This document shows, in pieces, positions 1-64,000 of a stretch of DNA of 64,000 nucleotides; position 1 is the stretch's first letter, and every line of letters starts with the position of its first letter. The notes under the pieces were generated by a model that was not told where the DNA came from, searched no databases, and worked only from the letters and a program-made list of their open reading frames with translations. The stretch is taken from contig DATBHW010000064.1 in assembly GCA_036557285.1 (NCBI GenBank), positions 62,001-126,000 on the forward strand. The letters run 5' to 3'. The translations under genes and the position numbers were made by a program. The stretch comes from Ktedonobacterales bacterium (GTDB lineage: Bacteria > Chloroflexota > Ktedonobacteria > Ktedonobacterales > DATBGS01).

Positions 1-738
1 CACCCAGGGGACTGGGGCAAATGCCCCCATTCCGCCAGTGTTCGGCCCCAGGTCGCCATCAAATACCTGTTTGTGATCTTGAGATGGAAGCAATAACTGG
101 TAGCTATCGCCTGCAACCAACGCCATCACGCTCAGTTCATCTCCAGCCAGAAACTCCTCAATAACCACTCTATCCCCTGCCTCGCCAAAGATACGTCGCT
201 CCATCATTTCTTCTGGCGCTCGTAATGCCTCTAGCACTGTTTTGGCGACGGTCACGCCCTTGCCTGCCGCCAGGCCATCCGCCTTAATCACAATAGGGGC
301 GCCTTGCTGCTCTACGTAGGTACGCGCCGCAGCCACATCGCTGAAGGTGGCATGCCGCGCAGTGGGGATGCCTGCGCGTTTCATCACCTCTTTGGCAAAT
401 GCTTTGCTTCCCTCCAATTGCGCGGCGGCGCGTTGGGGACCAAAGACGCGCATCCCTGCGGAGCGAAAACGATCAGCAATACCCAGCATCAGCGGCGCTT
501 CTGGCCCGACGATGGTCAAATCTATGTGCTGCTCACGGGCGAACGCTAGCAGACCCTCAATATCATCGGCTGCTATTGGTACCAGTGTTGCGAGTGGTCT
601 TTCGCCCGTAGTAAGAGAAGATAGCCGCATCCCTGGATTGCCAGGCGCAGCGAAGATGCGCGGCTGATGCTGACTCTGCGCCAGCTTCCAGACCAGCGCA
701 TGCTCGCGTCCACCGCTGCCGACTACCAGAATATTCAT
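1..738 (-). CDS. purD: Phosphoribosylamine-glycine ligase (GAR synthetase), C-terminal part outside window
   Basis: This enzyme catalyses the second step of purine synthesis, joining glycine to phosphoribosylamine with ATP. The visible 246 codons run from ATG at 738 to the window edge. The N-terminus reads MNILVVGSGGREHALVWKL, the hallmark of the PurD N-domain. Further on come the ATP-grasp stretch VIKADGLAAGKGV and the GPNTGGMGAF motif near the edge. The full protein is usually about 420 residues, so roughly 40% is missing to the left. It diverges from the purE operon. A weak promoter (TTGTTA, 18 bp, TAGAAT on the minus strand at 781-752) would place the transcript start almost at the ATG. 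Confidence 0.97.
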   Translation of the reverse strand, partial: MNILVVGSGGREHALVWKLAQSQHQPRIFAAPGNPGMRLSSLTTGERPLATLVPIAADDIEGLLAFAREQHIDLTIVGPEAPLMLGIADRFRSAGMRVFGPQRAAAQLEGSKAFAKEVMKRAGIPTARHATFSDVAAARTYVEQQGAPIVIKADGLAAGKGVTVAKTVLEALRAPEEMMERRIFGEAGDRVVIEEFLAGDELSVMALVAGDSYQLLLPSQDHKQVFDGDLGPNTGGMGAFAPVPWV

Positions 739-1025
739 AAGCATGCTACCTATTCTAGACGCGCTTTCCGGGCGCTAACAAGAGCTTGCTCCTCTTCGAT
801 ACGCCTCAATTGCCCTATTATATCCCGGTTTGGCTAGCTTTTTGCATATGCAGTGGATGCGCAGCAAGGGCGCGGCGCGCCTATTTGCTAAATGCTGCGA
901 CCGTGTTGTATGCTTTGGTTGCGTGATAGGGGCTTCTCGCGCTTTGCTTGCCTTCAGGCAGGATTCCCAACAATAGGGCTGCCTGCCATGAGCCAGAGCG
1001 AGAGGAGCAAGCACAACTGAAGAGA
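739..1025. other. Divergent spacer between purD and the purE leader
   Basis: No convincing gene is seen here. Short open frames on both strands lack family motifs and ribosome sites. The spacer must hold the promoters for purD (leftward) and the purE riboswitch leader (rightward), but no strong -35/-10 pair could be placed for the rightward transcript. Confidence 0.5.
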
Positions 1026-1137
1026 TGCCCGTATATGCCTGGGAATATGGCTCAGGTGTCTCTACCCTGTGACCGGTGTTCGCTTTCAGCCACTTTTTGG
1101 AGGGCTGAACGAACCAAAATCATGGGACTACGGGTGA
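1026..1137 (+). promoter_or_regulatory. Purine (guanine-type) riboswitch aptamer with enlarged L3
   Basis: The segment folds like the xpt guanine riboswitch. P1 pairs 1027-1033 with 1129-1135. P2 pairs CCTGGG (1038-1043) with CTCAGG (1051-1056) around an AATATGG loop. J2/3 reads TGTCTCTACC (1057-1066), and J3/1 reads GACTACG after P3. The positions equivalent to U47, U51 and C74 are T1059, T1063 and C1128; C74 is the guanine-specific residue. P3 pairs 1066-1072 with 1120-1126. L3 keeps the CCG and AAAA that could kiss L2, but an extra hairpin (1078-1114, stems GTTCG/CGAAC and TTCAGCC/GGCTGAA) is inserted in it. It lies 210 nt upstream of purE, so it probably senses guanine or a related purine. 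Confidence 0.85.
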
Positions 1138-1233
1138 ATGGGGTCTTATGCTCTGCTGGCTGCAATGTGCATGCCTTTGGATCAGAAGGCCCTGCGCAGC
1201 CGCTTTGCGTGGCTGCGTTACCGATTGGTTTTC

Positions 1234-1332
1234 AGCCCGGTCGGGAAGCTTCACCTGTAGTGTGTTTCAGCGTCAGTGAGGGATGCTGAAACAGCATGAG
1301 GCAAGTTTCCCAGGCCGGGCTTCTTGTTGTTT
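1234..1332 (+). terminator. Riboswitch-controlled terminator before purE
   Basis: A long hairpin pairs AGCCCGG (1234-1240) with CCGGGCT (1315-1321) and GGGAAGCTT (1243-1251) with AAGTTTCCC (1303-1311). A 12-bp inner stem (1263-1274 with 1282-1293) sits inside. A T-rich run, 1321-1332, follows directly. The 3' strand of aptamer P1 (1128-1137) can instead pair over 10 bp with 1251-1260, with one G-U. That pairing crosses the outer terminator stem, so the two are mutually exclusive. Ligand binding, which locks P1, would therefore favour termination. Confidence 0.7.
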
Positions 1333-1346
1333 GGAGGGTTGAACCA

Positions 1347-1868
1347 GTGCGCCGCGTCTTGATTCTTATGGGCAGCGATTCCGATCTACCAGTTATGAAA
1401 GGCGCTGTCGAGGCGCTGTCTGAACTCGGCATTCCGTATGAAATTCATATTGCCTCTGCACACCGCACGCCAGAGAAAGCGATGCGCCTGGCCGCAACTG
1501 CGGCAGCGGAGGGGTACGGCGTCTTGATCGCGGGGGCTGGTGGCGCTGCTCATCTGCCAGGCGTGCTTGCCGCTGCCACGACTTTACCAGTAATCGGCGT
1601 TCCGATTGCATCGGGCGCTCTTAATGGAGTGGACGCGCTTTACGCGATTGTACAGATGCCGCGCGGCATTCCTGTGGCGACTGTCGCTATTGATGGCGCC
1701 TACAACGCGGGATTACTGGCGGCTCAGATGCTAGCCATAAGTGACGATGAGTTGGCCGAACGCCTCGCCTCCTACCGCCACAGGCTGGCAGAACAAGTCG
1801 AGGCAAAGGACCGGCGGCTGAGCGAAGCAGGCGTTACAGGGTATCTGACGCAAAAAAAGAGCGAATAA
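1347..1868 (+). CDS. purE: N5-carboxyaminoimidazole ribonucleotide mutase
   Basis: PurE converts N5-CAIR to CAIR in purine synthesis. The protein is 173 residues, normal for the family. It opens with RRVLILMGSDSDLPVM and carries ASAHRTPEK and AGAGGAAHLPG, the substrate-binding signatures of class I PurE. The start chosen is GTG 1347, eight bases after GGAGGG (1333-1338). An upstream in-frame ATG at 1296 would sit inside the terminator hairpin. It is the first gene of the riboswitch-controlled operon. PurK, the usual partner that makes N5-CAIR, is not in the window. Confidence 0.96.
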   Translation: MRRVLILMGSDSDLPVMKGAVEALSELGIPYEIHIASAHRTPEKAMRLAATAAAEGYGVLIAGAGGAAHLPGVLAAATTLPVIGVPIASGALNGVDALYAIVQMPRGIPVATVAIDGAYNAGLLAAQMLAISDDELAERLASYRHRLAEQVEAKDRRLSEAGVTGYLTQKKSE

Positions 1869-1911
1869 TTACCAGCCCTTGAGGGGGTGACTGAAATGGC
1901 AAGCAGAGAGG

Positions 1912-2634
1912 ATGAGCACTTTGGAGAAACGCGAGCTACTGTACGAAGGTAAAGCCAAGCAGGTCTATGCTACTGAGCGGCCAGATCAGGTGGTTGTCTT
2001 CTATAAGGATGATGCGACAGCTTTCAACGGTGAGAAGCGCGGCACAATTATTGGCAAGGGTGAATTGAACAATCGGATGACCACCATTTTCTTTGAGGTG
2101 CTGGGGCGAGCAGGCATCCCTACTCATTTTATCCAGCAACTCTCCCCGCGCGAGCAGTTGGTAAAGAAAGTGAAGATTGTGCTCATTGAGGTCGTTGTGC
2201 GAAACATTGCCGCAGGCTCGCTCTCCAAAAGGCTGGGGCTGCCGGAAGGCGAAGAACTGCGGCAACCCGTTGTGGAATGGTATTACAAGAATGACGAACT
2301 GGGCGACCCGCTGATCAATGAAGACCATATTGCCGCGTTGAAGCTGGCGGCGCCAGAGCAACTTCAGCAGATGCGCACCTATGCGTTGACCATCAACAGG
2401 ATTTTGCGGGAGCATCTGGCGCAGCGCAGGGTACTGCTGGTGGACTTCAAGCTGGAGTTTGGCGCTGATGCCGAAGGGCACTTGCTGCTGGCGGATGAAA
2501 TCTCGCCGGATACCTGCCGGTTCTGGGATGCGGAGACGCGGGAGAAACTGGATAAAGATCGCTTCCGCCGCGATCTTGGCGGCGTCGAAGGAGCGTATCA
2601 GGAGATGTTGCATCGAGTGGGAGGTCTCGTATGA
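1912..2634 (+). CDS. purC: SAICAR synthetase
   Basis: PurC ligates aspartate to CAIR with ATP to give SAICAR. The 240-residue length is typical. The N-terminus has [12 protein letters not shown] and then FNGEKRG; the middle has [11 protein letters not shown], and [10 protein letters not shown] with [15 protein letters not shown] follows, all standard PurC signatures. The ATG at 1912 has GAGAGG almost touching it, so the in-frame TTG at 1921 with better spacing is a possible true start. Its stop overlaps the purS start (ATGA at 2631-2634). Confidence 0.97.
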
Positions 2635-2888
2635 CCTTTTGCGCCCAAATCCATGTCACACTGAAGCCGAGCGTCTTTGACCCACAGGGAGCTACTGTCG
2701 TGCGCGCGCTGGGAACGTTAGGCTTCGATGAAGTGGCGGATGTGCGCGTCGGCAAGTACCTGGAAGTGCGCCTGACCGCGCACGACGAAGCGACAGCCCG
2801 CCAGCGGGTTTCTGGAATGTGCGAGACGCTGCTGACCAATCCGGTGATCGAGCGTTATGAATTCACGCTTGCACAGGAGGAAGCATGA
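2631..2888 (+). CDS. purS: Phosphoribosylformylglycinamidine synthase subunit PurS
   Basis: PurS is the small bridging subunit of the three-part FGAM synthase, which joins the glutaminase PurQ to the synthetase PurL. At 85 residues it has the expected size. It carries the pattern [32 protein letters not shown] and a C-terminal [15 protein letters not shown]. It overlaps purC upstream and purQ downstream by four bases each, which indicates translational coupling and equal output. A separate PurS marks the Gram-positive and archaeal layout rather than the fused PurL of enterobacteria. Confidence 0.96.
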
Positions 2889-3565
2889 GGTTTGCGGTGG
2901 TTGTCTTTCCGGGGTCAAACTGCGACGAGGATGCGTTGCGCGCTATCAAGAGTGTGCTGAATGAGCCGGTGGACTTAATCTGGCATCAGACCGCCTCGCT
3001 GGAGGGCTACGATGCGGTGATTATTCCAGGCGGTTTTGCCTATGGAGATTATCTGCGCGCAGGAGCCATTGCTCGCTTTGCGCCTGTGATTACCGAGGTA
3101 AAGCGGCTTGCGCAGGCGGGCCATCCGGTCCTGGGCATTTGCAATGGCTTCCAGGTTTTAACCGAGGCTGGCCTGCTGCCGGGGGCGCTGCTTCCCAACA
3201 ATCATCTACAGTTCCGCTGCGACATCGTGGGTCTGCGGGTGGAAACCACGCGCACACCCTTCACGGCTGACTATCGCGCCGGGCAGCAGATTCGCCTGCC
3301 CATTGCCCACGCCCAGGGCAGCTACTTCGCCGATGACGCGGCGCTGCAAGAGCTACGCGAGCATGACCAGATCGTCTTTCGCTACCTGGGGGGGAATCCT
3401 AACGGCTCAGTGGACAACATCGCGGGCATCGTGAACCGACAACGCAACGTGCTGGGTATGATGCCGCATCCAGAACGCGCTATTCATCTGCTCCTGGGGT
3501 CAAGCGATGGCGCGCCGATCTTTACCTCGCTGCTGCGTTCTTGGAAAGAGGCGGTCTATGCCTGA
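2885..3565 (+). CDS. purQ: FGAM synthase glutaminase subunit PurQ
   Basis: PurQ is the class I glutamine amidotransferase that supplies ammonia to PurL. The 226-residue protein has the N-terminal [16 protein letters not shown], the oxyanion segment [16 protein letters not shown], the nucleophile elbow GICNGFQVL with its catalytic Cys near residue 86, and a C-terminal MMPHPERA with the catalytic His, plus Glu. The start ATG at 2885 overlaps the purS stop and follows an AGGAGGAAGC ribosome site. The end overlaps purL by eight bases. Confidence 0.97.
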
Positions 3566-5789
3566 GCCAGCGCCCACGCAGATTCAGGAGCAACGCCTTT
3601 ATCTCAATTTTGGTCTGCGTGATGAAGAGTACGAGCGCATCTGCGCCCGCTTGGGACGCCTGCCAAATTATGTCGAAGTCGGCATCTTCAGCGTACTCTG
3701 GTCAGAGCATTGCAGCTATAAAAGCTCAAAGCGGCGCCTGCGCGTGCTCCCAACCAAAGGGCCACAGGTGCTTCAGGGGCCAGGAGAGAACGCCGGAATC
3801 GTTGACATTGGTGGTGGCCTGGGCGTGGCCTTCAAGATGGAGAGCCATAACCACCCATCGGCAATCGAACCATTTCAGGGGGCAGCCACCGGCGTAGGAG
3901 GCATTATCCGCGACATCTTTACGATGGGCGCGCGGCCTATCGCTCTGCTGGATAGCCTGCGATTTGGCTCGCTCAATCAGGAACGCAACAGGTATCTCTT
4001 CGAGCAGGTTGTAGCGGGCATCGCCAGTTATGGGAACTGTGTTGGCATCCCAACAGTTGGCGGCGAGGTGATCTTCGACGAAGCTTACACCCATAATCCG
4101 CTGGTAAATGCTATGTGTGTCGGGCTGATGCGCCATGACCAGATCGCGCGCGGAATGGCTGAGGGTGTGGGCAACCCGGTGCTGGTGGTCGGCGCCAGGA
4201 CTGGCCGCGATGGCATTCATGGCGCTACGTTTGCCTCGGTTGAAGACCCCCACAGCCGCGAACGCTCGGCAGTGCAGGTGGGCGATCCGTTTATGGAGAA
4301 GCTGCTTTTGGAAGCCTGCCTGGAACTGATCGAGAGCGGCGCGGTGGTTGGCATTCAGGATATGGGGGCGGCTGGTCTCACGTCTTCGAGTGCTGAGATG
4401 GCAAGCCGCGCAGGAAGCGGCATTGACATTGATGTGGCGCTGGTTCCGCGCCGCGAAACGGGTATGACGCCCTATGAAGTGATGCTCTCGGAAACGCAGG
4501 AGCGCATGTTAGTTGTGATGCGACGTGGACACGAGGCGCAAGCGCAGACCATCTTTGCCAAATGGGGGCTGGATGCTGTTGAGGTTGGGCAGGTCACGGA
4601 CAGCGGGCGGCTGCGTATTCTGGAGCGTGGGCGGATCGCTGGTGATCTGCCGATTGTGGCATTGGTGGATGATGCGCCCATCTATGACCGTCCGGCGGAG
4701 CGCCCGGCTTATCTTGATAATGCTCTGCTGATGAGCGCCGATGCCCTGCCGGAATCGGCTGATCTCGCCGCCGATTTGCTGGCGCTGCTGGCGCGACCAA
4801 CCCTTGCCAGTAAAAGCTACGTATATCGCCAGTATGATTCAATGGTGCGCGCGGCGACGGTCGTTCGCCCTGGCAGTGATGCGGCAGTGGTGGCCTTGCC
4901 CGATTTCCGGCGGGGAATTGCGATGACGACCGATGGCAATGGCCGCTACGTCTATCTGAACCCACACGCGGGCGGGATGCACGCAGTTGCCGAAGCAGCG
5001 CGCAATCTGGTCTGCGTTGGCGCACGACCACTGGCCGTTACGGATTGCTTGAACTTTGGCAACCCTGAAAAGCCCGGTATCTTCTATCAATTTGTTGAAA
5101 GCATTCAGGGCATCAGCGAAGCCTGCCTGAAGCTAGGGACGCCGGTAGTCAGCGGCAACGTCAGCTTCTACAACGAGACGAATGGTCAGGACATCTTCCC
5201 CACGCCGATTATCGGCATGGTTGGCGTTGTGGATGACCTGAATCACCTGACGACGCCAGCCCTGAAAACGGCGGGGAACTTCTTGATTCTGCTGGGCGCG
5301 GAACGAGCGACGACCTTGGGGGGCAGCGAATATGCCGCTATGAAAAGAGGCAAGGCGCTTGGGCCGACGCCGCCTATTGACCTCGATCTGGAGGCGCGCG
5401 TTCAGACCACCTGTTTGGAGCTTATCCGCGCTGGCATTGTTCGTTCAGCACACGATGTCTCTGATGGTGGTTTGGCCGTTGCGCTGGCCGAGATGTGTAT
5501 TGCAGGCGATAAGGGCGCGATACTTGGCTGGGAGATCGAGGGCTGCGCGGAGATAGCCCTTTTTGGCGAGAGCGCGGCACGTATCGTGGTAGAGGTTGAC
5601 CCAAAGGACATGGATCACTTTGAGAGGATTGCTGGATCATGCCTGATACTTGGCCGCGTGGTTGACGATGATTTGCTGCGTATCGCCCTGCCGCCCCGCG
5701 ATCAGCAGCGAGGCGAGCAGCAAGAGGGAGCAACGTTGAGCCTTTCAGTCGCGTCATTGAAAGCGCAGTGGGAAGGAGCGTTTGTATGA
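3558..5789 (+). CDS. purL: FGAM synthase large subunit PurL
   Basis: PurL is the ATP-dependent synthetase that makes FGAM from FGAR with ammonia from PurQ. The 743-residue size matches the small PurL of Bacillus. Seen motifs include [49 protein letters not shown] and, in the second half, [15 protein letters not shown] and [10 protein letters not shown]. The ATG at 3558 is preferred to one at 3507 because it follows AAGAGGCGG and starts with the normal N-terminus; the longer form would be an extension inside purQ. The stop overlaps the purF start. Confidence 0.97.
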
Positions 5790-7231
5790 GCCAGGCATTA
5801 GAGGATTCCATTCTGAATGAGTGGCATGAGGAGTGTGGGGTTTTTGGCATCTGGAACCATCCCGATGCGGCCCAGATTACCAGCTACGCGCTCTACGCCC
5901 TTCAGCATCGCGGCCAGGAGAGTGCTGGAATTGCCGTCGTTGATGGGGCTGAAATGCCTCATCATCGTGGCATGGGTCTGGTCAATGAAGTCTTTACCCC
6001 CGGAACGCTGGCCGGGCTGCATGGACGGGCCGCCGTCGGCCATGTGCGCTACTCTACCACCGGCTCTAGTCACCTTGCCAATGCGCAGCCGCTCGTCTTC
6101 ACTTTTCGCCAGGGGAATCTGGCGCTGGCGCATAATGGCAACCTGATCAACGCTGAACAATTGCATGATGAGCTGGAGCGCAAAGGCAGCATCTTCCAAT
6201 CTACCTCTGATACGGAGGTTGTTGCGCATTTGATTGCGCGGGCGGGCTACGCAGATTTTATTGAGAGCATCCGTGAAAGCATGCGCGTAGTAGAGGGCGG
6301 CTATGCGATGGTTTTGCTCACTAATGACCAGCTTATCGCGCTGCGCGACCCCAATGGCCTGCGCCCGATGGCGCTGGGCCAGCTTGGGGCGGCTTATGTA
6401 GTTGCCTCGGAAACATGCGCTTTTGACACCATTGGAGCAACGTTCATCCGCGACATTGAACCGGGTGAGATGCTCGTCATTGACGATAGCGGTGTTCGCT
6501 GCGAGCGTTTCGCTCCGGCCAAGAACAAGGCGCTTTGTACGTTCGAGTACATCTACTTTGCTCGCCCCGATTCGGATATTGATGGTATCAATGTTCATAT
6601 GGTGCGTAAGCAACTGGGCCGGGTACTGGCTCGCGCCTGCCCTGTGGAGGCTGATGTCGTCACCGGCGTTCCCGATTCCAGCATCTCTGCGGCCATTGGC
6701 TATGCTGAAGAAGCAGGTATGCCCTACGAGATCGCGCTGGTGAAGAATAAGTATATCGGGCGCACGTTTATCCAACCCAGCCAGGAGCAGCGCCAGCATG
6801 GCGTGGCGCTGAAGCTGAACGTTGTGCGTAAAGTTGTCGAAGGAAAGCGGGTGGTGATCGTTGATGATTCGCTGGTGCGCGGCACAACCAGCGCCCGGCT
6901 GGTGAGCCTGGTGCGCGCTGCGGGGGCTACTGAGGTGCATATGCGCATCAGTTCACCCCCAGTAAGGCATCCCTGTTTCTATGGTATTGACACCAGTGAT
7001 CGCACCAAGCTTATTGCTGCGCAGCAAAGCATTCCAGAGATTCAGCAGTTCATTGGAGCAGATTCGCTCGCTTATCTGACGGAAGAGCAGATGCTAGGCG
7101 CGTTTGGAATTACCGACACAAACACGCATCCTTTTTGCAATGCCTGTTTTACAGGAAATTATCCTACCCGGCTCTATAACAACATGCAGAAGCATATGCT
7201 TGAGAAAAGTGGAAAGCTGGCGCTGCGGTGA
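5786..7231 (+). CDS. purF: Glutamine phosphoribosylpyrophosphate amidotransferase
   Basis: PurF catalyses the first committed step, making phosphoribosylamine from PRPP and glutamine. The protein has 481 residues from ATG 5786, which overlaps the purL stop. HEECGVFGI places the nucleophile Cys at residue 17, after a short propeptide that is normally cleaved. [12 protein letters not shown] and [12 protein letters not shown] belong to the glutaminase half, and [14 protein letters not shown] is the PRPP loop. Cysteines in [21 protein letters not shown] and FCNACFTG match the four [4Fe-4S] ligands of the Bacillus-type enzyme, so it is probably the oxygen-sensitive iron-sulfur form. Confidence 0.97.
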
Positions 7232-8280
7232 GTGATGCCTATCGCCGAGCAGGAGTAGATATTACGGCGGGCGATGCGGCGGCGCGTTCTTACCGCCCAC
7301 ATGCTGCGCGGACCTGGCGGCCAGAGGTACTGACTTCGCTGGGCGGCTTTGGCGGTGGCTTCGCTGTGCCTGTTGATCGCTACCCGCAGCCAGTGCTGGT
7401 CTCCGGGACAGATGGGGTGGGTACCAAACTCAAGCTTGCATTTGCGCTCAATCGCCATGATACGGTTGGCATTGATTGCGTCGCTATGTGTGTGAATGAT
7501 GTGCTGGCAATGGGCGCCGAGCCGCTGTTCTTTCTCGATTACTTTGCAACTGGCAAGCTTGACCCAAAGATTGCTGAGCAAGTGGTGCGAGGCGTTGCGG
7601 ATGGGTGTGTGCAAGCAGGCTGCGCGCTTGTCGGCGGGGAGACCGCTGAAATGCCAGGTATCTATGCTGCGGGTGAGTATGATCTGGCGGGATTCGCGGT
7701 GGGGATTGTCAATCGTGATCGCCTGATTGATGGAAGTACTATCACGGCGGGCGATGCTGTCATTGGGCTGGCTTCATCTGGATTGCATTCCAATGGCTTC
7801 TCGTTGGCGCATCGGCTGATCGCGGATCATGGGTTATCGCTTACCGAACCTTTTGCGGCTGAGGGGTGGAACACTGCCGACAGACCGCTGGGTGAGGCGC
7901 TCCTTACGCCCACGCGCATCTATGTGCGCTCGCTGCTGGTGTTACTTCAGGAGTTCCCCATTCATGGTATGGCTCATATTACGGGTGGTGGCCTGACTGA
8001 TAACGTGCCACGTATGCTGAACGGACGTTGGGATGTCCTCCTGTCGCCAAGGTCATGGGAGATACAGCCGGTATTTACCTGGCTGGCTGCGCTGGGCAAT
8101 CTGAGCGATGCTGATTTGTTTCAGACGTTCAATATGGGAGTGGGTTTTGTGATGGTCGTCCCTGGTGAGGTAGCTGAAGCCGTGATAGCGCGCGCTACGG
8201 CGCTGGGCGAGCGGGCGAGCCGCATTGGTACGGTGCAACCCGGAACCGGCCAGGCGCGGCGAGTGGGAGCATGGCGATGA
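7228..8280 (+). CDS. purM: AIR synthetase (FGAM cyclo-ligase)
   Basis: PurM closes the imidazole ring to form AIR, using ATP. At 350 residues it has the normal size. Family segments include AGVDITAGDAAA, the P-loop-like GTDGVGTKLKLAF, CVNDVLAMGAEPLFFLDY, ALVGGETAEMPG and SSGLHSNGFSLAR-like SSGLHSNGFSLAH, and ITGGGLTDNVPRML near the C-terminus. It begins at GTG 7228, overlapping the purF stop by four bases (GTGA), so it is translationally coupled. An intergenic gap of only 31 bases separates it from purN. Confidence 0.97.
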   Translation: MSDAYRRAGVDITAGDAAARSYRPHAARTWRPEVLTSLGGFGGGFAVPVDRYPQPVLVSGTDGVGTKLKLAFALNRHDTVGIDCVAMCVNDVLAMGAEPLFFLDYFATGKLDPKIAEQVVRGVADGCVQAGCALVGGETAEMPGIYAAGEYDLAGFAVGIVNRDRLIDGSTITAGDAVIGLASSGLHSNGFSLAHRLIADHGLSLTEPFAAEGWNTADRPLGEALLTPTRIYVRSLLVLLQEFPIHGMAHITGGGLTDNVPRMLNGRWDVLLSPRSWEIQPVFTWLAALGNLSDADLFQTFNMGVGFVMVVPGEVAEAVIARATALGERASRIGTVQPGTGQARRVGAWR

Positions 8281-8311
8281 GCATACTGCTGGGGAGTGAG
8301 GACCAGGGAAC

Positions 8312-8902
8312 ATGAGTGCTTTTGCTGTCTTTGCCTCTGGCTCCGGCTCAAATCTACAACGCTTCATTGAGGAGACCAGCCTTGGAGGTTTCCCTGCCAC
8401 ACTGGCGCTGGTTGTTTCCGACCGACCAGGATGCTATGCCCTAGCGCGCGCAAAACAAGCTGGTATCCCTGTCTTCGCTTTCAACCCCAAAGATTTTCCT
8501 GATAAGGGGGCATATGAGCGCGCCATCTTGCGAGAGCTACGAGCGCGAGGGGTCGCCTGGATTGTGCTGGCGGGATATATGCGCCTTCTCGGTTCGACGC
8601 TGCTAAAGGCTTATCAAGGGTATATCGTGAATATTCATCCATCGCTCTTGCCTGCTTTTCCCGGAAAAGATGCTCTTGGACAGACCATCCAGGCGGGTGC
8701 GAGCATGACTGGTGTGACCATCCATTTTGTAGACGAGGGGATTGATACTGGTCCTCCTATAGCTCAAGCGTGTGTGCCCGTCTCCCCTGATGATAGCGTT
8801 GAATCATTGGCGGAGCGTATCCATACCACTGAGCATCGCCTGTATCCGGCGGTAGTGGCTGACCTCATTCGTTTTTGCCCAGTCTATCTTTCCACCTTGT
8901 AG
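8312..8902 (+). CDS. purN: GAR transformylase (folate-dependent)
   Basis: PurN transfers the formyl group of 10-formyl-THF to GAR. The 196-residue protein has the N-terminal FASGSGSNLQ, the catalytic NIHPSLLPAFPG segment (Asn and His), and VTIHFVDEGIDTGPPIAQ with the catalytic Asp. It is the last gene of the operon. Beyond it (8920-8945) the sequence is pyrimidine-rich, but no clear hairpin terminator could be drawn. The operon holds purECSQLFMN; purB, purH and purK are not in this window. Confidence 0.96.
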   Translation: MSAFAVFASGSGSNLQRFIEETSLGGFPATLALVVSDRPGCYALARAKQAGIPVFAFNPKDFPDKGAYERAILRELRARGVAWIVLAGYMRLLGSTLLKAYQGYIVNIHPSLLPAFPGKDALGQTIQAGASMTGVTIHFVDEGIDTGPPIAQACVPVSPDDSVESLAERIHTTEHRLYPAVVADLIRFCPVYLSTL

Positions 8903-8979
8903 GGGAAACTTTCCAGCCTGGGCCTCTTCCTTTTTCTCTCTTTACGACTGCTCAATTGCCGTCCGAGGCCGCAAAACCC

Positions 8980-9008
8980 TTGACGATGCCGCTTTCTTGT
9001 GCTATTGT
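8980..9008 (+). promoter_or_regulatory. Sigma-70-type promoter
   Basis: TTGACG (8980-8985), a 17-bp spacer and TATTGT (9003-9008) form a good housekeeping promoter. The predicted start, about 9014-9016, coincides with the first base of the hairpin series described next. Confidence 0.6.
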
Positions 9009-9013
9009 TAAGA

Positions 9014-9171
9014 GTAAGTTATATCGCATTACGATGTAGCTTACTAGCAGGCGACAATGGTGTCGCTTGATGACTTGCCAGCCTGATCGGCTTCCTGATC
9101 AGGCTGGCAAAGAACCGAGGGCGGAACAAGTGTCTGGTTCGAGGCTTCATGTTTGCTCGATCCGCCCTTGG
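9014..9171 (+). ncRNA. Candidate structured RNA or long leader: consecutive hairpins
   Basis: Four consecutive stems are visible. The first pairs 9014-9026 with 9032-9044 (13 bp, two G-U). The second pairs GCGACA (9051-9056) with TGTCGC (9061-9066). The third is a perfect 14-bp stem, 9075-9088 with 9097-9110. The fourth is an 11-bp stem with one G-U, 9115-9125 with 9161-9171, enclosing a nested TCGAG/CTCGA hairpin. G-U pairs that keep the stems argue for function as RNA. A further CGCCAG/CTGGCG hairpin lies at about 9238-9258. It could be an independent RNA or the 5' leader of the gene at 9287. The family is not recognised. Confidence 0.55.
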
Positions 9172-9286
9172 CCTTCACCAAACCTAATCTGACGCTGGCT
9201 GATTGGAGTACTGATACGTAGGCTTACTTCGGAACGCGCCAGCAGTTCTCCTGGCGTGCTCCTGCTCGTGTGTAAAGGAAACGGCC

Positions 9287-9787
9287 ATGTCACCCAAGTT
9301 CACTGCCGAGGACAGGCCTCTCCAGATCGCTCGACTCAGGAGCCTGATGGAACAAACTGACGCAGAGTGTGAGGAACTCACCCGGTCCATCCACGCGGAT
9401 CGGGAGCGCCTGGCGGTCTTGCAACAACACCTTGAGCGATTACGTCTGGCGCTGGACTTCCAGGACGACCAGCCTCCCAGTCCAACCCCTGCCCTCGCCA
9501 CGCAGGTAGCTGCTTTGAAAGAGCAGATCGCGGGTCTGGAACAACAGATAGCCTTAGAGAACGCCCGCCGCAGTGCTGTTATGCGGCAGTTTGACGAGGC
9601 TCGTCTCGCGCTGGCTGCTCTGCGGCGACCTTCGCTTCGGCAGGGGCAGGCACACGCGGTAATCCTAAAGAAACTCCTGGCTCGCTGCATCAAGCGCCCT
9701 CTGTATGGGTTCTGGCTGGCTCTGCAACGGAGCAGTGAATGGTCCGAGACCATCCCAAGGGACCAGTCTTTGAAGAATCGCTTCTGA
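9287..9787 (+). CDS. Coiled-coil protein of unknown function
   Basis: This 166-residue protein has no family that I recognise. Residues about 10-115 are strongly heptad-like and rich in Leu, Glu, Gln and Arg (for example LEQQIALENARR and LAVLQQHLERLRLAL), so a long coiled coil or helical hairpin is likely. No signal peptide or membrane segment is seen. The C-terminal third is basic and contains a short hydrophobic patch. A ribosome site (AAAGGAA) precedes ATG 9287. The gene lies 116 bases after the hairpin-rich RNA, so that RNA may be its leader. It is possible that the reading frame is only partly real at its 3' end. Confidence 0.55.
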   Translation: MSPKFTAEDRPLQIARLRSLMEQTDAECEELTRSIHADRERLAVLQQHLERLRLALDFQDDQPPSPTPALATQVAALKEQIAGLEQQIALENARRSAVMRQFDEARLALAALRRPSLRQGQAHAVILKKLLARCIKRPLYGFWLALQRSSEWSETIPRDQSLKNRF

Positions 9788-10041
9788 CCAAACGATCATG
9801 GCTGGCTTGTCAGATGCCTTTGCTTTCTGCGAGCGAGCATATATCAATTATACTGCGAAGGAATGAGGTGTGACAAAAGTCCTATTTCTCTGGGCGCCGG
9901 GTCTGCGATACTTCGGTTGAGTTTGGTTGTGGTGTGAGGGATGGGGTATACTCTATCTGCTGTGAGAGAATACATGGCGTAATCCTGGTGAGATAGAGAA
10001 TGCGAGGTATCTCGCCGTAAGAGAGTGAAGAGAGGAACCGA

Positions 10042-11223
10042 ATGGGTGTGACTTCGGCGCCTGAAGAAGCCCCATCACCGCCGCCTGCGAACTCCATTTT
10101 TGCGCGAGTTTCCGCCAAAAGCGGTAACCTGCGGGCACGCTCCATCTTGTTTGGTGTTGTAGCCGCAGTGTTGCTCACCGCGCTAATCGCCATTGGTTCG
10201 CGGGGCTTTCATTGGTTTGACGCAGCACTGATCGGCTATGCTGTGGCGACAATCTTTGCCACCGCTGCTGTGACGTACAAATATACCTTCTGGCTTGCCC
10301 GCCCGCCGACAAGCCGCTACTGGCGGCGTAGCTGGCAGTTGTTCCTCTCGTATGCCAATTTCCGGCGCTACACCTCACTCATTCCCAAGGCATTGATTGC
10401 CGACCTGGCGACACAACAATTTATTCGGAAGCGTGGCTTTTATCGCTGGATCACCCATCAGTGTATTTTCTGGGGTGTACTCCTTTCCTGCGCAATCACC
10501 TTTCCACTCACGTTTGGCTGGTTGCGCTTCACGCAGACGCTCGATGGCTCCTATCTCCTCTGGTTCTTTGGTTTCTCGCTTTTCTCTTTTTCATCAGACT
10601 CGCCCTTTGGCTTTCTGATCTTCCATGCGCTGGATTTAACGGCGCTGCTCTTGTTGGTCGGTCTGGTGCTGGCTTTTCACCGCCGCTTTCATGATCTGGC
10701 GCTCATTGCTGTTCAGCGCTTCCGCTTTGATCTGGTTCCGTTAGCCCTGCTCCTGGCGATTGTCATAACTGGCCTGGCGCTCACGGCTGATAGCGCCTGG
10801 CTTGGCGGGGCCTATTACTGGTATGTCTCTCTCACCCACGAGGCTGTCGTGGTGCTGTGGTTGATCTCTCTGCCCTTTGGCAAGTTCTTCCATCTCATCG
10901 AGCGTCCGGCCACTGTAGGTATTGAACTCTACTGGCGCACTGGCGAGGGGACCGAGATGCAGCATTGTGTGCGCTGTGGGCAGGAGTTTGCGCCTGTGCG
11001 GTTCATTGAGGATCTTAAGAAAACCCTTGCTGAAGTGGGCGAAGACTACCGTCTGGAAGCGGATCAAGGCCAGCGGGAGGTTGCAGGTCCGTCTCCATCT
11101 TCCACACAACCTGGCACAAGTAGTACAGGTTGGTGGCAGGATCTCTGTCCAGAATGCAAACGGGTCATGCGCGCCCAGGCCAATCTGGCCGCGCTTAGTC
11201 GGGATGGAAATCGCTTTCTCTAG
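10042..11223 (+). CDS. NarI/DsrM-like cytochrome b membrane subunit
   Basis: The 393-residue protein probably anchors the molybdoenzyme encoded next and exchanges electrons with quinone. After a polar N-terminus, about seven hydrophobic helices follow, starting around residue 38. Histidines sit in helices as IFHALDLTALLLLVG followed by LAFHRRFHD, and again as SLTHEAVVVLW and FGKFFHLIERP, the pattern of diheme cytochrome b subunits such as NarI and DsrM. The soluble tail has CVRCGQEF and, further on, CPECKRV, two CxxC pairs that could bind zinc or iron. The start follows a GAGAGGA site. The gap to the catalytic subunit is 19 bases. The family is assigned by pattern, not by search. Confidence 0.75.
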   Translation: MGVTSAPEEAPSPPPANSIFARVSAKSGNLRARSILFGVVAAVLLTALIAIGSRGFHWFDAALIGYAVATIFATAAVTYKYTFWLARPPTSRYWRRSWQLFLSYANFRRYTSLIPKALIADLATQQFIRKRGFYRWITHQCIFWGVLLSCAITFPLTFGWLRFTQTLDGSYLLWFFGFSLFSFSSDSPFGFLIFHALDLTALLLLVGLVLAFHRRFHDLALIAVQRFRFDLVPLALLLAIVITGLALTADSAWLGGAYYWYVSLTHEAVVVLWLISLPFGKFFHLIERPATVGIELYWRTGEGTEMQHCVRCGQEFAPVRFIEDLKKTLAEVGEDYRLEADQGQREVAGPSPSSTQPGTSSTGWWQDLCPECKRVMRAQANLAALSRDGNRFL

Positions 11224-11242
11224 AACCCAAGGACACTAACTC

Positions 11243-13525
11243 ATGAGTGTTGATAAACATCTGTTTCGGCATCAACAGGTTGATACCTTCGATTTTTATC
11301 AAGGGGAGCGGCAGCCAGCGCGTTGGCAATCCACTGAGCAAGTAGATCGCTATGTGCCAACGCACTGCTGTTATTGTGGCGTACAGTGTGGTATGTATCT
11401 CAAAGTAGCGCACGGCCAGGTGGTGGGCGTGGAACCGCGCGAAGATTTCCCTTTGAATCACGGTATGCTTTGCCCGAAGGGCGCTACAGCCTATCAGACA
11501 GTCAATCACCCTGATCGCTTGTTGCACCCGCTGCTGCGACGTGGGGGCAAAAACAGCCCGCTGGAGCAGGTGAGTTGGGATGAGGCGCTGGATACGATAG
11601 CGCGGCGTTTTCAGGCGATTCAGGCCGAACATGGCAAAGATGCGCTGGCGGTCTTTAGCGGCTCGTCAATGACCAATGAGAAGTGCTATCTGGCGGGCAA
11701 GTTCGCTCGTGTAGCCCTGGGTACACGGCATTGCGACTACAACGGGCGGTTGTGCATGTCGTCGGCTACCGGAGCGAATGAACTCTCGCTGGGCATTGAC
11801 CGTGCCGCCAACCCCATCAGCGATATGCTGCATGCTGATTGCATTTTTGTGATTGGGGCGAATGTAGGTGAATGCTTCCCGATTGTAACCAGCTATCTCT
11901 GGCAGGCGCGCGATCAGGGGTGCAAACTCATTGTCGCTGACCCTCGCCAGACGCCGATTGCGCGCACTTCGGACATCTTTCTGCCCCTGCGTTCCGGCAC
12001 CGATTCGGCCCTGCTGAATGGAATGCTGTACGTTCTTCTCAAAGAGGGGTTGATTGACGAGGACTTTATCCGCGCGCGCACGGTGGGCTGGGAGGAAACC
12101 AGAGCCTTGGTGGAGCAGTATCCGCCAGAGTTGGTTGCGAAGGTCTGTGGCCTGCGCCCGGAAGCGATTATTGAAGCGGCGCTGACCTATGGTCGGGCAA
12201 AGGCCGCGCTGATTTATCATGCGCGCGGCATCGAACATCAGAGCAAAGGCGTGGATAATGCCGTCGCGGCGATTAACCTGGCCCTGGCAACGGGCAACTT
12301 CGGGCGGCCTGGGGCTGGCTGTGGGACACTTACCGGCCAGGGGAATGGGCAGGGTGGCCGCGAGGTGGGCCAGAAAGCCTCACAATTGCCCGGCTGCCGC
12401 GAGATTGACCATCCTGAAGATCGCGCTTCTATCTGTTCGATTTGGGGTATTGATGAGAAGGACTTGCCACATTCCGGCTATCCGGCCACGCTGATGATTC
12501 CAGCCATGCTGCGTCAGGAGATTCGTGCCTGCTATCTGCTCTGCTCGAACCCGATGGTCTCGCTCCCTGATCAACACACGGTTGAGCGTGCCCTGCGCGG
12601 GCTGGATTTCTTCGTTGTCACGGATTTCTTCCTCTCCGAGACGGCGGAACTGGCCGATCTGGTCTTACCTGGGACCACCTGGGCAGAGGATGAGGGCACT
12701 ACGACCAGTCTAGAGGGGCGGGTCATCAAATACAATAAGGCTGTCGATCCGCCAGGGGAGGCACGTACTGACTGGGAGATTATGTGTGATCTGGCGCGCC
12801 GCCTGAGCAAAGGGGCGTATTTTGACTTCCATTCGCCGCGTGAAATTTTTGATGAACTGCGGCTCTGCACCAGGGGAGCTAAGTCGGATTACTGGGGCAT
12901 TACCTATGAAAAGATCGAGGAGCAAAACGGCGTCTTCTGGCCCTGCCCATCAGAAGATCATCCCGGCACGCCGCGCCTGTATGAAGAACGTTTCGGCTTT
13001 CCTGATGGCAAGGCGCGCTTCCATCCGATTACCTATCTCCCGCCAGCCGAAGAGCCAGACGAGGAGTATCCTCTGGTACTGACGACGGGGCGTGTTGTCT
13101 ACCACTACCTCTCCGGCACGCAGACACGGCGGGTGCCTTTCCTCCAGGAGCAGGCTCCCCATCCCTGGGTTGAACTTCATGAGCAAGCGGCTGGGCGGCT
13201 AGGCGTTGGTGATGGCGATTGGGTGACGGTTCGCACGCGTCGCGGGGAGATCACGCTGCGCGCGCTGGTGGTGCGCTCGATTCGTCCCGACTCGCTCTTC
13301 ATCCCTTATCACTATGGACACACGGAGGCTGTTAACCAGCTTACCAATCCGGTGTTGGAGCCACGTATGAAGATACCTGAATACAAAGTCTGTGCCGCTG
13401 CTCTGACCAAAGCGAACCAACCGCCGACCTGGGCGGCGGATAATCCAGCGGAGGCCGCCGCAGCCCTGGCCCGGCTGCATGAGCTTCCAGCGGCTGGGGC
13501 AAAGCCGAACCCAACGTTACGTTAG
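11243..13525 (+). CDS. Molybdopterin oxidoreductase, NasA/NarB nitrate reductase-like catalytic subunit
   Basis: This 760-residue protein is a bis-MGD molybdoenzyme. C42-x2-C45-x3-C49-x27-C77 binds an N-terminal [4Fe-4S] cluster, followed by CPKG. YNGRLCMSSA (Cys171) matches the molybdenum-ligand Cys of NasA/NarB/NapA, and GQGNGQGGREVGQKA matches the assimilatory nitrate reductase segment TGQPNAMGGREVG. The C-terminal MoCo-binding domain runs from about 630. There is no Tat signal, so it should work on the cytoplasmic side, unlike NapA. Its neighbours (cytochrome b, ferredoxin, Rieske, HPP transporter) suggest quinol-linked nitrate reduction with nitrite transport. A formate dehydrogenase-like role is the main alternative. 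Confidence 0.8.
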   Translation: MSVDKHLFRHQQVDTFDFYQGERQPARWQSTEQVDRYVPTHCCYCGVQCGMYLKVAHGQVVGVEPREDFPLNHGMLCPKGATAYQTVNHPDRLLHPLLRRGGKNSPLEQVSWDEALDTIARRFQAIQAEHGKDALAVFSGSSMTNEKCYLAGKFARVALGTRHCDYNGRLCMSSATGANELSLGIDRAANPISDMLHADCIFVIGANVGECFPIVTSYLWQARDQGCKLIVADPRQTPIARTSDIFLPLRSGTDSALLNGMLYVLLKEGLIDEDFIRARTVGWEETRALVEQYPPELVAKVCGLRPEAIIEAALTYGRAKAALIYHARGIEHQSKGVDNAVAAINLALATGNFGRPGAGCGTLTGQGNGQGGREVGQKASQLPGCREIDHPEDRASICSIWGIDEKDLPHSGYPATLMIPAMLRQEIRACYLLCSNPMVSLPDQHTVERALRGLDFFVVTDFFLSETAELADLVLPGTTWAEDEGTTTSLEGRVIKYNKAVDPPGEARTDWEIMCDLARRLSKGAYFDFHSPREIFDELRLCTRGAKSDYWGITYEKIEEQNGVFWPCPSEDHPGTPRLYEERFGFPDGKARFHPITYLPPAEEPDEEYPLVLTTGRVVYHYLSGTQTRRVPFLQEQAPHPWVELHEQAAGRLGVGDGDWVTVRTRRGEITLRALVVRSIRPDSLFIPYHYGHTEAVNQLTNPVLEPRMKIPEYKVCAAALTKANQPPTWAADNPAEAAAALARLHELPAAGAKPNPTLR

Positions 13526-13551
13526 CGTTGGATATTTGAGAGAACAAAGTA

Positions 13552-14319
13552 ATGGCTGTGAAAAGAATCTTTTTGGACCCTTCGCGCTGTATCGGCTGTC
13601 GCTCATGTGTGGCGGCGTGTCGGGAATGTGACACGCACAAGGGCGAGAGCATGATCTATATAGATTTCATCGAGCGCCATGATACGGTGGCGACTTCGCC
13701 CACGCTCTGTATGCACTGTGAAGATCCGCTGGCTCCCTGTGCGCAGGTCTGCCCAGCGCAGGCCATTCTGGTCAGCCCGGATGGGGTGGTGCATCAGGCC
13801 GATGAGACGCGCTGTATCTATTGTCGCAACTGTGTCTATGCCTGCCCGTTTGGGGTGCCCAAGTTCAACGTGGAAAGCCACTATATGCGCAAGTGTAACC
13901 TGTGCTATGACCGGACGAGCCAGGGCAAAGGGCCGATGTGTGCTACTGTCTGCCCAACGCAGGCGATCTTCTACGGCACGTATGAGGAATGGCTAGCTGC
14001 GGGCCGTGGAAAGCAGGGAGCAAAGCCGGTAAATGTCTTCTACTTTGGCCGACAGCGTGTGCAAACCCGCAACTATGTGGTGATGACCGAAGAGGATGAG
14101 GCGTTGGACCTCATGGCAATGGTTGAAGCAGCCAGTCTGGGTAAACGGGAAGCGATGCCGGAAGCCACAGCAGCATACAATGCTGCCCAATGGGTGGATG
14201 CCGAAGCGGCAGGCATTCCCCAGCGCGCAGCGCCGCCACAGCCCTGGACACCGCGCACGCTGCCACAGCCTGAACCTGCGCATTCGCCAGCATCAGCCTT
14301 GCCAGGCACTGAACGCTGA
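13552..14319 (+). CDS. Four-cluster ferredoxin subunit (NrfC/HybA/DmsB type)
   Basis: This electron-transfer subunit of 255 residues carries cysteines in four groups: 13/16/19/23, 53/56/63/67, 88/91/94/98 and 115/118/130/134, the arrangement of DmsB-like proteins with four [4Fe-4S] clusters (CIGCRSCVAAC and CIYCRNCVYACPFGVP are clear). Cys26 is extra. After residue 170 the protein loses the fold and ends in a Pro/Ala-rich tail. It has no signal peptide, which agrees with a cytoplasmic catalytic subunit. It lies 26 bases after the molybdoenzyme gene and should pass electrons between the catalytic subunit and the membrane cytochrome b or the Rieske protein. Confidence 0.88.
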   Translation: MAVKRIFLDPSRCIGCRSCVAACRECDTHKGESMIYIDFIERHDTVATSPTLCMHCEDPLAPCAQVCPAQAILVSPDGVVHQADETRCIYCRNCVYACPFGVPKFNVESHYMRKCNLCYDRTSQGKGPMCATVCPTQAIFYGTYEEWLAAGRGKQGAKPVNVFYFGRQRVQTRNYVVMTEEDEALDLMAMVEAASLGKREAMPEATAAYNAAQWVDAEAAGIPQRAAPPQPWTPRTLPQPEPAHSPASALPGTER

Positions 14320-14348
14320 TGTGCAGTGCCTGGTGAGAGAGGTCAGCT

Positions 14349-14888
14349 ATGATGAATGAAACAAAACAGCCACCATCTCGTTCTTCGGGGGAAGGGAACC
14401 CGCCATCGGATGAGCAGTGGCGCGAGGAGTTCCCCTATCCCTGGCGAGAAGATGATCTCGTCACCCGGCGCGATACCTTGCGCTTTCTGGTCGGTGGCTC
14501 ATGCGCGCTTTTCCTGGCAACTGGGGCGCTTGCTATAGTCGGCCATCTTCCCTCTGAGCAGCAGGTTCAGGCAGTTCCAATTGCAAAGGTGGGCGAACTG
14601 GCTGAGAACGAGTGGCGTGTGTTTACCTTCCCCGATCAGTATGCTCAGGGTATTCTTATTAACCTGCCTGGCAAGGGGCTGGTTGCCTATAGCGATGTCT
14701 GCACCCATCTTTCCTGTGCCGTGCTTTATCAACCAGGCGACCGCAATCTGCATTGTCCCTGCCATGATGGATTATTCGATGCTGCGACAGGTGAGGTGCT
14801 GGCCGGGCCGCCAACACGCCCGTTGCCGCTTATCCAGCTTGCGATCCACGACGGGATGATTTATGCCGTGAAGCAGGTGTCTCGATGA
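14349..14888 (+). CDS. Rieske [2Fe-2S] protein with twin-arginine anchor
   Basis: The 179-residue protein has a Rieske domain with CTHLSC (C118, H120, C123) and CPCHDG (C136, C138, H139); the two Cys-His pairs bind the cluster, and the outer cysteines can form the usual disulfide. The N-terminus has R40-R41 in TRRDTLRFLVGG, then one hydrophobic helix (about 47-66), like the uncleaved Tat anchor of quinol-oxidising Rieske proteins. It should face outward. That is unusual beside a cytoplasmic NasA-like enzyme and suggests a quinol-oxidising branch. Two ATGs in tandem (14349, 14352) could start it. The stop overlaps the next gene (ATGA). Confidence 0.9.
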   Translation: MMNETKQPPSRSSGEGNPPSDEQWREEFPYPWREDDLVTRRDTLRFLVGGSCALFLATGALAIVGHLPSEQQVQAVPIAKVGELAENEWRVFTFPDQYAQGILINLPGKGLVAYSDVCTHLSCAVLYQPGDRNLHCPCHDGLFDAATGEVLAGPPTRPLPLIQLAIHDGMIYAVKQVSR

Positions 14889-15301
14889 GTGAGATCGAAG
14901 ATGCTTACGATGGGGCAGAAGGCGATACCAGGGGAGAAACCATCCAGCGCAGTTCAGACGTGCCTGCTGATGGCGTCTCCAAGCGCCAATTTGCTGAGCA
15001 GCGTCGGAAGGTTGCCAACCCTGATGACTGGCCGGTCCATCAGCCGCCGCGCGGCCCGCGTGGGCCATTGCCGGGGCCACGTGAATCAGGTTCACCTGGG
15101 CGTGTTGCCATTGTGCAGGGCCAGGTGTTTATCGTTGGCTTGATCTTGATTGCGCAGCTCTGGTTAGTGACTGACGCGCTCTATGAGTTTCTATCTGGCA
15201 GAACAGAGCGTCTGGGGTGGCTCGCGCTTGCCAGTGGGATCGGCTTCGTGATTGCGCTCATTGTCTGGCTCTGGCCGCGCCAGCGTGTGAAGGGCAGATG
15301 A
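14885..15301 (+). CDS. Small two-helix membrane protein of the molybdoenzyme operon
   Basis: A 138-residue protein of no recognised family. The first 75 residues are polar, rich in Pro, Arg and Gly, and likely disordered and cytoplasmic. Two hydrophobic helices follow, about 77-98 (VFIVGLILIAQLWLVTDALY) and 108-130. Its start overlaps the Rieske stop by four bases, so it is translationally coupled and probably a subunit or assembly partner of the same complex. The layout recalls the small DUF6755-type proteins found near Rieske and cytochrome b genes, but that identity is a guess. Confidence 0.75.
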   Translation: MSEIEDAYDGAEGDTRGETIQRSSDVPADGVSKRQFAEQRRKVANPDDWPVHQPPRGPRGPLPGPRESGSPGRVAIVQGQVFIVGLILIAQLWLVTDALYEFLSGRTERLGWLALASGIGFVIALIVWLWPRQRVKGR

Positions 15302-15325
15302 GCCAGTGCAGAGAGGAGACTAGTA

Positions 15326-16042
15326 GTGGGGCAAGAGGAAGGGTCACAGGCGGACCCTACCGGGGCAACGCCCACGCCAGAGCCAACCAGGAACACCGGT
15401 CCGCGCTACCGCATTGATCGTGAACACCCACTGGGCGGCGAGATGTCGGATGTGCTGCGCGGGCTAGTCCAGCGTGCGCGGCTGTCCTGGCTGCTGGCCC
15501 ATTATGCTCGCACGCCGGTGCTGGCGTTGTTCAGCTTTATCAATGGCTGTATCAGCATCGGAATCATGGCTGGACTGGCGCTGGTGACTGGCAGCCCGTT
15601 CGTCTTTCCATCTCTGGGTCCAACTGCCTTCCTCTTCTTCTATACACCAACCGCACCTGCGGCATCCCCTCGTAATACCCTCTTCGGTCATGGCATTGGG
15701 GTGCTGGCTGGCTACTTCAGCCTGCTCGTGACTGGCTTGACAACGGCAGGACCGGCGCTGGCGGTGGGAGTGACAGGGCCGCGCGTGGCCGCTGCGGCTC
15801 TATCCTTGGGGCTGACCGCCGGATTGATGGTACTCCTGCACGCACCGCACCCGCCTGCTGGCGCGACGACTTTGATTATCTCGCTAGGTATTCTGACCAA
15901 GCCTATACAACTGGTTATCCTGATGGTAGCGGTGATCTTGCTGATCCTACAAGCGTTGGCTATTAATCGCCTGGCAGGTATTCCCTATCCATTCTGGCAG
16001 CCAGGAAAGGGCGACGAGACTCCAAAAGGGGAGCACCATTGA
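15326..16042 (+). CDS. HPP-family membrane protein, putative nitrite transporter
   Basis: The 238-residue protein has a polar N-terminal 60 residues followed by about five hydrophobic segments. The family hallmark HAPHPPAGATT lies in the fourth, and SLGPTAFLFFYTP fits the first conserved HPP block. HPP-domain proteins of cyanobacteria and chloroplasts have been shown to move nitrite, which fits the nitrate reductase-like operon that precedes it by 24 bases. The start is GTG 15326 after GAGAGGAG. It is the last gene of the cluster. The substrate is inferred from the family and context. Confidence 0.8.
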   Translation: MGQEEGSQADPTGATPTPEPTRNTGPRYRIDREHPLGGEMSDVLRGLVQRARLSWLLAHYARTPVLALFSFINGCISIGIMAGLALVTGSPFVFPSLGPTAFLFFYTPTAPAASPRNTLFGHGIGVLAGYFSLLVTGLTTAGPALAVGVTGPRVAAAALSLGLTAGLMVLLHAPHPPAGATTLIISLGILTKPIQLVILMVAVILLILQALAINRLAGIPYPFWQPGKGDETPKGEHH

Positions 16043-16203
16043 TCAGCAGCCTGGTTTTGGCAGGTTGTGCGGCGTGCCGCCCCTGGTGGTAAGATAGACC
16101 TGGCTGCGTCTACTGTTGGTTCGCAGGGTCGTGAGCCACGCGCTCAGGGAACCCCACATTGACGATGCTGAAAGTAAGAGTGATCAGAGAGCGAGGAGGA
16201 GCA

Positions 16204-17682
16204 TTGACGAGTGTAGTACTCACGCGTCTCTATCAGGGTGGTCTGAAAGAACACCTCACGACGTTTGCCGATCCGCGCAGCGGCCTCCTGGTCAGGCCGG
16301 ATGATACGACCCACCACACGCGGCCTGGTGTCTCTCTGGCCGAAGTGCTGGAGCAGTGCCACACCCCACGCCTGATGCTCGTGGCCGCCCTGGCCGACGT
16401 GCCTCGTTCCTGGTTTGAAGCTGCACACGCGCAGGGCTGGGTTCTCTCGCATTTTAGCATGGAGCAGCGAACTGCCACTGCGCGGCGCGGGGACCGGACC
16501 ATCGAAATCCGGCTGGCTAGCGCCTCCTTTTTCAAGGATGGTGCTGATCTGGCGATAGTGACGCGCGCCTGGAAAGCCTTGCGGCAGATCGTCGGGCGGC
16601 ATGGCGGCGGCTTACCCCTGCTGGGGAGTCCAGGCAGCATCGGCCTCGCGCTCCTCGAACGGCTCCTGCCCGCAGGCTCCTCCTATCCGGTGCAGAGCGA
16701 AGCGATCCGGGCGCTCCTGCACACGCACAGCCCTCAACCCCGGAAGGAATGCTTGACAGCCTCTACTCTGGAACACATCCCAGGCTTTCACTATCTGGAT
16801 GGGCGCTGGATGTATGCGGCGTGCCTGATCTACTCCTTTCCAGTTGGTTCGCCAGAGCGTGATTGCCTCGACCAGTTTGAACGCTATCGGCCTGGCTGGT
16901 ATCGCATCACCGCCACGATCCCCGCTGATTGGCAGCAGGTGGGCCTGCTGCCAGTGCCAGGTGAGCGGATGGGAAGTGAGAAACCCTGGACCTGGCCGGC
17001 GACCCCTGGGGCCGTCCTCGCTGACCTGTGGGTGAGTGAGCCGGAACTGCGGCTCGCGCTGGAGCAGGGCTGGGCCTGCACTATTCACGAGCGCCTGCTC
17101 TTTGCGGGGCAAAAAGTGCTACGCACCTGGCAGGAGCGACTGGTCAGGATGCGCGCCGATGCAGAGCGCCTGGCCCCAAACCTCCGCCCCCTGGTCAGCG
17201 GAGCCATTCGGGAGATCCTGCTGCATGCGGTGGGACGCTGGCATATGCAGTCATGGGAAGAAGAACGTACTCTCACCCTGGACGAATGGACGCGCCTGGC
17301 GTCTTCGCTGAGCGCCGACGAGCAGATGAGCGCGTATCAGCGCGAGACGGGTGTGATGTCGTATGTAGCGAAGCGGCCCCTCAGTGGGCGGGAGACCAAA
17401 TGGCTGCGACCCGAATGGAGCGCGTATGTGTGGGCATATTGCCGGGTACTACTGACACGGCGCCTGCTCAGTCTGCCCCGCGCAACGATTCTGGGAGTGA
17501 ATACGGATGCGATCTACGTCACTGTGGACCCTGGCTGGCCCGATGATGGCACACCCGGCTCGTTTCGCTCCAAGGGCGTCCTGGCCGGGCCGCTGGCCGC
17601 GCCGCGCACAGAAGAGGACTTGCGTCGCTTGAAAGAGGTGGCAGAAAGGACGACCACGCATGGCACGCTCTCTGGCTGGTGA
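16204..17682 (+). CDS. Degenerate protein-primed-type family B DNA polymerase homologue
   Basis: The protein (492 residues from TTG 16204, after GCGAGGAGGA) shows the polymerase motif order of phi29-like enzymes. LGSPGSIGLALLERLLP lies before the palm. Motif A reads HYLDGRWMYAAC (Asp near 199). Motif B reads IREILLHAVGRW (near 335-346), where Lys becomes Arg and NSxYG becomes HAVG. Then SAYVWAYCRVLL and motif C GVNTDAIYV (near 433-435) follow, where the first Asp of DTD is Asn. The N-terminal exonuclease region is too short and its motifs are not seen. It may be inactive or altered in activity. An in-frame start at 16159 is possible. The next gene overlaps it by 23 bases. The assignment rests on motif order only. 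Confidence 0.55.
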   Translation: MTSVVLTRLYQGGLKEHLTTFADPRSGLLVRPDDTTHHTRPGVSLAEVLEQCHTPRLMLVAALADVPRSWFEAAHAQGWVLSHFSMEQRTATARRGDRTIEIRLASASFFKDGADLAIVTRAWKALRQIVGRHGGGLPLLGSPGSIGLALLERLLPAGSSYPVQSEAIRALLHTHSPQPRKECLTASTLEHIPGFHYLDGRWMYAACLIYSFPVGSPERDCLDQFERYRPGWYRITATIPADWQQVGLLPVPGERMGSEKPWTWPATPGAVLADLWVSEPELRLALEQGWACTIHERLLFAGQKVLRTWQERLVRMRADAERLAPNLRPLVSGAIREILLHAVGRWHMQSWEEERTLTLDEWTRLASSLSADEQMSAYQRETGVMSYVAKRPLSGRETKWLRPEWSAYVWAYCRVLLTRRLLSLPRATILGVNTDAIYVTVDPGWPDDGTPGSFRSKGVLAGPLAAPRTEEDLRRLKEVAERTTTHGTLSGW

Positions 17683-18223
17683 TTTGATGCAGCAGCTTTA
17701 TCAGCGTGGGATGACCAACGCGCAGATCAGCCACGCGCTGGGCGGCTATGATCCAGCGATTCTGGGCAGAGTGGCGCGCGGCGAGCGGCCTGGGACGAAT
17801 CTGGTGGGGCCGCTCCAGGGGTTGCTGGGGGGAATGCCGAGCGCCACTGTACCCAAGGCGGAACATCAAAAACGGATCATCCGAGATGCCCAGGGGCGCA
17901 TCACCAGTTATCGCCCCAAACAACTCAGTGCCGCCCGGTTAAAGCGCGTGTTGCGCCAGGCGGCGAACCAAGGGGCCACACGCGCGGGGATGGTGGCGGA
18001 TGTGGGTACGTTTCAGGGGTACGAGCAGCGGCGGGCCGGGCAGCACCTCATCCGCGCCTTCCGCAAGGGGGACTCCGCGACCCCTGGCGCCCTGGCGCAG
18101 CGGTTGGACCAGGCGAGGCAGCCAGCCGAGACATTCCTGCTGAGCGAAATCAAAGCTGCGACAGGGGCGGAGGAGGTCGCCGACCTGCGGGGAGTCCAAA
18201 TCAACTTCTACTATGGCAGCTAG
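17660..18223 (+). CDS. HTH-containing protein coupled to the polymerase-like gene
   Basis: This 187-residue protein of no recognised family starts inside the end of the polymerase-like gene (ATG 17660), so the two are probably translated together. Residues about 15-45 (GMTNAQISHALGGYDPAILG, then RVARGERPG) look like an XRE-type helix-turn-helix with the usual ending G(E/R)RP. A second basic, Ala/Arg-rich helical part (about 95-150) contains LKRVLRQAANQGATRAGM and could also bind nucleic acid. Thus a DNA-binding partner of the polymerase homologue is plausible: a replication initiator, a terminal protein analogue or a regulator. Confidence 0.55.
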   Translation: MARSLAGDLMQQLYQRGMTNAQISHALGGYDPAILGRVARGERPGTNLVGPLQGLLGGMPSATVPKAEHQKRIIRDAQGRITSYRPKQLSAARLKRVLRQAANQGATRAGMVADVGTFQGYEQRRAGQHLIRAFRKGDSATPGALAQRLDQARQPAETFLLSEIKAATGAEEVADLRGVQINFYYGS

Positions 18224-18231
18224 CATGGATG

Positions 18232-18330
18232 GAGGCAGCCCGTAGCGTGTGAAAATTCAAATTGAACCCTTGAGTAAGTCGGAAGAATGAAAAGAAGTGG
18301 ATGGGATTTTCGCACGCTACGGGCTGCCTC
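18232..18330. repeat. Long inverted repeat, 24-bp arms
   Basis: Arms 18232-18255 and 18307-18330 match over 24 positions with a single T/C difference that would be a G-U pair in RNA, around a 51-bp AT-richer loop. The arms begin GAGGCAGCCCGTAGCGTG. It sits between the polymerase-like pair and the convergent PEBP gene. No T-run follows, so it is not a normal terminator; it could be a small MITE-like element or the end of the accessory insertion. Confidence 0.85.
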
Positions 18331-18354
18331 AAACAGAAGCTCAATCTCAGTGGC

Positions 18355-18882
18355 TTATGATTCATACCAGGGGACAATCATACCCCGGCCCAGCGTGTGG
18401 CTGAACAAATTGAAGCCCAGAAATGCCGACGTTGCGTCTTTCCCCAGACCAAGTGACTCAACGTCAACCGCATGGACCACGAAGTAGTAGTGATGTTTCC
18501 CATGTCCAGCAGGTGGCGCCGCGCCGATATAGCGAGCCAATCCAGCATCATTGCGGAGCTGAAATGCGCCCTGCGGAAGACCTGAGCCGTTCTCGTCCCC
18601 AGCCCCACGAGGAAGTTCAGTGACATTTGCCGGAATGTCCACGACGGCCCAGTGCCAGAAGCCGCTCGCAGTGGGCGCATCAGGGTCGTAGACGGTGACG
18701 ACAAAACTTTTTGTGCCCTCTGGAAATCCACGCCAGGACAAATGGGGTGTAATATCCTCACCGCCAGCGCCGAAGATACCGCTGACCTGCGGCAGAGGCA
18801 GTTTCTCGCCGTCTCGCACATCGTTGCTCGTCACGGAAAACGACTGAACCTTCGGCAGATTTTCATACGGGTTGTAACTCAT
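18355..18882 (-). CDS. YbhB/YbcL-type phosphatidylethanolamine-binding (RKIP-like) protein
   Basis: The 175-residue protein belongs to the PEBP family, ligand-binding proteins of uncertain bacterial role. Typical segments are the Asp-Pro-Asp-Ala-Pro motif in [24 protein letters not shown], and [15 protein letters not shown] near the C-terminus, which line the anion pocket. The start at ATG 18882 is preferred to 18945 because AAAGGAG lies seven bases upstream. No signal peptide is seen. It stands alone and converges on the long inverted repeat. Confidence 0.93.
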
Positions 18883-19030
18883 TGCATGTCTCCTTTTGCT
18901 GGTGCTGGCTCCTTTGCCAATCCGTTCATAGAAGAGGCGAGTCAATCATGCTCATCGCCGCAGATTTTCCTCTTACAGTATAGCTGCAAGGCGTCACTGC
19001 AACGTCATTACGCGCATCACAAGGGGTCTG

Positions 19031-19186
19031 CGTTTTCAGGACGCTGAAGAAAAGGAAGACTGTTTCTGATTTTGATGAATGCTGCTGTATGTCGCTATGA
19101 CCCGCGCCCGCGAACTGCTCTGGGTGAGCGGCTCAGGTAGCATCACGCCGTTCCTGAGAGGAGGGCCATACCATTATGGGCAGTGA
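19031..19186 (+). pseudogene. 3'-terminal remnant of a UvrD/PcrA-like helicase
   Basis: From 19079 the frame reads MLLYVAMTRARELLWVSG and ends at TGA 19184-19186. YVAMTRARELL is motif VI of superfamily I UvrD/Rep/PcrA helicases, which sits near the protein's C-terminus. The same frame continues upstream as RFQDAEEKEDCF, which resembles the acidic stretch that usually precedes motif VI, but three stop codons (TGA at 19067, 19073 and 19076) interrupt it. The rest of the helicase is missing, so this is a decayed fragment left by a deletion or an insertion event. Confidence 0.75.
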
Positions 19187-19216
19187 GCCAATGTTGCGCC
19201 TCATTGAAAACCTTTA

Positions 19217-19612
19217 TCACTGCATGCCTCGTACCCTTGCCTCCACCTCAGCCTGATGGACCACATCATAGCGAGCTTCAGGAAACGCCCGTAGCCGCGC
19301 AAGCTGGATCGGTTGGCTACATTGCTCACAGCGACCATAGGTGCCCAGCGCAAACTTGCTCAGGGCATGCTCAACTTCGCCCAGTTGATCGCGCAGATTC
19401 AGTTCCTGCTGGTGAGCGATAGCCCAGGCTTCTATCTCAACGCTGGCATCTCCTTGATCGCCTTTGATTTCGGTACTGGGATCGTCAGTTTGCTTGCCTC
19501 CGACACCCTCTGCCCGACGCAGCGTGCTGATCTCGGTCTCCAAGCGTTTGTGCTGCTCTCCCAGGCGCTCCTTCAGTTCTGCCAGGATACCGGGTGATAG
19601 CTTCTCATTCAT
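19217..19612 (-). CDS. DksA/TraR-family protein with incomplete zinc finger
   Basis: This 131-residue protein has the DksA/TraR layout: a helical hairpin rich in Glu and Leu (about 5-90), then the finger region TYGRCEQCSQPIQLARLRAFPEARYDVVHQ. The first CxxC pair is present, but the second pair, normally CxxC about 17 residues on, is replaced by Y and H-containing sequence (ARYDVVHQ). Zinc binding is therefore doubtful or altered. Members act at the RNA polymerase secondary channel or as stress proteins. The start ATG 19612 follows AGGGAGA; an upstream extension to 19711 has no support. Confidence 0.85.
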   Translation of the reverse strand: MNEKLSPGILAELKERLGEQHKRLETEISTLRRAEGVGGKQTDDPSTEIKGDQGDASVEIEAWAIAHQQELNLRDQLGEVEHALSKFALGTYGRCEQCSQPIQLARLRAFPEARYDVVHQAEVEARVRGMQ

Positions 19613-19897
19613 GATCTGTTTCTCCCTAACTGACTCACCATCTGCACTCGTCACACTGGTCATGATGCTCGGCTCAAGCCAGTCTCTTACTGGGCCTTCA
19701 CTAGTGGGCACACCGGAGCCGCCTGAAATTCCAGAAGCGCCTCAGGTATCTGAAAACCTCGCAGCCCTTGTGCCAGGCGTATAAGGGACCAGGCAAGGAT
19801 GCTAACAGAAAACTGGCACAGCAAATATCGCTGATTATGACTCAGGCGCGCTTCAGCCAGCCCAGCGTGCCCGACGCTTTCAGCTCTTGCTTATCCC

Positions 19898-20716
19898 TTA
19901 TTGCGGAGCGAACCCGAGAGCGCGAATATACCGATCAGCCGAGCGCATGACAACTTCATGGGCATCATGGGTGACGACCCGGTCGAACCAGGCTCCATAT
20001 AAGCGTTCGAATTGGTAGGGCGCAATCGTCTCCTTGATGCGCTGTACTTCGCTGGCAGGAAGCGGGATCAGGTTGGGATAGCTATACATAAAACTGACCC
20101 TCTGACGATCTGCAACCACTTGAATAATATCCCCTGAAAGGAGTGCGCCTTTCCCGCCTGATCCGCGCTTCCAATAGAGAACCGTACCCCCAGGAAAATG
20201 TCCCCCCAGTCGGATTAAGAGCAGGTCATCCAATATGACGTGCGTTTCGCCAGTCCAGAATCGGATACGCTCGCTTGGAAACATCACCCATTCCTGGTCT
20301 GCTTCATGGAGATAGATGGGAATGTTCAACCGTTCGGCCCATTCGACCATCGTCGTGTAGTAATGGGGATGCGAGATAGCCAGAGCAGTGAGTCCACCTA
20401 ATCGTTCGATCTCTGCAACGGTGGTGTCATCTATGAAGCTCATGCAATCCCATAATACATTCCCCTGGTCGCTTTGCAGCAGCAAGGCACGCTCGCCGAT
20501 GGCAAAGGTGGGCGAGGTTCCAATACCGATCAGTCCTGGCTCGTGTTCCTTAAATTCGTTCTGAAAGCCGTTATGGCGCATGCGGGCGAGCGTCGTCCAC
20601 TGCTGTCCCTGATAGCCAATATATTGGCGTTCATCAGCGCAAATGGGGCAAGATGCTGGCGGTTGCTCGCTCGGCGAAAACTGGGTTCCGCATGTTCGAC
20701 AAATCCATCGTTCCAT
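19898..20716 (-). CDS. MBL-fold metallo-hydrolase with N-terminal zinc ribbon
   Basis: The 272-residue protein starts with a rubredoxin-like pair, CRTCGTQF and CPIC, then a metallo-beta-lactamase-type fold. ISHPHYYTTMVEW stands where HxHxDH is expected, so the usual second-metal residues are replaced. LGGHFPGGTVLYW and LLSGDIIQV supply the later ligands (His, Asp). A one-metal or atypical site is likely. The start at 20716 is preferred over 20833, giving the normal zinc-ribbon N-terminus after AGAGAGAG. The substrate is unknown. It is monocistronic, upstream of a DksA-like gene on the same strand. Confidence 0.85.
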   Translation of the reverse strand: MERWICRTCGTQFSPSEQPPASCPICADERQYIGYQGQQWTTLARMRHNGFQNEFKEHEPGLIGIGTSPTFAIGERALLLQSDQGNVLWDCMSFIDDTTVAEIERLGGLTALAISHPHYYTTMVEWAERLNIPIYLHEADQEWVMFPSERIRFWTGETHVILDDLLLIRLGGHFPGGTVLYWKRGSGGKGALLSGDIIQVVADRQRVSFMYSYPNLIPLPASEVQRIKETIAPYQFERLYGAWFDRVVTHDAHEVVMRSADRYIRALGFAPQ

Positions 20717-20924
20717 ATGCAGTTCTCTCTCTGTTGGGTTGACCGTGAACGAAGCAGCGGAGTCTGGCTTGCTGGACTCTCGGCAGCGAGCCAGCCAAAT
20801 CATGCCTCGTATACTGGCAACCTGGCATCTCATGATTTCTTCAATACGTTTCGATTAGGAATGATGGCTTGAGTATAGCTGATAGAACAAGAAGATGCGT
20901 CATGACCCAAGCCCATGAGTTATC

Positions 20925-22298
20925 CTAACTGGCGAGCGTGCCCAGGTACCTCAACATGGCTGCGCCGGTTTTGATGCCCTTGAAGAAGCGAGCAATCTCC
21001 AGGTTTTCGTTAGGGGCATGGTTGGCCTCGTCAGCGTTGGCATAGGGGACACCAAACGCTGGAATGCCCAGCGTTTTTGTGAAGACGTAGTTGGGCAAAC
21101 TGCCGCCCATAGCAGGCGCCAACAGCGGCTCCTCTCCCTGTGCTGCGGTGATTGCCCGGCGCAGCAGGTCGGTGAAAGGCGAGTCCAGTGGCGTCTTCGA
21201 GGGGTCCATTCCTCCATGACTGATAACACTGACTTCGGGGGCATGGCGCTGGACATGCGCTTTTACTTTGTCCAGGATGTCATCCACCGTTTGCGCTTCG
21301 ACAAGACGAATATCGCACTTGGCGACCGCCTCATGCGGCAGGACAGTCTTGGAACCCGGTCCGCCGTAGCCACCGTGTATACCATTGATGGTCAGAGTCG
21401 GCCACGCCGAAAGACGCTCGAAGTAGCCGCGCTCCTGTGGCTCATCCAGCCGTTGCAGGTCAAGGGCTTGTTTGACCTGCTCAATATCAATGGGCAACTC
21501 CTCCAGTGCGGCGCGTTCCAGGGCACTCTGGGGGAGTACCTGCTCATAGAAGCCCTCGATGGTAATCTCGCCGCGTGCATTTTTCATCGTGGCGAGCAAG
21601 TGGACTAGAGTCCAGAGAGGATTGGGTACAATGCCGCCCCAATTGCCCGAATGGAGGTCTTGGTTGGCTCCCCGTGCGCGCAGTTCGAGATCAAGCACGC
21701 CACGGACGCCAAAGCTGATGATGGAGCGCCCGCTCTCATGTACAGGTCCATCGCTGACAATGACCAGATCCGCCTGCAATGCGTCTCGGTGCTCACGAAT
21801 AAACTCCGGCATATGGGGACTACCTACTTCCTCTTCACCCTCCAGCAGTACTTTGACATGGCATGGGATTTCGCCATAGCAGGCCAGCAATGACTCCAGA
21901 GCCAGGAGTTGCGCGAAGTGCTGCCCCTTGTTGTCTCCGACTCCACGCGCGTAGAGTCGCCCGGCGCGCATGCTCGGCTCAAAGGGCGGCGTGATCCACG
22001 ACTCCAGGGGATCAGGCGGCTGCACATCGTAGTGGCCGTAGAGCAGAACTGTGGGCGCTCCGGGTCGCGCTGTATATTCACCAAAGACCATCGGCCAGCC
22101 AGAGGTGGGCATGATCTGCACGCTCAGGCCCATCTGGCGCATCACGTTCGCAATATAGGCCGCTACCTCACTTATGCCCTCGCCATAGGCGCTGATACTT
22201 GGCCGACGCAGATAATCTACCAGACGCGCTAGAAAGCTCTCCTCGTGCTGGTCAACATGCATAAATACCTTGCTCAAGTCAACTGGTGGGATCGCCAT
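20925..22298 (-). CDS. M20-family dipeptidase (CNDP/DapE-like)
   Basis: A cytosolic zinc dipeptidase of 457 residues. The metal ligands are visible in order: LLYGHYDVQPP (His), GVGDNKGQHF (Asp), LEGEEEVGSP (catalytic Glu and ligand Glu), IVSDGPV (Asp) and a C-terminal NADEANHAPNE (His). An inserted dimerisation domain lies between about 210 and 330 with NGIHGGYGGPGSKTV, typical of the carnosinase-like subgroup. The length matches the family. It probably cleaves dipeptides for amino acid recovery. No obvious operon partner is present; the next gene upstream (22445) is 146 bases away. Confidence 0.94.
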   Translation of the reverse strand: MAIPPVDLSKVFMHVDQHEESFLARLVDYLRRPSISAYGEGISEVAAYIANVMRQMGLSVQIMPTSGWPMVFGEYTARPGAPTVLLYGHYDVQPPDPLESWITPPFEPSMRAGRLYARGVGDNKGQHFAQLLALESLLACYGEIPCHVKVLLEGEEEVGSPHMPEFIREHRDALQADLVIVSDGPVHESGRSIISFGVRGVLDLELRARGANQDLHSGNWGGIVPNPLWTLVHLLATMKNARGEITIEGFYEQVLPQSALERAALEELPIDIEQVKQALDLQRLDEPQERGYFERLSAWPTLTINGIHGGYGGPGSKTVLPHEAVAKCDIRLVEAQTVDDILDKVKAHVQRHAPEVSVISHGGMDPSKTPLDSPFTDLLRRAITAAQGEEPLLAPAMGGSLPNYVFTKTLGIPAFGVPYANADEANHAPNENLEIARFFKGIKTGAAMLRYLGTLAS

Positions 22299-22444
22299 CG
22301 TCTTTGCCTTCCTGGTGTATGGAACGTCAACTTCTTGGGTCGCCCATAGTGCCGGGGGAAGATCAGCGCCGCATCTGGTGTTGCTGCTAAAATCCTGGTT
22401 TTAGTAGCTTTCCGCTCGTATGCTTAGAACCGCGCCAGGGGATC

Positions 22445-23605
22445 TTACCATCCATGTACCACCTGTAACACTACAAAACACACCAAACCCAACAGGCCCG
22501 CGCCGGGCAGTGTGACAACCCAGGCCAGCGCCATATCGCGCACCACTTTCCAGTTAATCTTGCTGGCGCCTTTGCGCACGCCAATGCCGATAATTGCGCC
22601 AGAACTGACGTGCGTGGTAGACACTGGCAGCCCCAGGTTCGAAGCTCCTGCCACCAGGATGGCGGTGGTCAGGTTGGCGGAGAAGCCTTCGGTGTGATCC
22701 ATCCTGGTCACTTTCTCTGCCAGTGTCTCGGTCACTTTTCCTCCCCCAACAAAGCTGCCTACCACCATCCCCAGCGACACCAGGGCAAAGAGCCAGAAGG
22801 GAGCCTGGTAAGTGGCGCTCTGGTTCGTGATGAGGTAAAAGGCGACACCGAGCGCGACGATTTTCGGCGTGTCGTTCAAGCCACGCGCGAAGCTGGCGGT
22901 GCCGCTGGAGAGCCAGTACAAGCAGTTCAAAACGGTTTGGGGCGTGCGCCTCAGCGTCACTCGGATGGGCAGATAGGCAAGCAAGGATAGAACGAGCGAC
23001 AAGAAGGGGCTGAGCAGCAAGGGCAGGGCAACCTTCTGGAGCAGTGTACTCCACTGGATATGTGTGGCCCCAAACGCAAAGGTACCCACGATCACTAACG
23101 ACCCGGTAATGGAGTGGGTCGTGGAGACTGGGAGACCAGTATGAGTAGCAAGGAAGACCCAGAGGATGGCGCCTAGCAGGACGGCCAGCGCAAACAACTC
23201 GGTTTGCTGGACGCCCGTGTCAAGGAATCCCTTGGTGAAGGTTCCAATCAGGGCAGAGGCAAGCAAGGCCGAAAAGAGGGAGCCAAGGCCGGTGCAGAGA
23301 GTGCCCCACAGAATAGCCCGACGATAGTTTGTGACGCCACTACCGACGAGCGTGGCGATGGCTTTGGAGACATCGTTGGCCCCATTGACATAGGCCAGCG
23401 CCACCATCAGGCTGATCCCTGTTGGCAGAAGGAAATCTCGCCCGGGGGCCGAAGTAATAGCGGCAATCAGAATAACAATTGCTGTAAGGAGGCCAATCCA
23501 GACCTGGCGCGACCAAATCAACGTCTGCCATTTCAACGGCCTGCCTGTTGGCACAGCAGCCGCGCCCAAAGTGACGATGGCGCCCCGCTGTCGTGGTGTA
23601 GACAA
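22445..23605 (-). CDS. PiT-family inorganic phosphate transporter
   Basis: This 386-residue membrane protein has about ten hydrophobic helices. The duplicated PHO4/PiT signature is present: VNGANDVSKAIATLVG in the first half and GLNDTPKIVALGVA plus LPVSTTHVSSGAIIG in the second. Such carriers take up phosphate with protons or sodium. The paired TTHSITGSL and TTHVSSG segments confirm the internal duplication. It stands alone; no PhoU-like gene is found beside it in this window. The start ATG 23605 gives the expected short cytoplasmic N-terminus. Confidence 0.95.
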   Translation of the reverse strand: MSTPRQRGAIVTLGAAAVPTGRPLKWQTLIWSRQVWIGLLTAIVILIAAITSAPGRDFLLPTGISLMVALAYVNGANDVSKAIATLVGSGVTNYRRAILWGTLCTGLGSLFSALLASALIGTFTKGFLDTGVQQTELFALAVLLGAILWVFLATHTGLPVSTTHSITGSLVIVGTFAFGATHIQWSTLLQKVALPLLLSPFLSLVLSLLAYLPIRVTLRRTPQTVLNCLYWLSSGTASFARGLNDTPKIVALGVAFYLITNQSATYQAPFWLFALVSLGMVVGSFVGGGKVTETLAEKVTRMDHTEGFSANLTTAILVAGASNLGLPVSTTHVSSGAIIGIGVRKGASKINWKVVRDMALAWVVTLPGAGLLGLVCFVVLQVVHGW

Positions 23606-23676
23606 AGGGTTTCTCCAGTCTTGTGAGCGGCCTTTTTTCAGGGAGTATACCAGAGGTTGTATAGCATGGCCTCATA

Positions 23677-23700
23677 CCGTTTTTTTGCCACAAAAAACGG
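23677..23700. terminator. AT-rich palindrome between pit and sigma gene
   Basis: CCGTTTTTT (23677-23685) and AAAAAACGG (23692-23700) form a 9-bp stem around a six-base loop. It lies downstream of the minus-strand sigma gene (end 23848) and before the minus-strand pit gene. It could end the sigma transcript; the stem itself supplies a T-run. Otherwise the 242-bp gap holds nothing clear. Confidence 0.4.
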
Positions 23701-23847
23701 CATATGGGGCGCTGCTCTTTTTATAGTCTGATTGTCTCATAAGTTGTTGCTCCATCAACGTTTCAGAGCTTACCAGAGATGCCTCTTGCTGCCTAGAAGT
23801 GCTGCTGCCGGGCTTGCTATTAACCTCCTCCAGCGGAAGCTGGCCGG

Positions 23848-24723
23848 TCAGTTGCTCAGGACCGCCAGGTCGAGTTGGCGCAGTCGCGTGGGGTCGGCGA
23901 CCAGGTCAATAGCAACGATTTTGCCGCTCGTAATCGTGAAACCGAAGACGACACGCGGCTGCCCGCCCGGCGCCCACACGAGTCCCACGGCTCCATTCAC
24001 CAGAGCCAGTTGTGCGAACCGCGCACGCCCGGAGAACTGCTGGGCCACAGCCGATGCTCCGCGGACCTCCCGCGATGCGCCCGCGGACACGGCGGCGCGG
24101 TCGGAGCGGAGCACAACGTCGGGGTCGAGTACCGCGAGCAGCGCCTCGAAATCCCCGTTGCGCGAGGCCGCGAGGAAGGCGTGGACCACTTCTCGCTGGC
24201 GGGTGAGATCGGCGCCCTGCACCGTCTCCACCCCCTGCATCCGTCGGCGTGCGCGGCTCGCGAGTTGCCTGGCCGCGGTCGGAGAGCGTCCCACTATTCC
24301 CGCAATCTCGTCGAAGGGCACCGCGAAGAGGTCGTGCAACACAAACGCGAGGCGCTCGGCAGGAGCTAAGGTGTCCAGGACCACGAGCAGCGCCAGGCCA
24401 ACCGAGTCGGCCAGAAGCGTTTCGTGTTCAGGGTCGCTCCCGTCCTGGCGGCTCATGATCGGCTCAGGCACGTCCTCGCCGAGCGGCTCCTCACGCCGCG
24501 CCTTGCGCGCGCGCAGCATATCAAGGCATACCCGCGCGATTACCGTCGTCAGCCATCCGCCCAGGTTCTCGACGCCGCTCGTGTCGGAGCGGCTGAGGTG
24601 CAGCCAGGACTCCTGCACAGCGTCCTCTGCCTCAGTAAGATTGCCAAGCATCCGGTAGGCCACTGCCCGCAGGTGGGGACGCTCGGCCTCGAATTGCTCC
24701 GCCAGCCATTGATGTTCGTTCAT
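23848..24723 (-). CDS. ECF41-type RNA polymerase sigma factor (SigJ-like)
   Basis: The 291-residue protein combines sigma region 2 (AYRMLGNLTEAEDAVQESWL, about 22-41), region 4 (FDEIAGIVGRSPTAARQLASR, about 138-158) and a C-terminal SnoaL/NTF2-like domain (about 165-290). The linker PEPI and the terminal ADPTRL fit the WLPEP and NPDKL motifs of the ECF41 group, in which the tail, not an anti-sigma factor, controls activity. The middle DGGGR motif is not clear. Codons are noticeably richer in G and C at third positions than in neighbours, which suggests recent acquisition. An ECF41-like promoter faces the gene at 24855-24881. Confidence 0.92.
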   Translation of the reverse strand: MNEHQWLAEQFEAERPHLRAVAYRMLGNLTEAEDAVQESWLHLSRSDTSGVENLGGWLTTVIARVCLDMLRARKARREEPLGEDVPEPIMSRQDGSDPEHETLLADSVGLALLVVLDTLAPAERLAFVLHDLFAVPFDEIAGIVGRSPTAARQLASRARRRMQGVETVQGADLTRQREVVHAFLAASRNGDFEALLAVLDPDVVLRSDRAAVSAGASREVRGASAVAQQFSGRARFAQLALVNGAVGLVWAPGGQPRVVFGFTITSGKIVAIDLVADPTRLRQLDLAVLSN

Positions 24724-24819
24724 TGCTCGTTTCCCTCAGTTGGTGTCTCTGTTGTCCCTCAATCGTTGTCTACTCAGCGCAGTCATTCGACAAAGATGCA
24801 GGGAAAGCCCTCATCCATC

Positions 24820-24846
24820 GGTCACATTTCTTCGTCGTGTTCCGTC
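24820..24846 (+). promoter_or_regulatory. ECF41-type promoter facing the VOC gene
   Basis: GGTCACA (24820-24826), exactly 16 bp, then CGTC (24843-24846). This matches the ECF41 promoter pattern TGTCACA-N16-CGTC at all but the first base. Transcription would run toward the gene at 25003. Confidence 0.65.
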
Positions 24847-24854
24847 ATGGGAGT

Positions 24855-24881
24855 GACGAGCGAAACCCACCCGATGTGACC
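24855..24881 (-). promoter_or_regulatory. ECF41-type promoter facing the sigma gene
   Basis: On the minus strand GGTCACA (24881-24875), 16 bp, then CGTC (24858-24855), mirror-image to the plus-strand site with only eight bases between the two -10 elements. It would drive autoregulation of the sigma gene at 24723. The two transcripts would overlap at their starts. Confidence 0.65.
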
Positions 24882-25002
24882 GGGAGATCATCTCCTCTGG
24901 AACGCACCTGGGCAACCCCGTCAAGTTCGTTGTGCGCGTCATGCCTATCGAAACCGGGATAGGTAGCATCTTAGTTCAGCAAGACAGTAAGGAGCTATAC
25001 TG

Positions 25003-25413
25003 ATGAGTAAGATCCACTTGAGTCCGTATATCAATTTTCAGGGCCGCGCCCGCGAGGCTATGGAGTTTTATCACCAGGTATTGGGCGGCCATCTCGATCT
25101 GCAAACCGTAAACGAGCAGGGCGTATCCAAGTCGGCTGGCGCTGGAGAGCGCATCATGCACGCGCAGCTTGAGGCCGAGGGCGCGCTCATTCTCGCCTCG
25201 GACGGCCACCCCGACTACCCTGCCACAGTTGGCGAGAATATGGCGATTGCCCTGGGGGGCATGGACAAAGACCGGCTCAGCACCATCTTCAACGACCTGG
25301 CCGCAGGTGGCAAAATCAAGATGCCGCTGACCAGGCAGCCCTGGGGCGCTGAGGTTGGTTGGCTCACGGACAAATTCGGCATAAACTGGATGGTCACTCT
25401 CCACCAGGCGTAA
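25003..25413 (+). CDS. PhnB-like VOC-fold (glyoxalase superfamily) protein
   Basis: The 136-residue protein belongs to the PhnB/3-demethylubiquinone-methyltransferase-like branch of the vicinal-oxygen-chelate fold. LSPYINFQGRAREAMEFYHQVLGG opens the first beta-alpha unit, and PWGAEVGWLTDKFGINWMV closes the second. These proteins bind small ligands or metals; the exact role is unknown. A good AAGGAG site (near 24990) precedes ATG 25003. The ECF41-type promoter upstream makes it a likely target of the divergently encoded sigma factor. The real substrate cannot be read from the sequence. Confidence 0.9.
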   Translation: MSKIHLSPYINFQGRAREAMEFYHQVLGGHLDLQTVNEQGVSKSAGAGERIMHAQLEAEGALILASDGHPDYPATVGENMAIALGGMDKDRLSTIFNDLAAGGKIKMPLTRQPWGAEVGWLTDKFGINWMVTLHQA

Positions 25414-25573
25414 ATGGAGATGCGTTGGCCCTGCGTTCTGATGTTTCCAGGCATGTTGGGGCTTGCCAGAGCATGTATCATGGTGTCAAGGGGAGACCAG
25501 GCAGCGCACAGTCCCCAATCTATTGATGGTGTGTTGTCGTTTACATGTCTGAGTCGTTCAAGAGGAGTCAAGC

Positions 25574-26944
25574 ATGCCTGATACTAAGCACACGAAGTAT
25601 CTGTTGAGTGAAGACGAGATGCCCAGGGTCTGGTATAACATTCTGCCCGATCTTCCCAAGCCTCCCGCGCCCGTCTTGCATCCAGGGACACATCAGCCGG
25701 TGGGTCCGGGTGATCTTGCTCCGCTGTTCCCTATGGGGCTGATTATGCAGGAAGTCAGCATGGACCCGGTGATCGAGATACCGGACCCGATCCGCGAGGT
25801 CTACGCTCAGTGGCGTCCCAGCGCGCTTTTCCGCGCGCGGCGGCTGGAGCGCGCCCTTCAGACTCCGGCCCGCATCTATTACAAGTATGAAGGCTGGTCG
25901 CCCGTTGGCAGCCATAAGCTCAATACCTCCGTAGCCCAGGCGTGGTATAACCAGCAGGAGGGCGTCAAAAAGCTGTCAACCGAGACGGGGGCTGGGCAAT
26001 GGGGGTCGGCTCTTGCGCTGGCAGGCGCCTACTTTGGCATTGACGTTGAAGTCTTTATGGTCAAGGTTTCATACCAGCAGAAGCCGTATCGCCGTAATAT
26101 GATGCAAGCCTACGGGGCGACGGTGCATGCGAGTCCCACCAACCTGACCGACTCAGGGCGCAAGATTCTGGCGGAAGACCCGGAATCGCCGGGAAGCCTG
26201 GGCATTGCCATCAGTGAAGCCGTTGAAGTGGCGGCGAAAAGCGGAGGGACGATCAAGTATTCGCTGGGCAGCGTCTTGAATCATGTTTTGCTGCATCAAA
26301 CGGTTATCGGGCAAGAGGCGCTGCTCCAGATGGAAAAAGCCGACGATTATCCCGATGTGGTGATCGGCTGCGCGGGCGGCGGCAGCAATATGTCTGGCCT
26401 GGTCTTCCCCTTCTTTGGCAACTCCAGGAAGAAGGGGCTGAAGACGCGCTTCATGGCGGTGGAGCCGATGTCATGTCCAAGTCTGACGAAGGGCGTATAT
26501 GCCTATGACTTTGGCGATACAGTCGGGATGACTCCCCTGGTGAAGATGCACACCCTCGGCCATGAATTTGTTCCGCCGGGCATTCACGCTGGAGGCTTGC
26601 GCTATCATGGGATGGCGCCGGTTGTCTCTTTGCTGCATGAAGAAGGGATTCTTGAGGCAAAGGCGTACCATCAGAATACCTGCTTTGAGGCTGCGACGCT
26701 GTTTGCGCGCAACGAGGGTATTATCGCTGCGCCAGAGTCAAGCCACGCGATCCGCGCCGCGATTGATGAAGCTCTGGAGGCCAGGGAAGCCGGTCAATCG
26801 CGGGTCATCCTTTTCAACCTGTCGGGACACGGCCACTTTGATATGTCTGCCTATGACAAGTATTTTGCTGGGGAGTTACAGGACTATGAATATCCCACCG
26901 AAGCGGTAGCCGCTGCCCAGCAGCGCCTGCCGGTCGTTTCATAG
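25574..26944 (+). CDS. trpB: Tryptophan synthase beta-like protein (TrpB2 type)
   Basis: This 456-residue PLP enzyme is the long TrpB2 form, which acts without a close TrpA partner; no trpA is in the window. The PLP lysine lies in [19 protein letters not shown], followed by [12 protein letters not shown], the phosphate-binding [11 protein letters not shown] and the C-terminal LSGHGHFDM. The N-terminal [16 protein letters not shown] segment is typical of TrpB2. It joins serine to indole, perhaps as an indole-salvage enzyme. The start ATG 25574 follows AAGAGGAGT. It stands alone, and a strong palindrome follows. Confidence 0.94.
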
Positions 26945-26960
26945 CCCTCTTGAAATAGCA

Positions 26961-26990
26961 GCAGGCGGGATGAAAACTTATCCCGCCTGC
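26961..26990. terminator. Perfect 11-bp hairpin after trpB
   Basis: GCAGGCGGGAT (26961-26971) pairs exactly with ATCCCGCCTGC (26980-26990) across an eight-base A-rich loop. It lies between convergent genes and can act on either strand, although no long T-run follows, so termination efficiency is uncertain. Confidence 0.6.
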
Positions 26991-26999
26991 GCACCACCT

Positions 27000-27053
27000 G
27001 TAGCACCGCCTTCCAGGCGGCCAGTCGTCAAGCCGCCTGGAAGGCGGCGCTGC
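27000..27053. repeat. Copy of the GTAGCGCCGCC palindromic repeat family
   Basis: A 22-bp arm (27000-27021) and its near-perfect inverted copy (27032-27053, two differences) flank a ten-base loop. The arm core, CCGCCTTCCAGGCGG, is itself palindromic. The same core and ending occur at 34.2, 43.2, 57.3 and 61.5 kb. Confidence 0.85.
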
Positions 27054-27069
27054 AAGTACCAGCGATTCT

Positions 27070-28110
27070 TCAAGGGTTGTGCGCCCCAAGAGACAATGCC
27101 TGCTTCAGAAAGCCATCACGACGGGTGAGCAGGCGTCTCAACCATTCCTCATGCGTGCGATACCAGGTAATGGTTTCCACGATTCCGGCAGCAAAAGAGA
27201 CGGTTGGCGTCCAGCCAAGGCGCTCGGTGAGTTTGCTGGCGTCAACGGCGTGGCGACGCACATGCCCCAGGCGATCAGGGACCAGAGTGATGAGGCTTTC
27301 GGGAAGCTCAAGCTGGTCCAAGATCACGCGGGCATTTTGCAGGATAGAACGCTCCTCACCTGTGCCGATGTTGAAGACTTCGCCTAATACCTGTTCTGGC
27401 GGAGCCTGCAAGAGCGCCAGCAGAGCCGAACAGTGGTCATCAACATGAATCCAATCGCGGGTGTTGCTGCCGTCACCATAGACAGGGAGCGGGCGGTTTG
27501 CCAGCGCATTGGTGATGAAGAGCGGGATCTGTTTCTCTGGATATTGATATGGCCCGTAATTATTTGAGCAGCGTGTAATAACGACTGGCAATCCATAGGT
27601 GGCCCAATAGGAGAAGGCCAGGCGGTCTGCCCCGGCTTTGCTGGCGGCATAAGGCGAGAGCGGCTTGATCGCGTCGGTTTCCAGGGAGGGGCGACTCGTT
27701 CCGTCTGGCGCTTCGGCGTTGCCGTAGACTTCATCGGTGCTGATCTGGATGAAGCGCGAGACGCGCTGCTTGCGGGCGGCTTCGAGCAAGACAAAAGCGC
27801 CCTCGACATCGGTGCGGATAAACGCGCCTGCATCCAGAATGGAGCGATCAACGTGGGTTTCTGCGGCGAAATTGACAACCCAGTCACAGGCGCTCATGGT
27901 CTGCGCGACAAGGGCGGGATCACATATGTCGCCGTGAACAAAGGTGTAACGCTCATCCGCGCTTACGCCGATGAGGTTATCCAGATTGCCCGCGTAGGTC
28001 AGCTTGTCCAGCACCATGACGCGCACGTCTGGCAGCGCGCGCAAGATGTAGCGGACGAAATTGCTGCCGATGAAACCAGCGCCGCCGGTGACTAAGAGTG
28101 TGTGTCGCAT
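27070..28110 (-). CDS. rmlB: dTDP-glucose 4,6-dehydratase
   Basis: RmlB makes dTDP-4-keto-6-deoxyglucose for rhamnose or other deoxy-sugars. The 346-residue protein has the Rossmann motif TGGAGFIGSNF, the catalytic STDEVYG (Thr-Asp-Glu), SPYAASKAGAD with the YxxxK pair, and TRCSNNYGPYQYPEKQIP. The length is normal for the family. It lies 35 bases after rmlA on the same strand and is the last gene of the SARP-rmlA-rmlB run. rmlC and rmlD are not in the window. Confidence 0.96.
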   Translation of the reverse strand: MRHTLLVTGGAGFIGSNFVRYILRALPDVRVMVLDKLTYAGNLDNLIGVSADERYTFVHGDICDPALVAQTMSACDWVVNFAAETHVDRSILDAGAFIRTDVEGAFVLLEAARKQRVSRFIQISTDEVYGNAEAPDGTSRPSLETDAIKPLSPYAASKAGADRLAFSYWATYGLPVVITRCSNNYGPYQYPEKQIPLFITNALANRPLPVYGDGSNTRDWIHVDDHCSALLALLQAPPEQVLGEVFNIGTGEERSILQNARVILDQLELPESLITLVPDRLGHVRRHAVDASKLTERLGWTPTVSFAAGIVETITWYRTHEEWLRRLLTRRDGFLKQALSLGAHNP

Positions 28111-28145
28111 TGCTCTTGTCTTTCTATTCAGGCTGCCACCTTCTG

Positions 28146-29273
28146 CTACCCAGGCGAGGTAATACCTACCCGGCTATGATCGCCTAATATCAATTTATGG
28201 CCGTGTGGCTTTCTTGATGAGGTATGAACCTCCGCGTATCGGCCAATCAGGCTTTCTTCGATGCGCCCCCGTACCGAAATTACCTTACTATGCTCCAGTA
28301 GAATGCTATATTCTATCTCGCTTGCTTCAACGACTACATCATGATAGACAGAGGTAAATGGGCCAATGTAGGCGTTGCGTAGAACAGTACGCTCCCCAAT
28401 AATGGCTGGGCCACGCACCACGCTGTTTTCTATCACACAGTCTGCCTGGAGGACAACAGCGCCGGATAAGACCGAGGTCGGCGATACTACTGCGCTGGAG
28501 GCGATTGAAGGGGAAATGCCGAGCAGTATCTGCCGATTCGCGTCTAAAATATCCTCCATCTTGCCGGTATCGATCCAATAGCCAGCCAGCAGTTGGGCGT
28601 GGACTTGATAGGTATGATCGATCAGCCATTGGATAGCGTCGGTGATCTCTAATTCGCCGCGCGCCGATGGTTGAATGCTCTCTACTGCTTGAAAGATAGT
28701 AGGGTCGAAACAATACATGCCCACCAGCGCGAGATTGCTGGGAGGATGCAGCGGTTTTTCCACCAGCCGCCGCACGCGCATCATTTTGGGGTCTGGTGTT
28801 CCAGATGTAGTGTCTATCTCGGCGACGCCGAACTGTTGGGGGTTAGGCACTTCGGCCAGCAGGATGCTGCACTGATACGGGCAATCCGGGGCGGCAAAAT
28901 GGCTGATAACGGGTGTTAGCGGTTCGCCGATGAGGTTATCGCCTAAGAACATTACAAAGCGCTGGTTCTCTAAGAACGGTTGCGCAATCTTCACAGCATG
29001 CGCCAGCCCAAGCGGGGCTGGCTGATAGATATAGGTGATGGAGATTTCCGGCCCCCAGCGAGAGGCGTTTCCAATCGCTGCTTCGATCTCTGCGTGGGTA
29101 TCCCCGACGACAATGCCAATGTCGCAGATACCAGCTTCGATCAACGCTTCGATAGCATAGAACAAGACAGGCTTGTTCGCCAGCGGAAGCAATTGCTTGG
29201 CGCGTGTATAGGTGAGCGGGCGCAAACGTGTCCCTTTGCCGCCGCTCAAAATCAATCCTTTCATCTTCACCAC
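28146..29273 (-). CDS. rmlA: Glucose-1-phosphate thymidylyltransferase, long form
   Basis: The 375-residue protein activates glucose-1-phosphate with dTTP. MKGLILSGGKGTRLRPLTYTRAKQLLPLANKPV is the classic nucleotide-binding N-terminus (written here in part only by its key GGKGTRLRP). FLGDNL follows, and GYWIDTGKMEDILDAN ends the catalytic part. From about 245 on, hexapeptide-like repeats (VVSPTSVLSG, VIENSVVRGP) form a left-handed beta-helix, so this is the long StrD/GraD-like form rather than the 290-residue RmlA. ATG 29273 overlaps the end of the regulator gene by seven bases; an ATG at 29264 is also possible. Confidence 0.94.
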   Translation of the reverse strand: MVKMKGLILSGGKGTRLRPLTYTRAKQLLPLANKPVLFYAIEALIEAGICDIGIVVGDTHAEIEAAIGNASRWGPEISITYIYQPAPLGLAHAVKIAQPFLENQRFVMFLGDNLIGEPLTPVISHFAAPDCPYQCSILLAEVPNPQQFGVAEIDTTSGTPDPKMMRVRRLVEKPLHPPSNLALVGMYCFDPTIFQAVESIQPSARGELEITDAIQWLIDHTYQVHAQLLAGYWIDTGKMEDILDANRQILLGISPSIASSAVVSPTSVLSGAVVLQADCVIENSVVRGPAIIGERTVLRNAYIGPFTSVYHDVVVEASEIEYSILLEHSKVISVRGRIEESLIGRYAEVHTSSRKPHGHKLILGDHSRVGITSPG

Positions 29274-32236
29274 TCGGTTAATTTCCAGATTTCAGGCTGA
29301 AGGGCGCCTGCCTCCAGATCGATTTCAGCGTAGAGGCTCACCGCCTGCTTCAGATGGGGCATGGCATCCTCGGTTCGGCCTGAGCTATGCAGGAGATCGG
29401 CCAGGTTGTTGTGCAAGGCGGCCTCGCGGTGACGATCTCCCTGCGCGGCACAGAGCGCCAGGGCCGTTTTGGTCAGTTCTATCGCCCGGTCAATCGCGCC
29501 GCTGGTTCGGCAGACCAGCGCCAGATTATTGAGCGCGGCCACGCGGGCGCTCTGGTCGTTCAACTGCTCTGCCAAGGCGAGGCTTTCTTCCAGATGGCGC
29601 TGTGCCTGGATTAGATCGCCCTGGCTGCTGGTGAGGATGCCCAGGATATTGTGTGCCTGGGCCAGCGCCCGCCTCTCCTGCGCTACTTCGGCCAGATCGA
29701 GTGCCTGGCGGGCCAGCTCGAGCGCCCGACTTGTTTCTCCGCGATGATGGGCGGTACGGCTCCAGTCAGCGTAGACGCTGGAACGTGTCTCTGTAGCGCC
29801 GGTTTCGCCAAGGGCGGCTAGCGCCGCCTCGAAATGACTTTCGGCCAGTTCCCAATCGCCGCGCCGCTCGTAGACAGCGCCTAATTTGTGTTCGATACCT
29901 GCCAGAGCGCCTGGCTCAGCGAGCGCCGCCGCTGTTTCGTAGCTTCGCAGCGCCGCGCTGTATTCTCCTAATAAGGTGTGCAAGTCACCAATGGATACGT
30001 GCAGCGCGGCAGGCTCAGGGTACCCCAGCGCCAGCGCCGTCTGGAAGTGTTCCAGGCTCTCGGTGTTGGCGTAGAGGTTACGGGCGCGTTCGCCTGCCAG
30101 CCTGAAATATTCGGCGGCGGCGCTTTCGGTCCCGGCCAGGCGATAATGACGGGCAATCTGCCCGGTCAGGGCGCTGCTTTCGCGCACCCCGCGTGTCCGG
30201 CTGACCAGCGCTTCAGCAATACGCCGATGAAGCAGCCGTCTTCTCGCCAGGCTGGTTTCTTCATAGACCAGTTCGCGCAGCTTCTCGTGGCTAAAGTCAT
30301 AAATAAGCGCCTGCTCACCTGCTCCGCCCTGGACCTCTCGAACTAAGCGCCGTGTCAGCAGTTCTTCCAGGGCGGTGACGGTTTCTTCTTCGCTGCGCCC
30401 GCTGGCTTCGCGCAGGGTATCGAAATCAAACGAGCGCCCGATGGCTGCTGCGGCGGTGAGTAATTGCCATCCAGTTTCGCTCACCGCGACCAGACGCGAA
30501 CGCAGCAAGTCGCGCACGCCGCCAGGCAAGGACCAGTTTTCGCTTTCGGCGGTCAGCACGCCGTTTGCCAACGCCGCCAGATATTCTACCAGGAAAAATG
30601 GTAGCCCTTCGGTCTCCTGGTAAAGCCGATCTACCAGCGCCGCGTCACCTGCTGTGGCGGATCGCACCAACTCGCCGACGGTAGGCTGGCTGAGGCGTGC
30701 CAATGAGAGAATGGTGGCGTTGCCTGATCGCTGCGCTTCGGAGAGCAGATGTTGCAAGCGGTGTCCAGGGGGAACCAGTTCGCTGCGCCAGGTGAAGATG
30801 AGGCTGAAGCGATTTTCGTATAGCCTTCTGGTGAGATACGTCAGCAGGTCGAGTGACGCGCTATCTGCCCAATGCGCGTCGTCCAGAAAGAGCAGACCAG
30901 GCTGGGCATCGCTGCACAGCGCCTGGATAACGTGCTTAAGTCCCTCGAAGAAGCGGCTTTGCGCGCCAGGGCTATCGAGCGGCGGCGCTGGTGGCGTGTC
31001 TGGCCGCAGGCTGCCAAGCTCTGGCAAGAGGCGCGCTGCCTCGCTCAACCAGAGCGGCGATAGACCTTCCAGTCGCTGGAGGCGCCCCTGCTGGACAATG
31101 GCGGCGCGGAGTCCGGCGCCTATAGGGCCATAGGCCAGGTGGGTTTCGCCTTCATAACAGCGCGCCGCGCTCACGGCTGCTCCTTTGTTCTGGACAGACG
31201 CCAGAAATTCTTCAGCCAGGCGTGTCTTTCCGATGCCTGCTTCCCCTTCGATGACGATGAGTTGGCCGCAGGCGCTGCTGGCGGCGTAGCTCCTGGTCAG
31301 CGTGGACCATTCCGCTGCTCGCCCGACCAGGGGATAGCCGCTCGCAGAGTATGTATTGTTGGGGGGCGAAGAGACGGACAGGCCAGTCGCGGTGGCTGGT
31401 TTTGGGTTCCTGGCGCTGGCTGCGTTGTCTTCTGGAGCCGCGCTGGAGGTCTGCCATTGCTCCGGTGGCGGCGGCGCGTGGTTCTCTTTAATAGCTTGAT
31501 AGAGTTGGGTCGTCGCTTCCAGCGGGGCTACGCCCAGTTCTTGTTCCAGCACTTGCACGCATTCGCGGTACTGGTGGAGGGCGGCAGCGCGCTGTCCGGC
31601 CCAGGTGTATAACTGCATTAGATAGCGATGGGCAGGCTCGTGCAGGCGATCAAGCGCCAGCCAGCGACGACCCGTAGTGATAGCGGCGTCGAACTGGCCC
31701 AGGGCGCTGTATCCATAGACCAGCCGCTCCAGCGCGCCAGCCAGGTCGCGGCGCAGACTTTCGGCCTGAAAAAATTGCCAATCATCGAAATCGGGGCTGT
31801 CGCGCAGGCTGAAGCCCGCCAGAAAATCATCGCGGTAGAGCGACACGGCTTCGGCAAGAGGACCGATACAGGCCGGGCAGACTTTGGATGATGGGTGGCC
31901 GTGTGTTCGGCAGGCCGCCAGATAGTGAGAGAAGACTTCGACGTCTAGCCAGAGGTCGGGACCAGGATGCAGGTTCAACTGTTCTCGTTCCAGGTTCAGC
32001 CACTCTCCGGCGAGGGCTTTGTTGAGCGTCGAGAGTGTGCGGCGGAGGGCCGCGCGCGCGTGGGTCTGGTCATAATCCGGCCAGAGCAAAGCCGCCAGCC
32101 TGTCACGGCTCTGCCGTTCGTGGGTGACAGCCAGATAGGCGATCAGCGCAATGGCCTTGCGTGTATCAACGCTGATGGGCAGGTTATCGCGCTCGATGCG
32201 CGGAGCGCCAAGCAAAAATAGCGCCAGGCGGGACAT
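29267..32236 (-). CDS. SARP-type transcriptional regulator with AAA ATPase and TPR repeats
   Basis: This 989-residue AfsR-like regulator has four parts. Residues 1-95 form a winged-helix trans_reg_C-type domain (VDTRKAIALIAYLAV, RDRLAALLWPD, ARAALRRTLSTLN). Residues about 96-250 are the bacterial transcriptional activator domain. Residues about 300-640 are a STAND/AAA ATPase with Walker A IVIEGEAGIGKTRLAE and Walker B LLFLDDAHWADS. The C-terminal third holds TPR repeats rich in ALxxY and AL. A CPAC pair sits near 117. It overlaps rmlA by seven bases, so regulator and sugar genes are one transcript. Such proteins often control secondary metabolism or morphology; the signal is unknown. Confidence 0.93.
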   Translation of the reverse strand: MSRLALFLLGAPRIERDNLPISVDTRKAIALIAYLAVTHERQSRDRLAALLWPDYDQTHARAALRRTLSTLNKALAGEWLNLEREQLNLHPGPDLWLDVEVFSHYLAACRTHGHPSSKVCPACIGPLAEAVSLYRDDFLAGFSLRDSPDFDDWQFFQAESLRRDLAGALERLVYGYSALGQFDAAITTGRRWLALDRLHEPAHRYLMQLYTWAGQRAAALHQYRECVQVLEQELGVAPLEATTQLYQAIKENHAPPPPEQWQTSSAAPEDNAASARNPKPATATGLSVSSPPNNTYSASGYPLVGRAAEWSTLTRSYAASSACGQLIVIEGEAGIGKTRLAEEFLASVQNKGAAVSAARCYEGETHLAYGPIGAGLRAAIVQQGRLQRLEGLSPLWLSEAARLLPELGSLRPDTPPAPPLDSPGAQSRFFEGLKHVIQALCSDAQPGLLFLDDAHWADSASLDLLTYLTRRLYENRFSLIFTWRSELVPPGHRLQHLLSEAQRSGNATILSLARLSQPTVGELVRSATAGDAALVDRLYQETEGLPFFLVEYLAALANGVLTAESENWSLPGGVRDLLRSRLVAVSETGWQLLTAAAAIGRSFDFDTLREASGRSEEETVTALEELLTRRLVREVQGGAGEQALIYDFSHEKLRELVYEETSLARRRLLHRRIAEALVSRTRGVRESSALTGQIARHYRLAGTESAAAEYFRLAGERARNLYANTESLEHFQTALALGYPEPAALHVSIGDLHTLLGEYSAALRSYETAAALAEPGALAGIEHKLGAVYERRGDWELAESHFEAALAALGETGATETRSSVYADWSRTAHHRGETSRALELARQALDLAEVAQERRALAQAHNILGILTSSQGDLIQAQRHLEESLALAEQLNDQSARVAALNNLALVCRTSGAIDRAIELTKTALALCAAQGDRHREAALHNNLADLLHSSGRTEDAMPHLKQAVSLYAEIDLEAGALQPEIWKLTEW

Positions 32237-32312
32237 ACAGCACCTCCGTCCGGCGGCTATTATAGGTTAGGATGTCTGAAAGTACAACAGGGGAGCTTGC
32301 CCGAAGGGTTTT

Positions 32313-32816
32313 TCAGGGCCGGAAGATAATGCAGGTGGTGGTACCATGCGCGTAGAGTTTGCCTTCCGCATCGGTGATTCTGCCCTCAGCCGTAGCGATG
32401 CGGCCTCCCTGATAGATGATCTTCCCCTCGCAGCGTATCTCGCCAGTATCGCGGGTGATGGGGCGAACGAAGTTGACCTTGATCTCCAGTGTTGTATAGC
32501 CTGTGCCAGCAGGCAGTGCGGAATGGACGGCGCAGCCGAGCGCCGAATCGAGCAGAGTGGCGGCCAGCCCGCCATGCACGACACCAATCGGGTTATAGTG
32601 ATACTCTGCTGGCTGCGCGGCAAAGACGACGCGCCCTTCTTCCACTTCAACGAAGGACATACCCAGCAGCACAGCAATGGGCGCAGGCGGAACTTCGCCA
32701 GACTGCATAGCGCGCAGATAGTCTAAGCCGCTCATTGCGCGGCCAATTTGCGCTGTGGGCATGGGGTCTTCCCAGGTAATGGTCCGGGTGCGGGCAGATG
32801 TCTCGATGTCGCTCAT
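32313..32816 (-). CDS. PaaI-like hotdog thioesterase
   Basis: The 167-residue protein has the hotdog fold of PaaI/YdiI-type acyl-CoA thioesterases. NPIGVVHGGLAATLLDSALGCAV carries the His-Gly-Gly and the Asp used in catalysis, and TTLEIKVNFVRPITRDTG and EGRITDAEGKLYAHGTTTCII complete the sheet. It hydrolyses aryl or acyl-CoA esters. The start ATG 32816 follows AAGGAG, and the ORF extends to 32903 without support. It overlaps the GNAT gene upstream by four bases (ATGA), so the two are translated as a pair and both are placed under the TetR operator. Confidence 0.92.
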   Translation of the reverse strand: MSDIETSARTRTITWEDPMPTAQIGRAMSGLDYLRAMQSGEVPPAPIAVLLGMSFVEVEEGRVVFAAQPAEYHYNPIGVVHGGLAATLLDSALGCAVHSALPAGTGYTTLEIKVNFVRPITRDTGEIRCEGKIIYQGGRIATAEGRITDAEGKLYAHGTTTCIIFRP

Positions 32817-33421
32817 CCAAAACTCCTTAGATAGTCCCAAGAGATCGCACAGGCGGTGTGGGCGTCTGGCTTGAATGTATCCATACTGGCAGAGACCTGG
32901 CATTCGCCGCTGTGCCAGTGGATGGTGAGTTTATCGAAAAGAGAGGATACCAGGCGAAGGGCAGGCCGGTTCTCTCCAAGGATCATAGCGGTGAAGGTAA
33001 CGACCTGATGGCGTCTGGCCTCTGCGATCAGCCTGCCGAAGAGCAGCTTGCCAAGGCCGCGCCGCTGCCAGACGTCTTCGATCACAATACCAAACTCGGC
33101 CTCCTGGCTGGCAGGGTTCCGGTCATAGCGGGCGATGCCAATGATTTCGCCCGCATAGCTGGCAACCATCGCGTACTGGTTCTGGTAATCAACGTTGGCG
33201 ATATTGGCTAAGGTCTGTGCCCAGCGTGGCAGGCTGGGCACAGGTAGGAAGCACCAGCGGTAAATGGTGGTTGGCGAAAGCCGATAGAACATCCGTTGAA
33301 GTCGCTCGCCATCAGTCAAGATGGCGGCCCGAATCAGTATAGATGAGCCATCGCGCAAGACAACGATTGCTGGTAGGCCGACCCTCTGGCTGTTTTCTGC
33401 TGGTATAGCGAGAGATGCCAT
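32813..33421 (-). CDS. GNAT-family acetyltransferase
   Basis: A 202-residue GCN5-type N-acetyltransferase. IRAAILTDGERLQRMF opens the fold. The acetyl-CoA loop reads VWQRRGLGKLLFGRLIAEARR, matching Q/RxxGxG/A. A substrate cannot be named. The arrangement resembles the GNAT domains fused to acyl-CoA synthetases and Pat-like protein acetyltransferases, where R(R/G)xGLG is also seen. It is the first gene of a two-gene unit with the thioesterase. A TetR-type operator (33439-33453) lies between its start and the upstream tetR gene. Confidence 0.9.
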   Translation of the reverse strand: MASLAIPAENSQRVGLPAIVVLRDGSSILIRAAILTDGERLQRMFYRLSPTTIYRWCFLPVPSLPRWAQTLANIANVDYQNQYAMVASYAGEIIGIARYDRNPASQEAEFGIVIEDVWQRRGLGKLLFGRLIAEARRHQVVTFTAMILGENRPALRLVSSLFDKLTIHWHSGECQVSASMDTFKPDAHTACAISWDYLRSFG

Positions 33422-33438
33422 CGCTGTATCTCCTATTT

Positions 33439-33453
33439 CAGACCGATTGGTCT
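33439..33453. promoter_or_regulatory. TetR operator before the GNAT-thioesterase unit
   Basis: CAGACCGATTGGTCT is a dyad nearly equal to the perfect palindrome at the tetR promoter (34088-34103). A TATAAA on the minus strand lies just upstream of it, so bound repressor would block the GNAT promoter. Confidence 0.75.
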
Positions 33454-33475
33454 TTTTATAGACGAAAAAAATAGA

Positions 33476-34069
33476 TCACGCCCGAACATTCACCTGGAGA
33501 TACCCGATGAGGTAGTCAATGGCCCGCTGCAAGTGGATGGTATCTCCGTACAGCTTACTCATCATTACTGCGCCCTCGACAGTGGTGATGAGGATGGTTG
33601 CCAGCAGTTCGCCATCAACTTCCGGGCGAACCTCATGGGCGGCGATGCCTCGTTCGACGTGACGCCGAATCCATTTGCGCCAGCGGCTCATCGCTTCCTG
33701 GGCGCGGCTGCGCAGCGCCGGGTGCGCGTCGTCGGATTCGACGGCGGTATTGAGAAGCGGGCAGCCTCCTGGTAAGAGCGGGTTTTCGATAAGGCTGCGG
33801 TAGCCGGTGAGCATTGCCACGAGCCGATCAACGGCGTTTGTTTTGCCAACCAGTTCCCGCTCTACTTGCCGCCAGACAAGGGCGATAGAGTAATCGAACG
33901 CTTCCAGCGCCAGATCGTCTTTGCTGCGAAAGTGGTTGTAGATGCCGCCTTTTTCCAACCCGGTCTCGCGCATCAGATCGGAGAGCGAGGAGCCAAAATA
34001 GCCCTGACGGCTGAAGACCTGCGCGGCGCGTTCCAGAATCATCTGATGGGTTTGTTCGCCTTTACTCAT
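33476..34069 (-). CDS. TetR-family transcriptional repressor
   Basis: The 197-residue protein has the N-terminal HTH of TetR: ILERAAQVFSRQGYFGSSLSDLMRETGLEKGGIYNHFRSKDDL-type order, here residues about 10-50 (GYFGSSLSDL and GGIYNHFRSK are diagnostic). The C-terminal ligand-binding half contains NPLLPGGCPLLNTAVE and resembles the TetR_C_11/YcdC-like branch. Start ATG 34069 follows AAAGG; the longer frame to 34234 enters the repeat region and is rejected. Operators lie upstream of itself and of the GNAT gene, so it is autoregulated. The inducer is probably an acyl or aryl compound, inferred only from the thioesterase. Confidence 0.93.
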   Translation of the reverse strand: MSKGEQTHQMILERAAQVFSRQGYFGSSLSDLMRETGLEKGGIYNHFRSKDDLALEAFDYSIALVWRQVERELVGKTNAVDRLVAMLTGYRSLIENPLLPGGCPLLNTAVESDDAHPALRSRAQEAMSRWRKWIRRHVERGIAAHEVRPEVDGELLATILITTVEGAVMMSKLYGDTIHLQRAIDYLIGYLQVNVRA

Positions 34070-34087
34070 CGCTTTGCCTTTCTGTTT

Positions 34088-34137
34088 CAGACCGTTCGGT
34101 CTGATAAAAGTATATCTTGCGCTCGTTTTCTTGTCAA
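34088..34137 (-). promoter_or_regulatory. tetR promoter with operator
   Basis: On the minus strand TTGACA (34137-34132), 17 bp and TATACT (34114-34109) form a near-consensus promoter. The perfect dyad CAGACCGTTCGGTCTG (34103-34088) covers the start region, the usual place for autorepression. Confidence 0.85.
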
Positions 34138-34147
34138 GGGCGAGGCA

Positions 34148-34718
34148 TTTGCCGGTTCCACCACCTATCGGGGGCGCCACTTGTAGCGCCGCCCCCTTCG
34201 GGAAGGGCCGCTTGGCCGCGCTGGGCGCGGCCATTCTCGCTCGGCTGCGCCTCGCTCGCGCGTCCCTCCTGGCGGCTCAACGCTGGCCTGCTGGTCCGCT
34301 GGCGCTGGAGGGCAGACGCCACTTGTAGCGCGTCCCTCCTGGCGGCTCAACGCTGGCTTGCCTGTACGTGGCGCTAGAGGGCGAACGCTTCGCCAGGGCG
34401 AAGCGTTGGCCGCCTGGAAGGGACGCGCGAGCGACGGGAGCGAGAGGACGGGGCAACAGCAGCGGCCCGCGACCGAGCGCAGCGAGGGAGAATGCGGGAA
34501 CTGGGCTGCGCGAGCGACCAACGGGAGCGAGAGGACGGGGCACCAGCCGAGGCAAGCAGCCCAGGCCGCAGGCCAGGTTCCCGCAAGGGCCGCTCCCCGC
34601 AGGGGGAGGCAAGCAGCAGAGACGCGCGAGCGAGGCGCAGCCGAGCGAGCATGGCCGCGCCCAGCGCGGTCAAGCGGCTCTGGCGAAGCCCTACTCGAAG
34701 GGAGGCGGCGCTACAAGT
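34148..34718. repeat. GC-rich composite repeat, 540-570 bp
   Basis: The region starts with GGTTCCACCACC and ACTTGTAGCGCCGCC (34179-34193) and ends with the inverted GGCGGCGCTACAAGT (34704-34718). It encloses internal duplications: a 50-bp unit starting GCGCGTCCCTCCTGGCGG occurs at about 34258 and again at 34328, and GGGAGCGAGAGGACGGGGCA occurs at about 34436 and 34524. Open frames on both strands through it are low-complexity Arg/Ala/Ser products and are not genes. The rest of the gap to 34875 holds no clear feature. Confidence 0.85.
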
Positions 34719-34875
34719 ACCATGCCTCGCTTGCCAATCCCTCATTTATGCTAGAACTCACTGGCACAGCCAGATTGCGCTTGCCCCTCCTTTTGGTTTA
34801 TGCTAAAAGCGCCTATCCTTGATAGGGTACTCACTCTGAGAACCCCAGGTGAGCAGGGGTAAGAAAGGCCGCTTC

Positions 34876-37326
34876 ATGAGCAACACACAATTACCGGCTG
34901 GGCTGGAGCGCCGTAGAGAAGACTATCGGCTGATTACCGGCCAGGGTCACTACGTAGATGATGTAAGGCCGCCTGAAGGGCGGCCCGCTGCTTTGCATAT
35001 GGCAGTGGCGCGCAGCCCGTATGCGCACGCCAGGGTGAAGTATATCCGACTGGATGCAGCGCGGGCGCTGCCGGGAGTTGTGGCCGCGTATGATGGCGCG
35101 GAACTGGTCCAGGGGATGCGCAGCCTTGATGCTATGATGATGCCCAATCTCAAAAGGCCAGAGCGCCGTCCGCTGGCAATAGGGCATGTGCGCTATGTAG
35201 GCGATCCGGTGGCGGTAGTGCTGGCTGAAAACCGCTATATTGCCGAGGACGCGCTTAATCTGCTGGAGATTGATTACGAGCCGCTGCCTGCGGTAGCTGA
35301 TCCAGAAGCGGCGCTGGCCTCGGATGCGCCGCTGCTGTACGAGGAGTTTGGCTCGAACGTGGCTGCTATCGTCCCGGCTGGTGGCGGCGATATTGAAGCG
35401 GCTTTTCACCAGGCCGATCATATCTTTCGTCTGCGCCTGGTGAACCAGCGGCTGGCTCCCAGTTCTCTTGAAGCGCGCGCCTGCATGATTGACTTTGATA
35501 CAGCGAGTGGTAGTCTCTCCGCCTGGCTCTCATGCCAATCAATATTCCGGGCGCGAGAAACGTTTGCCAGCTTCCTGGGCATTGAGCGTAGCCATATCCA
35601 GATTCACAACGCGGAGGTCGGCGGCGGCTTTGGCGCAAAGACGACCTTCCTTGGCGAAGAGATTCTGGCGGCATCGCTGGCGGTCAGGTTCGGTCGGCCT
35701 GTCAAATGGATTGAGGGACGCCGCGAGAACTTGCAGGCACAGGCGCAGGGGCGCGGCCAGATCAACTATATTGAGGCGGCGTGCCGAAAGGACGGGCGCT
35801 TGCTTGGCCTGAAGGTGCGCACGATTGGCGATCTGGGAGGGTTTCTGTTTGGCATGGGGGCGATGATCCCCAATGGCACCATCTACCTGCTTAGCGGTCC
35901 CTATCAGATTCAGGCGGTGGAGGGTAGAATAGCGAGCGTCTTTACTAATAAAGCGCCGACGGCACCGTATCGGGGCGCGGGTCGGCCAGAAGCGGCCTAT
36001 ATTTTGGAGCGAACGATGGATCGCATCGCGCATGAGTTGGGCCTTGATCCCGTTGAGGTGCGCCGCCGGAACTTCATCGCCTCGGATACATTTCCGTATC
36101 GGACTGTGACGGGCCTGCAATATGAAAGCGGCAATTATCAGGCGGGGCTTGACCGCCTGGTTGAGCTTGCCGACTACGAGCAGTGGCGTGCAAAACAGCG
36201 GGAGCGCCGCGAGGCGGGAAGCTCCTTGTTGTTGGGCCTGGGCCTTTCTACCTTTATTGAAAGTGCTGGCGGCGCTATGAGCGCGCCTGGCATGCCGCAG
36301 GAAGCCGCGACGGTGCGGATTCGCCGCGATGGGACCATTCTGGTACAGAGTGGTGTAGCACATAACGGCCAGGGGCATTTCACGGCGTTTGCTCAGATCG
36401 CGGCAGAGGTCTTCCATCTGCCTGGCTCGCAGATAGAAGTGCAGATGAATGAGGGCGCGCTGCCAGCTTTCAGCATTGGCACGTTTGGAAGCCGCGTGAC
36501 ACTAACCGGCGGCTCTGCTGTGCTGCTGGCCGCCGAGGCAGCACGCGAGAAGGCGCTGCATGTCGCCGCGCAGGTATTGGAGGCTGCCCCAGCCGATCTG
36601 CTGTTGGAGGACGGGCGCGTTCAGGTGCGCGGCGTCCCGACACGCGCTGTGACACTAGGCGAGCTTGCCCGCCTGGTTGAAGAACAGCCTGATCTCATCG
36701 AGCATGAGCCGCCCAATCCCGCAAATCGCCAGCCGATTGAAGGGCTGGCGGCCTGGCGTGATTTTAGCCCGCCAGACTCTACCTACGCTTCCGGCGCGCA
36801 CCTGGCGGTAGTTGAGGTGGACACTGATACCGGAGAGGTAGACCTGTTGCGCTATATAGCCGTTGATGATTGCGGACGGATATTGAATCACTATCTGGTC
36901 GAAGCGCAGATACACGGGTCGCTGGCACAGGGCATCGGGCAGGCGCTCTATGAAGAAGTGGTCTATGATGAGCAAGGGCAACTGCTCACAGGTACCTTGA
37001 TGGATTACGCGCTGCCAGACGCCAGACAACTCCCGGCGTTTGTGACCGATCTGCTGGAGACGCCCTCGCCCCGCAATCCGCTGGGCGTGAAGGGCATCGG
37101 CGAAGGCGGCACTATCGCTGCGCCGCCTGCCGTGGTCAACGCTGTGCTGGATGCGCTCGCGCCGCTTGGCATCAAAAGCATTGATATGCCGCTGAGGCCG
37201 GAGAAAATCTGGGCGCTGATTCAGGCAGCGCGAAATGGCACGCTGGAGCAGCCTGATCCTGTCGCGCCTGCCATTTTCAACCACGCCGGTGAAGCGCAGC
37301 AGGGAGACGTACCCGATTTTGAGTAG
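34876..37326 (+). CDS. Molybdenum-binding large subunit, CoxL/XdhA (xanthine dehydrogenase) family
   Basis: The 816-residue protein binds molybdopterin cytosine dinucleotide. It opens with RREDYRLITGQGHYVDD, as in CO dehydrogenase large subunits, and has VGGGFGAKTTFLGEE, APYRGAGRPEAAY and the C-terminal VKGIGEGGTIAAPPAVVNAV with the catalytic Glu. APYRGAGR matches form II (aldehyde/xanthine-type) rather than the form I CO-oxidising AYxCSFR loop, so the substrate is not CO. The medium (FAD) and small (2Fe-2S) subunit genes are absent from this window, which is unusual. Start 34876 follows AAAGG; GTG 34849 is an alternative. Confidence 0.93.
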   Translation: MSNTQLPAGLERRREDYRLITGQGHYVDDVRPPEGRPAALHMAVARSPYAHARVKYIRLDAARALPGVVAAYDGAELVQGMRSLDAMMMPNLKRPERRPLAIGHVRYVGDPVAVVLAENRYIAEDALNLLEIDYEPLPAVADPEAALASDAPLLYEEFGSNVAAIVPAGGGDIEAAFHQADHIFRLRLVNQRLAPSSLEARACMIDFDTASGSLSAWLSCQSIFRARETFASFLGIERSHIQIHNAEVGGGFGAKTTFLGEEILAASLAVRFGRPVKWIEGRRENLQAQAQGRGQINYIEAACRKDGRLLGLKVRTIGDLGGFLFGMGAMIPNGTIYLLSGPYQIQAVEGRIASVFTNKAPTAPYRGAGRPEAAYILERTMDRIAHELGLDPVEVRRRNFIASDTFPYRTVTGLQYESGNYQAGLDRLVELADYEQWRAKQRERREAGSSLLLGLGLSTFIESAGGAMSAPGMPQEAATVRIRRDGTILVQSGVAHNGQGHFTAFAQIAAEVFHLPGSQIEVQMNEGALPAFSIGTFGSRVTLTGGSAVLLAAEAAREKALHVAAQVLEAAPADLLLEDGRVQVRGVPTRAVTLGELARLVEEQPDLIEHEPPNPANRQPIEGLAAWRDFSPPDSTYASGAHLAVVEVDTDTGEVDLLRYIAVDDCGRILNHYLVEAQIHGSLAQGIGQALYEEVVYDEQGQLLTGTLMDYALPDARQLPAFVTDLLETPSPRNPLGVKGIGEGGTIAAPPAVVNAVLDALAPLGIKSIDMPLRPEKIWALIQAARNGTLEQPDPVAPAIFNHAGEAQQGDVPDFE

Positions 37327-37399
37327 CAAATAGAGGTTCTCAAGGTGATACACTGATACCTCAAAGTTGTTTTTGATATGAGTAACGGAGAGTAGTAGG

Positions 37400-38506
37400 A
37401 TGGCCGTTTTTGCCGCCATGTGCGCCGTACTCCTGATCCTGGCTGTTCTCTGGGATGCCTTTGAGACCGTCATTCTGCCGCGCCGTGTGACCCGGCGGCT
37501 GCGGGTGACGGTGCTGGTCTATCGTCTTACGTGGCAGCCGTACCTGGCGGCGGTGAAACGGATGCGCCAGAGCAGCAGGCGAGAAACGTTTCTTAGTTTT
37601 TACGGGCCGCTTACGTTGTTGCTGCTGCTGGGGGCCTGGGCGGCTTCGTTAATCCTGGGGTTTGCGCTGCTGCAATGGGCCTGTGGCTCGCACCTCATTA
37701 CCCCTGATGGCTCCTCCGGCTTTGGCACGGATGTGTATATGAGCGGCACGACCTTCTTTACGCTGGGGCTGGGCGACGTTGCGCCAAGCACGCCTCTGGA
37801 GCGCGTGGTGACGGTGGTGGAAGCAGGAACGGGCTTTTTTATCCTGGCGCTGGTGATCAGTTATCTGCCGATTCTCTATCAGGCGTTTTCGCGGCGCGAG
37901 GTGAATATTACACTGCTGGACGCGCGCGCCGGTTCGCCTCCCAGCGCGGTGGAACTGCTGCGCCGCTACGGCCAGGGCGAGAATCTGCAAGGGCTTGGCC
38001 CACTGCTGCAAAATTGGGAAACCTGGGCAGCGGAGTTGATGGAAAGCCATCTCTCGTATCCGTCGCTGGGCTATTTCCGTTCCCAGCACGAACACCAATC
38101 CTGGGTAGCGGGGTTGGCGACCATTCTGGATGTCTGCGCGCTGGTGATGGTTGGCATTGACGGCGTTCCGCTCCAGTCGGCGCGGCTGACGTTTGCGATG
38201 GCGCGCCATGCTGCCGTTGATCTGAGCCAGATTTTCGATACAAAGCCTCTCATGAACGCTTCGGGGAACCTGCGCCCAATTGATATGGTCACGCTGCGAG
38301 CGGCGCTGGCCGAAGCTGGCGTGCGGATGCGTGATGGCGAAGAGGCCAACCATAAGTTCGAGAAGCTGCGCGGCATGTACGAGCCGTATGTAAAGGCGCT
38401 TGGGGATCGCCTGATGATGCCCTTGCCGCCCTGGCTGCCTTCCGAAAATGCGGTGGATGATTGGCAAACGAGCGTCTGGCAGCATACCAGCGCCTTGCCA
38501 GTCTAG
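37400..38506 (+). CDS. Two-helix ion channel-domain protein
   Basis: The 368-residue membrane protein has a first helix (about 2-20), then a paired-helix region (about 73-165). Between the pair lies SGTTFFTLGLGDVAPSTPLERVV, a pore loop like TVGYGDxxP of potassium channels but with T-L-G-L-G-D, so selectivity may differ. The C-terminal 200 residues are soluble and helical with no known domain. It stands 74 bases after the molybdenum subunit gene on the same strand. Its end nearly touches the convergent DNA polymerase gene, five bases apart. Confidence 0.85.
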   Translation: MAVFAAMCAVLLILAVLWDAFETVILPRRVTRRLRVTVLVYRLTWQPYLAAVKRMRQSSRRETFLSFYGPLTLLLLLGAWAASLILGFALLQWACGSHLITPDGSSGFGTDVYMSGTTFFTLGLGDVAPSTPLERVVTVVEAGTGFFILALVISYLPILYQAFSRREVNITLLDARAGSPPSAVELLRRYGQGENLQGLGPLLQNWETWAAELMESHLSYPSLGYFRSQHEHQSWVAGLATILDVCALVMVGIDGVPLQSARLTFAMARHAAVDLSQIFDTKPLMNASGNLRPIDMVTLRAALAEAGVRMRDGEEANHKFEKLRGMYEPYVKALGDRLMMPLPPWLPSENAVDDWQTSVWQHTSALPV

Positions 38507-38511
38507 GATTG

Positions 38512-41058
38512 CTACTTCTCGACTTCCTGGCAGCGAATCCAGCGTGGCTGAATGACCTCAACTGGGCGATCAAAAAGGCCAGGCTGACCGTTCAGGCGGA
38601 ACAGTTGCTCGAAATCATCGGGGGCAAAGGCTTTGCGCAGCCGCGCGGCATAGGATGTGACCAGCGCCTGGAGATAGTGATTCACGTCGTAGTCGCGGCG
38701 CTCCCCGATGATCTCCCGGCGTGATGGTCTGGCGCCTGGCCTTTTTGGGACTGTCGAAGCAGCAGGCGAGATGGCGGCCAGTTCTTCCTCATCTTCTTCA
38801 CCCTCTGCCCCTGCTTCCCAGGCAGCGCCAGCGGGCGCTTCATCGGCTTCTTCCGGCAGCCAGATGTACCCGCCGCCGCGAGCGCGATAAAAGCGCACGC
38901 GCTCGCCGGGGGACCAGCGGGTGCGCCCGGCGGCCAGCAGCGCCTCGTAAGGAGCTTCGGGATGTCCGGCGCGGGCCGCCAGATAGGCTTCGGGCGTTTT
39001 TGAGAGGCGCACGCGCGCGGCGACATCGGCGGCTGTGAGTGCGCGGCTCTGCAAGGCGGCTACTATATCCAGATACGCCTGGCGAACGCCAGAAATATCG
39101 CCAGTCATGGCGCACGTCAGCGCCTGGCGCAGAAAGCGCCCGCCAAATGGTTCAGCGCGGCTGGAACGCAGCGCCACGCCATGCACTACTAAGCGCCCGC
39201 TGTAGGTGAGCAAGGCGTAGTTTTTGACTTCGTGGCTGAGCATGGCGCGGTAGCGGCCCTCGTATTCCAGGCGAATGCCCGCAGGCAGTTCTGCGCCTAT
39301 CTCGGCGACAAGCGCGCGCTCCTGTTCCTCGGTCCAGTCAAGAGGAACGGCAAAATATACGCCGTCGGTATCGGCTTCGATCAGGGCCATGCCGCGCTGG
39401 CGCAGGGCGTCAAGCACCTGAGACAGCACTTCGCGGCCTCGGCGGGTTACTTCGCCTGCCGCCAGGCCGTCGGCAAAGAGCGCCATCGAGCCAGCGCCCA
39501 TATAGCCGTAAGCCGCGTTAATCAGGATTTTCATGGCGGCCTGGGTTGCGTCGTGATGGTTGGCTTCCACCGAGCCGGGCGCGGCGGCGCGCGCCGCCGC
39601 TTTATGATGCAGGCGCAGATCGGTCAGGCGGCCAAGAATATCCAGCAAGACGCCTAAGCGATCACAGGTCGGACCAATCTGGTAGGTGCGCATCAGCGAG
39701 GGATACAGCGAGGCTACGTCGGCTTTGACGACGTGTTCAGCGATGCCTTCAGCGAAGAGATGCACCGCGCCGCCTTCGTGCAGGCCGCCTTCGGCGTACT
39801 GGCTGGCGGCCCCACGCGGCAATGCCGCGCCAGCGCGCAGATAGGCGCGAACCAGGATTGGCTCCAGAATGCCCATCGCCGGACCCGCCGAGGCCAGACG
39901 CTCGTAGCGGCGCGGGGCCATGCCCGCCAGCGCGAAGGGCGCTCCCAGGAGCCGCCGCGAGAGGCCATCAACCTCAGCAACGTCGTCCAGGGCGTATCGC
40001 TTCACCAGATCGGGGTTCTGGCGGTAGGTATCGAAGATGGCCGCGCCTTCCAGGTACACGCGATCAGGCGCGGAGATGCCAAAATAGCGCGCCACTTCTT
40101 TCAGGCCATAGCCGGGCATATCGCGGTAGACAAAATCATGGCGGCGCACTGCATCGAGTGTGTCAATGAGTTCGCGCCCAGCCAGAGTATAGCGCATGCG
40201 TCGCCGGGCCTCCGGCCCAATTGCCAGCGTTTCCTGGCGGCGCTCTAACAGAATCGGCGCGCCAGGGCGGCCCAGCGCCAGCGGCACGCCAAGGACAGCC
40301 GCGCGGCGCTCCAGAAACGAAAGATCGAAGCCAAAGAGGTTATGGTTCTCGATCACATCGGGGTCGCGTTCACGAATCAGCGCGCACAGGTGTTCAATTA
40401 AATCTGCCTCGTCTTCGGGCGCTGGCGCGTCAAGCACAGTCGCAAGGCCGTGACTATCGCGGATGGCGACCATGAAGATGCGCCCGCGATCAGGGTCAAG
40501 GGCGGTAGTCTCCAGATCGAATTGCAGGCGGCGCAGGTCTTCATAGGCCAGGCCGCGAAAATAGACCCGCCCGGTGCGCATCATATATTGCTCAACAGGG
40601 CCAACGTGGTAATAGTCGTCTTCGAGATCGTTCAGACTGGTAATCTGGCGGCCCAGGCGGCGCGACGCCCCGGAAACGATGGCGCGCTCCAGATAGCGCC
40701 CATCGCGGGCGGAGAGCAAATAGCGATAGAACGTTTCGGGGCCTGCGCTGGAGGGATACTCCAATTCTTGATAGCAGACGATAGCATCGGCTCCTCCAGG
40801 GGCGCTGGCGGAGATCACCGCTGGCCCCAGGTGCTTCAGGTCGGCCAGTGTGGCGGCAAAGACCCAGGGGCGAAAGCGTTCAGTCTCGCACACGACCTGG
40901 CTGCCGACGCGCCGCCAGATAACGGCGCTGCCCTCGCGGCTGGCCCAGACAGAGATAATCCCCGGCGTCTGATCCCAGCCAAACAGGCGCTCATCTTTCG
41001 TGTTTTCAAGGGCGTCTTCAGATAGTGCAGGAAGAGATGAAGGCATGATCTTCGGCAA
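38512..41058 (-). CDS. Family B DNA polymerase
   Basis: An 848-residue replicative-type PolB with both activities. The exonuclease has LQFDLETTALD (Exo I), ENHNLFGFDLSFL (Exo II) and YALDDVAEVD (Exo III). The polymerase has ADVASLYPSLM (motif A), KILINAAYGYMG (motif B, Lys and YG) and IEADTDGVYFA (motif C). All catalytic residues are present, unlike the homologue at 16204. A charged stretch EAGAEGEEDEEE lies near the C-terminus, followed by YDVNHYLQALVTSYAARLRKAF. Such enzymes are seen in many Chloroflexi and archaea. It converges with the channel gene. Confidence 0.95.
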   Translation of the reverse strand: MPKIMPSSLPALSEDALENTKDERLFGWDQTPGIISVWASREGSAVIWRRVGSQVVCETERFRPWVFAATLADLKHLGPAVISASAPGGADAIVCYQELEYPSSAGPETFYRYLLSARDGRYLERAIVSGASRRLGRQITSLNDLEDDYYHVGPVEQYMMRTGRVYFRGLAYEDLRRLQFDLETTALDPDRGRIFMVAIRDSHGLATVLDAPAPEDEADLIEHLCALIRERDPDVIENHNLFGFDLSFLERRAAVLGVPLALGRPGAPILLERRQETLAIGPEARRRMRYTLAGRELIDTLDAVRRHDFVYRDMPGYGLKEVARYFGISAPDRVYLEGAAIFDTYRQNPDLVKRYALDDVAEVDGLSRRLLGAPFALAGMAPRRYERLASAGPAMGILEPILVRAYLRAGAALPRGAASQYAEGGLHEGGAVHLFAEGIAEHVVKADVASLYPSLMRTYQIGPTCDRLGVLLDILGRLTDLRLHHKAAARAAAPGSVEANHHDATQAAMKILINAAYGYMGAGSMALFADGLAAGEVTRRGREVLSQVLDALRQRGMALIEADTDGVYFAVPLDWTEEQERALVAEIGAELPAGIRLEYEGRYRAMLSHEVKNYALLTYSGRLVVHGVALRSSRAEPFGGRFLRQALTCAMTGDISGVRQAYLDIVAALQSRALTAADVAARVRLSKTPEAYLAARAGHPEAPYEALLAAGRTRWSPGERVRFYRARGGGYIWLPEEADEAPAGAAWEAGAEGEEDEEELAAISPAASTVPKRPGARPSRREIIGERRDYDVNHYLQALVTSYAARLRKAFAPDDFEQLFRLNGQPGLFDRPVEVIQPRWIRCQEVEK

Positions 41059-41171
41059 ACCTCCTTAAAACCTTCTAGACATAGGTCATGTGCCATCTTT
41101 GAATGGTTGTGTGTTCATGGTTGAAACCTCTCAAAGAACCTTTGTTCCAATGATACCATGCAGCGCCTTCC

Positions 41172-41200
41172 TTGACAACGCCTCCTCATTTCGTTAGCAT
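41172..41200 (+). promoter_or_regulatory. Promoter of the MaoC-PrpD pair
   Basis: TTGACA (41172-41177), 17 bp, TAGCAT (41195-41200). The predicted start near 41207 gives a 5' leader of about 45 bases before ATG 41251. Confidence 0.6.
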
Positions 41201-41250
41201 GCCAGTACAGACGCTATCCGTCAGGCCGAGCAACAAGGAGGGCAACGCTG

Positions 41251-41757
41251 ATGCCAACGCAAGAGGGCTGGCGAGGCCGGTTCTTTGAGGATTTTGAGGT
41301 TGGCGATGTGTATCAGCATCCGCTGGGCAGAACCGTAACCACCACCGACAATATCTGGTTTACATTGCTGACGCAGAACACGGCCCCGATTCATTTCGAC
41401 CATCACTACGCCGCGCAGACGGAGTTTGGCAAGCCCCTGGTTGACTCCACCTTCACGCTGGCGCTGGTGACGGGCCAGAGCGTGATTGATATTTCCCAGA
41501 ATGTGTTTGCGAACCTGGGATGGGATCAGGTGCGGTTGCCCAATCCGGTCTTTGAGGGCGATACCATTTATTCGCAATCAGAGGTGCTTCAGAAGCGCGA
41601 ATCGAAGTCGAGGCCCAACGTTGGCATCGTGACTGTCAAGACGACGGGCTATAATCAGGATGGCAAGGTTGTGATTACGTTTGAGCGAACGGCGCTGATC
41701 TATAAGCGCGGCCTGGCCCCGCAGATCGCGCGCCTGACGCCAGGAGAGCCGAAATGA
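41251..41757 (+). CDS. MaoC-like acyl-CoA hydratase
   Basis: The 168-residue hotdog protein is of the MaoC/mesaconyl-CoA hydratase type. FFEDFEVGDVYQHPLGRTVT opens it, and NTAPIHFDHHYAAQTEFGKPLVDSTFTLAL carries the Asp-His hydratase dyad (D/H in IHFDHHYA). ESKSRPNVGIVTVKTTGYNQDG closes the fold. It adds water to an enoyl-CoA. The stop overlaps the PrpD-like gene by four bases (ATGA), so the two act in one pathway, probably an acyl-CoA or methylcitrate-like route. The start follows AAGGAGGG. Confidence 0.92.
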   Translation: MPTQEGWRGRFFEDFEVGDVYQHPLGRTVTTTDNIWFTLLTQNTAPIHFDHHYAAQTEFGKPLVDSTFTLALVTGQSVIDISQNVFANLGWDQVRLPNPVFEGDTIYSQSEVLQKRESKSRPNVGIVTVKTTGYNQDGKVVITFERTALIYKRGLAPQIARLTPGEPK

Positions 41758-43130
41758 CTACCGCCACGACGACCACCAGGGCAACCGAGGGGCTGGCCTC
41801 CTTTCTGGCTGGCCTAAGCTTTGAGCGGATTCCCGCCGACGCGATCAACAGAACCAAAGACCTCTTTCTGGATTGGGTTGCCTCAGCCCTGGCAGGGCGT
41901 AACGCGAAGCCTGTCCAGGTTCTGGAGCGGTTCGCCGATCTGATGGGGCCGAACGATGGCCCTTGCGAAATCCTGGTTTCGCGCCGCCGCATCTCGCCGC
42001 TGTTTGCCGCGCTGGTCAATGGAGCCGCTTCGCATGTGGTCGAACAGGACGACCTACATAACGGCGCGGTCTTCCATCCCGCAACGGTGGTCTTTCCTGC
42101 TGTCCTGGCGGCAGCGCAGGCGCGCGGGGCATCAGGGCGCGAGGTATTGGCTGCTGCGGTGGCAGGCTACGAAGCGGGTGTGCGGGTTGGAGCCTTTCTG
42201 GGCCGCTCGCATTATCGCGTCTTTCACACCACCGGCACAGCAGGCACACTGGCCGCCGCGGCAGGGGCTGCGCATGTGCTGGGCGCAGACGAACCAATGA
42301 TGCTGCACGCGCTGGGGTCGGCGGGAACGCAGGCCGCTGGCCTCTGGGAGTTTCTGCGCGACGCAGCCGACTCGAAGCAACTGCACACGGCGAAGGCCGC
42401 TGCGGATGGCTTGCTCGCAGCGTATATTGCCCGCGATGGTTTTACGGGAGCCAAGCGGATTCTGGAAGGCGAGCAGGGCATGGCGGCTGGGATGTCCAGC
42501 GATGCAGACTCGGGCAGGCTTACCGCCGACCTGGGCGAGCGTTGGGCGGTGCTGGAAACGTCCTTCAAGTTCCACGCCTCCTGCCGCCATACGCATCCTG
42601 CGGCGGATGCCTTGCTTCAGGCGATGCAAGACCACCATCTGCCCGCCAGTCAAATCGCGCGCGTGCGCGCCCGTGTGCATCAGGCGGCTATTGATGTGCT
42701 TGGTCCGGTGACAGACCCGCAAACGGTGCATCAAGCCAAGTTTTCGATGGGCTTTGTGCTGGCTTTGATTGCGTTCTATGGCCGCGCTGGAGTCACGGAT
42801 TTTACCGATGATGCCCTGCGCAATCCACAGATTCGCGCATTTCTGGACCGTGTGGAGATGACTTTGGACCCTGAGATTGATGGCGCGTATCCAGAGCGTT
42901 GGATCGGGCTGGTAGAGATCGAGGCCGTTGATGGCCGCCGCTTCGTCTCCCGTGTTGATGTCCCCAAGGGCGACCCTGGCAACAGCCTGAGCCGCGCCGA
43001 GCTTGAAGACAAAGCTCGTCGGCTGGCATCCTACCAGCAGGGCACGTCAGGCGAGGAGATAGAGCAGGTGATTGCGCGTATCTGGCGGCTCGATCAAGAG
43101 CCGCATGTGCGTGACTTGCTGCCCACCTGA
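41754..43130 (+). CDS. MmgE/PrpD-family protein
   Basis: The 458-residue protein belongs to the MmgE/PrpD family, which includes 2-methylcitrate dehydratase and cis-aconitate decarboxylase. Visible parts are FLDWVASALAGR, VNGAASHVVEQDDLHNGAVFHPATVVFPA, GYEAGVRVGAFLG and SFKFHASCRHTHPAADAL. The His and Asp of the QDDLHNGAVFHP segment line the active site. It is translationally coupled to the MaoC gene upstream. The true substrate is not known; methylcitrate cycle partners (prpB, prpC) are not seen. Confidence 0.93.
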   Translation: MTTATTTTRATEGLASFLAGLSFERIPADAINRTKDLFLDWVASALAGRNAKPVQVLERFADLMGPNDGPCEILVSRRRISPLFAALVNGAASHVVEQDDLHNGAVFHPATVVFPAVLAAAQARGASGREVLAAAVAGYEAGVRVGAFLGRSHYRVFHTTGTAGTLAAAAGAAHVLGADEPMMLHALGSAGTQAAGLWEFLRDAADSKQLHTAKAAADGLLAAYIARDGFTGAKRILEGEQGMAAGMSSDADSGRLTADLGERWAVLETSFKFHASCRHTHPAADALLQAMQDHHLPASQIARVRARVHQAAIDVLGPVTDPQTVHQAKFSMGFVLALIAFYGRAGVTDFTDDALRNPQIRAFLDRVEMTLDPEIDGAYPERWIGLVEIEAVDGRRFVSRVDVPKGDPGNSLSRAELEDKARRLASYQQGTSGEEIEQVIARIWRLDQEPHVRDLLPT

Positions 43131-43175
43131 AAGAATAGGTCTCCCGCTGAGCGGCCAATTGAAGAGGAGCGTTAT

Positions 43176-43210
43176 ACCAGTAGCGCCGCCTTCCGGGCGG
43201 CGCTACTGGT
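43176..43210. repeat. Perfect 15-bp palindromic repeat
   Basis: ACCAGTAGCGCCGCC (43176-43190) and its exact inverse (43196-43210) around a five-base loop, the shortest member of the dispersed repeat family. It may also terminate the PrpD transcript, but no T-run follows. Confidence 0.85.
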
Positions 43211-43302
43211 GAGACGGACATGAGGATAAAAATGCTGCAAAGAGCGTATAGTATATAGAGAACTGAACTATATCTCTACGAGATAGTTATAAGGGGGTCT
43301 CG

Positions 43303-44358
43303 TTGAATCAAAGCGAATCGTCAATGGAACCAATGGAAAAAGAAGCCAGTGTTTCACGTGAAACATGGCAGGCGGGGGTAGATCGGGTTCGCCGGGCGGC
43401 TGATCTGGTCCGGGCGAATATTCGGCAGGTCATTGTTGGCAAGGACGCCGAGATTGATTTACTGCTCGTGGCTTTGCTCTGTGAGGGGCATGTGCTGATT
43501 GAGGATGTGCCTGGGGTTGGGAAGACAATGCTGGCGAAAAGTCTGGCGCGCTCGCTTGGCTGCACCTTTCAGCGCATCCAGTGTACGCCTGATCTGCTGC
43601 CATCGGACATTACCGGCATTAGTTATTTCAACCAGAAAACCAGCGATTTTGCCTTTCGCCCAGGGCCACTGTTGACGCAGATTGTGCTGGCAGATGAAAT
43701 CAACCGGGCGACACCACGCACGCAATCAGCCCTGCTGGAAGCGATGGAGGAGCGCCAGATCAGCGTTGAGCGTGAAACCATGCCTCTCCCGCGCCCTTTC
43801 CTGGTGATTGCCACGCAGAATCCCATCGAACTGGAGGGGACGTTTCCGCTGCCGGAAGCACAGCTTGATCGTTTCCTGCTGCGCCTGCGGCTTGGCTACC
43901 CCGAAATGGAAGAAGAGCGCACGATGCTGCGGCGCTTTCGCCACGAGCAGCCGCTGCTTGATCTTCAGCCGGTCCTCGACGCCCAGGAATTGCTGGCGTT
44001 GCAGCAAATGGTGAAGGGGGTGATGGTGACTGAGCCAGTTGAAACCTACCTGCTTGATCTGGCGCGTGCTACGCGCAGCCAGAAGGTGATTGAACTGGGG
44101 GCTAGCCCGCGCGCGGCGCTGGCGCTGGAGCATGCCAGCCAGGCGCTGGCAGCTATCAACGGGCGTTCTTTTGTGCGACCGGATGAGATCAAGCGGCTGG
44201 CTCCAGCCGTTCTGGCGCATCGGTTAATTTTGAGCGCCCAGGCACGCTTGCGCGGACGCGCCGCCGAGCAGGCCATCACAGAACTGCTAGAGTCTGTGCC
44301 GACACCGGTTGAGGCGATTGGCCTGGATGCTCCCGTTGCGGCTGGCAGCGATCAGTAA
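43303..44358 (+). CDS. MoxR-family AAA ATPase
   Basis: This 351-residue ATPase is of the MoxR/RavA chaperone type. The Walker A is EDVPGVGKTMLAKSLA, Walker B is LADEINRATPRTQSALLEAM, and sensor and arginine regions follow in IATQNPIELEGTFPLPEAQLDRFL. The start is TTG 43303 after TAAGGGGG; the next Met lies seven codons on. It heads the classic MoxR-DUF58-DUF4129 arrangement and probably folds or activates a partner complex. AT-rich DNA with a small AACTAT/ATAGTT palindrome lies upstream (43257-43295), where its promoter should be. Confidence 0.95.
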   Translation: MNQSESSMEPMEKEASVSRETWQAGVDRVRRAADLVRANIRQVIVGKDAEIDLLLVALLCEGHVLIEDVPGVGKTMLAKSLARSLGCTFQRIQCTPDLLPSDITGISYFNQKTSDFAFRPGPLLTQIVLADEINRATPRTQSALLEAMEERQISVERETMPLPRPFLVIATQNPIELEGTFPLPEAQLDRFLLRLRLGYPEMEEERTMLRRFRHEQPLLDLQPVLDAQELLALQQMVKGVMVTEPVETYLLDLARATRSQKVIELGASPRAALALEHASQALAAINGRSFVRPDEIKRLAPAVLAHRLILSAQARLRGRAAEQAITELLESVPTPVEAIGLDAPVAAGSDQ

Positions 44359-44373
44359 AGGCAGAGGTGAGCC

Positions 44374-45756
44374 ATGCAAGCGGGAGTTGATGAGGGAGCC
44401 TGGTTATCTGATGAACAGTTGCGGGCGCGCCGCCCCTGGTATATCGTGGCCTTTGTCCTGTTGATCGCCAGTGTCGTGTTCCATCAACCCCTGGTTTTTG
44501 TCGCGGGACTCCTGGCCCTGACGCTGGCGGTGGTCCCGGAACTCTGGTATCGGTTTTGCTTTGCGGGAGTGATCTATCGCAGGCAGCTAGAGGAGCGGCG
44601 CGCCTTTTTCGGTGAAACGATTACATTCCGACTAAGCGTGGAAAACCGCAAGGGCCTGCCCCTGCCCTGGCTGGAGGTCGAAGACGAGTTTCCTGAACCT
44701 CTGAAGCTTCACGGTGGAAGATTGGGACCGCATTACAAGCCACGGCGCATGATACTTGCGACGGCGCTCTCGCTCTGGTGGTTTCAGCGGGTCAGCAGGC
44801 GCTATCAGGTGCAATGTGTGGCGCGCGGCATTTTTACGCTGGGTCCGGTGCGGCTGCGCAGCGGCGATCCATTCGGCTTGCTGGTCCGCGATCAGCGTTT
44901 CGAAGAGCTTGATACGCTGTTGGTCTATCCGCCCATCCTGCCCATCGAACGTTTTGGTCTGCCCTCACGCCATCCATTTGGAGAGCGGGCTGCGCAGCGC
45001 CGCCTGCTAGAAGACCCACTGCGTGTGGTTGGAGCGCGTGATTGGCTGCCTGGTGATGATCTGCGCCGGGTTCATTGGAAGGCGACGGCGCGAGCGATGA
45101 CTTTGCAGAGTAAGGTTTATGAACCAACGACGACCTGGACGCTGGCGCTCTTTCTGAACGTCAACAGTTTTGCCAATCCAGCCCTGGGAGTGAACCCGGA
45201 CCTGCTCGAACTGACCATGACGGCTGCCGCGTCGGTAGCGGCCTGGGCTGTCGAGCAGGGCTACGCGGTGGGCCTCTTCGCTAATGGGGTGCAGGCGACA
45301 ACGGATGTGGACGACCTGTCCCCGGCCACTGGCGCCGACCCCTCCAAAGAGGGAATTGGGGCGGCGCGAGTCCGTCTGCGGCCATCCAGTCGGCCAGAAC
45401 AGCTTCCGCGCGTGCTGGAGGCGCTGGCTCGCCTCGTTCCTTTTTGGGGTTCGCCTGTTGAGGAGCTTTTTCTGAGAGAGCAGACCCGTCTTCCCGCTGG
45501 CACAACGATTGTGCTGGTGAGTACCGCCGCCGCAGTGACGCCTGTGTTGATCGAGGCGCTGACTCAGACGCGGGCGCGTGGGCATGCGGTAGCACTGCTT
45601 GTTGCGGGGAATGAGCCGATTGAGGCTCCGGGTTTGCTCGTGTATCGGCTGGGAGCCGAGGAGGTCTGGCATGAAATTATGGCCCAGGCAGCAGCGCGCG
45701 ACATCTCCCCAGCGCCAGAGGACTCTGAGGCTGGGTACAGGTTCATTCTGGCTTGA
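44374..45756 (+). CDS. DUF58-family protein
   Basis: The 460-residue protein has two N-terminal transmembrane helices (about 24-60) and a long cytosolic part. The DUF58 hallmark VGARDWLPGDDLRRVHWKATARAM lies near residue 215-240, followed by a von Willebrand A-like fold (LALFLNVNS). It typically works with MoxR, upstream by 15 bases, and the DUF4129 protein. The biochemical role in the triad is still not clear; links to cell-envelope processes or stress are reported for relatives. Confidence 0.94.
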   Translation: MQAGVDEGAWLSDEQLRARRPWYIVAFVLLIASVVFHQPLVFVAGLLALTLAVVPELWYRFCFAGVIYRRQLEERRAFFGETITFRLSVENRKGLPLPWLEVEDEFPEPLKLHGGRLGPHYKPRRMILATALSLWWFQRVSRRYQVQCVARGIFTLGPVRLRSGDPFGLLVRDQRFEELDTLLVYPPILPIERFGLPSRHPFGERAAQRRLLEDPLRVVGARDWLPGDDLRRVHWKATARAMTLQSKVYEPTTTWTLALFLNVNSFANPALGVNPDLLELTMTAAASVAAWAVEQGYAVGLFANGVQATTDVDDLSPATGADPSKEGIGAARVRLRPSSRPEQLPRVLEALARLVPFWGSPVEELFLREQTRLPAGTTIVLVSTAAAVTPVLIEALTQTRARGHAVALLVAGNEPIEAPGLLVYRLGAEEVWHEIMAQAAARDISPAPEDSEAGYRFILA

Positions 45757-47290
45757 AAGTGTCTCGCTGCCACTTGGTCTGCTGATTTTGCAGGCGCTGC
45801 CGCTGGGGGCGCTCCTGCAATTGGGCGCGGCATGGACAACGAACGACGCGAGCCAGGCGCTGCTCCCAACCTGGGCGCTGCTGGTCGCGCTTCTAGAAGC
45901 GTACTATCTGGCTCGCTGGCTGGTAAGGCAACCGGCGATCAGAGGGTGGATAATATTGTGGGGCGGCATAGGCGCGCTTGCCACGCTTCTGCTAGCCTGG
46001 TATCTGCGCCTTTACTCTGCCAACGGACCTCTCTGGCAAGGAGCCTGGATCAGCGCATTGTTTCATGACTTCCAGTCAGTGAACGCGCGCGTCGAAGCTT
46101 CGATTGGCGTGGGCATCTTGCTGGCGCTGCTGTGGTGGCGTGGGCTGCGGTTGGGGCGAGACAAGATTGAAGCTGAACCAGTCGCCAGAAGCTTCAAAGT
46201 CGGCTTTGCGGCGCTGGTGGCGGCGGCGCTGCTTATTGGCACAGTCCGCCCCACTGTGCAAGGAGGATTGGTAGAACAATTGGGGCTGACGCTCCCATTA
46301 TTTCTGTTTGTTGGCCTCGTGTCCCTTTCTCTGGCGCGGCTGGCCGAGATTCGACGTGGGCGGCGCCAAGGAGCGTCTCAGGCAGACCCAACGCGCTCCT
46401 GGCTTATCAGCATGCTGGCTCTCAGTGGGGCGCTGGTGATCGTTCTGCTCGGCATAGAGCAGGCATTCTCCTATCGTGCCTTACTTGGAGTGGTTTCTGC
46501 GCTGAGACCGGCCTGGGATGGGATCAGCGCAGTTTTGGGCTGGATCGCTGTAGGGGTGGGCTATATCCTCTTCTGGCTGCTCAACCCATTTGTGTCGGCG
46601 ATAAAAGCGGCTTTTGACAAAATCGCCCCTGCTAATCAACCTTCAGGCCAGCCTCCACAGCCGAAACCTCCGCAGCTTCCCAAAGGGAGCGCGTCCTTGC
46701 CGGTGGAATGGCTCGTGATTGGTCGCTGGGTGTTGATTGGTATTGGCATCATCATTCTTCTGATCATCTTCATTCGCATCTTTCGAGGGATTGCGGCGCG
46801 GCGCAGTGAAGAGGCGGGGGATGAAGAAAGAGAAGACCTTGGAGCGGCAGGCATCCTGGGGGCGCAGTTGCGCGCTTTGCTCGCCAGCCTGACCTCGCGT
46901 TTTCAGCGTCAGCGCCCTTCTGAAGAAGACCTTGACAGCGTATCGCAGCATTCGGTGCGGGCGCTCTATCGGCGCGTGCTGGGTCAGGCCAGCGCGCAGG
47001 GATTGGGGCGGCGCGCCACTGAAACCCCCCAGGAGTTTGCTCAGCGCCTGGGGCCAGGATTGGCGAGGCTGCCAGAGCCATCATCGCTTGATGCGTCAGG
47101 CACGCCGTTGGAAGGAGCAGCAGCCGAAGCGCCGGGCGTCTCTGACCCGGACCTGGAGGCGCTGACCAAGGCGTATGAACAGGCGCGCTATGGAAATGCC
47201 GAGCCATCAGCGGCGCAGGTGTCGGCGCTCACATCAGATGTAGATCGGCTGCTTCAACGGCTGGCGCAGAGCCAGACCAGATTGGGTTGA
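45671..47290 (+). CDS. Membrane protein with C-terminal DUF4129 domain
   Basis: The 539-residue protein has about seven to nine hydrophobic helices, spread from residue 30 to 375, a Pro/Gln-rich spacer (QPSGQPPQPKPPQLPKG), and a final DUF4129-type region (SVRALYRRVLGQASAQGLG, then ETPQEFAQRLG). It resembles the C-terminal part of TgpA-like transglutaminase proteins but lacks a transglutaminase core. The start ATG 45671 follows GAGGAGG and lies 86 bases inside the DUF58 gene, an unusually long overlap in another frame. A start at 45599 is less likely. Confidence 0.88.
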   Translation: MKLWPRQQRATSPQRQRTLRLGTGSFWLESVSLPLGLLILQALPLGALLQLGAAWTTNDASQALLPTWALLVALLEAYYLARWLVRQPAIRGWIILWGGIGALATLLLAWYLRLYSANGPLWQGAWISALFHDFQSVNARVEASIGVGILLALLWWRGLRLGRDKIEAEPVARSFKVGFAALVAAALLIGTVRPTVQGGLVEQLGLTLPLFLFVGLVSLSLARLAEIRRGRRQGASQADPTRSWLISMLALSGALVIVLLGIEQAFSYRALLGVVSALRPAWDGISAVLGWIAVGVGYILFWLLNPFVSAIKAAFDKIAPANQPSGQPPQPKPPQLPKGSASLPVEWLVIGRWVLIGIGIIILLIIFIRIFRGIAARRSEEAGDEEREDLGAAGILGAQLRALLASLTSRFQRQRPSEEDLDSVSQHSVRALYRRVLGQASAQGLGRRATETPQEFAQRLGPGLARLPEPSSLDASGTPLEGAAAEAPGVSDPDLEALTKAYEQARYGNAEPSAAQVSALTSDVDRLLQRLAQSQTRLG

Positions 47291-47312
47291 GGGCCGCTGT
47301 TACTTGAAGCGG

Positions 47313-48443
47313 CTATGAACGATGCGCCTCACGGGCAAGGAAAGTGAGCAGGGCGTTCAGTTCATGCTGGGCCTGTTCGCCAGACTCGCTCCAGGCAATC
47401 GCTTCGAGCGCCTGTTGTGCGCTCAGAATAGCCGAAGCAAGCCGTTTCTGGCAGCGAAGCCGAACACCGCTGGCGGCAAAGATGGCAAGCGCCTCAGTGA
47501 CTTGCTCATCGCTGGCCTGGCCCTCTTCGGCGTAAATCGCGCGCAGGCGGTCCTGCTGCGCGGGCGCGGCATGCTCCAGCGCGTCAATAATCGGCAGACT
47601 CATTTTCTTGCGGCGGATGTCTCCGGCAGGGGCTTTGCCCAGTTCGTTTTCAGCGGCCCAGACGCCCAGAAGATCATCACGAAGCTGGAAAGCAATGCCA
47701 AGCGAGCGACCAAACGTAGAAAGCCGGGCAATCTGGCTGGCATCGCTGGTGGCAAGCCGCGCGCCCATTTCAGTGGCGCACTGCATCAGCGCGGCAGTCT
47801 TGCGGCCAATCATGCTAAGGTACAAGGCAACAGTTATCTCGCGCTGGCGCTCGAAGCTAATATCCAGGTGCTGACCTTCGCAGAGCGCGAGACAGGCGCT
47901 GTCGAAGATACGGGCAAGTGTCAGGATCGTGTGGGCATCAACGCCGTTCTTCGCCAGTTCCCACAGGGCCAGGCGAGCAATACAGAAGAGGCCGTCGCCG
48001 GTGTTGATGGCCTGTGGCTGGCCCCAGAGCTTCCAGAGGGTGGGGCGATGGTGACGCAGAGGGTCGTTGTCTTCGATGTCGTCGTGAATCAATGAGAAAT
48101 TATGGACCAGTTCAACGGCGACTGCGGCTGGAAGAATCTGCTCAAGCCGATAGGGAAGCCCCCTGGTATCGTCCGAGGAAGGTTGGGCAGGGAACGAGGC
48201 TTGATGCGCCAGCAGCAGCAGGGTGGGCCGCAGGAACTTGCCTAGGAACTTGCCAGGCTTATCTTCAATCGGGCTGAGATCAGCATGTGCCCAGCCCAGG
48301 TGATAACGCATCTGCCCATAAAACGGGGAGAGCATCTCCACCTGAGCCTCTTGTTCTGCCTGATCGAGAAAGCGCCGAAGCTCGTTGCCCACCATCAGAC
48401 GATATTTGCTCAGAACTGTTTCGATGTTCAGCCCAACGGCCAT
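47313..48443 (-). CDS. Polyprenyl (geranylgeranyl-type) diphosphate synthase
   Basis: A 376-residue trans-prenyltransferase. LIHDDIEDND holds the first Asp-rich motif, and LRDDLLGVWAAENELGK, then AGDIRRKKMSLP, holds the second, with D-D but not the full DDxxD. KTAALMQCATEMGARL and GKFLRPTLLLLAHQA are the substrate segments. It extends isoprenoid chains for carotenoid, quinone or membrane lipids; product length cannot be read. The GTG/ATG choice follows the GGGGTGGTG site before ATG 48443. A zinc-binding membrane protein gene lies upstream by 66 bases. Confidence 0.94.
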   Translation of the reverse strand: MAVGLNIETVLSKYRLMVGNELRRFLDQAEQEAQVEMLSPFYGQMRYHLGWAHADLSPIEDKPGKFLGKFLRPTLLLLAHQASFPAQPSSDDTRGLPYRLEQILPAAVAVELVHNFSLIHDDIEDNDPLRHHRPTLWKLWGQPQAINTGDGLFCIARLALWELAKNGVDAHTILTLARIFDSACLALCEGQHLDISFERQREITVALYLSMIGRKTAALMQCATEMGARLATSDASQIARLSTFGRSLGIAFQLRDDLLGVWAAENELGKAPAGDIRRKKMSLPIIDALEHAAPAQQDRLRAIYAEEGQASDEQVTEALAIFAASGVRLRCQKRLASAILSAQQALEAIAWSESGEQAQHELNALLTFLAREAHRS

Positions 48444-48509
48444 AACACCACCCCGTCTACTTGATAGCTCGGAATCTCTCAGTTGCCTCAACCGGGACCG
48501 ATAGATACG

Positions 48510-48974
48510 CTAGTGATGAAACCAGAAAAAGAGGCCCAGCGTCACGGCGAGACCGGCCATGAGCCACTGTGCCATGCCCAGCAACCCCTGCATCTGACGC
48601 AGCGGCGAGCAGAGATCGCAGTAGCGCAAGATGTAGTGGTAGCGATGGCTGGACATACCGTCGCGCTCAATCACCATGCGCTCCTGCTTGCGTCGGGTAT
48701 GATGCTCGTCACAGACGTAGCGTTTGCAGCCCAGGCAGAGTCCGGTATCAAAATAATGCGCGACCAGATTAGCCGACCATTGGGTGGGACGTACCAGCGC
48801 GCCGCAGACATAACAGACGTGGCGCTCGGTGTTGCGCTCCTGCACCTGGCTGCATGGCTGGTGCTGATCGAGCGGAAAATGCTCGATGCAGTAGCGGTGA
48901 CGGCACTGTGGGCAACGTCCCGCAGCCACCTGTTCACAAATGTGGCAGGTTTTCTCCATGTATTGCTGAAACAT
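48510..48974 (-). CDS. Zinc-binding protein with C-terminal membrane anchor
   Basis: The 154-residue protein of no exact family shows many CxxC and CxH groups: CHICEQVAAGRCPQCRHRYCIEHF, HVCYVCGAL, GLCLGCKRYVCDEHH and YCDLC. This resembles AN1/B-box or LIM-like double zinc fingers. One hydrophobic helix (about 132-150, LMAGLAVTLGLFFWFHH) ends it, so the fingers face the cytosol. It may be a protein-interaction adaptor. The start could be 48974 or the inner ATG at 48959. It probably shares a transcript with the prenyl synthase gene. Confidence 0.75.
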   Translation of the reverse strand: MFQQYMEKTCHICEQVAAGRCPQCRHRYCIEHFPLDQHQPCSQVQERNTERHVCYVCGALVRPTQWSANLVAHYFDTGLCLGCKRYVCDEHHTRRKQERMVIERDGMSSHRYHYILRYCDLCSPLRQMQGLLGMAQWLMAGLAVTLGLFFWFHH

Positions 48975-49158
48975 CAGAGTACACCGCCTGATTATGTAGT
49001 CTGGCTCTGGCTGAGCCAGCAATACTGCTGAGTATACCACTGGGACATGGGCCGGTCAATTGTTCTGGACAAGAGTCCTACACTGCGTTCTAAAGCGCGC
49101 GCCGGAATGTCTCCCTTCATTATAGAGCAGACACCCCGGCGTGCGCTAGAGCGCACGG

Positions 49159-52100
49159 TCAAGAAAGTCGTTTGAGGGTGACATGCACCTGATGCCCACC
49201 CAGTTTGGCCGGGGCGATGCTATCAGTAAACGCTCCGGCCCCATTTGCATCAGGCGCTTCCTCTGTCAGCACCGCCAGTTCGCGCGCCAGGGTTTCGTCC
49301 TTGATGTAGTCGGCGTAACGTTTGAGGACTTCGGCCAATTCGCTGTCCGTGACCAGCCGCGCGCTGATCGTCTCTTCGATGAGGAAATCGGCCTTTTTGC
49401 GCATATCTTGCAGGTAATGCGTCAGATCGCGCACCAGCCCCTCTTCGAGGAGTTCAGGCGTCAGGCTAGTTTCGATGACGGCGACATAGCCAGCCTCTTC
49501 AGCGGCGACGTAGCCGGTCCTGGCGGCGCCGACCACCTCTAGCTCTTCCTCAGTCAGCGCCACGCTTTGCCTGTCAACGTCAAGCGTGACCTGACCTGCT
49601 GCCTGAAGCTGGCGCACAGTGGCGCCAACATCCAGCGCGTTGATGGACGCCAGCAGCGCCTTCATGCGCGAGCCATATTTTGGCCCCAGCACGCTAATGC
49701 GCGGCTTGAGCGTGTAGACGAGCATGTCGCTGTCTTCAGGGAAGAAGTCTAGCCGCTTGATGTTCAGTTCTTCCAACACCTGATCGGCCAGCCGCGCCAG
49801 GCTGGCGCGCTCGTCGGCGGTGGTGACGCGCGCATACAGCGTCGAGAGCGGCTGGCGTACCCGAATCTGCGCTTTTTCCCGCGCTGCGCGCCCCAGGTTC
49901 ACCATGCGCATGACCAGACGGGTCTCGCGCGCCAACCGCTCATCAACGAGCGCTTCATTCACAACAGGCCACTCAGTCAGATGGACGCTTTCCGGCGCGT
50001 TCTGGTTGACACTGCCGACAAGATTCTGATAGAGCGCTTCAGTCAGGAACGGCGTGAAGGGCGCGAGCAGTTTCAACGTCGTTACCAGGCACTCGTACAG
50101 TGTCAGGTACGCGGCTACTTTGCCGGTGTCTTCCTCGCTCTTCCAGAAGCGGCGTCGGCTGCGCCGAACGTACCAGTTGGAGAGGTTGTCGAGGAATGTC
50201 CCGATAGCTCCGGCTGGCCCCTTCGTCTCGAAGAGGTCAAGCCCCTGCGTGGCCTCGGCGATGGTTTGCTGAAGCTCAGAAAGAATCCAGCGGTCCAGAT
50301 CGCTGCGCTCAGCGACGGGCAGGCTGTGGCGCGTCGGGTCAAAGCCGTCAATATTGGCATAGGTGACGAAGAATGAGTAGACGTTCCAGAGCTTATCCAG
50401 CGCCGTGCGCACGTTGAGCCAGAGGTCGCTGAGGCGCACCGGCTGGCCTTTGGCCTGGGCCTCCTGGGCGTCTTGCTCAGTTGGGATGCGCGGGAAGCGC
50501 AGGTTTTGCTCCGGCGGATGGTTCATATAGAGCCAGCGCATGGTGTCGGCTCCGACCAGCTCGGCGGCCTCGTCAAAAGCGATAGAGTTGCCCCGGCTCT
50601 TGTGCATCTCCTCGCCGTTCTGATCGAGCAGCGTGGCATGGCCCAGCACCGTCTTGAACGGCTCGGTATTCTCCAGCGCAGCGCTCATCACCAGCATGGA
50701 GTAGAACCAGTTGCGGAACTGGCCCGGAAAGCTTTCGGTGATGAACTCGGCAGGAAACCATTCGCGCCAGTAGTTGCGGTTGTGGCGATAGTCCAGCGTG
50801 GAATAGGGGACGATGCCCGCGTCCAGCCAGGGGTTGCCCACGTCCTTGATGCGCGAAACCACCGCGCCGCAGTGGGCGCAGGCGATCTTAACCGCATCAA
50901 CCCAGGGACGGTGCGGCGTATGGCCTTCGAACGTTTCCCAGCCTTCGACGGCGCGCGCTTTTAGCTCGGTTTCGCTGCCGATCACCTCAAACGCGCCACA
51001 CTGCGGGCACTCGTAGATGGGCAGCGCCAGACCCCAGTAGCGTTTCTTGGAGATCATCCAGTCTTCCATGTTGCGCAGCCAGTCCATCTCGCGCTCCAGG
51101 CCAAACGAAGGAATCCAGCGGATGCGCTGGACGATCTCCATCATCTGATAGCGCAGTTCGCGCATGGAGATGAACCACTCGTCAACCAGCCGGAAGATCA
51201 GTTCGGTTTTGCACCGCCAGCAGTGCGGATAGACGTGCTTATAGGATTCGGTCTGATAGAACAAGCCCTTCTTCTTGAGGTCATCAAGCAAGAAGCGGGC
51301 AACGACGTTCGTTTTCTGATCTTCGGCCACTTCAGTGACGCCATGCCCGCTGAGCCAGCCATAGCCATCAATGTACACGCCGGACTCATCCACCGGAGCC
51401 AGCACAGCCAGATGATGCTTTTTGGAGAGGGCAAAGTCTTCGCGGCCACAGCCTGGCGCGATATGCACGATGCCGGTTCCTTCAGTGGCGCTGACTTCAT
51501 CCCAGGCGACAATCACATGTGTGACGCCCTGCGCGGCAGGCAGATCATCAAATGGGCCGCGATAGCGCCAGCCCAGCATATCGCGCCCGGCCAGGACTTC
51601 GACGACTTCCACCTCGCCCTTGTCGCGCCCGCGCAGCTTTTGCAGCCTGGGCAACACGTCCTGCGAGAGATAGTAATAAACGCCATCCTGCCGTACCTTC
51701 ACGTAGGTGAGATCAGGATTGACCGCAGCGGCGACGTTGGCCGGAAGCGTCCAGGGTGTGGTCGTCCAGACGAGCAGGTACTCGTTTTCGCGGCCTTCTA
51801 GTGGCAGGCGCGCGTACACGCTGGTATGCATGACCTCTTTGCGCCCCTCACTGATCTCCGCGTCGGAGATGCCGGTGGCGCAGCGAGGACACCAGGGCAT
51901 CACATCGTTGCCTTTGTAGATGTAGCTCTTTTCATTGCAGAGCTTCAGGAATTGCCAGATGGTGTAGTTGTTCTCATCCGACATGGTGAGATACGAGTTG
52001 TCCCAATCAACCCACTGGCCCAGGCGGATGGATTGCACGGTGATACGTTTGGCAAAGCGCAGCACGCGCTCTTTGCATCGTTCGACAAAGGCGCCGATGC

Positions 52101-52464
52101 CATAGGTTTCGATCTCGCGCTTGTTGTTCAGACCCAGCTCTTTTTCGACCTCAACCTCGACGTGGAGACCCTGAGCATCAAAGCCGTTCTGGTAACGCTG
52201 GCGATAGCCCTGCATGGTCTTGTAACGTTGAAAGAGGTCTTTGTAGGTTCGGCCCCAGGCGTGATGCACGCCCATCGGGTTGTTGGCCGTGATCGGCCCG
52301 TCTATAAACGAGAAGCGCTTGTCGCTGTTGGCGTTGCGCTGGAGGTACTTTTCCAGCGTGCCATGCGTGTCCCACCACTCCTGAACCTCGCGCTCCAGCG
52401 CAGGATAATCAACGCGATTGGCCGGGAGGGCGGCTTGAAACAGGGTTGTTTTTGCTTGTGCCAT
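49159..52464 (-). CDS. ileS: Isoleucyl-tRNA synthetase
   Basis: The 1101-residue class I enzyme charges tRNA-Ile. The HIGH-type motif lies in NPMGVHHAWGRTYKD, KMSKS is EEMHKSRGNSI, and SESFPGQFRNWFYSMLVMS and DSGVYIDGYG are in the connective regions. The size and sequence match the long, eukaryote-like IleS2 form. The ribosome site CGAGGTAGTAG precedes ATG 52464. It lies 41 bases after alaX on the same strand and is covered by the T-box leader, which would sense uncharged tRNA-Ile. IleS2 enzymes often give resistance to mupirocin; here this is a family note, not a prediction. Confidence 0.97.
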   Translation of the reverse strand: MAQAKTTLFQAALPANRVDYPALEREVQEWWDTHGTLEKYLQRNANSDKRFSFIDGPITANNPMGVHHAWGRTYKDLFQRYKTMQGYRQRYQNGFDAQGLHVEVEVEKELGLNNKREIETYGIGAFVERCKERVLRFAKRITVQSIRLGQWVDWDNSYLTMSDENNYTIWQFLKLCNEKSYIYKGNDVMPWCPRCATGISDAEISEGRKEVMHTSVYARLPLEGRENEYLLVWTTTPWTLPANVAAAVNPDLTYVKVRQDGVYYYLSQDVLPRLQKLRGRDKGEVEVVEVLAGRDMLGWRYRGPFDDLPAAQGVTHVIVAWDEVSATEGTGIVHIAPGCGREDFALSKKHHLAVLAPVDESGVYIDGYGWLSGHGVTEVAEDQKTNVVARFLLDDLKKKGLFYQTESYKHVYPHCWRCKTELIFRLVDEWFISMRELRYQMMEIVQRIRWIPSFGLEREMDWLRNMEDWMISKKRYWGLALPIYECPQCGAFEVIGSETELKARAVEGWETFEGHTPHRPWVDAVKIACAHCGAVVSRIKDVGNPWLDAGIVPYSTLDYRHNRNYWREWFPAEFITESFPGQFRNWFYSMLVMSAALENTEPFKTVLGHATLLDQNGEEMHKSRGNSIAFDEAAELVGADTMRWLYMNHPPEQNLRFPRIPTEQDAQEAQAKGQPVRLSDLWLNVRTALDKLWNVYSFFVTYANIDGFDPTRHSLPVAERSDLDRWILSELQQTIAEATQGLDLFETKGPAGAIGTFLDNLSNWYVRRSRRRFWKSEEDTGKVAAYLTLYECLVTTLKLLAPFTPFLTEALYQNLVGSVNQNAPESVHLTEWPVVNEALVDERLARETRLVMRMVNLGRAAREKAQIRVRQPLSTLYARVTTADERASLARLADQVLEELNIKRLDFFPEDSDMLVYTLKPRISVLGPKYGSRMKALLASINALDVGATVRQLQAAGQVTLDVDRQSVALTEEELEVVGAARTGYVAAEEAGYVAVIETSLTPELLEEGLVRDLTHYLQDMRKKADFLIEETISARLVTDSELAEVLKRYADYIKDETLARELAVLTEEAPDANGAGAFTDSIAPAKLGGHQVHVTLKRLS

Positions 52465-52505
52465 CTACTACCTCGAAAAGTGTTTACACTATCATTCTGG
52501 TCTCT

Positions 52506-53225
52506 TTAATCTACCAGGCCAATCTCCAGACGTTTATTGATCTTGCCTTTGTTCTCGGTCTTGAGAACCTTGATGCCTTTGACTTCGGAGGTATCGTGAA
52601 CATGTGTGCCACCATCGGCTTGAAGGTCTAAGCCTACGATCTCCACAATGCGCACCATTGGAATGTTGGGCGGCAGCAAGTTGATCTTGGTGCGAATCAG
52701 ATCGGGTATCTTGAACGCCTCCTCACGCGGCAGCGTGTACACCTTGATGGGCAGCGCCGCTTGAATCGCTGCGTTGGCGCTCTCCTCGATAGCGCGGACG
52801 GTGTTCTGGTCAAACTGTTCCAGCGCGAAATCCATGCGGGCGCGGTCTGGATACATCTGGCCGCCTGTAACCTGCGCGCCATAATCGCGGAAGATCAGGC
52901 CGCAGAGAATGTGCAGCGCCGTGTGGGTGCGCATCATTTGATAGCGAAACTCCCAATCCAGCACGCCCTCAACCTCGGCGCTAACCGCTGGAAGCGCGCC
53001 CTCCAGTTCATGCCACATGGTCAAACCGTCTTCGCCTTTGTACAGCCTGGTGACGGCGCATTCCCGGCCCTCGCAGCGCACGAAGCCGCGATCAGCCATC
53101 TGTCCGCCACCGCCTGGGAAGAAAGCGGTGCGATCAAGGGCGATGGCGTTCTCGCGCTGGGCAAGAACTCTGGCATTGAAATTGCGGGTATAACTGTCGG
53201 TATGATACAAGAGATCGGTGTTCAT
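52506..53225 (-). CDS. AlaX-type alanyl-tRNA editing protein
   Basis: The 239-residue protein is a free-standing copy of the AlaRS editing domain, which clears mischarged Ser or Gly from tRNA-Ala. FFPGGGGQMADRG opens it, RTHTALHILCGL gives the HxxxH zinc pair, and ADGGTHVHDTSEVKGI holds the later conserved ligands. The length fits AlaX-M. Start ATG 53225 follows the GAGGAAACC site. It sits between the T-box leader and ileS in the same transcript, so an alanine-editing enzyme would be induced by lack of isoleucyl-tRNA, an odd pairing. Confidence 0.93.
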   Translation of the reverse strand: MNTDLLYHTDSYTRNFNARVLAQRENAIALDRTAFFPGGGGQMADRGFVRCEGRECAVTRLYKGEDGLTMWHELEGALPAVSAEVEGVLDWEFRYQMMRTHTALHILCGLIFRDYGAQVTGGQMYPDRARMDFALEQFDQNTVRAIEESANAAIQAALPIKVYTLPREEAFKIPDLIRTKINLLPPNIPMVRIVEIVGLDLQADGGTHVHDTSEVKGIKVLKTENKGKINKRLEIGLVD

Positions 53226-53253
53226 CGTGGTTTCCTCGCCTGATACATTCCAA

Positions 53254-53284
53254 TAAAAAAGCCCGCCCCAGCCAGGGGCAGGCA
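53254..53284 (-). terminator. T-box-controlled intrinsic terminator
   Basis: On the minus strand GCCTGCCCC pairs with GGGGCGGGC around a short loop, followed by TTTTTT (53259-53254). This is the terminator arm of the T-box; uncharged tRNA bound at the T-box sequence would prevent it. Confidence 0.92.
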
Positions 53285-53603
53285 TTGATTCCCACGGTAC
53301 CACCCTGATTCGCATCGTTCCGCGCTGGCGCGCTTACGAGAAGCGCCAGAGCACAGGCGAAAAGTTGCACTCAGTTCAGGCGCGCGTTCACGCCTGCCCC
53401 GTATAGTAACGGGCGGGGATACCGGCCAGGTCTACTTGCATCAACCCGATGGTGAGACGTTCGATTGGCTGCTCAGGAAGGATATTCGGCCTGCTGCTCG
53501 CATCCGGTCACACCAACCCCGGACTCTCTGGGCGAGTGAGCGACCTACTCGTTCCGTCAATGCGTTTCGCTCTTGTTCTCTTTGATTGATTGTGCTTGCT
53601 TTA
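53285..53603 (-). promoter_or_regulatory. T-box leader for the alaX-ileS operon
   Basis: The minus-strand leader holds the invariant T-box AGGGTGGTACCGTGG (53306-53292), 6 bases before the terminator. The Stem I part contains AGAGAGTCC with GGGTTGGTGTGACC, the usual apical sequences. A candidate specifier, ATC (Ile), lies in GAATATCCTTCC on the 3' side of Stem I at about 53485-53474, fitting ileS. TGGT in the bulge pairs with a tRNA ending ACCA, consistent with tRNA-Ile. Uncharged tRNA-Ile should turn the operon on. Confidence 0.93.
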
Positions 53604-53609
53604 TCAAGC

Positions 53610-53638
53610 AGTATCGCATATCGGCGCAGCATTGTCAA
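53610..53638 (-). promoter_or_regulatory. Promoter of the T-box operon
   Basis: On the minus strand TTGACA (53638-53633), 17 bp, GATACT (53615-53610). The start near 53603 fits the beginning of the Stem I region. Confidence 0.8.
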
Positions 53639-53716
53639 GAGTTTGTTTGCTTGTTGGCCTGTATGCGCGCCAAATGCGCTGAGTAGAGGCGCTCTCTGCG
53701 AAGGAGGGGAGATCCG

Positions 53717-55000
53717 ATGGCTGGATTGCGTGACGGTCTCCATCGCTCACGAGAACTATACCTGCCGGAGTTGGATGAAACGCGCGGCGCGGCCAGGGCA
53801 ATCTCCGCTAGCCACACGCGCTCTTTGCCACAGCGGGTAGATCATATTGGGTTTAGTATACGCGGCGCAGACCGTCAGAGCGCCTGGAAGCGGCGGCTTG
53901 GGCGGGGACCAACAGCGCCTACTGAAACGACCTTACGCACGACCTTCTTGCTGCGCTGCTCGCTGCTTCATGGCCTGGGTGGTGTTTTGCTGGCAGGAAC
54001 ATTGACGGTTCTCTTTCTGGAAAGCCTGGACAGAAGCTGGCTTTTGCTGCTCCTGCTTGCGATGCTAATGGCCTTTTATGGAGTGGCGGCGTACTGGTGC
54101 GTGGAACACCTTGACCGGCTGAATCTGGCGCGCTGGATCATCCTGGGTGGCGATCTAGGCGCGCTGATGTGTCTCTGGCTGCTGCTGGGGCCATCGCTGG
54201 TACTTGCTCTGCTGCTGCCAGGGATCGCGTTGCTGGCGCTGGTGCTTGCAGGTCGGCGCGAAATGCTGACGACGGCTTATATTGAGGCTGGGGCGTTGAC
54301 GCTGCTGACGCTGTTCGATCTGGCTGGCCTGCCGCATCTCTCATTGCGCCCGCCAACAGCGGTGACGCTGGCACTGGAGTTTTTGGGTTCGCTGGCCTGC
54401 CTGGGCTGGATACTCTACGCGCTGCTGGCTGTTCTCGACAGGAGCGAGCAGCCTGGCCTCGCTGAACATTGGAACAGCGCGGAGGTAGCGCGGGTGCGGA
54501 TTGAATCGGATATTCATTTACGCCAGCTTCGGGGAAATATCAGCATGGTGCAAGGGGTGCTGGGTCGTGTGGCTGGCGGTGACTTACACGCTCGCGTGGC
54601 AACCAAAGAAGGGGAGCTTGCCCAGGTGGCGGCCAAATTGAACGGCCTCCTTGATCGACAGGAGCGCATGTTTGATGAGGCCCGCCAGCATCGGCAGTTG
54701 GAAGCAGCAGTCGGCGAACTGATTGCGCTGCTGGAGGCGCTGCATCGTGGCGAACGGGTGGGTTGGCCCGCGCCGACAGGGACACAGGTTGATCGCATTC
54801 TGGCGTTGATGCGCGCCCCCTTAGCGCCGCGCCCGCTGCCGCGCACTACCGGGCAACTTCCGGTTCCGCCGGACACCTCGGAGCCTGCGGAGCCTGCGCC
54901 GGAAGATATGGCTCAACCGGCTGCTGATGTCGGACAACAACAGTCGGCTGCGATGGCTGCGCTCTCCCCTGGATCGGCCTCGCGCGCTGAAACAACCTGA
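53717..55000 (+). CDS. Membrane protein with HAMP-like domain, unknown function
   Basis: The 427-residue protein has a polar N-terminus (1-75), five to six hydrophobic helices (about 78-245) and a soluble C-terminus. Residues about 262-325 (IHLRQLRGNISMVQGVLGRVAGGDLHARV onward in pattern) resemble a HAMP linker, with the Gly-Asp-L turn, followed by a coiled coil (LLDRQERMFDEARQH). A Pro/Ala-rich tail ends it. No kinase or output domain is attached. It precedes, by 331 bases, a kinase-FHA gene, and could act as its sensor. A clear GGAGGGGAG site lies before ATG 53717. Confidence 0.7.
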   Translation: MAGLRDGLHRSRELYLPELDETRGAARAISASHTRSLPQRVDHIGFSIRGADRQSAWKRRLGRGPTAPTETTLRTTFLLRCSLLHGLGGVLLAGTLTVLFLESLDRSWLLLLLLAMLMAFYGVAAYWCVEHLDRLNLARWIILGGDLGALMCLWLLLGPSLVLALLLPGIALLALVLAGRREMLTTAYIEAGALTLLTLFDLAGLPHLSLRPPTAVTLALEFLGSLACLGWILYALLAVLDRSEQPGLAEHWNSAEVARVRIESDIHLRQLRGNISMVQGVLGRVAGGDLHARVATKEGELAQVAAKLNGLLDRQERMFDEARQHRQLEAAVGELIALLEALHRGERVGWPAPTGTQVDRILALMRAPLAPRPLPRTTGQLPVPPDTSEPAEPAPEDMAQPAADVGQQQSAAMAALSPGSASRAETT

Positions 55001-55331
55001 AAAGCCTGCTATGGAACCTCCTCCTTGTTTCCTCGCTTCCTCAGAAGCGCCGGGCCGCCCTGGCTGCTCCACAAGCGCCAGGCATTCCCAACAATGGAAA
55101 GATGCACCGCTCCACATGGATATTATGATCCTGGAACTGTAGCGTGACGACCACCTATGGTATAATAATCACAGCTACTATTCAAGGGTAGGTTGGTTCT
55201 CTTGTGTAGATGCGCTGGGAAGGCTAGCCTGCTCCTGCGCTTTTTGGTTGGTTGCTACACATGTGGCCCAGCATCCCAATACATGTTGATTCACATAGAT
55301 AGCTTGCTTCGGTCAAGAGAGGGTATGTGAG
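55001..55331 (+). promoter_or_regulatory. Leader and extended -10 promoter of the kinase gene
   Basis: TGGTATAAT (55158-55166) is an extended -10 element without a good -35. Downstream, TGTGTAG (55203-55209) can pair with CTACACA (55255-55261) around a smaller GCGC/GCGC stem. The purpose of the 160-base leader is unknown. The rest of the gap shows no gene. Confidence 0.5.
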
Positions 55332-56729
55332 ATGAGCGCGCTTATCGGCAAGAAGCTGGGGCAGCTTGAGGTGGTTGAGCAGATTGGGCAGGGCGGCATG
55401 GCGACGGTCTACAAAGCCTATCAGCCTGCGCTGGATCGGTTCGTGGCGATCAAGGTCTTGCCCGCTACGTATGCCAAAGACCCCACGTTTATGGAGCGTT
55501 TTGTCCGCGAGGCGCGAGCGATTGCCAAGCTCTATCACCCCCATATTTTGCCGGTGCATGATTTTGGTGAGCAGGACGGTACGACGTATATCGTCATGGA
55601 ATATGTCTCCGGGGGTACGCTGAAGCGGCGCTTGAAGCCCAACCAGCCGATGCCGCTCCGTGACGCCGTTGATATGGTTTTACAGACGTGCCAGGCGCTG
55701 GAGTGCGCCCACCAGCATAATATCGTTCACCGCGACATTAAGCCGGGCAATATGCTGCTGCGCAGCGACAACTTTTTGCTGCTCTCTGATTTTGGTATCG
55801 CCAAGATTCTGGAAGCCAATACGGCGCTGACGCGCACCGGTGTCGGCATTGGAACGCCGCAGTATATGTCACCTGAGCAGAGTACCGGCTTGCCGAACGT
55901 TGGCCCACGCAGCGATCTCTATTCCCTGGGCATCGTGCTGTATCAGGCGGTGGCCGGGCGCGTGCCGTTTGGGTCTCCGGGTGACGCGCCGCTGACCATC
56001 AGCCTCAAGCATGTCAACGAGCCGCTGCCGCCGCCGCGCCAGTTTGCTCCAGACCTGCCGCCGCTGGTGGAGCAGGTGATTATCAAGGCGCTGGAGAAAG
56101 ACCCGGACAACCGTTTTCAATCGGCAACGGAGATGATTGACGCGCTCAATAATATCAATATGGCTCTGCGTGGCCCATCTATCGGCTTTTCCAGCGCGTT
56201 TCAGGCGGTGGCGCCCGCATTTCCTGCCCCGACTTCTCCCCAGGGAGAGCCGGGGTCAGTTGGGGGGCAACCGGGCATCTCGGCTTCACCGGGGTCTTCA
56301 CCCCAGGGGATTACCTGCTTTCGCTGTAGCGCGGTGAACCTGCAAGGGAAGCTTTTCTGCACAACCTGCGGCTATGATCTCTCCGGGCGGCGCGCCCAGG
56401 GTGACCGCTTCCTGGGGCAGTCTGGAAGACCCTATTATGCCCGCTTTTCGATGATGAATGGGCCACTCACGGGGCGTCATTTCACGCTGCATCAGGATAC
56501 GACCTCCATTGGGCGCACGACTGGCAATGATATTATCATCCCTGATCTCACCGTTTCACGCCAGCATGCCATCTTACGTTTTGAGAATGGGCATTGGGTA
56601 GTGGAGGATAAAAACAGCGCCAATGGCACGTTTGTCAATAACGTGCGTATCCGCTGGCCGCAGCCGCTGGCTGATGGCGATCAGGTGCGTTTCGGGGATG
56701 AGATCGTGATTTTCAATGTAGTTCAATAA
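55332..56729 (+). CDS. Ser/Thr protein kinase with zinc ribbon and FHA domain
   Basis: The 465-residue protein has three parts. A PknB-type kinase (about 10-275) shows the Gly loop IGQGGMATVYKA, the lysine in VAIKVL, HRDIKPGNML, DFGIAK and GTPQYMSPEQ. A short zinc ribbon follows (CFRCSAVNLQGKLFCTTCGYDL, about 333-354). A C-terminal FHA domain (about 385-462) has SIGRTTGNDIIIPDLTVSRQHA and NGTFVNN, the phospho-Thr-binding residues. It lacks the transmembrane and PASTA parts of typical PknB, so it is cytosolic. The kinase can phosphorylate and then bind its own partners through the FHA domain. Confidence 0.95.
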   Translation: MSALIGKKLGQLEVVEQIGQGGMATVYKAYQPALDRFVAIKVLPATYAKDPTFMERFVREARAIAKLYHPHILPVHDFGEQDGTTYIVMEYVSGGTLKRRLKPNQPMPLRDAVDMVLQTCQALECAHQHNIVHRDIKPGNMLLRSDNFLLLSDFGIAKILEANTALTRTGVGIGTPQYMSPEQSTGLPNVGPRSDLYSLGIVLYQAVAGRVPFGSPGDAPLTISLKHVNEPLPPPRQFAPDLPPLVEQVIIKALEKDPDNRFQSATEMIDALNNINMALRGPSIGFSSAFQAVAPAFPAPTSPQGEPGSVGGQPGISASPGSSPQGITCFRCSAVNLQGKLFCTTCGYDLSGRRAQGDRFLGQSGRPYYARFSMMNGPLTGRHFTLHQDTTSIGRTTGNDIIIPDLTVSRQHAILRFENGHWVVEDKNSANGTFVNNVRIRWPQPLADGDQVRFGDEIVIFNVVQ

Positions 56730-56762
56730 GAATCCAGGCTCTGGTAAGAGAGGGTTTTTTCC

Positions 56763-57299
56763 ATGAACGTTGTTTCTCAAGTATCGCAGCAAATGCTGCT
56801 CGGCGGCGCTGTGCGGCAAAATCACGCGCTGGAACATGCGACCATTGTGCTGCTCAGCAAAGCGTTTCCCGATGTCCGGCTGGCGGGCGTTTCGTTTGCT
56901 GCGGGCTTTTTTGTGTTTGGAGATGTACCCACTGAAGCCATCAGGCCAGCGGCAGAGCAGGCGCTGAATCGGCTGCGTAATGGCGAGCCAGAGATGGCGA
57001 TTCACGAACGCTGCGGGACGAACCTGGCGGTGGCTGGCATCTTGACCGGACTTTCGGCTATGAGCGTGGCGAAGCTGCGCAGACCCTATAACACCTTCAA
57101 TAATGTGATCCTGGCTTCGACGGCGGCGTTGGTGGTGGCTCGCCCGCTGGGCTTGCTTGCCCAGAAGTACTTCACGACGCGCACACCCAACGGCAGCATG
57201 TATATCACCGGCGTGCGCCGGATGACGCTGCCCCTCCTTGAAGTACCCGCTCATTTTGTCTCGACTGAGAACCCCGATTCGTCTGGTCTGATAGGGTAA
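56763..57299 (+). CDS. DUF6391-family protein
   Basis: The 178-residue protein has the N-terminal VRQNHALEHATIVLL that marks this family, seen mostly in cyanobacteria and Chloroflexi. FAAGFFVFGDVPTEAI follows. Residues about 95-125 are weakly hydrophobic (LAVAGILTGLSAMSV and VILASTAALVVARPLGL), so it may be membrane-attached. No function is known. It begins 33 bases after the kinase gene on the same strand after GAGAGGG, and may share its transcript. A dispersed repeat copy follows six bases after the stop. Confidence 0.85.
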   Translation: MNVVSQVSQQMLLGGAVRQNHALEHATIVLLSKAFPDVRLAGVSFAAGFFVFGDVPTEAIRPAAEQALNRLRNGEPEMAIHERCGTNLAVAGILTGLSAMSVAKLRRPYNTFNNVILASTAALVVARPLGLLAQKYFTTRTPNGSMYITGVRRMTLPLLEVPAHFVSTENPDSSGLIG

Positions 57300-57305
57300 T
57301 ACTCA

Positions 57306-57418
57306 ACTTGTAGCGCCGCCTTCCAGGCGGCTTAACGCTGGCCTGCTGGTCCGGTGGCCTGGAGGGCGCACGCTCACCCTGGCGAATCGCTGGCCGCCAA
57401 GATGGCGGCGCTACAAGT
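57306..57418. repeat. 113-bp repeat with perfect 15-bp inverted termini
   Basis: ACTTGTAGCGCCGCC (57306-57320) and its exact inverse (57404-57418). The following 26 bases, GGCGCCCCCCGATAGGTGGT onward, are the inverse of bases before the composite repeat at 34148. It lies between the DUF6391 and permease genes. The remainder of the gap to 57595 holds no clear gene. Confidence 0.9.
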
Positions 57419-57595
57419 GGCGCCCCCCGATAGGTGGTGGAACCCTGTTTGTATTGGGCGCTTGCTGACGGGACGCAGACTCTATGATACCATGTGCGAG
57501 CAATGGCAGAGATTTTGCTCCGTTTGCCTGGTCTGCGCGGTATGTGGTGGCGTGGAGGTAATGGAGCCTTCTTTGATAAGGATGTATGCGCTCGC

Positions 57596-60538
57596 ATGGC
57601 GATTCAACAACGGAAAGTAACCCCAACGGTGCGCCGCCGACGGCGCCCGTTGATGACCCGTATCCTGGCCCCGGTTTCACTGGCGCGGCGGCGCTTTGCG
57701 CATAACGCGCTGCTGCTGGCGAGCCTGGGCCTGGGTATTCTGGCGGCGACGGTGTTATTTTGTACCGTTCCGGTCTTTGCAGATACCGTTTCCGATATTG
57801 GCCTTCAGCAAGACTTGCATACCAGCGATGTCGTGACGCGCGATCTGGAAGTGAGCGTCCAATTTAGCGCGGCGGATGACAAGGCGACGCAGACAGCCGA
57901 GACGACGCAGGCCGGGCTGGTGAACCAATATCTGGCCTCGTTCATCGGCGCGGGCCATCGCGTTCTCATCAGCGATCCGCTGCTGCTTCAGGCGGCGGGC
58001 AGCCAGCAGTTTAATATTAGCGCGGTGCCTCCCGTGGAAGCGCGCTATCTGGCCTATGATTATCAGTCGGCTGGAGCGCATATTCATCTGGAGGCGGGCG
58101 CTCTGCCCAAACAAAGCGATACGCCTGCCGCGCTGGTGACGGATGAGATGGCGAGCGCCTATCATCTGCACGTGGGCGATGTGCTGGTGATTGTGCCTTT
58201 TGGCGACCACACGCGCCAGCTTCCCCTGCGCGTTGCTGGCATCTGGATGCCGAACGATCCGAACGATGCCTATTGGTTTGGGCGCTCGTTTGGCAGCAGC
58301 CAGGGCGCAGGCCAGCCACTGCTCTATCCCCTATTGGTGAACAGCGATGTCTTCTTTGCACAGTTGGCCGGGGTTCCCAACCTGCCAGCGACGGCCTTTT
58401 GGGACTACCCTATCCAGCCGGAACAGCTTCACATCGCCCACCTGAATGAGACGCTGGACAGTCTCTCCCGTTTCTCCGCCGAGATTACCAATCGGCTGAC
58501 GCCGATACATGGGGTGCGCCAGGCGCAGGTGAATACCGGCTTGAATCATCTGCTCGGCGACTATCAGCACAAGCTTGATTTGCTGGCGCTGCCCTTGTAT
58601 GTGGTGATGGCGCAGGTGCTGGGGCTGATCCTCTTTTATATCGTGGTGGTTGCTGGCCTGCTGGTGGAGCGCCAGGCCGCAGAGATTGCCACCCTCAAGA
58701 GCCGGGGGGCCAGCGGCTTGCAGGTGCTGGGCCTCTATCTGGCGCAGGGCGCGGCGCTGGCCCTGGCGGCGGCACTGCTCGGCCCCTGGCTGGCGGCGCT
58801 CTTGACGCGGGGATTGGTCTCCTGGCTGTTGCCTGCTGCGGTGGGGCTGGTCAGCGCGGGCTATCTGGGCGCGGTCATTTTCCCCAACTCGATCTTCTTG
58901 ATTGCGGCGCTGGCGGCGGCGCTGTGCCTGGTGGCGCTGGCGCTGGCGTCGCTGCGCGCGGCGCGACTGGATGTGCTGGCCTTCCGGCGCGAGCAGGCGC
59001 GTTCGATGCGTCAGCCGCTCTGGCAGCGTCTCTATCTGGATGTTGGCCTGGCTGTGCTGTGCGCGGCTGGCTATGTAGAACTGAACTATTTTGGTGGGGT
59101 CGGTGTGCGCAGCCTGCTGGGCGGGAGCGCGGCCTCCGATCCGCTCTTGCTGCTCGCGCCGGGGCTGCTGCTGCTGGCGGGGGCGCTGCTGGCTCTGCGC
59201 CTCTTCCCGCTGCTGGTGCGCGGCCTGGCGCGATTGGCGGCACGTGGTCGCGGGGCTACGGGCTTGCTGGCCTTGATTCAGATTGCGCGCAGCCCGCTGC
59301 ATTATGCGCGGCTGGTGCTGCTGCTGACGCTGGCGGTGGGGCTGGGCCTGTTCACGCTCACCTTCTCGGCTTCGCTGGGCCAGAGCCAGGTAGACGGCGC
59401 TGGTTATCAGGCGGGAGCCGATTTTCGCGTAGTGGAAAGCCCGCTCAATTCCACACCAGCGGCGTTCGATCAACAGAAGACGCTGGCTGCCCTGCCTGGC
59501 ATCCAGGCGGTGAGCGCGGCACGCCGCACCAGCGTCAATACCAGGGATGTGGCCTCGGCAACTATCGCGCTGCTGGCGATTGATCCGGCGACGTTCGCCA
59601 GCGCGACCTACTGGCGCGCTGACTTTGCCAATCAATCGCTGGACGCGCTGATGGCTGCGCTGCGCCAGCACGCGCTGTCGCCCGACCAGCTTGCCGGGGC
59701 GCAATCGGGGAATTCGCCGGTGATCTGGGCAGTGGTTAGTCAGTCCTTTTTGGATGAGAATAAGCTGGCGGTTGGCGATCTCTTTACCGGCTCGCCCTCA
59801 GAGGCGACCTTTGCTCAGGCGCAGTTTCGCGTAGGGGCAGTGGCGCAGGACTTTCCAACGATGTATGATCGCAATGGGCATGGGTATATGGTCATTGACC
59901 TGCATGATTATCTTGGTGTGGTCAATGGTTTGAGCGGCAATGACCTGTTCGGCCCCAACGAGTTCTGGATGCGCAGCGTTGATGCTGGCGGGGCGCTCAG
60001 TCGGCTGCGTTCGACGTTCGCGCAGACGGACCTGGATTTTCAGCAGGTGTGGGACCGCCGGGCGCTCCAGGCAGCGGCAGAGCAGAACCCGTTGCAGGCG
60101 GGATTGCGCGGCGTCCTCTTGCTGGGCGTGATCGCGGCGGGCGGGCTGGCGGTGCTGGGGAGCCTGATTTACAGCGCCCTGACGGCGCGGCAGCGCGCCA
60201 CGCAGTTTGCGGTGCTGCGAACGCTCGGCGCGAGTGGCAAGCAGCTCGTGCTTTTGCTGCTGGGCGAGCAACTGGCGATCTATCTGTTTGGCCTGCTGGC
60301 CGGGACTGCGCTGGGCGCGGCGCTGGCGACGGCGACGCTGCCCTACCTCGAATTCGGCGCGGGCCAGAGCGGTTCAGCGGCGCAAAACGTGCCGCCTTCG
60401 ATACTGGCGATTCACTGGCCTGCGGTGGGGCTGTTCTATGGCTGTCTGGCGCTGGCGCTGCTGCTGGCGCTGCTCTGGATGGCGAGCTATGCGAATCGGC
60501 TGGGTCTGGGGCGCACGCTGCGCCTGGGAGAAGATTAG
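57596..60538 (+). CDS. FtsX/MacB-type ABC transporter permease
   Basis: This 980-residue membrane protein is an ABC permease of the FtsX type. An N-terminal helix (about 38-62, LLLASLGLGILAATVLFC) precedes a long extracytoplasmic domain (about 65-345). Core FtsX helices with EIATLKSRGASGLQVLGLYLAQG lie around 370-470, then a second domain with further helices, a second large soluble part, and a final FtsX block (TQFAVLRTLGASGKQLVLLLLGEQ) near the C-terminus. So it is a duplicated, two-FtsX permease. The start is uncertain: 57596 is favoured, with 57494 and 57653 as options. It overlaps the ATPase gene by one base (TAGTG). Confidence 0.85.
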   Translation: MAIQQRKVTPTVRRRRRPLMTRILAPVSLARRRFAHNALLLASLGLGILAATVLFCTVPVFADTVSDIGLQQDLHTSDVVTRDLEVSVQFSAADDKATQTAETTQAGLVNQYLASFIGAGHRVLISDPLLLQAAGSQQFNISAVPPVEARYLAYDYQSAGAHIHLEAGALPKQSDTPAALVTDEMASAYHLHVGDVLVIVPFGDHTRQLPLRVAGIWMPNDPNDAYWFGRSFGSSQGAGQPLLYPLLVNSDVFFAQLAGVPNLPATAFWDYPIQPEQLHIAHLNETLDSLSRFSAEITNRLTPIHGVRQAQVNTGLNHLLGDYQHKLDLLALPLYVVMAQVLGLILFYIVVVAGLLVERQAAEIATLKSRGASGLQVLGLYLAQGAALALAAALLGPWLAALLTRGLVSWLLPAAVGLVSAGYLGAVIFPNSIFLIAALAAALCLVALALASLRAARLDVLAFRREQARSMRQPLWQRLYLDVGLAVLCAAGYVELNYFGGVGVRSLLGGSAASDPLLLLAPGLLLLAGALLALRLFPLLVRGLARLAARGRGATGLLALIQIARSPLHYARLVLLLTLAVGLGLFTLTFSASLGQSQVDGAGYQAGADFRVVESPLNSTPAAFDQQKTLAALPGIQAVSAARRTSVNTRDVASATIALLAIDPATFASATYWRADFANQSLDALMAALRQHALSPDQLAGAQSGNSPVIWAVVSQSFLDENKLAVGDLFTGSPSEATFAQAQFRVGAVAQDFPTMYDRNGHGYMVIDLHDYLGVVNGLSGNDLFGPNEFWMRSVDAGGALSRLRSTFAQTDLDFQQVWDRRALQAAAEQNPLQAGLRGVLLLGVIAAGGLAVLGSLIYSALTARQRATQFAVLRTLGASGKQLVLLLLGEQLAIYLFGLLAGTALGAALATATLPYLEFGAGQSGSAAQNVPPSILAIHWPAVGLFYGCLALALLLALLWMASYANRLGLGRTLRLGED

Positions 60539-61485
60539 TGGGTACAGCACTGGCGCGGGCTGCATTTATCGAGTGCGATACACTGGTCAAGATATATAAG
60601 GTTGCTGACCTGGAGGTTGTGGCGCTTCAGGGTCTGGACCTGCATGTCCAGCGCGGGGAGATGCTGGCGCTGGTCGGAGCGTCCGGGTCAGGGAAGAGTA
60701 CGCTGCTCAATATCCTGGGCGGGCTGGATAACCCCAGCGCCGGGCGCTGCGAGGTGGCGGGCTATGATCTGACGAAGCTGAGCGCCCGCCAGCGAACTCA
60801 CTATCGCCGCATTGTTGTTGGGCATATCTGGCAGCAAACCAGCCGCAATCTGCTGGCGGACCTGACGATTGGGGAGAATGTGGAAGCGCCGCTGGCGCTG
60901 GCGGGCTGGCCGCGCCAGAAGCGTTCCCGCCGGGCGCGAGTGCTGCTGGAACTGGTGGAGCTGGGCCAGAAGACAGATCGCAAGCCTGGGCAGCTTTCCG
61001 GCGGCGAACAGCAGCGCGCGGCAATTGCAGTGGCGCTTGCCAATCAACCGCCGCTGCTGCTGGCCGATGAGCCAACCGGCGAACTGGACAGCCGCACAGC
61101 GGAAACGATTTTTATGCTGCTGCGCCGCCTGAATCGGGAACTGGACCTGACGATGGTGATTGTGACGCATGACGCTTCGGTGGCGCATTCGGTTGATCGG
61201 ACCATCGCCATTCGAGATGGGCGCACCAGCACCGAGACAGTGCGCCAGGTGGTGCAGCGCAACTGGAGCGAGTCGGGCGCGTATGAGGCGGTAGGCCGGG
61301 CGCCGGTGTTGGAAGTGACACACCACGAGGCGGTGATTATAGATAAGGTTGGGCGGCTGCAAATCCCGGCCCATTTTCTGGAGGCGCTGCCCTTCCAGGG
61401 ACGCGCCGAGATTCGGCTGGCCGATGGGCATCTGGAGGTCTGGCCTGCCGGGAGCCGTGCCGCCTACCAGGATGATGAGACGTAG
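60538..61485 (+). CDS. ABC transporter ATPase with AbrB-like C-terminal tail
   Basis: A 315-residue MacB-type ATPase. Walker A is VGASGSGKSTLLN, the signature is LSGGEQQRAAI, Walker B is LLLADEPTGELDS and the H-loop is TMVIVTHD. It starts at GTG 60538, one base into the permease stop. After the usual end near 230 an extra 80 residues follow; VDKVGRLQIPAHFLEALPFQ-like order (the key part is DKVGRLQIPAHF) resembles the AbrB/MazE-type beta-hairpin, with VW at the end. AbrB-like tails on ABC ATPases are unusual. They may serve dimerisation or DNA binding. Frame use is identical to the permease's partner ATPases. Confidence 0.88.
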   Translation: MGTALARAAFIECDTLVKIYKVADLEVVALQGLDLHVQRGEMLALVGASGSGKSTLLNILGGLDNPSAGRCEVAGYDLTKLSARQRTHYRRIVVGHIWQQTSRNLLADLTIGENVEAPLALAGWPRQKRSRRARVLLELVELGQKTDRKPGQLSGGEQQRAAIAVALANQPPLLLADEPTGELDSRTAETIFMLLRRLNRELDLTMVIVTHDASVAHSVDRTIAIRDGRTSTETVRQVVQRNWSESGAYEAVGRAPVLEVTHHEAVIIDKVGRLQIPAHFLEALPFQGRAEIRLADGHLEVWPAGSRAAYQDDET

Positions 61486-61490
61486 CGGCC

Positions 61491-61603
61491 ACTTGTAGCG
61501 CCGCCTTCCAGGCGGCCCAACGCTGGCCCGCCGGTATGTGGCGCTGGAGGGGAGACGTTCGCGCTGGCGGTGCGGTTCGCCGTCAGGGACGGCGGCGCTA
61601 CAG
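61491..61603. repeat. 113-bp repeat copy, second of equal length
   Basis: It starts with ACTTGTAGCGCCGCC (61491-61505) and ends with GGCGGCGCTACAGG (61591-61604), two bases different from the perfect inverse. The length equals the copy at 57306. It lies six bases after the ATPase stop, between two ATPase genes. Confidence 0.88.
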
Positions 61604-61652
61604 GCACGCCGTCTGGAAAGCAGCAAACATTGTGCGAGGAGAGCAGGAGCCG

Positions 61653-62420
61653 ATGAAAGGCGTTCGATTAGTGCCGCCTGGTGGCGGGCCAGAGCCGGGC
61701 GCGAGACGCTCGCTGAGCCTGTCGGCTGGCGCGGGGAGTTCGCCGCTGCTGGAGGTGCGCGGATTGGAGCGCATCTTTATCGTGGGGGGCGAGCAGGTAG
61801 CGGCGCTGCGCGGCGTGCATCTGACGCTCTGGCCGGGGCGCGTGGCAGTGCTGCGCGGGCGCTCTGGCGCGGGAAAGACGACGCTGCTCAATCTGATCGC
61901 GGGATTGGATGAACCAACAGCGGGGTCGGTCTGGCTCTTTGGTCAGGAACTGGCGAAGGTGAGTGAACAGCAGCGCACGACCCTGCGGCGCGAGTCGCTG
62001 GGGTTTGTCTTTCAGGCGGCGCATCTCTTCCCCAGTTTGACGGCGTTAGAGAATGTGGAACTGCCCTTGCGCCTGGCGCGAGCCACAGCCCGCGAGCGGC
62101 AGCAGCGCGCCGCCGAGGCGCTGGCGCTGGTTGGGCTGGCCGGACGCGCCCGCCATCGCGCGCTGGAGCTTTCTGGCGGCGAACAGCAGCGCGTGGCGAT
62201 TGCGCGGGCGCTGGCGCATAGCCCCAGACTGACGCTGGCGGATGAGCCAACCGGCAATCTGGACTCGCAAACGGGCCGGACCATTCTGCACTTGATGCGC
62301 CGCGTCGCTACCGAGCAGGGCGTGGCGTTCTTGATTGCCACGCATGACCCGCAGGCGGTGGAGATTGCCGACGATCTGTACGACATCAGCGATGGTCTGC
62401 TGGCGACAGCCGAACGCTGA
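61653..62420 (+). CDS. Second MacB/LolD-type ABC ATPase
   Basis: The 255-residue ATPase has Walker A LRGRSGAGKTTLLN, signature LELSGGEQQRVAIARAL, Walker B LTLADEPTGNLDS and IATHDPQAVEIAD. It belongs to the same class as the ATPase before it but lacks the C-terminal extension. The permease at 57596 is the only FtsX protein in the window, so the two ATPases may share it or the second may have its permease elsewhere. Start ATG 61653 follows GGAGAGCAGGAG; an open frame to 61536 enters the repeat and is rejected. Confidence 0.93.
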   Translation: MKGVRLVPPGGGPEPGARRSLSLSAGAGSSPLLEVRGLERIFIVGGEQVAALRGVHLTLWPGRVAVLRGRSGAGKTTLLNLIAGLDEPTAGSVWLFGQELAKVSEQQRTTLRRESLGFVFQAAHLFPSLTALENVELPLRLARATARERQQRAAEALALVGLAGRARHRALELSGGEQQRVAIARALAHSPRLTLADEPTGNLDSQTGRTILHLMRRVATEQGVAFLIATHDPQAVEIADDLYDISDGLLATAER

Positions 62421-62475
62421 GAGATGCAGGATTTCAGGGGAAGTTTGATAGTCTTCTTATCAAGTTTTGGCTTCA

Positions 62476-62646
62476 GTATCCCCACTCTCCCATAGATAGC
62501 GTAGATAGTATAGATGGTCTAGATGCTGTAGATATTCTACCATAAGAAACCTCATGAAAAAGAGGGTATAAGTATTTAGAATATTTAATGAAAAAGAATA
62601 ACTCATCACAAAGCATCTACACTATCTACGCTATCTATGGGGATAC
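62476..62646. repeat. Array of 9-bp TAGAT repeats with inverted copies
   Basis: Five exact-phase 9-bp units begin TAGAT at 62493, 62502, 62511, 62520 and 62529. Three inverted ATCTA units lie at 62615, 62624 and 62633. The outer arms (62492-62516 with 62614-62638) match at 24 of 25 bases, and GTATCCCC (62476-62483) matches GGGGATAC (62639-62646). An AT-rich stretch of about 75 bp lies between. The arrangement resembles iterons or tandem protein-binding sites, or the arms of a small transposable element. It lies between convergent genes. Confidence 0.9.
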
Positions 62647-62694
62647 CGCTTTTGCTTTAGGCTGCAAAGAAAATCACCCTCAGCGAGAAGTGAT

Positions 62695-64000
62695 TCATCT
62701 GCCTTTACTGCTGCTCTGGCGCAGGCGGATGCTCAGGGCGGTATAGCGCGAGGAACGATGCCGCGACTCAGGAGTCGAGGGCGCTGAGGACGGGTCTATA
62801 CCATCCTGCTGCGTAATCGGCTTCGGCCCGTTCTTGACGGCAATCGCCAGCGCCCTTTTGCTGCCGACCAGCACGGCTAGCTGGCGGGCGCGGGTGATGG
62901 CGGTGTAGAGCAACTGCCGCTCCAGCAGCATATACTGCTCCATGACCAGCGGAACGACGCAGACGGGGTACTCGCTCCCCTGGGCTTTGTGGATGCTGAC
63001 GGCATACGCCAGGGCCAGTTCATCCAATTCGCCAAACTCGTAGGAGACGCTGCGCCCATCGTCCAGCCTGACGGTGATGGTTTGCTCTTCGGGGGCAATC
63101 GCGCGAATTACGCCGCCGTCGCCATTGAAGACTTCTTTGTCGTAGTTGTTGCGCAGTTGCAGCACTTTATCGCCCACACGAAAGAGCGTGCCGCCGTATT
63201 GCTTCTGCTCTTTGCCCGCGCCAGGCGGATTGAGCGCGGCCTGAAGCTGCTCATTGAGTTCGCCCACGCCGCAGGCTCCCCGGTGCATGGGCGCGAGGAC
63301 TTGTATCTCTTCCGGGCGAACGCCAAACCTGGCCGGAATGCGCCGGGCAACCAGTTCGACGATCATGTCTCGCGCCGCTGTTGGGTCGTCCTGGGCAATG
63401 AAGAAGAAATCGCGCATATCTGGCCCGGTCAGGGGCATCTGTCCCTGGTTGACGCGCCGGGCGTTGGTGGCAATGGCGCTGCCAGCGCCCTGGCGAAAGA
63501 TATGCTCCAGCCGTGTGATGGGAACGACGCCGCTGTTGATGATGTCGGCCAGCACGTTGCCCGCGCCCACACTGGGAAGCTGGTCGGCGTCACCCACGAG
63601 CAGCAGGTGTGTTCCTGTAGCCACCCCTTTCAGCAGGCTGTTCATCAGCAGCGTATCCAGCATGCTCACTTCATCCACAATCAGCATATCGGCAGGGAGC
63701 GGGTTGTTGCGGTCATACAGCGATTGGCTGCCCGGCCTCAGTTGCAGCAGGCGGTGGAGCGTTTTCGCTTCGATGCCCGTCGCTTCGGAAAGGCGCTTGG
63801 CGGCGCGGCCAGTCGGCGCGGCCAGAATGACGCGCTTTTTCTTGAGCGTGAGGACGCGAATCAGCGCCCGCAGCGAGGTCGTTTTGCCGGTGCCGGGGCC
63901 GCCCGTCAGCACACTGACTGGATTGGTCAGCGCCATGACGATGCCCGCCTGCTGTTGTTCTGCCAGCGAAAGCATTGCTCTGCTGGCGAGATAGTCGAAC
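62695..64000 (-). CDS. recD2: RecD2-family DNA helicase, N-terminal part outside window
   Basis: The visible 435 codons include the helicase core of a RecD2-type superfamily 1B helicase. Walker A is LTGGPGTGKTTSL, Walker B is MLIVDEVSML, then LLVGDADQLPSVGAG and EHIFRQGAGS. Later parts are AYAVSIHKAQGSEYPVCVVP and LLYTAITRARQLAVL, motif VI. The frame is open to the window edge, so about 300 N-terminal residues, with the RecD2-specific helical region, lie outside. It unwinds DNA 5'-3' and acts in repair without RecB or RecC. The C-terminal 60 residues are Ser/Arg-rich and probably disordered. Confidence 0.94.
   Translation of the reverse strand, partial: FDYLASRAMLSLAEQQQAGIVMALTNPVSVLTGGPGTGKTTSLRALIRVLTLKKKRVILAAPTGRAAKRLSEATGIEAKTLHRLLQLRPGSQSLYDRNNPLPADMLIVDEVSMLDTLLMNSLLKGVATGTHLLLVGDADQLPSVGAGNVLADIINSGVVPITRLEHIFRQGAGSAIATNARRVNQGQMPLTGPDMRDFFFIAQDDPTAARDMIVELVARRIPARFGVRPEEIQVLAPMHRGACGVGELNEQLQAALNPPGAGKEQKQYGGTLFRVGDKVLQLRNNYDKEVFNGDGGVIRAIAPEEQTITVRLDDGRSVSYEFGELDELALAYAVSIHKAQGSEYPVCVVPLVMEQYMLLERQLLYTAITRARQLAVLVGSKRALAIAVKNGPKPITQQDGIDPSSAPSTPESRHRSSRYTALSIRLRQSSSKGR

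Follow-up and report, generated by a model that had tools for sequence, protein, structure and literature searches.

A probable Tac/Tpc-type telomere end-patching gene pair, with a phi29-like polymerase homologue, in a Ktedonobacterales chromosome

The closest described counterpart of the gene pair studied here is the telomere system of the linear plasmid SCP1 of Streptomyces coelicolor, whose terminal protein Tpc (259 aa) has an N-terminal HTH and is encoded downstream of tac (PMC3572947). Both tac and tpc are essential, and Tac alone was able to deoxynucleotidylate Tpc with dGMP in vitro and to extend the product by a few nucleotides (PMC4513846). In the same study Tac was said to be without polymerase motif and without homologue, Streptomyces genomes were said to encode no family B polymerase, and such systems were regarded as convergent; the SCP1 end was described as a G string followed by C and then by A (PMC4513846). 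Telomeres of the SCP1 type have been listed for SCP1, pSCO2 and pFRL3, tac and tpc being stated on pSCO2 (PMC8743542), and a chromosomal tac-tpc pair has been described in Kitasatospora viridifaciens (PMC7188733). The Tap/Tpg proteins of the archetypal Streptomyces telomeres also patch ends by means of a telomere-associated protein and an HTH terminal protein, as is proposed here for the window pair, but according to PMC4513846 they are unrelated to Tac/Tpc in sequence.

The window, i.e. the whole stretch of DNA analysed, comprises 64,000 nucleotides of one contig of a Ktedonobacterales draft genome. The features of the locus are the following:

16193 to 16201, plus strand: ribosome-binding-site-like GAGGAGGAG, preceding the TTG start at 16204; a good site, judged on its sequence
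16204 to 17682, plus strand: tac-like gene, putative trimmed phi29-like protein-primed family B polymerase homologue, 492 aa
16789 to 16821, plus strand: motif A, HYLDGRWMYAA (core LDGRWMYAA), D214 being codon 16798-16800
17209 to 17241, plus strand: motif B, R351-EILLHAVGRW (R351-EILLHAVG at 17209-17235)
17497 to 17523, plus strand: motif C, VNTDAIYVT, D450 being codon 17506-17508
17660 to 18223, plus strand: tpc-like gene, probable terminal protein with N-terminal HTH, 187 aa
18232 to 18330, no strand assigned: inverted repeat with 25-nt arms (18232-18256 and 18306-18330) and a 49-nt spacer, adjoining the 3' end of the tpc-like gene

The stop-free frame of the tac-like gene runs on the plus strand from 16159, the earliest possible start (TTG), to 17682; the alternative starts are this TTG and an ATG at 16165, and the residue numbers used below (D214, R351, G359, D450) were counted from 16159. 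At the base composition of the window, 507 stop-free codons would arise by chance with a P of about 5e-7. Both genes display coding-type GC by codon position, and the tac-like gene, present in a single copy in the window's own genome, stops inside the tpc-like gene, which gives an overlap of 23 bases. An earlier note on this DNA had described motifs A, B and C in the correct order, with Lys replaced by Arg, NSxYG by HAVG and DTD by NTD, in an intact frame that overlaps an HTH gene and seems to be kept under selection. All three motifs and all three changes were found in the window protein, and the frame is open from the TTG at 16204 to its stop. That the frame is no product of chance is also supported by the coding-type GC and by relatives of about 30% identity, which match the protein over almost its full length (E down to 2e-34), and the view that it is under selection is upheld. 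Inspection of the family alignment of the window protein and its relatives revealed no obvious 3'-5' exonuclease motifs. In the 187-aa protein itself the HTH signal is weak; the aligned second proteins of the relatives have an N-terminal HTH region in common and low similarity otherwise. A tac-like gene directly upstream of an HTH gene is the arrangement met in the window as well as in the relatives.

By sequence alone, the kinship of the window protein with family B polymerases is weak. Pfam DNA_pol_B_2 matched it with E = 0.001, which is below the family cut-off, and matched 4 of 21 family members at E <= 0.1 (best 4.4e-4). Searches of the PDB by sequence (phmmer and a profile search) matched no polymerase, and NCBIfam and PHROGs gave nothing consistent for the polymerase-like family. 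The hhalign comparison with six phage polymerases brought the three motifs into register at E 0.017. In a control run, however, 2 out of 150 alignments with shuffled columns equalled the real score, and the score of a second profile was even lower.

The fold was predicted by AlphaFold2 without templates from the window protein and 64 relatives (pLDDT 72, pTM 0.72). In the Foldseek search with this model phi29 DNA polymerase took all nine top places among the PDB matches (E 3.9e-12 to 5.7e-10, probability 1.00, 11-12% identity), followed from E 2e-4 on by family B polymerases of archaea and by engineered variants. Against viral structures the model matched polymerases, mostly those of protein-primed viruses (GA-1, tectiviruses, adenoviruses, His1). 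A relative from Streptomyces zinciresistens, 92% identical to the pFRL3 relative, was modelled with pLDDT 87.8 and pTM 0.85, and all nine of its matches below E 0.001 were phi29 polymerase (best E 2e-10, probability 1.00). Since the alignment is common to both, the two models are not fully independent. The TM-scores against phi29 polymerase were moderate, about 0.4-0.5, and thus domains would be trimmed or differently arranged. Judged by the models, the window protein seems to be a genuine relative of the phi29 phage polymerase in a trimmed form. The polymerase palm, for which the earlier note had proposed to search in a structure model, is present with phi29 polymerase as the top match, and the supposed protein-primed type is in line with the phi29-like fold of both models and with the protein-primed viral polymerases matched.

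In family B polymerases such as those of phi29 and RB69 the metals are held by the Asp of motif A and by the second Asp of motif C. The corresponding residues, D214 and D450, are invariant in 101 of 101 relatives, and so is G359 of motif B, while R351 is Arg in 100 of the 101 and Lys in one. At residue 448, the second position ahead of D450, the relatives have Arg, Gly, Asn or another residue, but Asp in none of the 101. The K-x3-NSxYG form of motif B does not occur; the window has R-x4-HxxG, whose Arg and Gly are kept across the family, and therefore the protein was not classed as a canonical protein-primed family B polymerase. Since D214 and D450 are invariant, residue 448 is never Asp and R351 is almost always Arg, the unusual motifs B and C constitute a family signature, and as judged from the alignment the protein is not decaying but fits regularly into a family that has motifs B and C of its own. 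It thus does not look degenerate, as the earlier note had called it, or dead, the more so as NTD stands also in motif C of a polymerase of the same kind from a Bifidobacterium phage. The replaced Lys of motif B, the missing NSxYG and a motif C without its first Asp would fit a catalytically dead polymerase that is reused, together with the HTH protein, as a regulator or as a structural telomere binder; we consider this very unlikely, since both metal-binding Asp are retained throughout the relatives, the phage example of NTD exists and SCP1 Tac is enzymatically active (PMC4513846).

Compared with polymerases of the phi29 type, the window protein has in common the predicted fold, the Asp that bind metal in motifs A and C and, presumably, the task of starting DNA on a protein. 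Its motif B has Arg and HxxG where theirs has Lys and NSxYG, its motif C lacks the first Asp, and its N-terminal part is short; the gene order is reversed, the polymerase preceding the primer protein, and only a short patch is predicted to be made.

Relatives were searched for by tblastn with the window protein, which yielded 52 plasmid records at E <= 0.01 with 25-34% identity. All those named belong to Actinobacteria (Streptomyces, Kitasatospora, Micrococcus, Curtobacterium, Microbacterium, Cutibacterium, Clavibacter, Kineococcus, Paenarthrobacter, Rothia and others), pSCO2 (E 4e-30) and pFRL3 (E 2e-34) among them. In the annotated plasmids that were opened, the tac-like gene is followed by a gene of about 200-290 aa, mostly touching or overlapping it; in two of these plasmids one or two small genes lie in between. 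The pair adjoins the replicon end in pSCO2 and lies 320 kb into the 437 kb of pFRL3. A scan of genome contigs gave 80 loci in Streptomyces and close genera. Five copies are located on contigs >5 Mb, at 5.1, 12.5, 1.6, 5.5 and 254 kb from an end; the presence of four out of five within 13 kb of an end has a P of about 3e-10, and the megabase-size contigs with these near-end copies (1.6-12.5 kb) are from Streptomyces/Kitasatospora.

In the order Ktedonobacterales the tac-like gene was detected in 6 of 47 genomes, that of the window included, and among 400 Chloroflexota genomes it occurs only in these six. Dictyobacter aurantiacus S27 (G039) has four copies on its two contigs (6,133,338 and 2,748,323 bp), one about 3 kb in from every end and each pointing outward. 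All four ends are identical over 10,897 bases, and the two-gene unit is inside these terminal inverted repeats. Two linear replicons of matching sizes with a 10.9-kb terminal inverted repeat are reported for this strain in PMC13289182, and the replicons are likewise called linear in PMC6497799; no telomere protein is named in the passages retrieved. A further Ktedonobacterales genome (G046) carries the pair on a 17.4-kb contig, which is probably a linear plasmid, since the 141 bases of its right end are an inverted copy of bases 1436-1576. In D. kobayashii (G040) the tac-like gene at one contig end is broken into several frames (C1:3-1439, minus strand) and a partial match lies near the other contig end (C1:6028735-6029112, plus strand); the broken copy may reflect decay or poor sequence at the contig end. 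The survey of relatives for the two-gene unit, which the earlier note had suggested, thus located it in Ktedonobacterales and on actinobacterial linear replicons. The tree of the family has long branches and leaves the placement of the window's protein open, and therefore no claim is made on the direction of transfer.

The replicon ends of the relatives resemble each other. Those of D. aurantiacus read GGGGGCAG, both ends of pSCO2 read GGGGGGCAG, the end of pLMV7 reads GGGGGGGGCAG after three bases, and one end of pFRL3 reads GGGGGGGCGG; in D. aurantiacus, pSCO2 and pLMV7 the end opens with a G run and then CAG, in agreement with the G string, C and A of the SCP1 end (PMC4513846).

The pSCO2 and pFRL3 relatives of the window genes are, by place and order, obvious candidates for tac and tpc, and the homology with Tac rests on these genes, which were taken as tac on that ground. 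Because the same unit is found on linear replicons, pSCO2 and pFRL3 included, and because of the G-run-CAG ends, we interpret the window pair as an end-patching telomere module of the Tac/Tpc (SCP1) type, located in a Ktedonobacterales chromosome, with a probability of roughly 0.78. The combination, which the earlier note had found unfamiliar, equals the tac-tpc pair of linear replicons, the SCP1 members of which make DNA on a protein primer (PMC4513846). As in SCP1, pSCO2 and pFRL3, a polymerase-like gene precedes that of a terminal protein which has an HTH in its N-terminal part; the genes of pSCO2 and pFRL3 are homologous to those of the window, and relatives of the window have the G-run-CAG ends. 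In contrast to the SCP1-type systems, the window pair is on a Chloroflexota chromosome, the identity is about 30%, the polymerase is shorter and lacks the N-terminal extension, and the terminal protein has 187 aa against 259.

By analogy, the window proteins are predicted to act as SCP1 Tac and Tpc do. The 187-aa HTH protein would be the terminal protein, which caps a linear replicon at its 5' end and provides a hydroxyl group as primer. The 492-aa polymerase would join the first dNMP, probably dGMP, to it and would then copy the 3' overhang into a short stretch of DNA, by which the gap that replication leaves opposite the 3' end would be filled. The window's genome would then be expected to have linear ends.

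The pair is 48 kb from the nearer end of its contig, between ordinary genes. The contig also carries purL, purF and purM with a purine riboswitch, as well as a class I tRNA synthetase gene, so the pair is chromosomal here. This position away from the contig ends would agree with a pair that is a remnant of a replicon once linear, or of a plasmid that became integrated, and is now unused in a circular chromosome, and so would the mainly plasmid-borne occurrence of the relatives, the unexplained inverted repeat after the pair and the result that no G-run telomere was recognised at the contig ends of the window's genome (a draft of 82 contigs), among the places listed. We regard this main alternative as unlikely, since both frames are intact and overlapping, every family-wide invariant residue is kept, and Tac/Tpc can work in trans, so that a position at the end is not needed, as in pFRL3. 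A family B polymerase outside a phage, adjoining an HTH gene, could also bring to mind a defence device or an element of the phage, pipolin or casposon type. Such an origin is extremely improbable, since no PADLOC-DB family matched at E <= 1, no relative of the polymerase-like protein was found among viral contigs, phages and PHROG, and the relatives track linear replicons instead. From the guesses of the earlier note (replicon remnant, defence or regulator) the replicon part has stood, and the defence part found no support in the PADLOC search.

Homologues of the telomere resolvases ResT/TelK (PF16684, E down to 1e-35) were detected in nine Ktedonobacterales genomes, several of them beside contig ends. 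One is encoded in the terminal repeat of D. aurantiacus (L011:6909-8576, minus strand), which also holds the Tac/Tpc-like pair; in G036, G043, G044 and G045 the homologues lie within about 10 kb of contig ends, and they occur in G001, G041, G042 and G046 as well. Hairpin telomeres are thus possible in Ktedonobacterales, an order that may have telomeres of two kinds. These positions would also be compatible with linear replicons whose hairpin ends are made by a telomere resolvase, the Tac/Tpc-like pair serving another role. This is improbable to a similar degree as the dead polymerase, since PF16684 is absent from the window's genome, the D. aurantiacus ends resemble the protein-capped ends of the SCP1 type, and the actinobacterial relatives sit on replicons with protein-capped telomeres.

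If the pair is of the Tac/Tpc type, the SCP1-type telomere system is extended to another phylum, and the pair becomes a candidate for the mechanism behind the linear replicons published for Ktedonobacteria, as well as for the telomere system of those Streptomyces and Kitasatospora chromosomes that carry it at their ends. The phi29-like fold would explain how end-copying proteins of the Tac type make DNA, a puzzle so far because Tac, although shown to be a primer-specific polymerase, was described as lacking any polymerase motif (PMC4513846), and together with the invariant residues it names the motif A Asp and the motif C Asp as the likely active site of Tac. We infer that SCP1 Tac has the same fold as the window family; if it does belong to this family, the models give an answer that differs from PMC4513846 and that can be tested by two point mutants. 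It is probable, in our estimation, that Tac proteins are divergent phi29-like family B polymerases, and that protein-primed copying of bacterial chromosome ends has a common origin with the protein-primed copying in phages and adenoviruses. It would then occur in at least two phyla, and also on Ktedonobacteria chromosomes such as the window's. In the open-access literature, to which the search extended (subscription journals being outside its scope), no publication was found that already names Tac a phi29-like polymerase.

The arms of the inverted repeat at 18232-18330 begin with GAGGCAGC, close to the telomere sequence GGGGGCAG. An internalised telomere was considered for this repeat and set aside in view of the 49-nt spacer and of the fact that no second copy exists in the genome; it may be a terminator or something else. 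Counted over both strands, GGGGGCAG is present 370 times in the window's genome, compared with 107 for the pattern read backwards. Elsewhere in the window, the purine riboswitch (1009-1150, plus strand) is upstream of the purL/purF/purM gene cluster, and a separate full-length family B DNA polymerase of 848 aa with an exonuclease domain (DNA_pol_B and RNase_H_2) is encoded at 38515-41058 on the minus strand.
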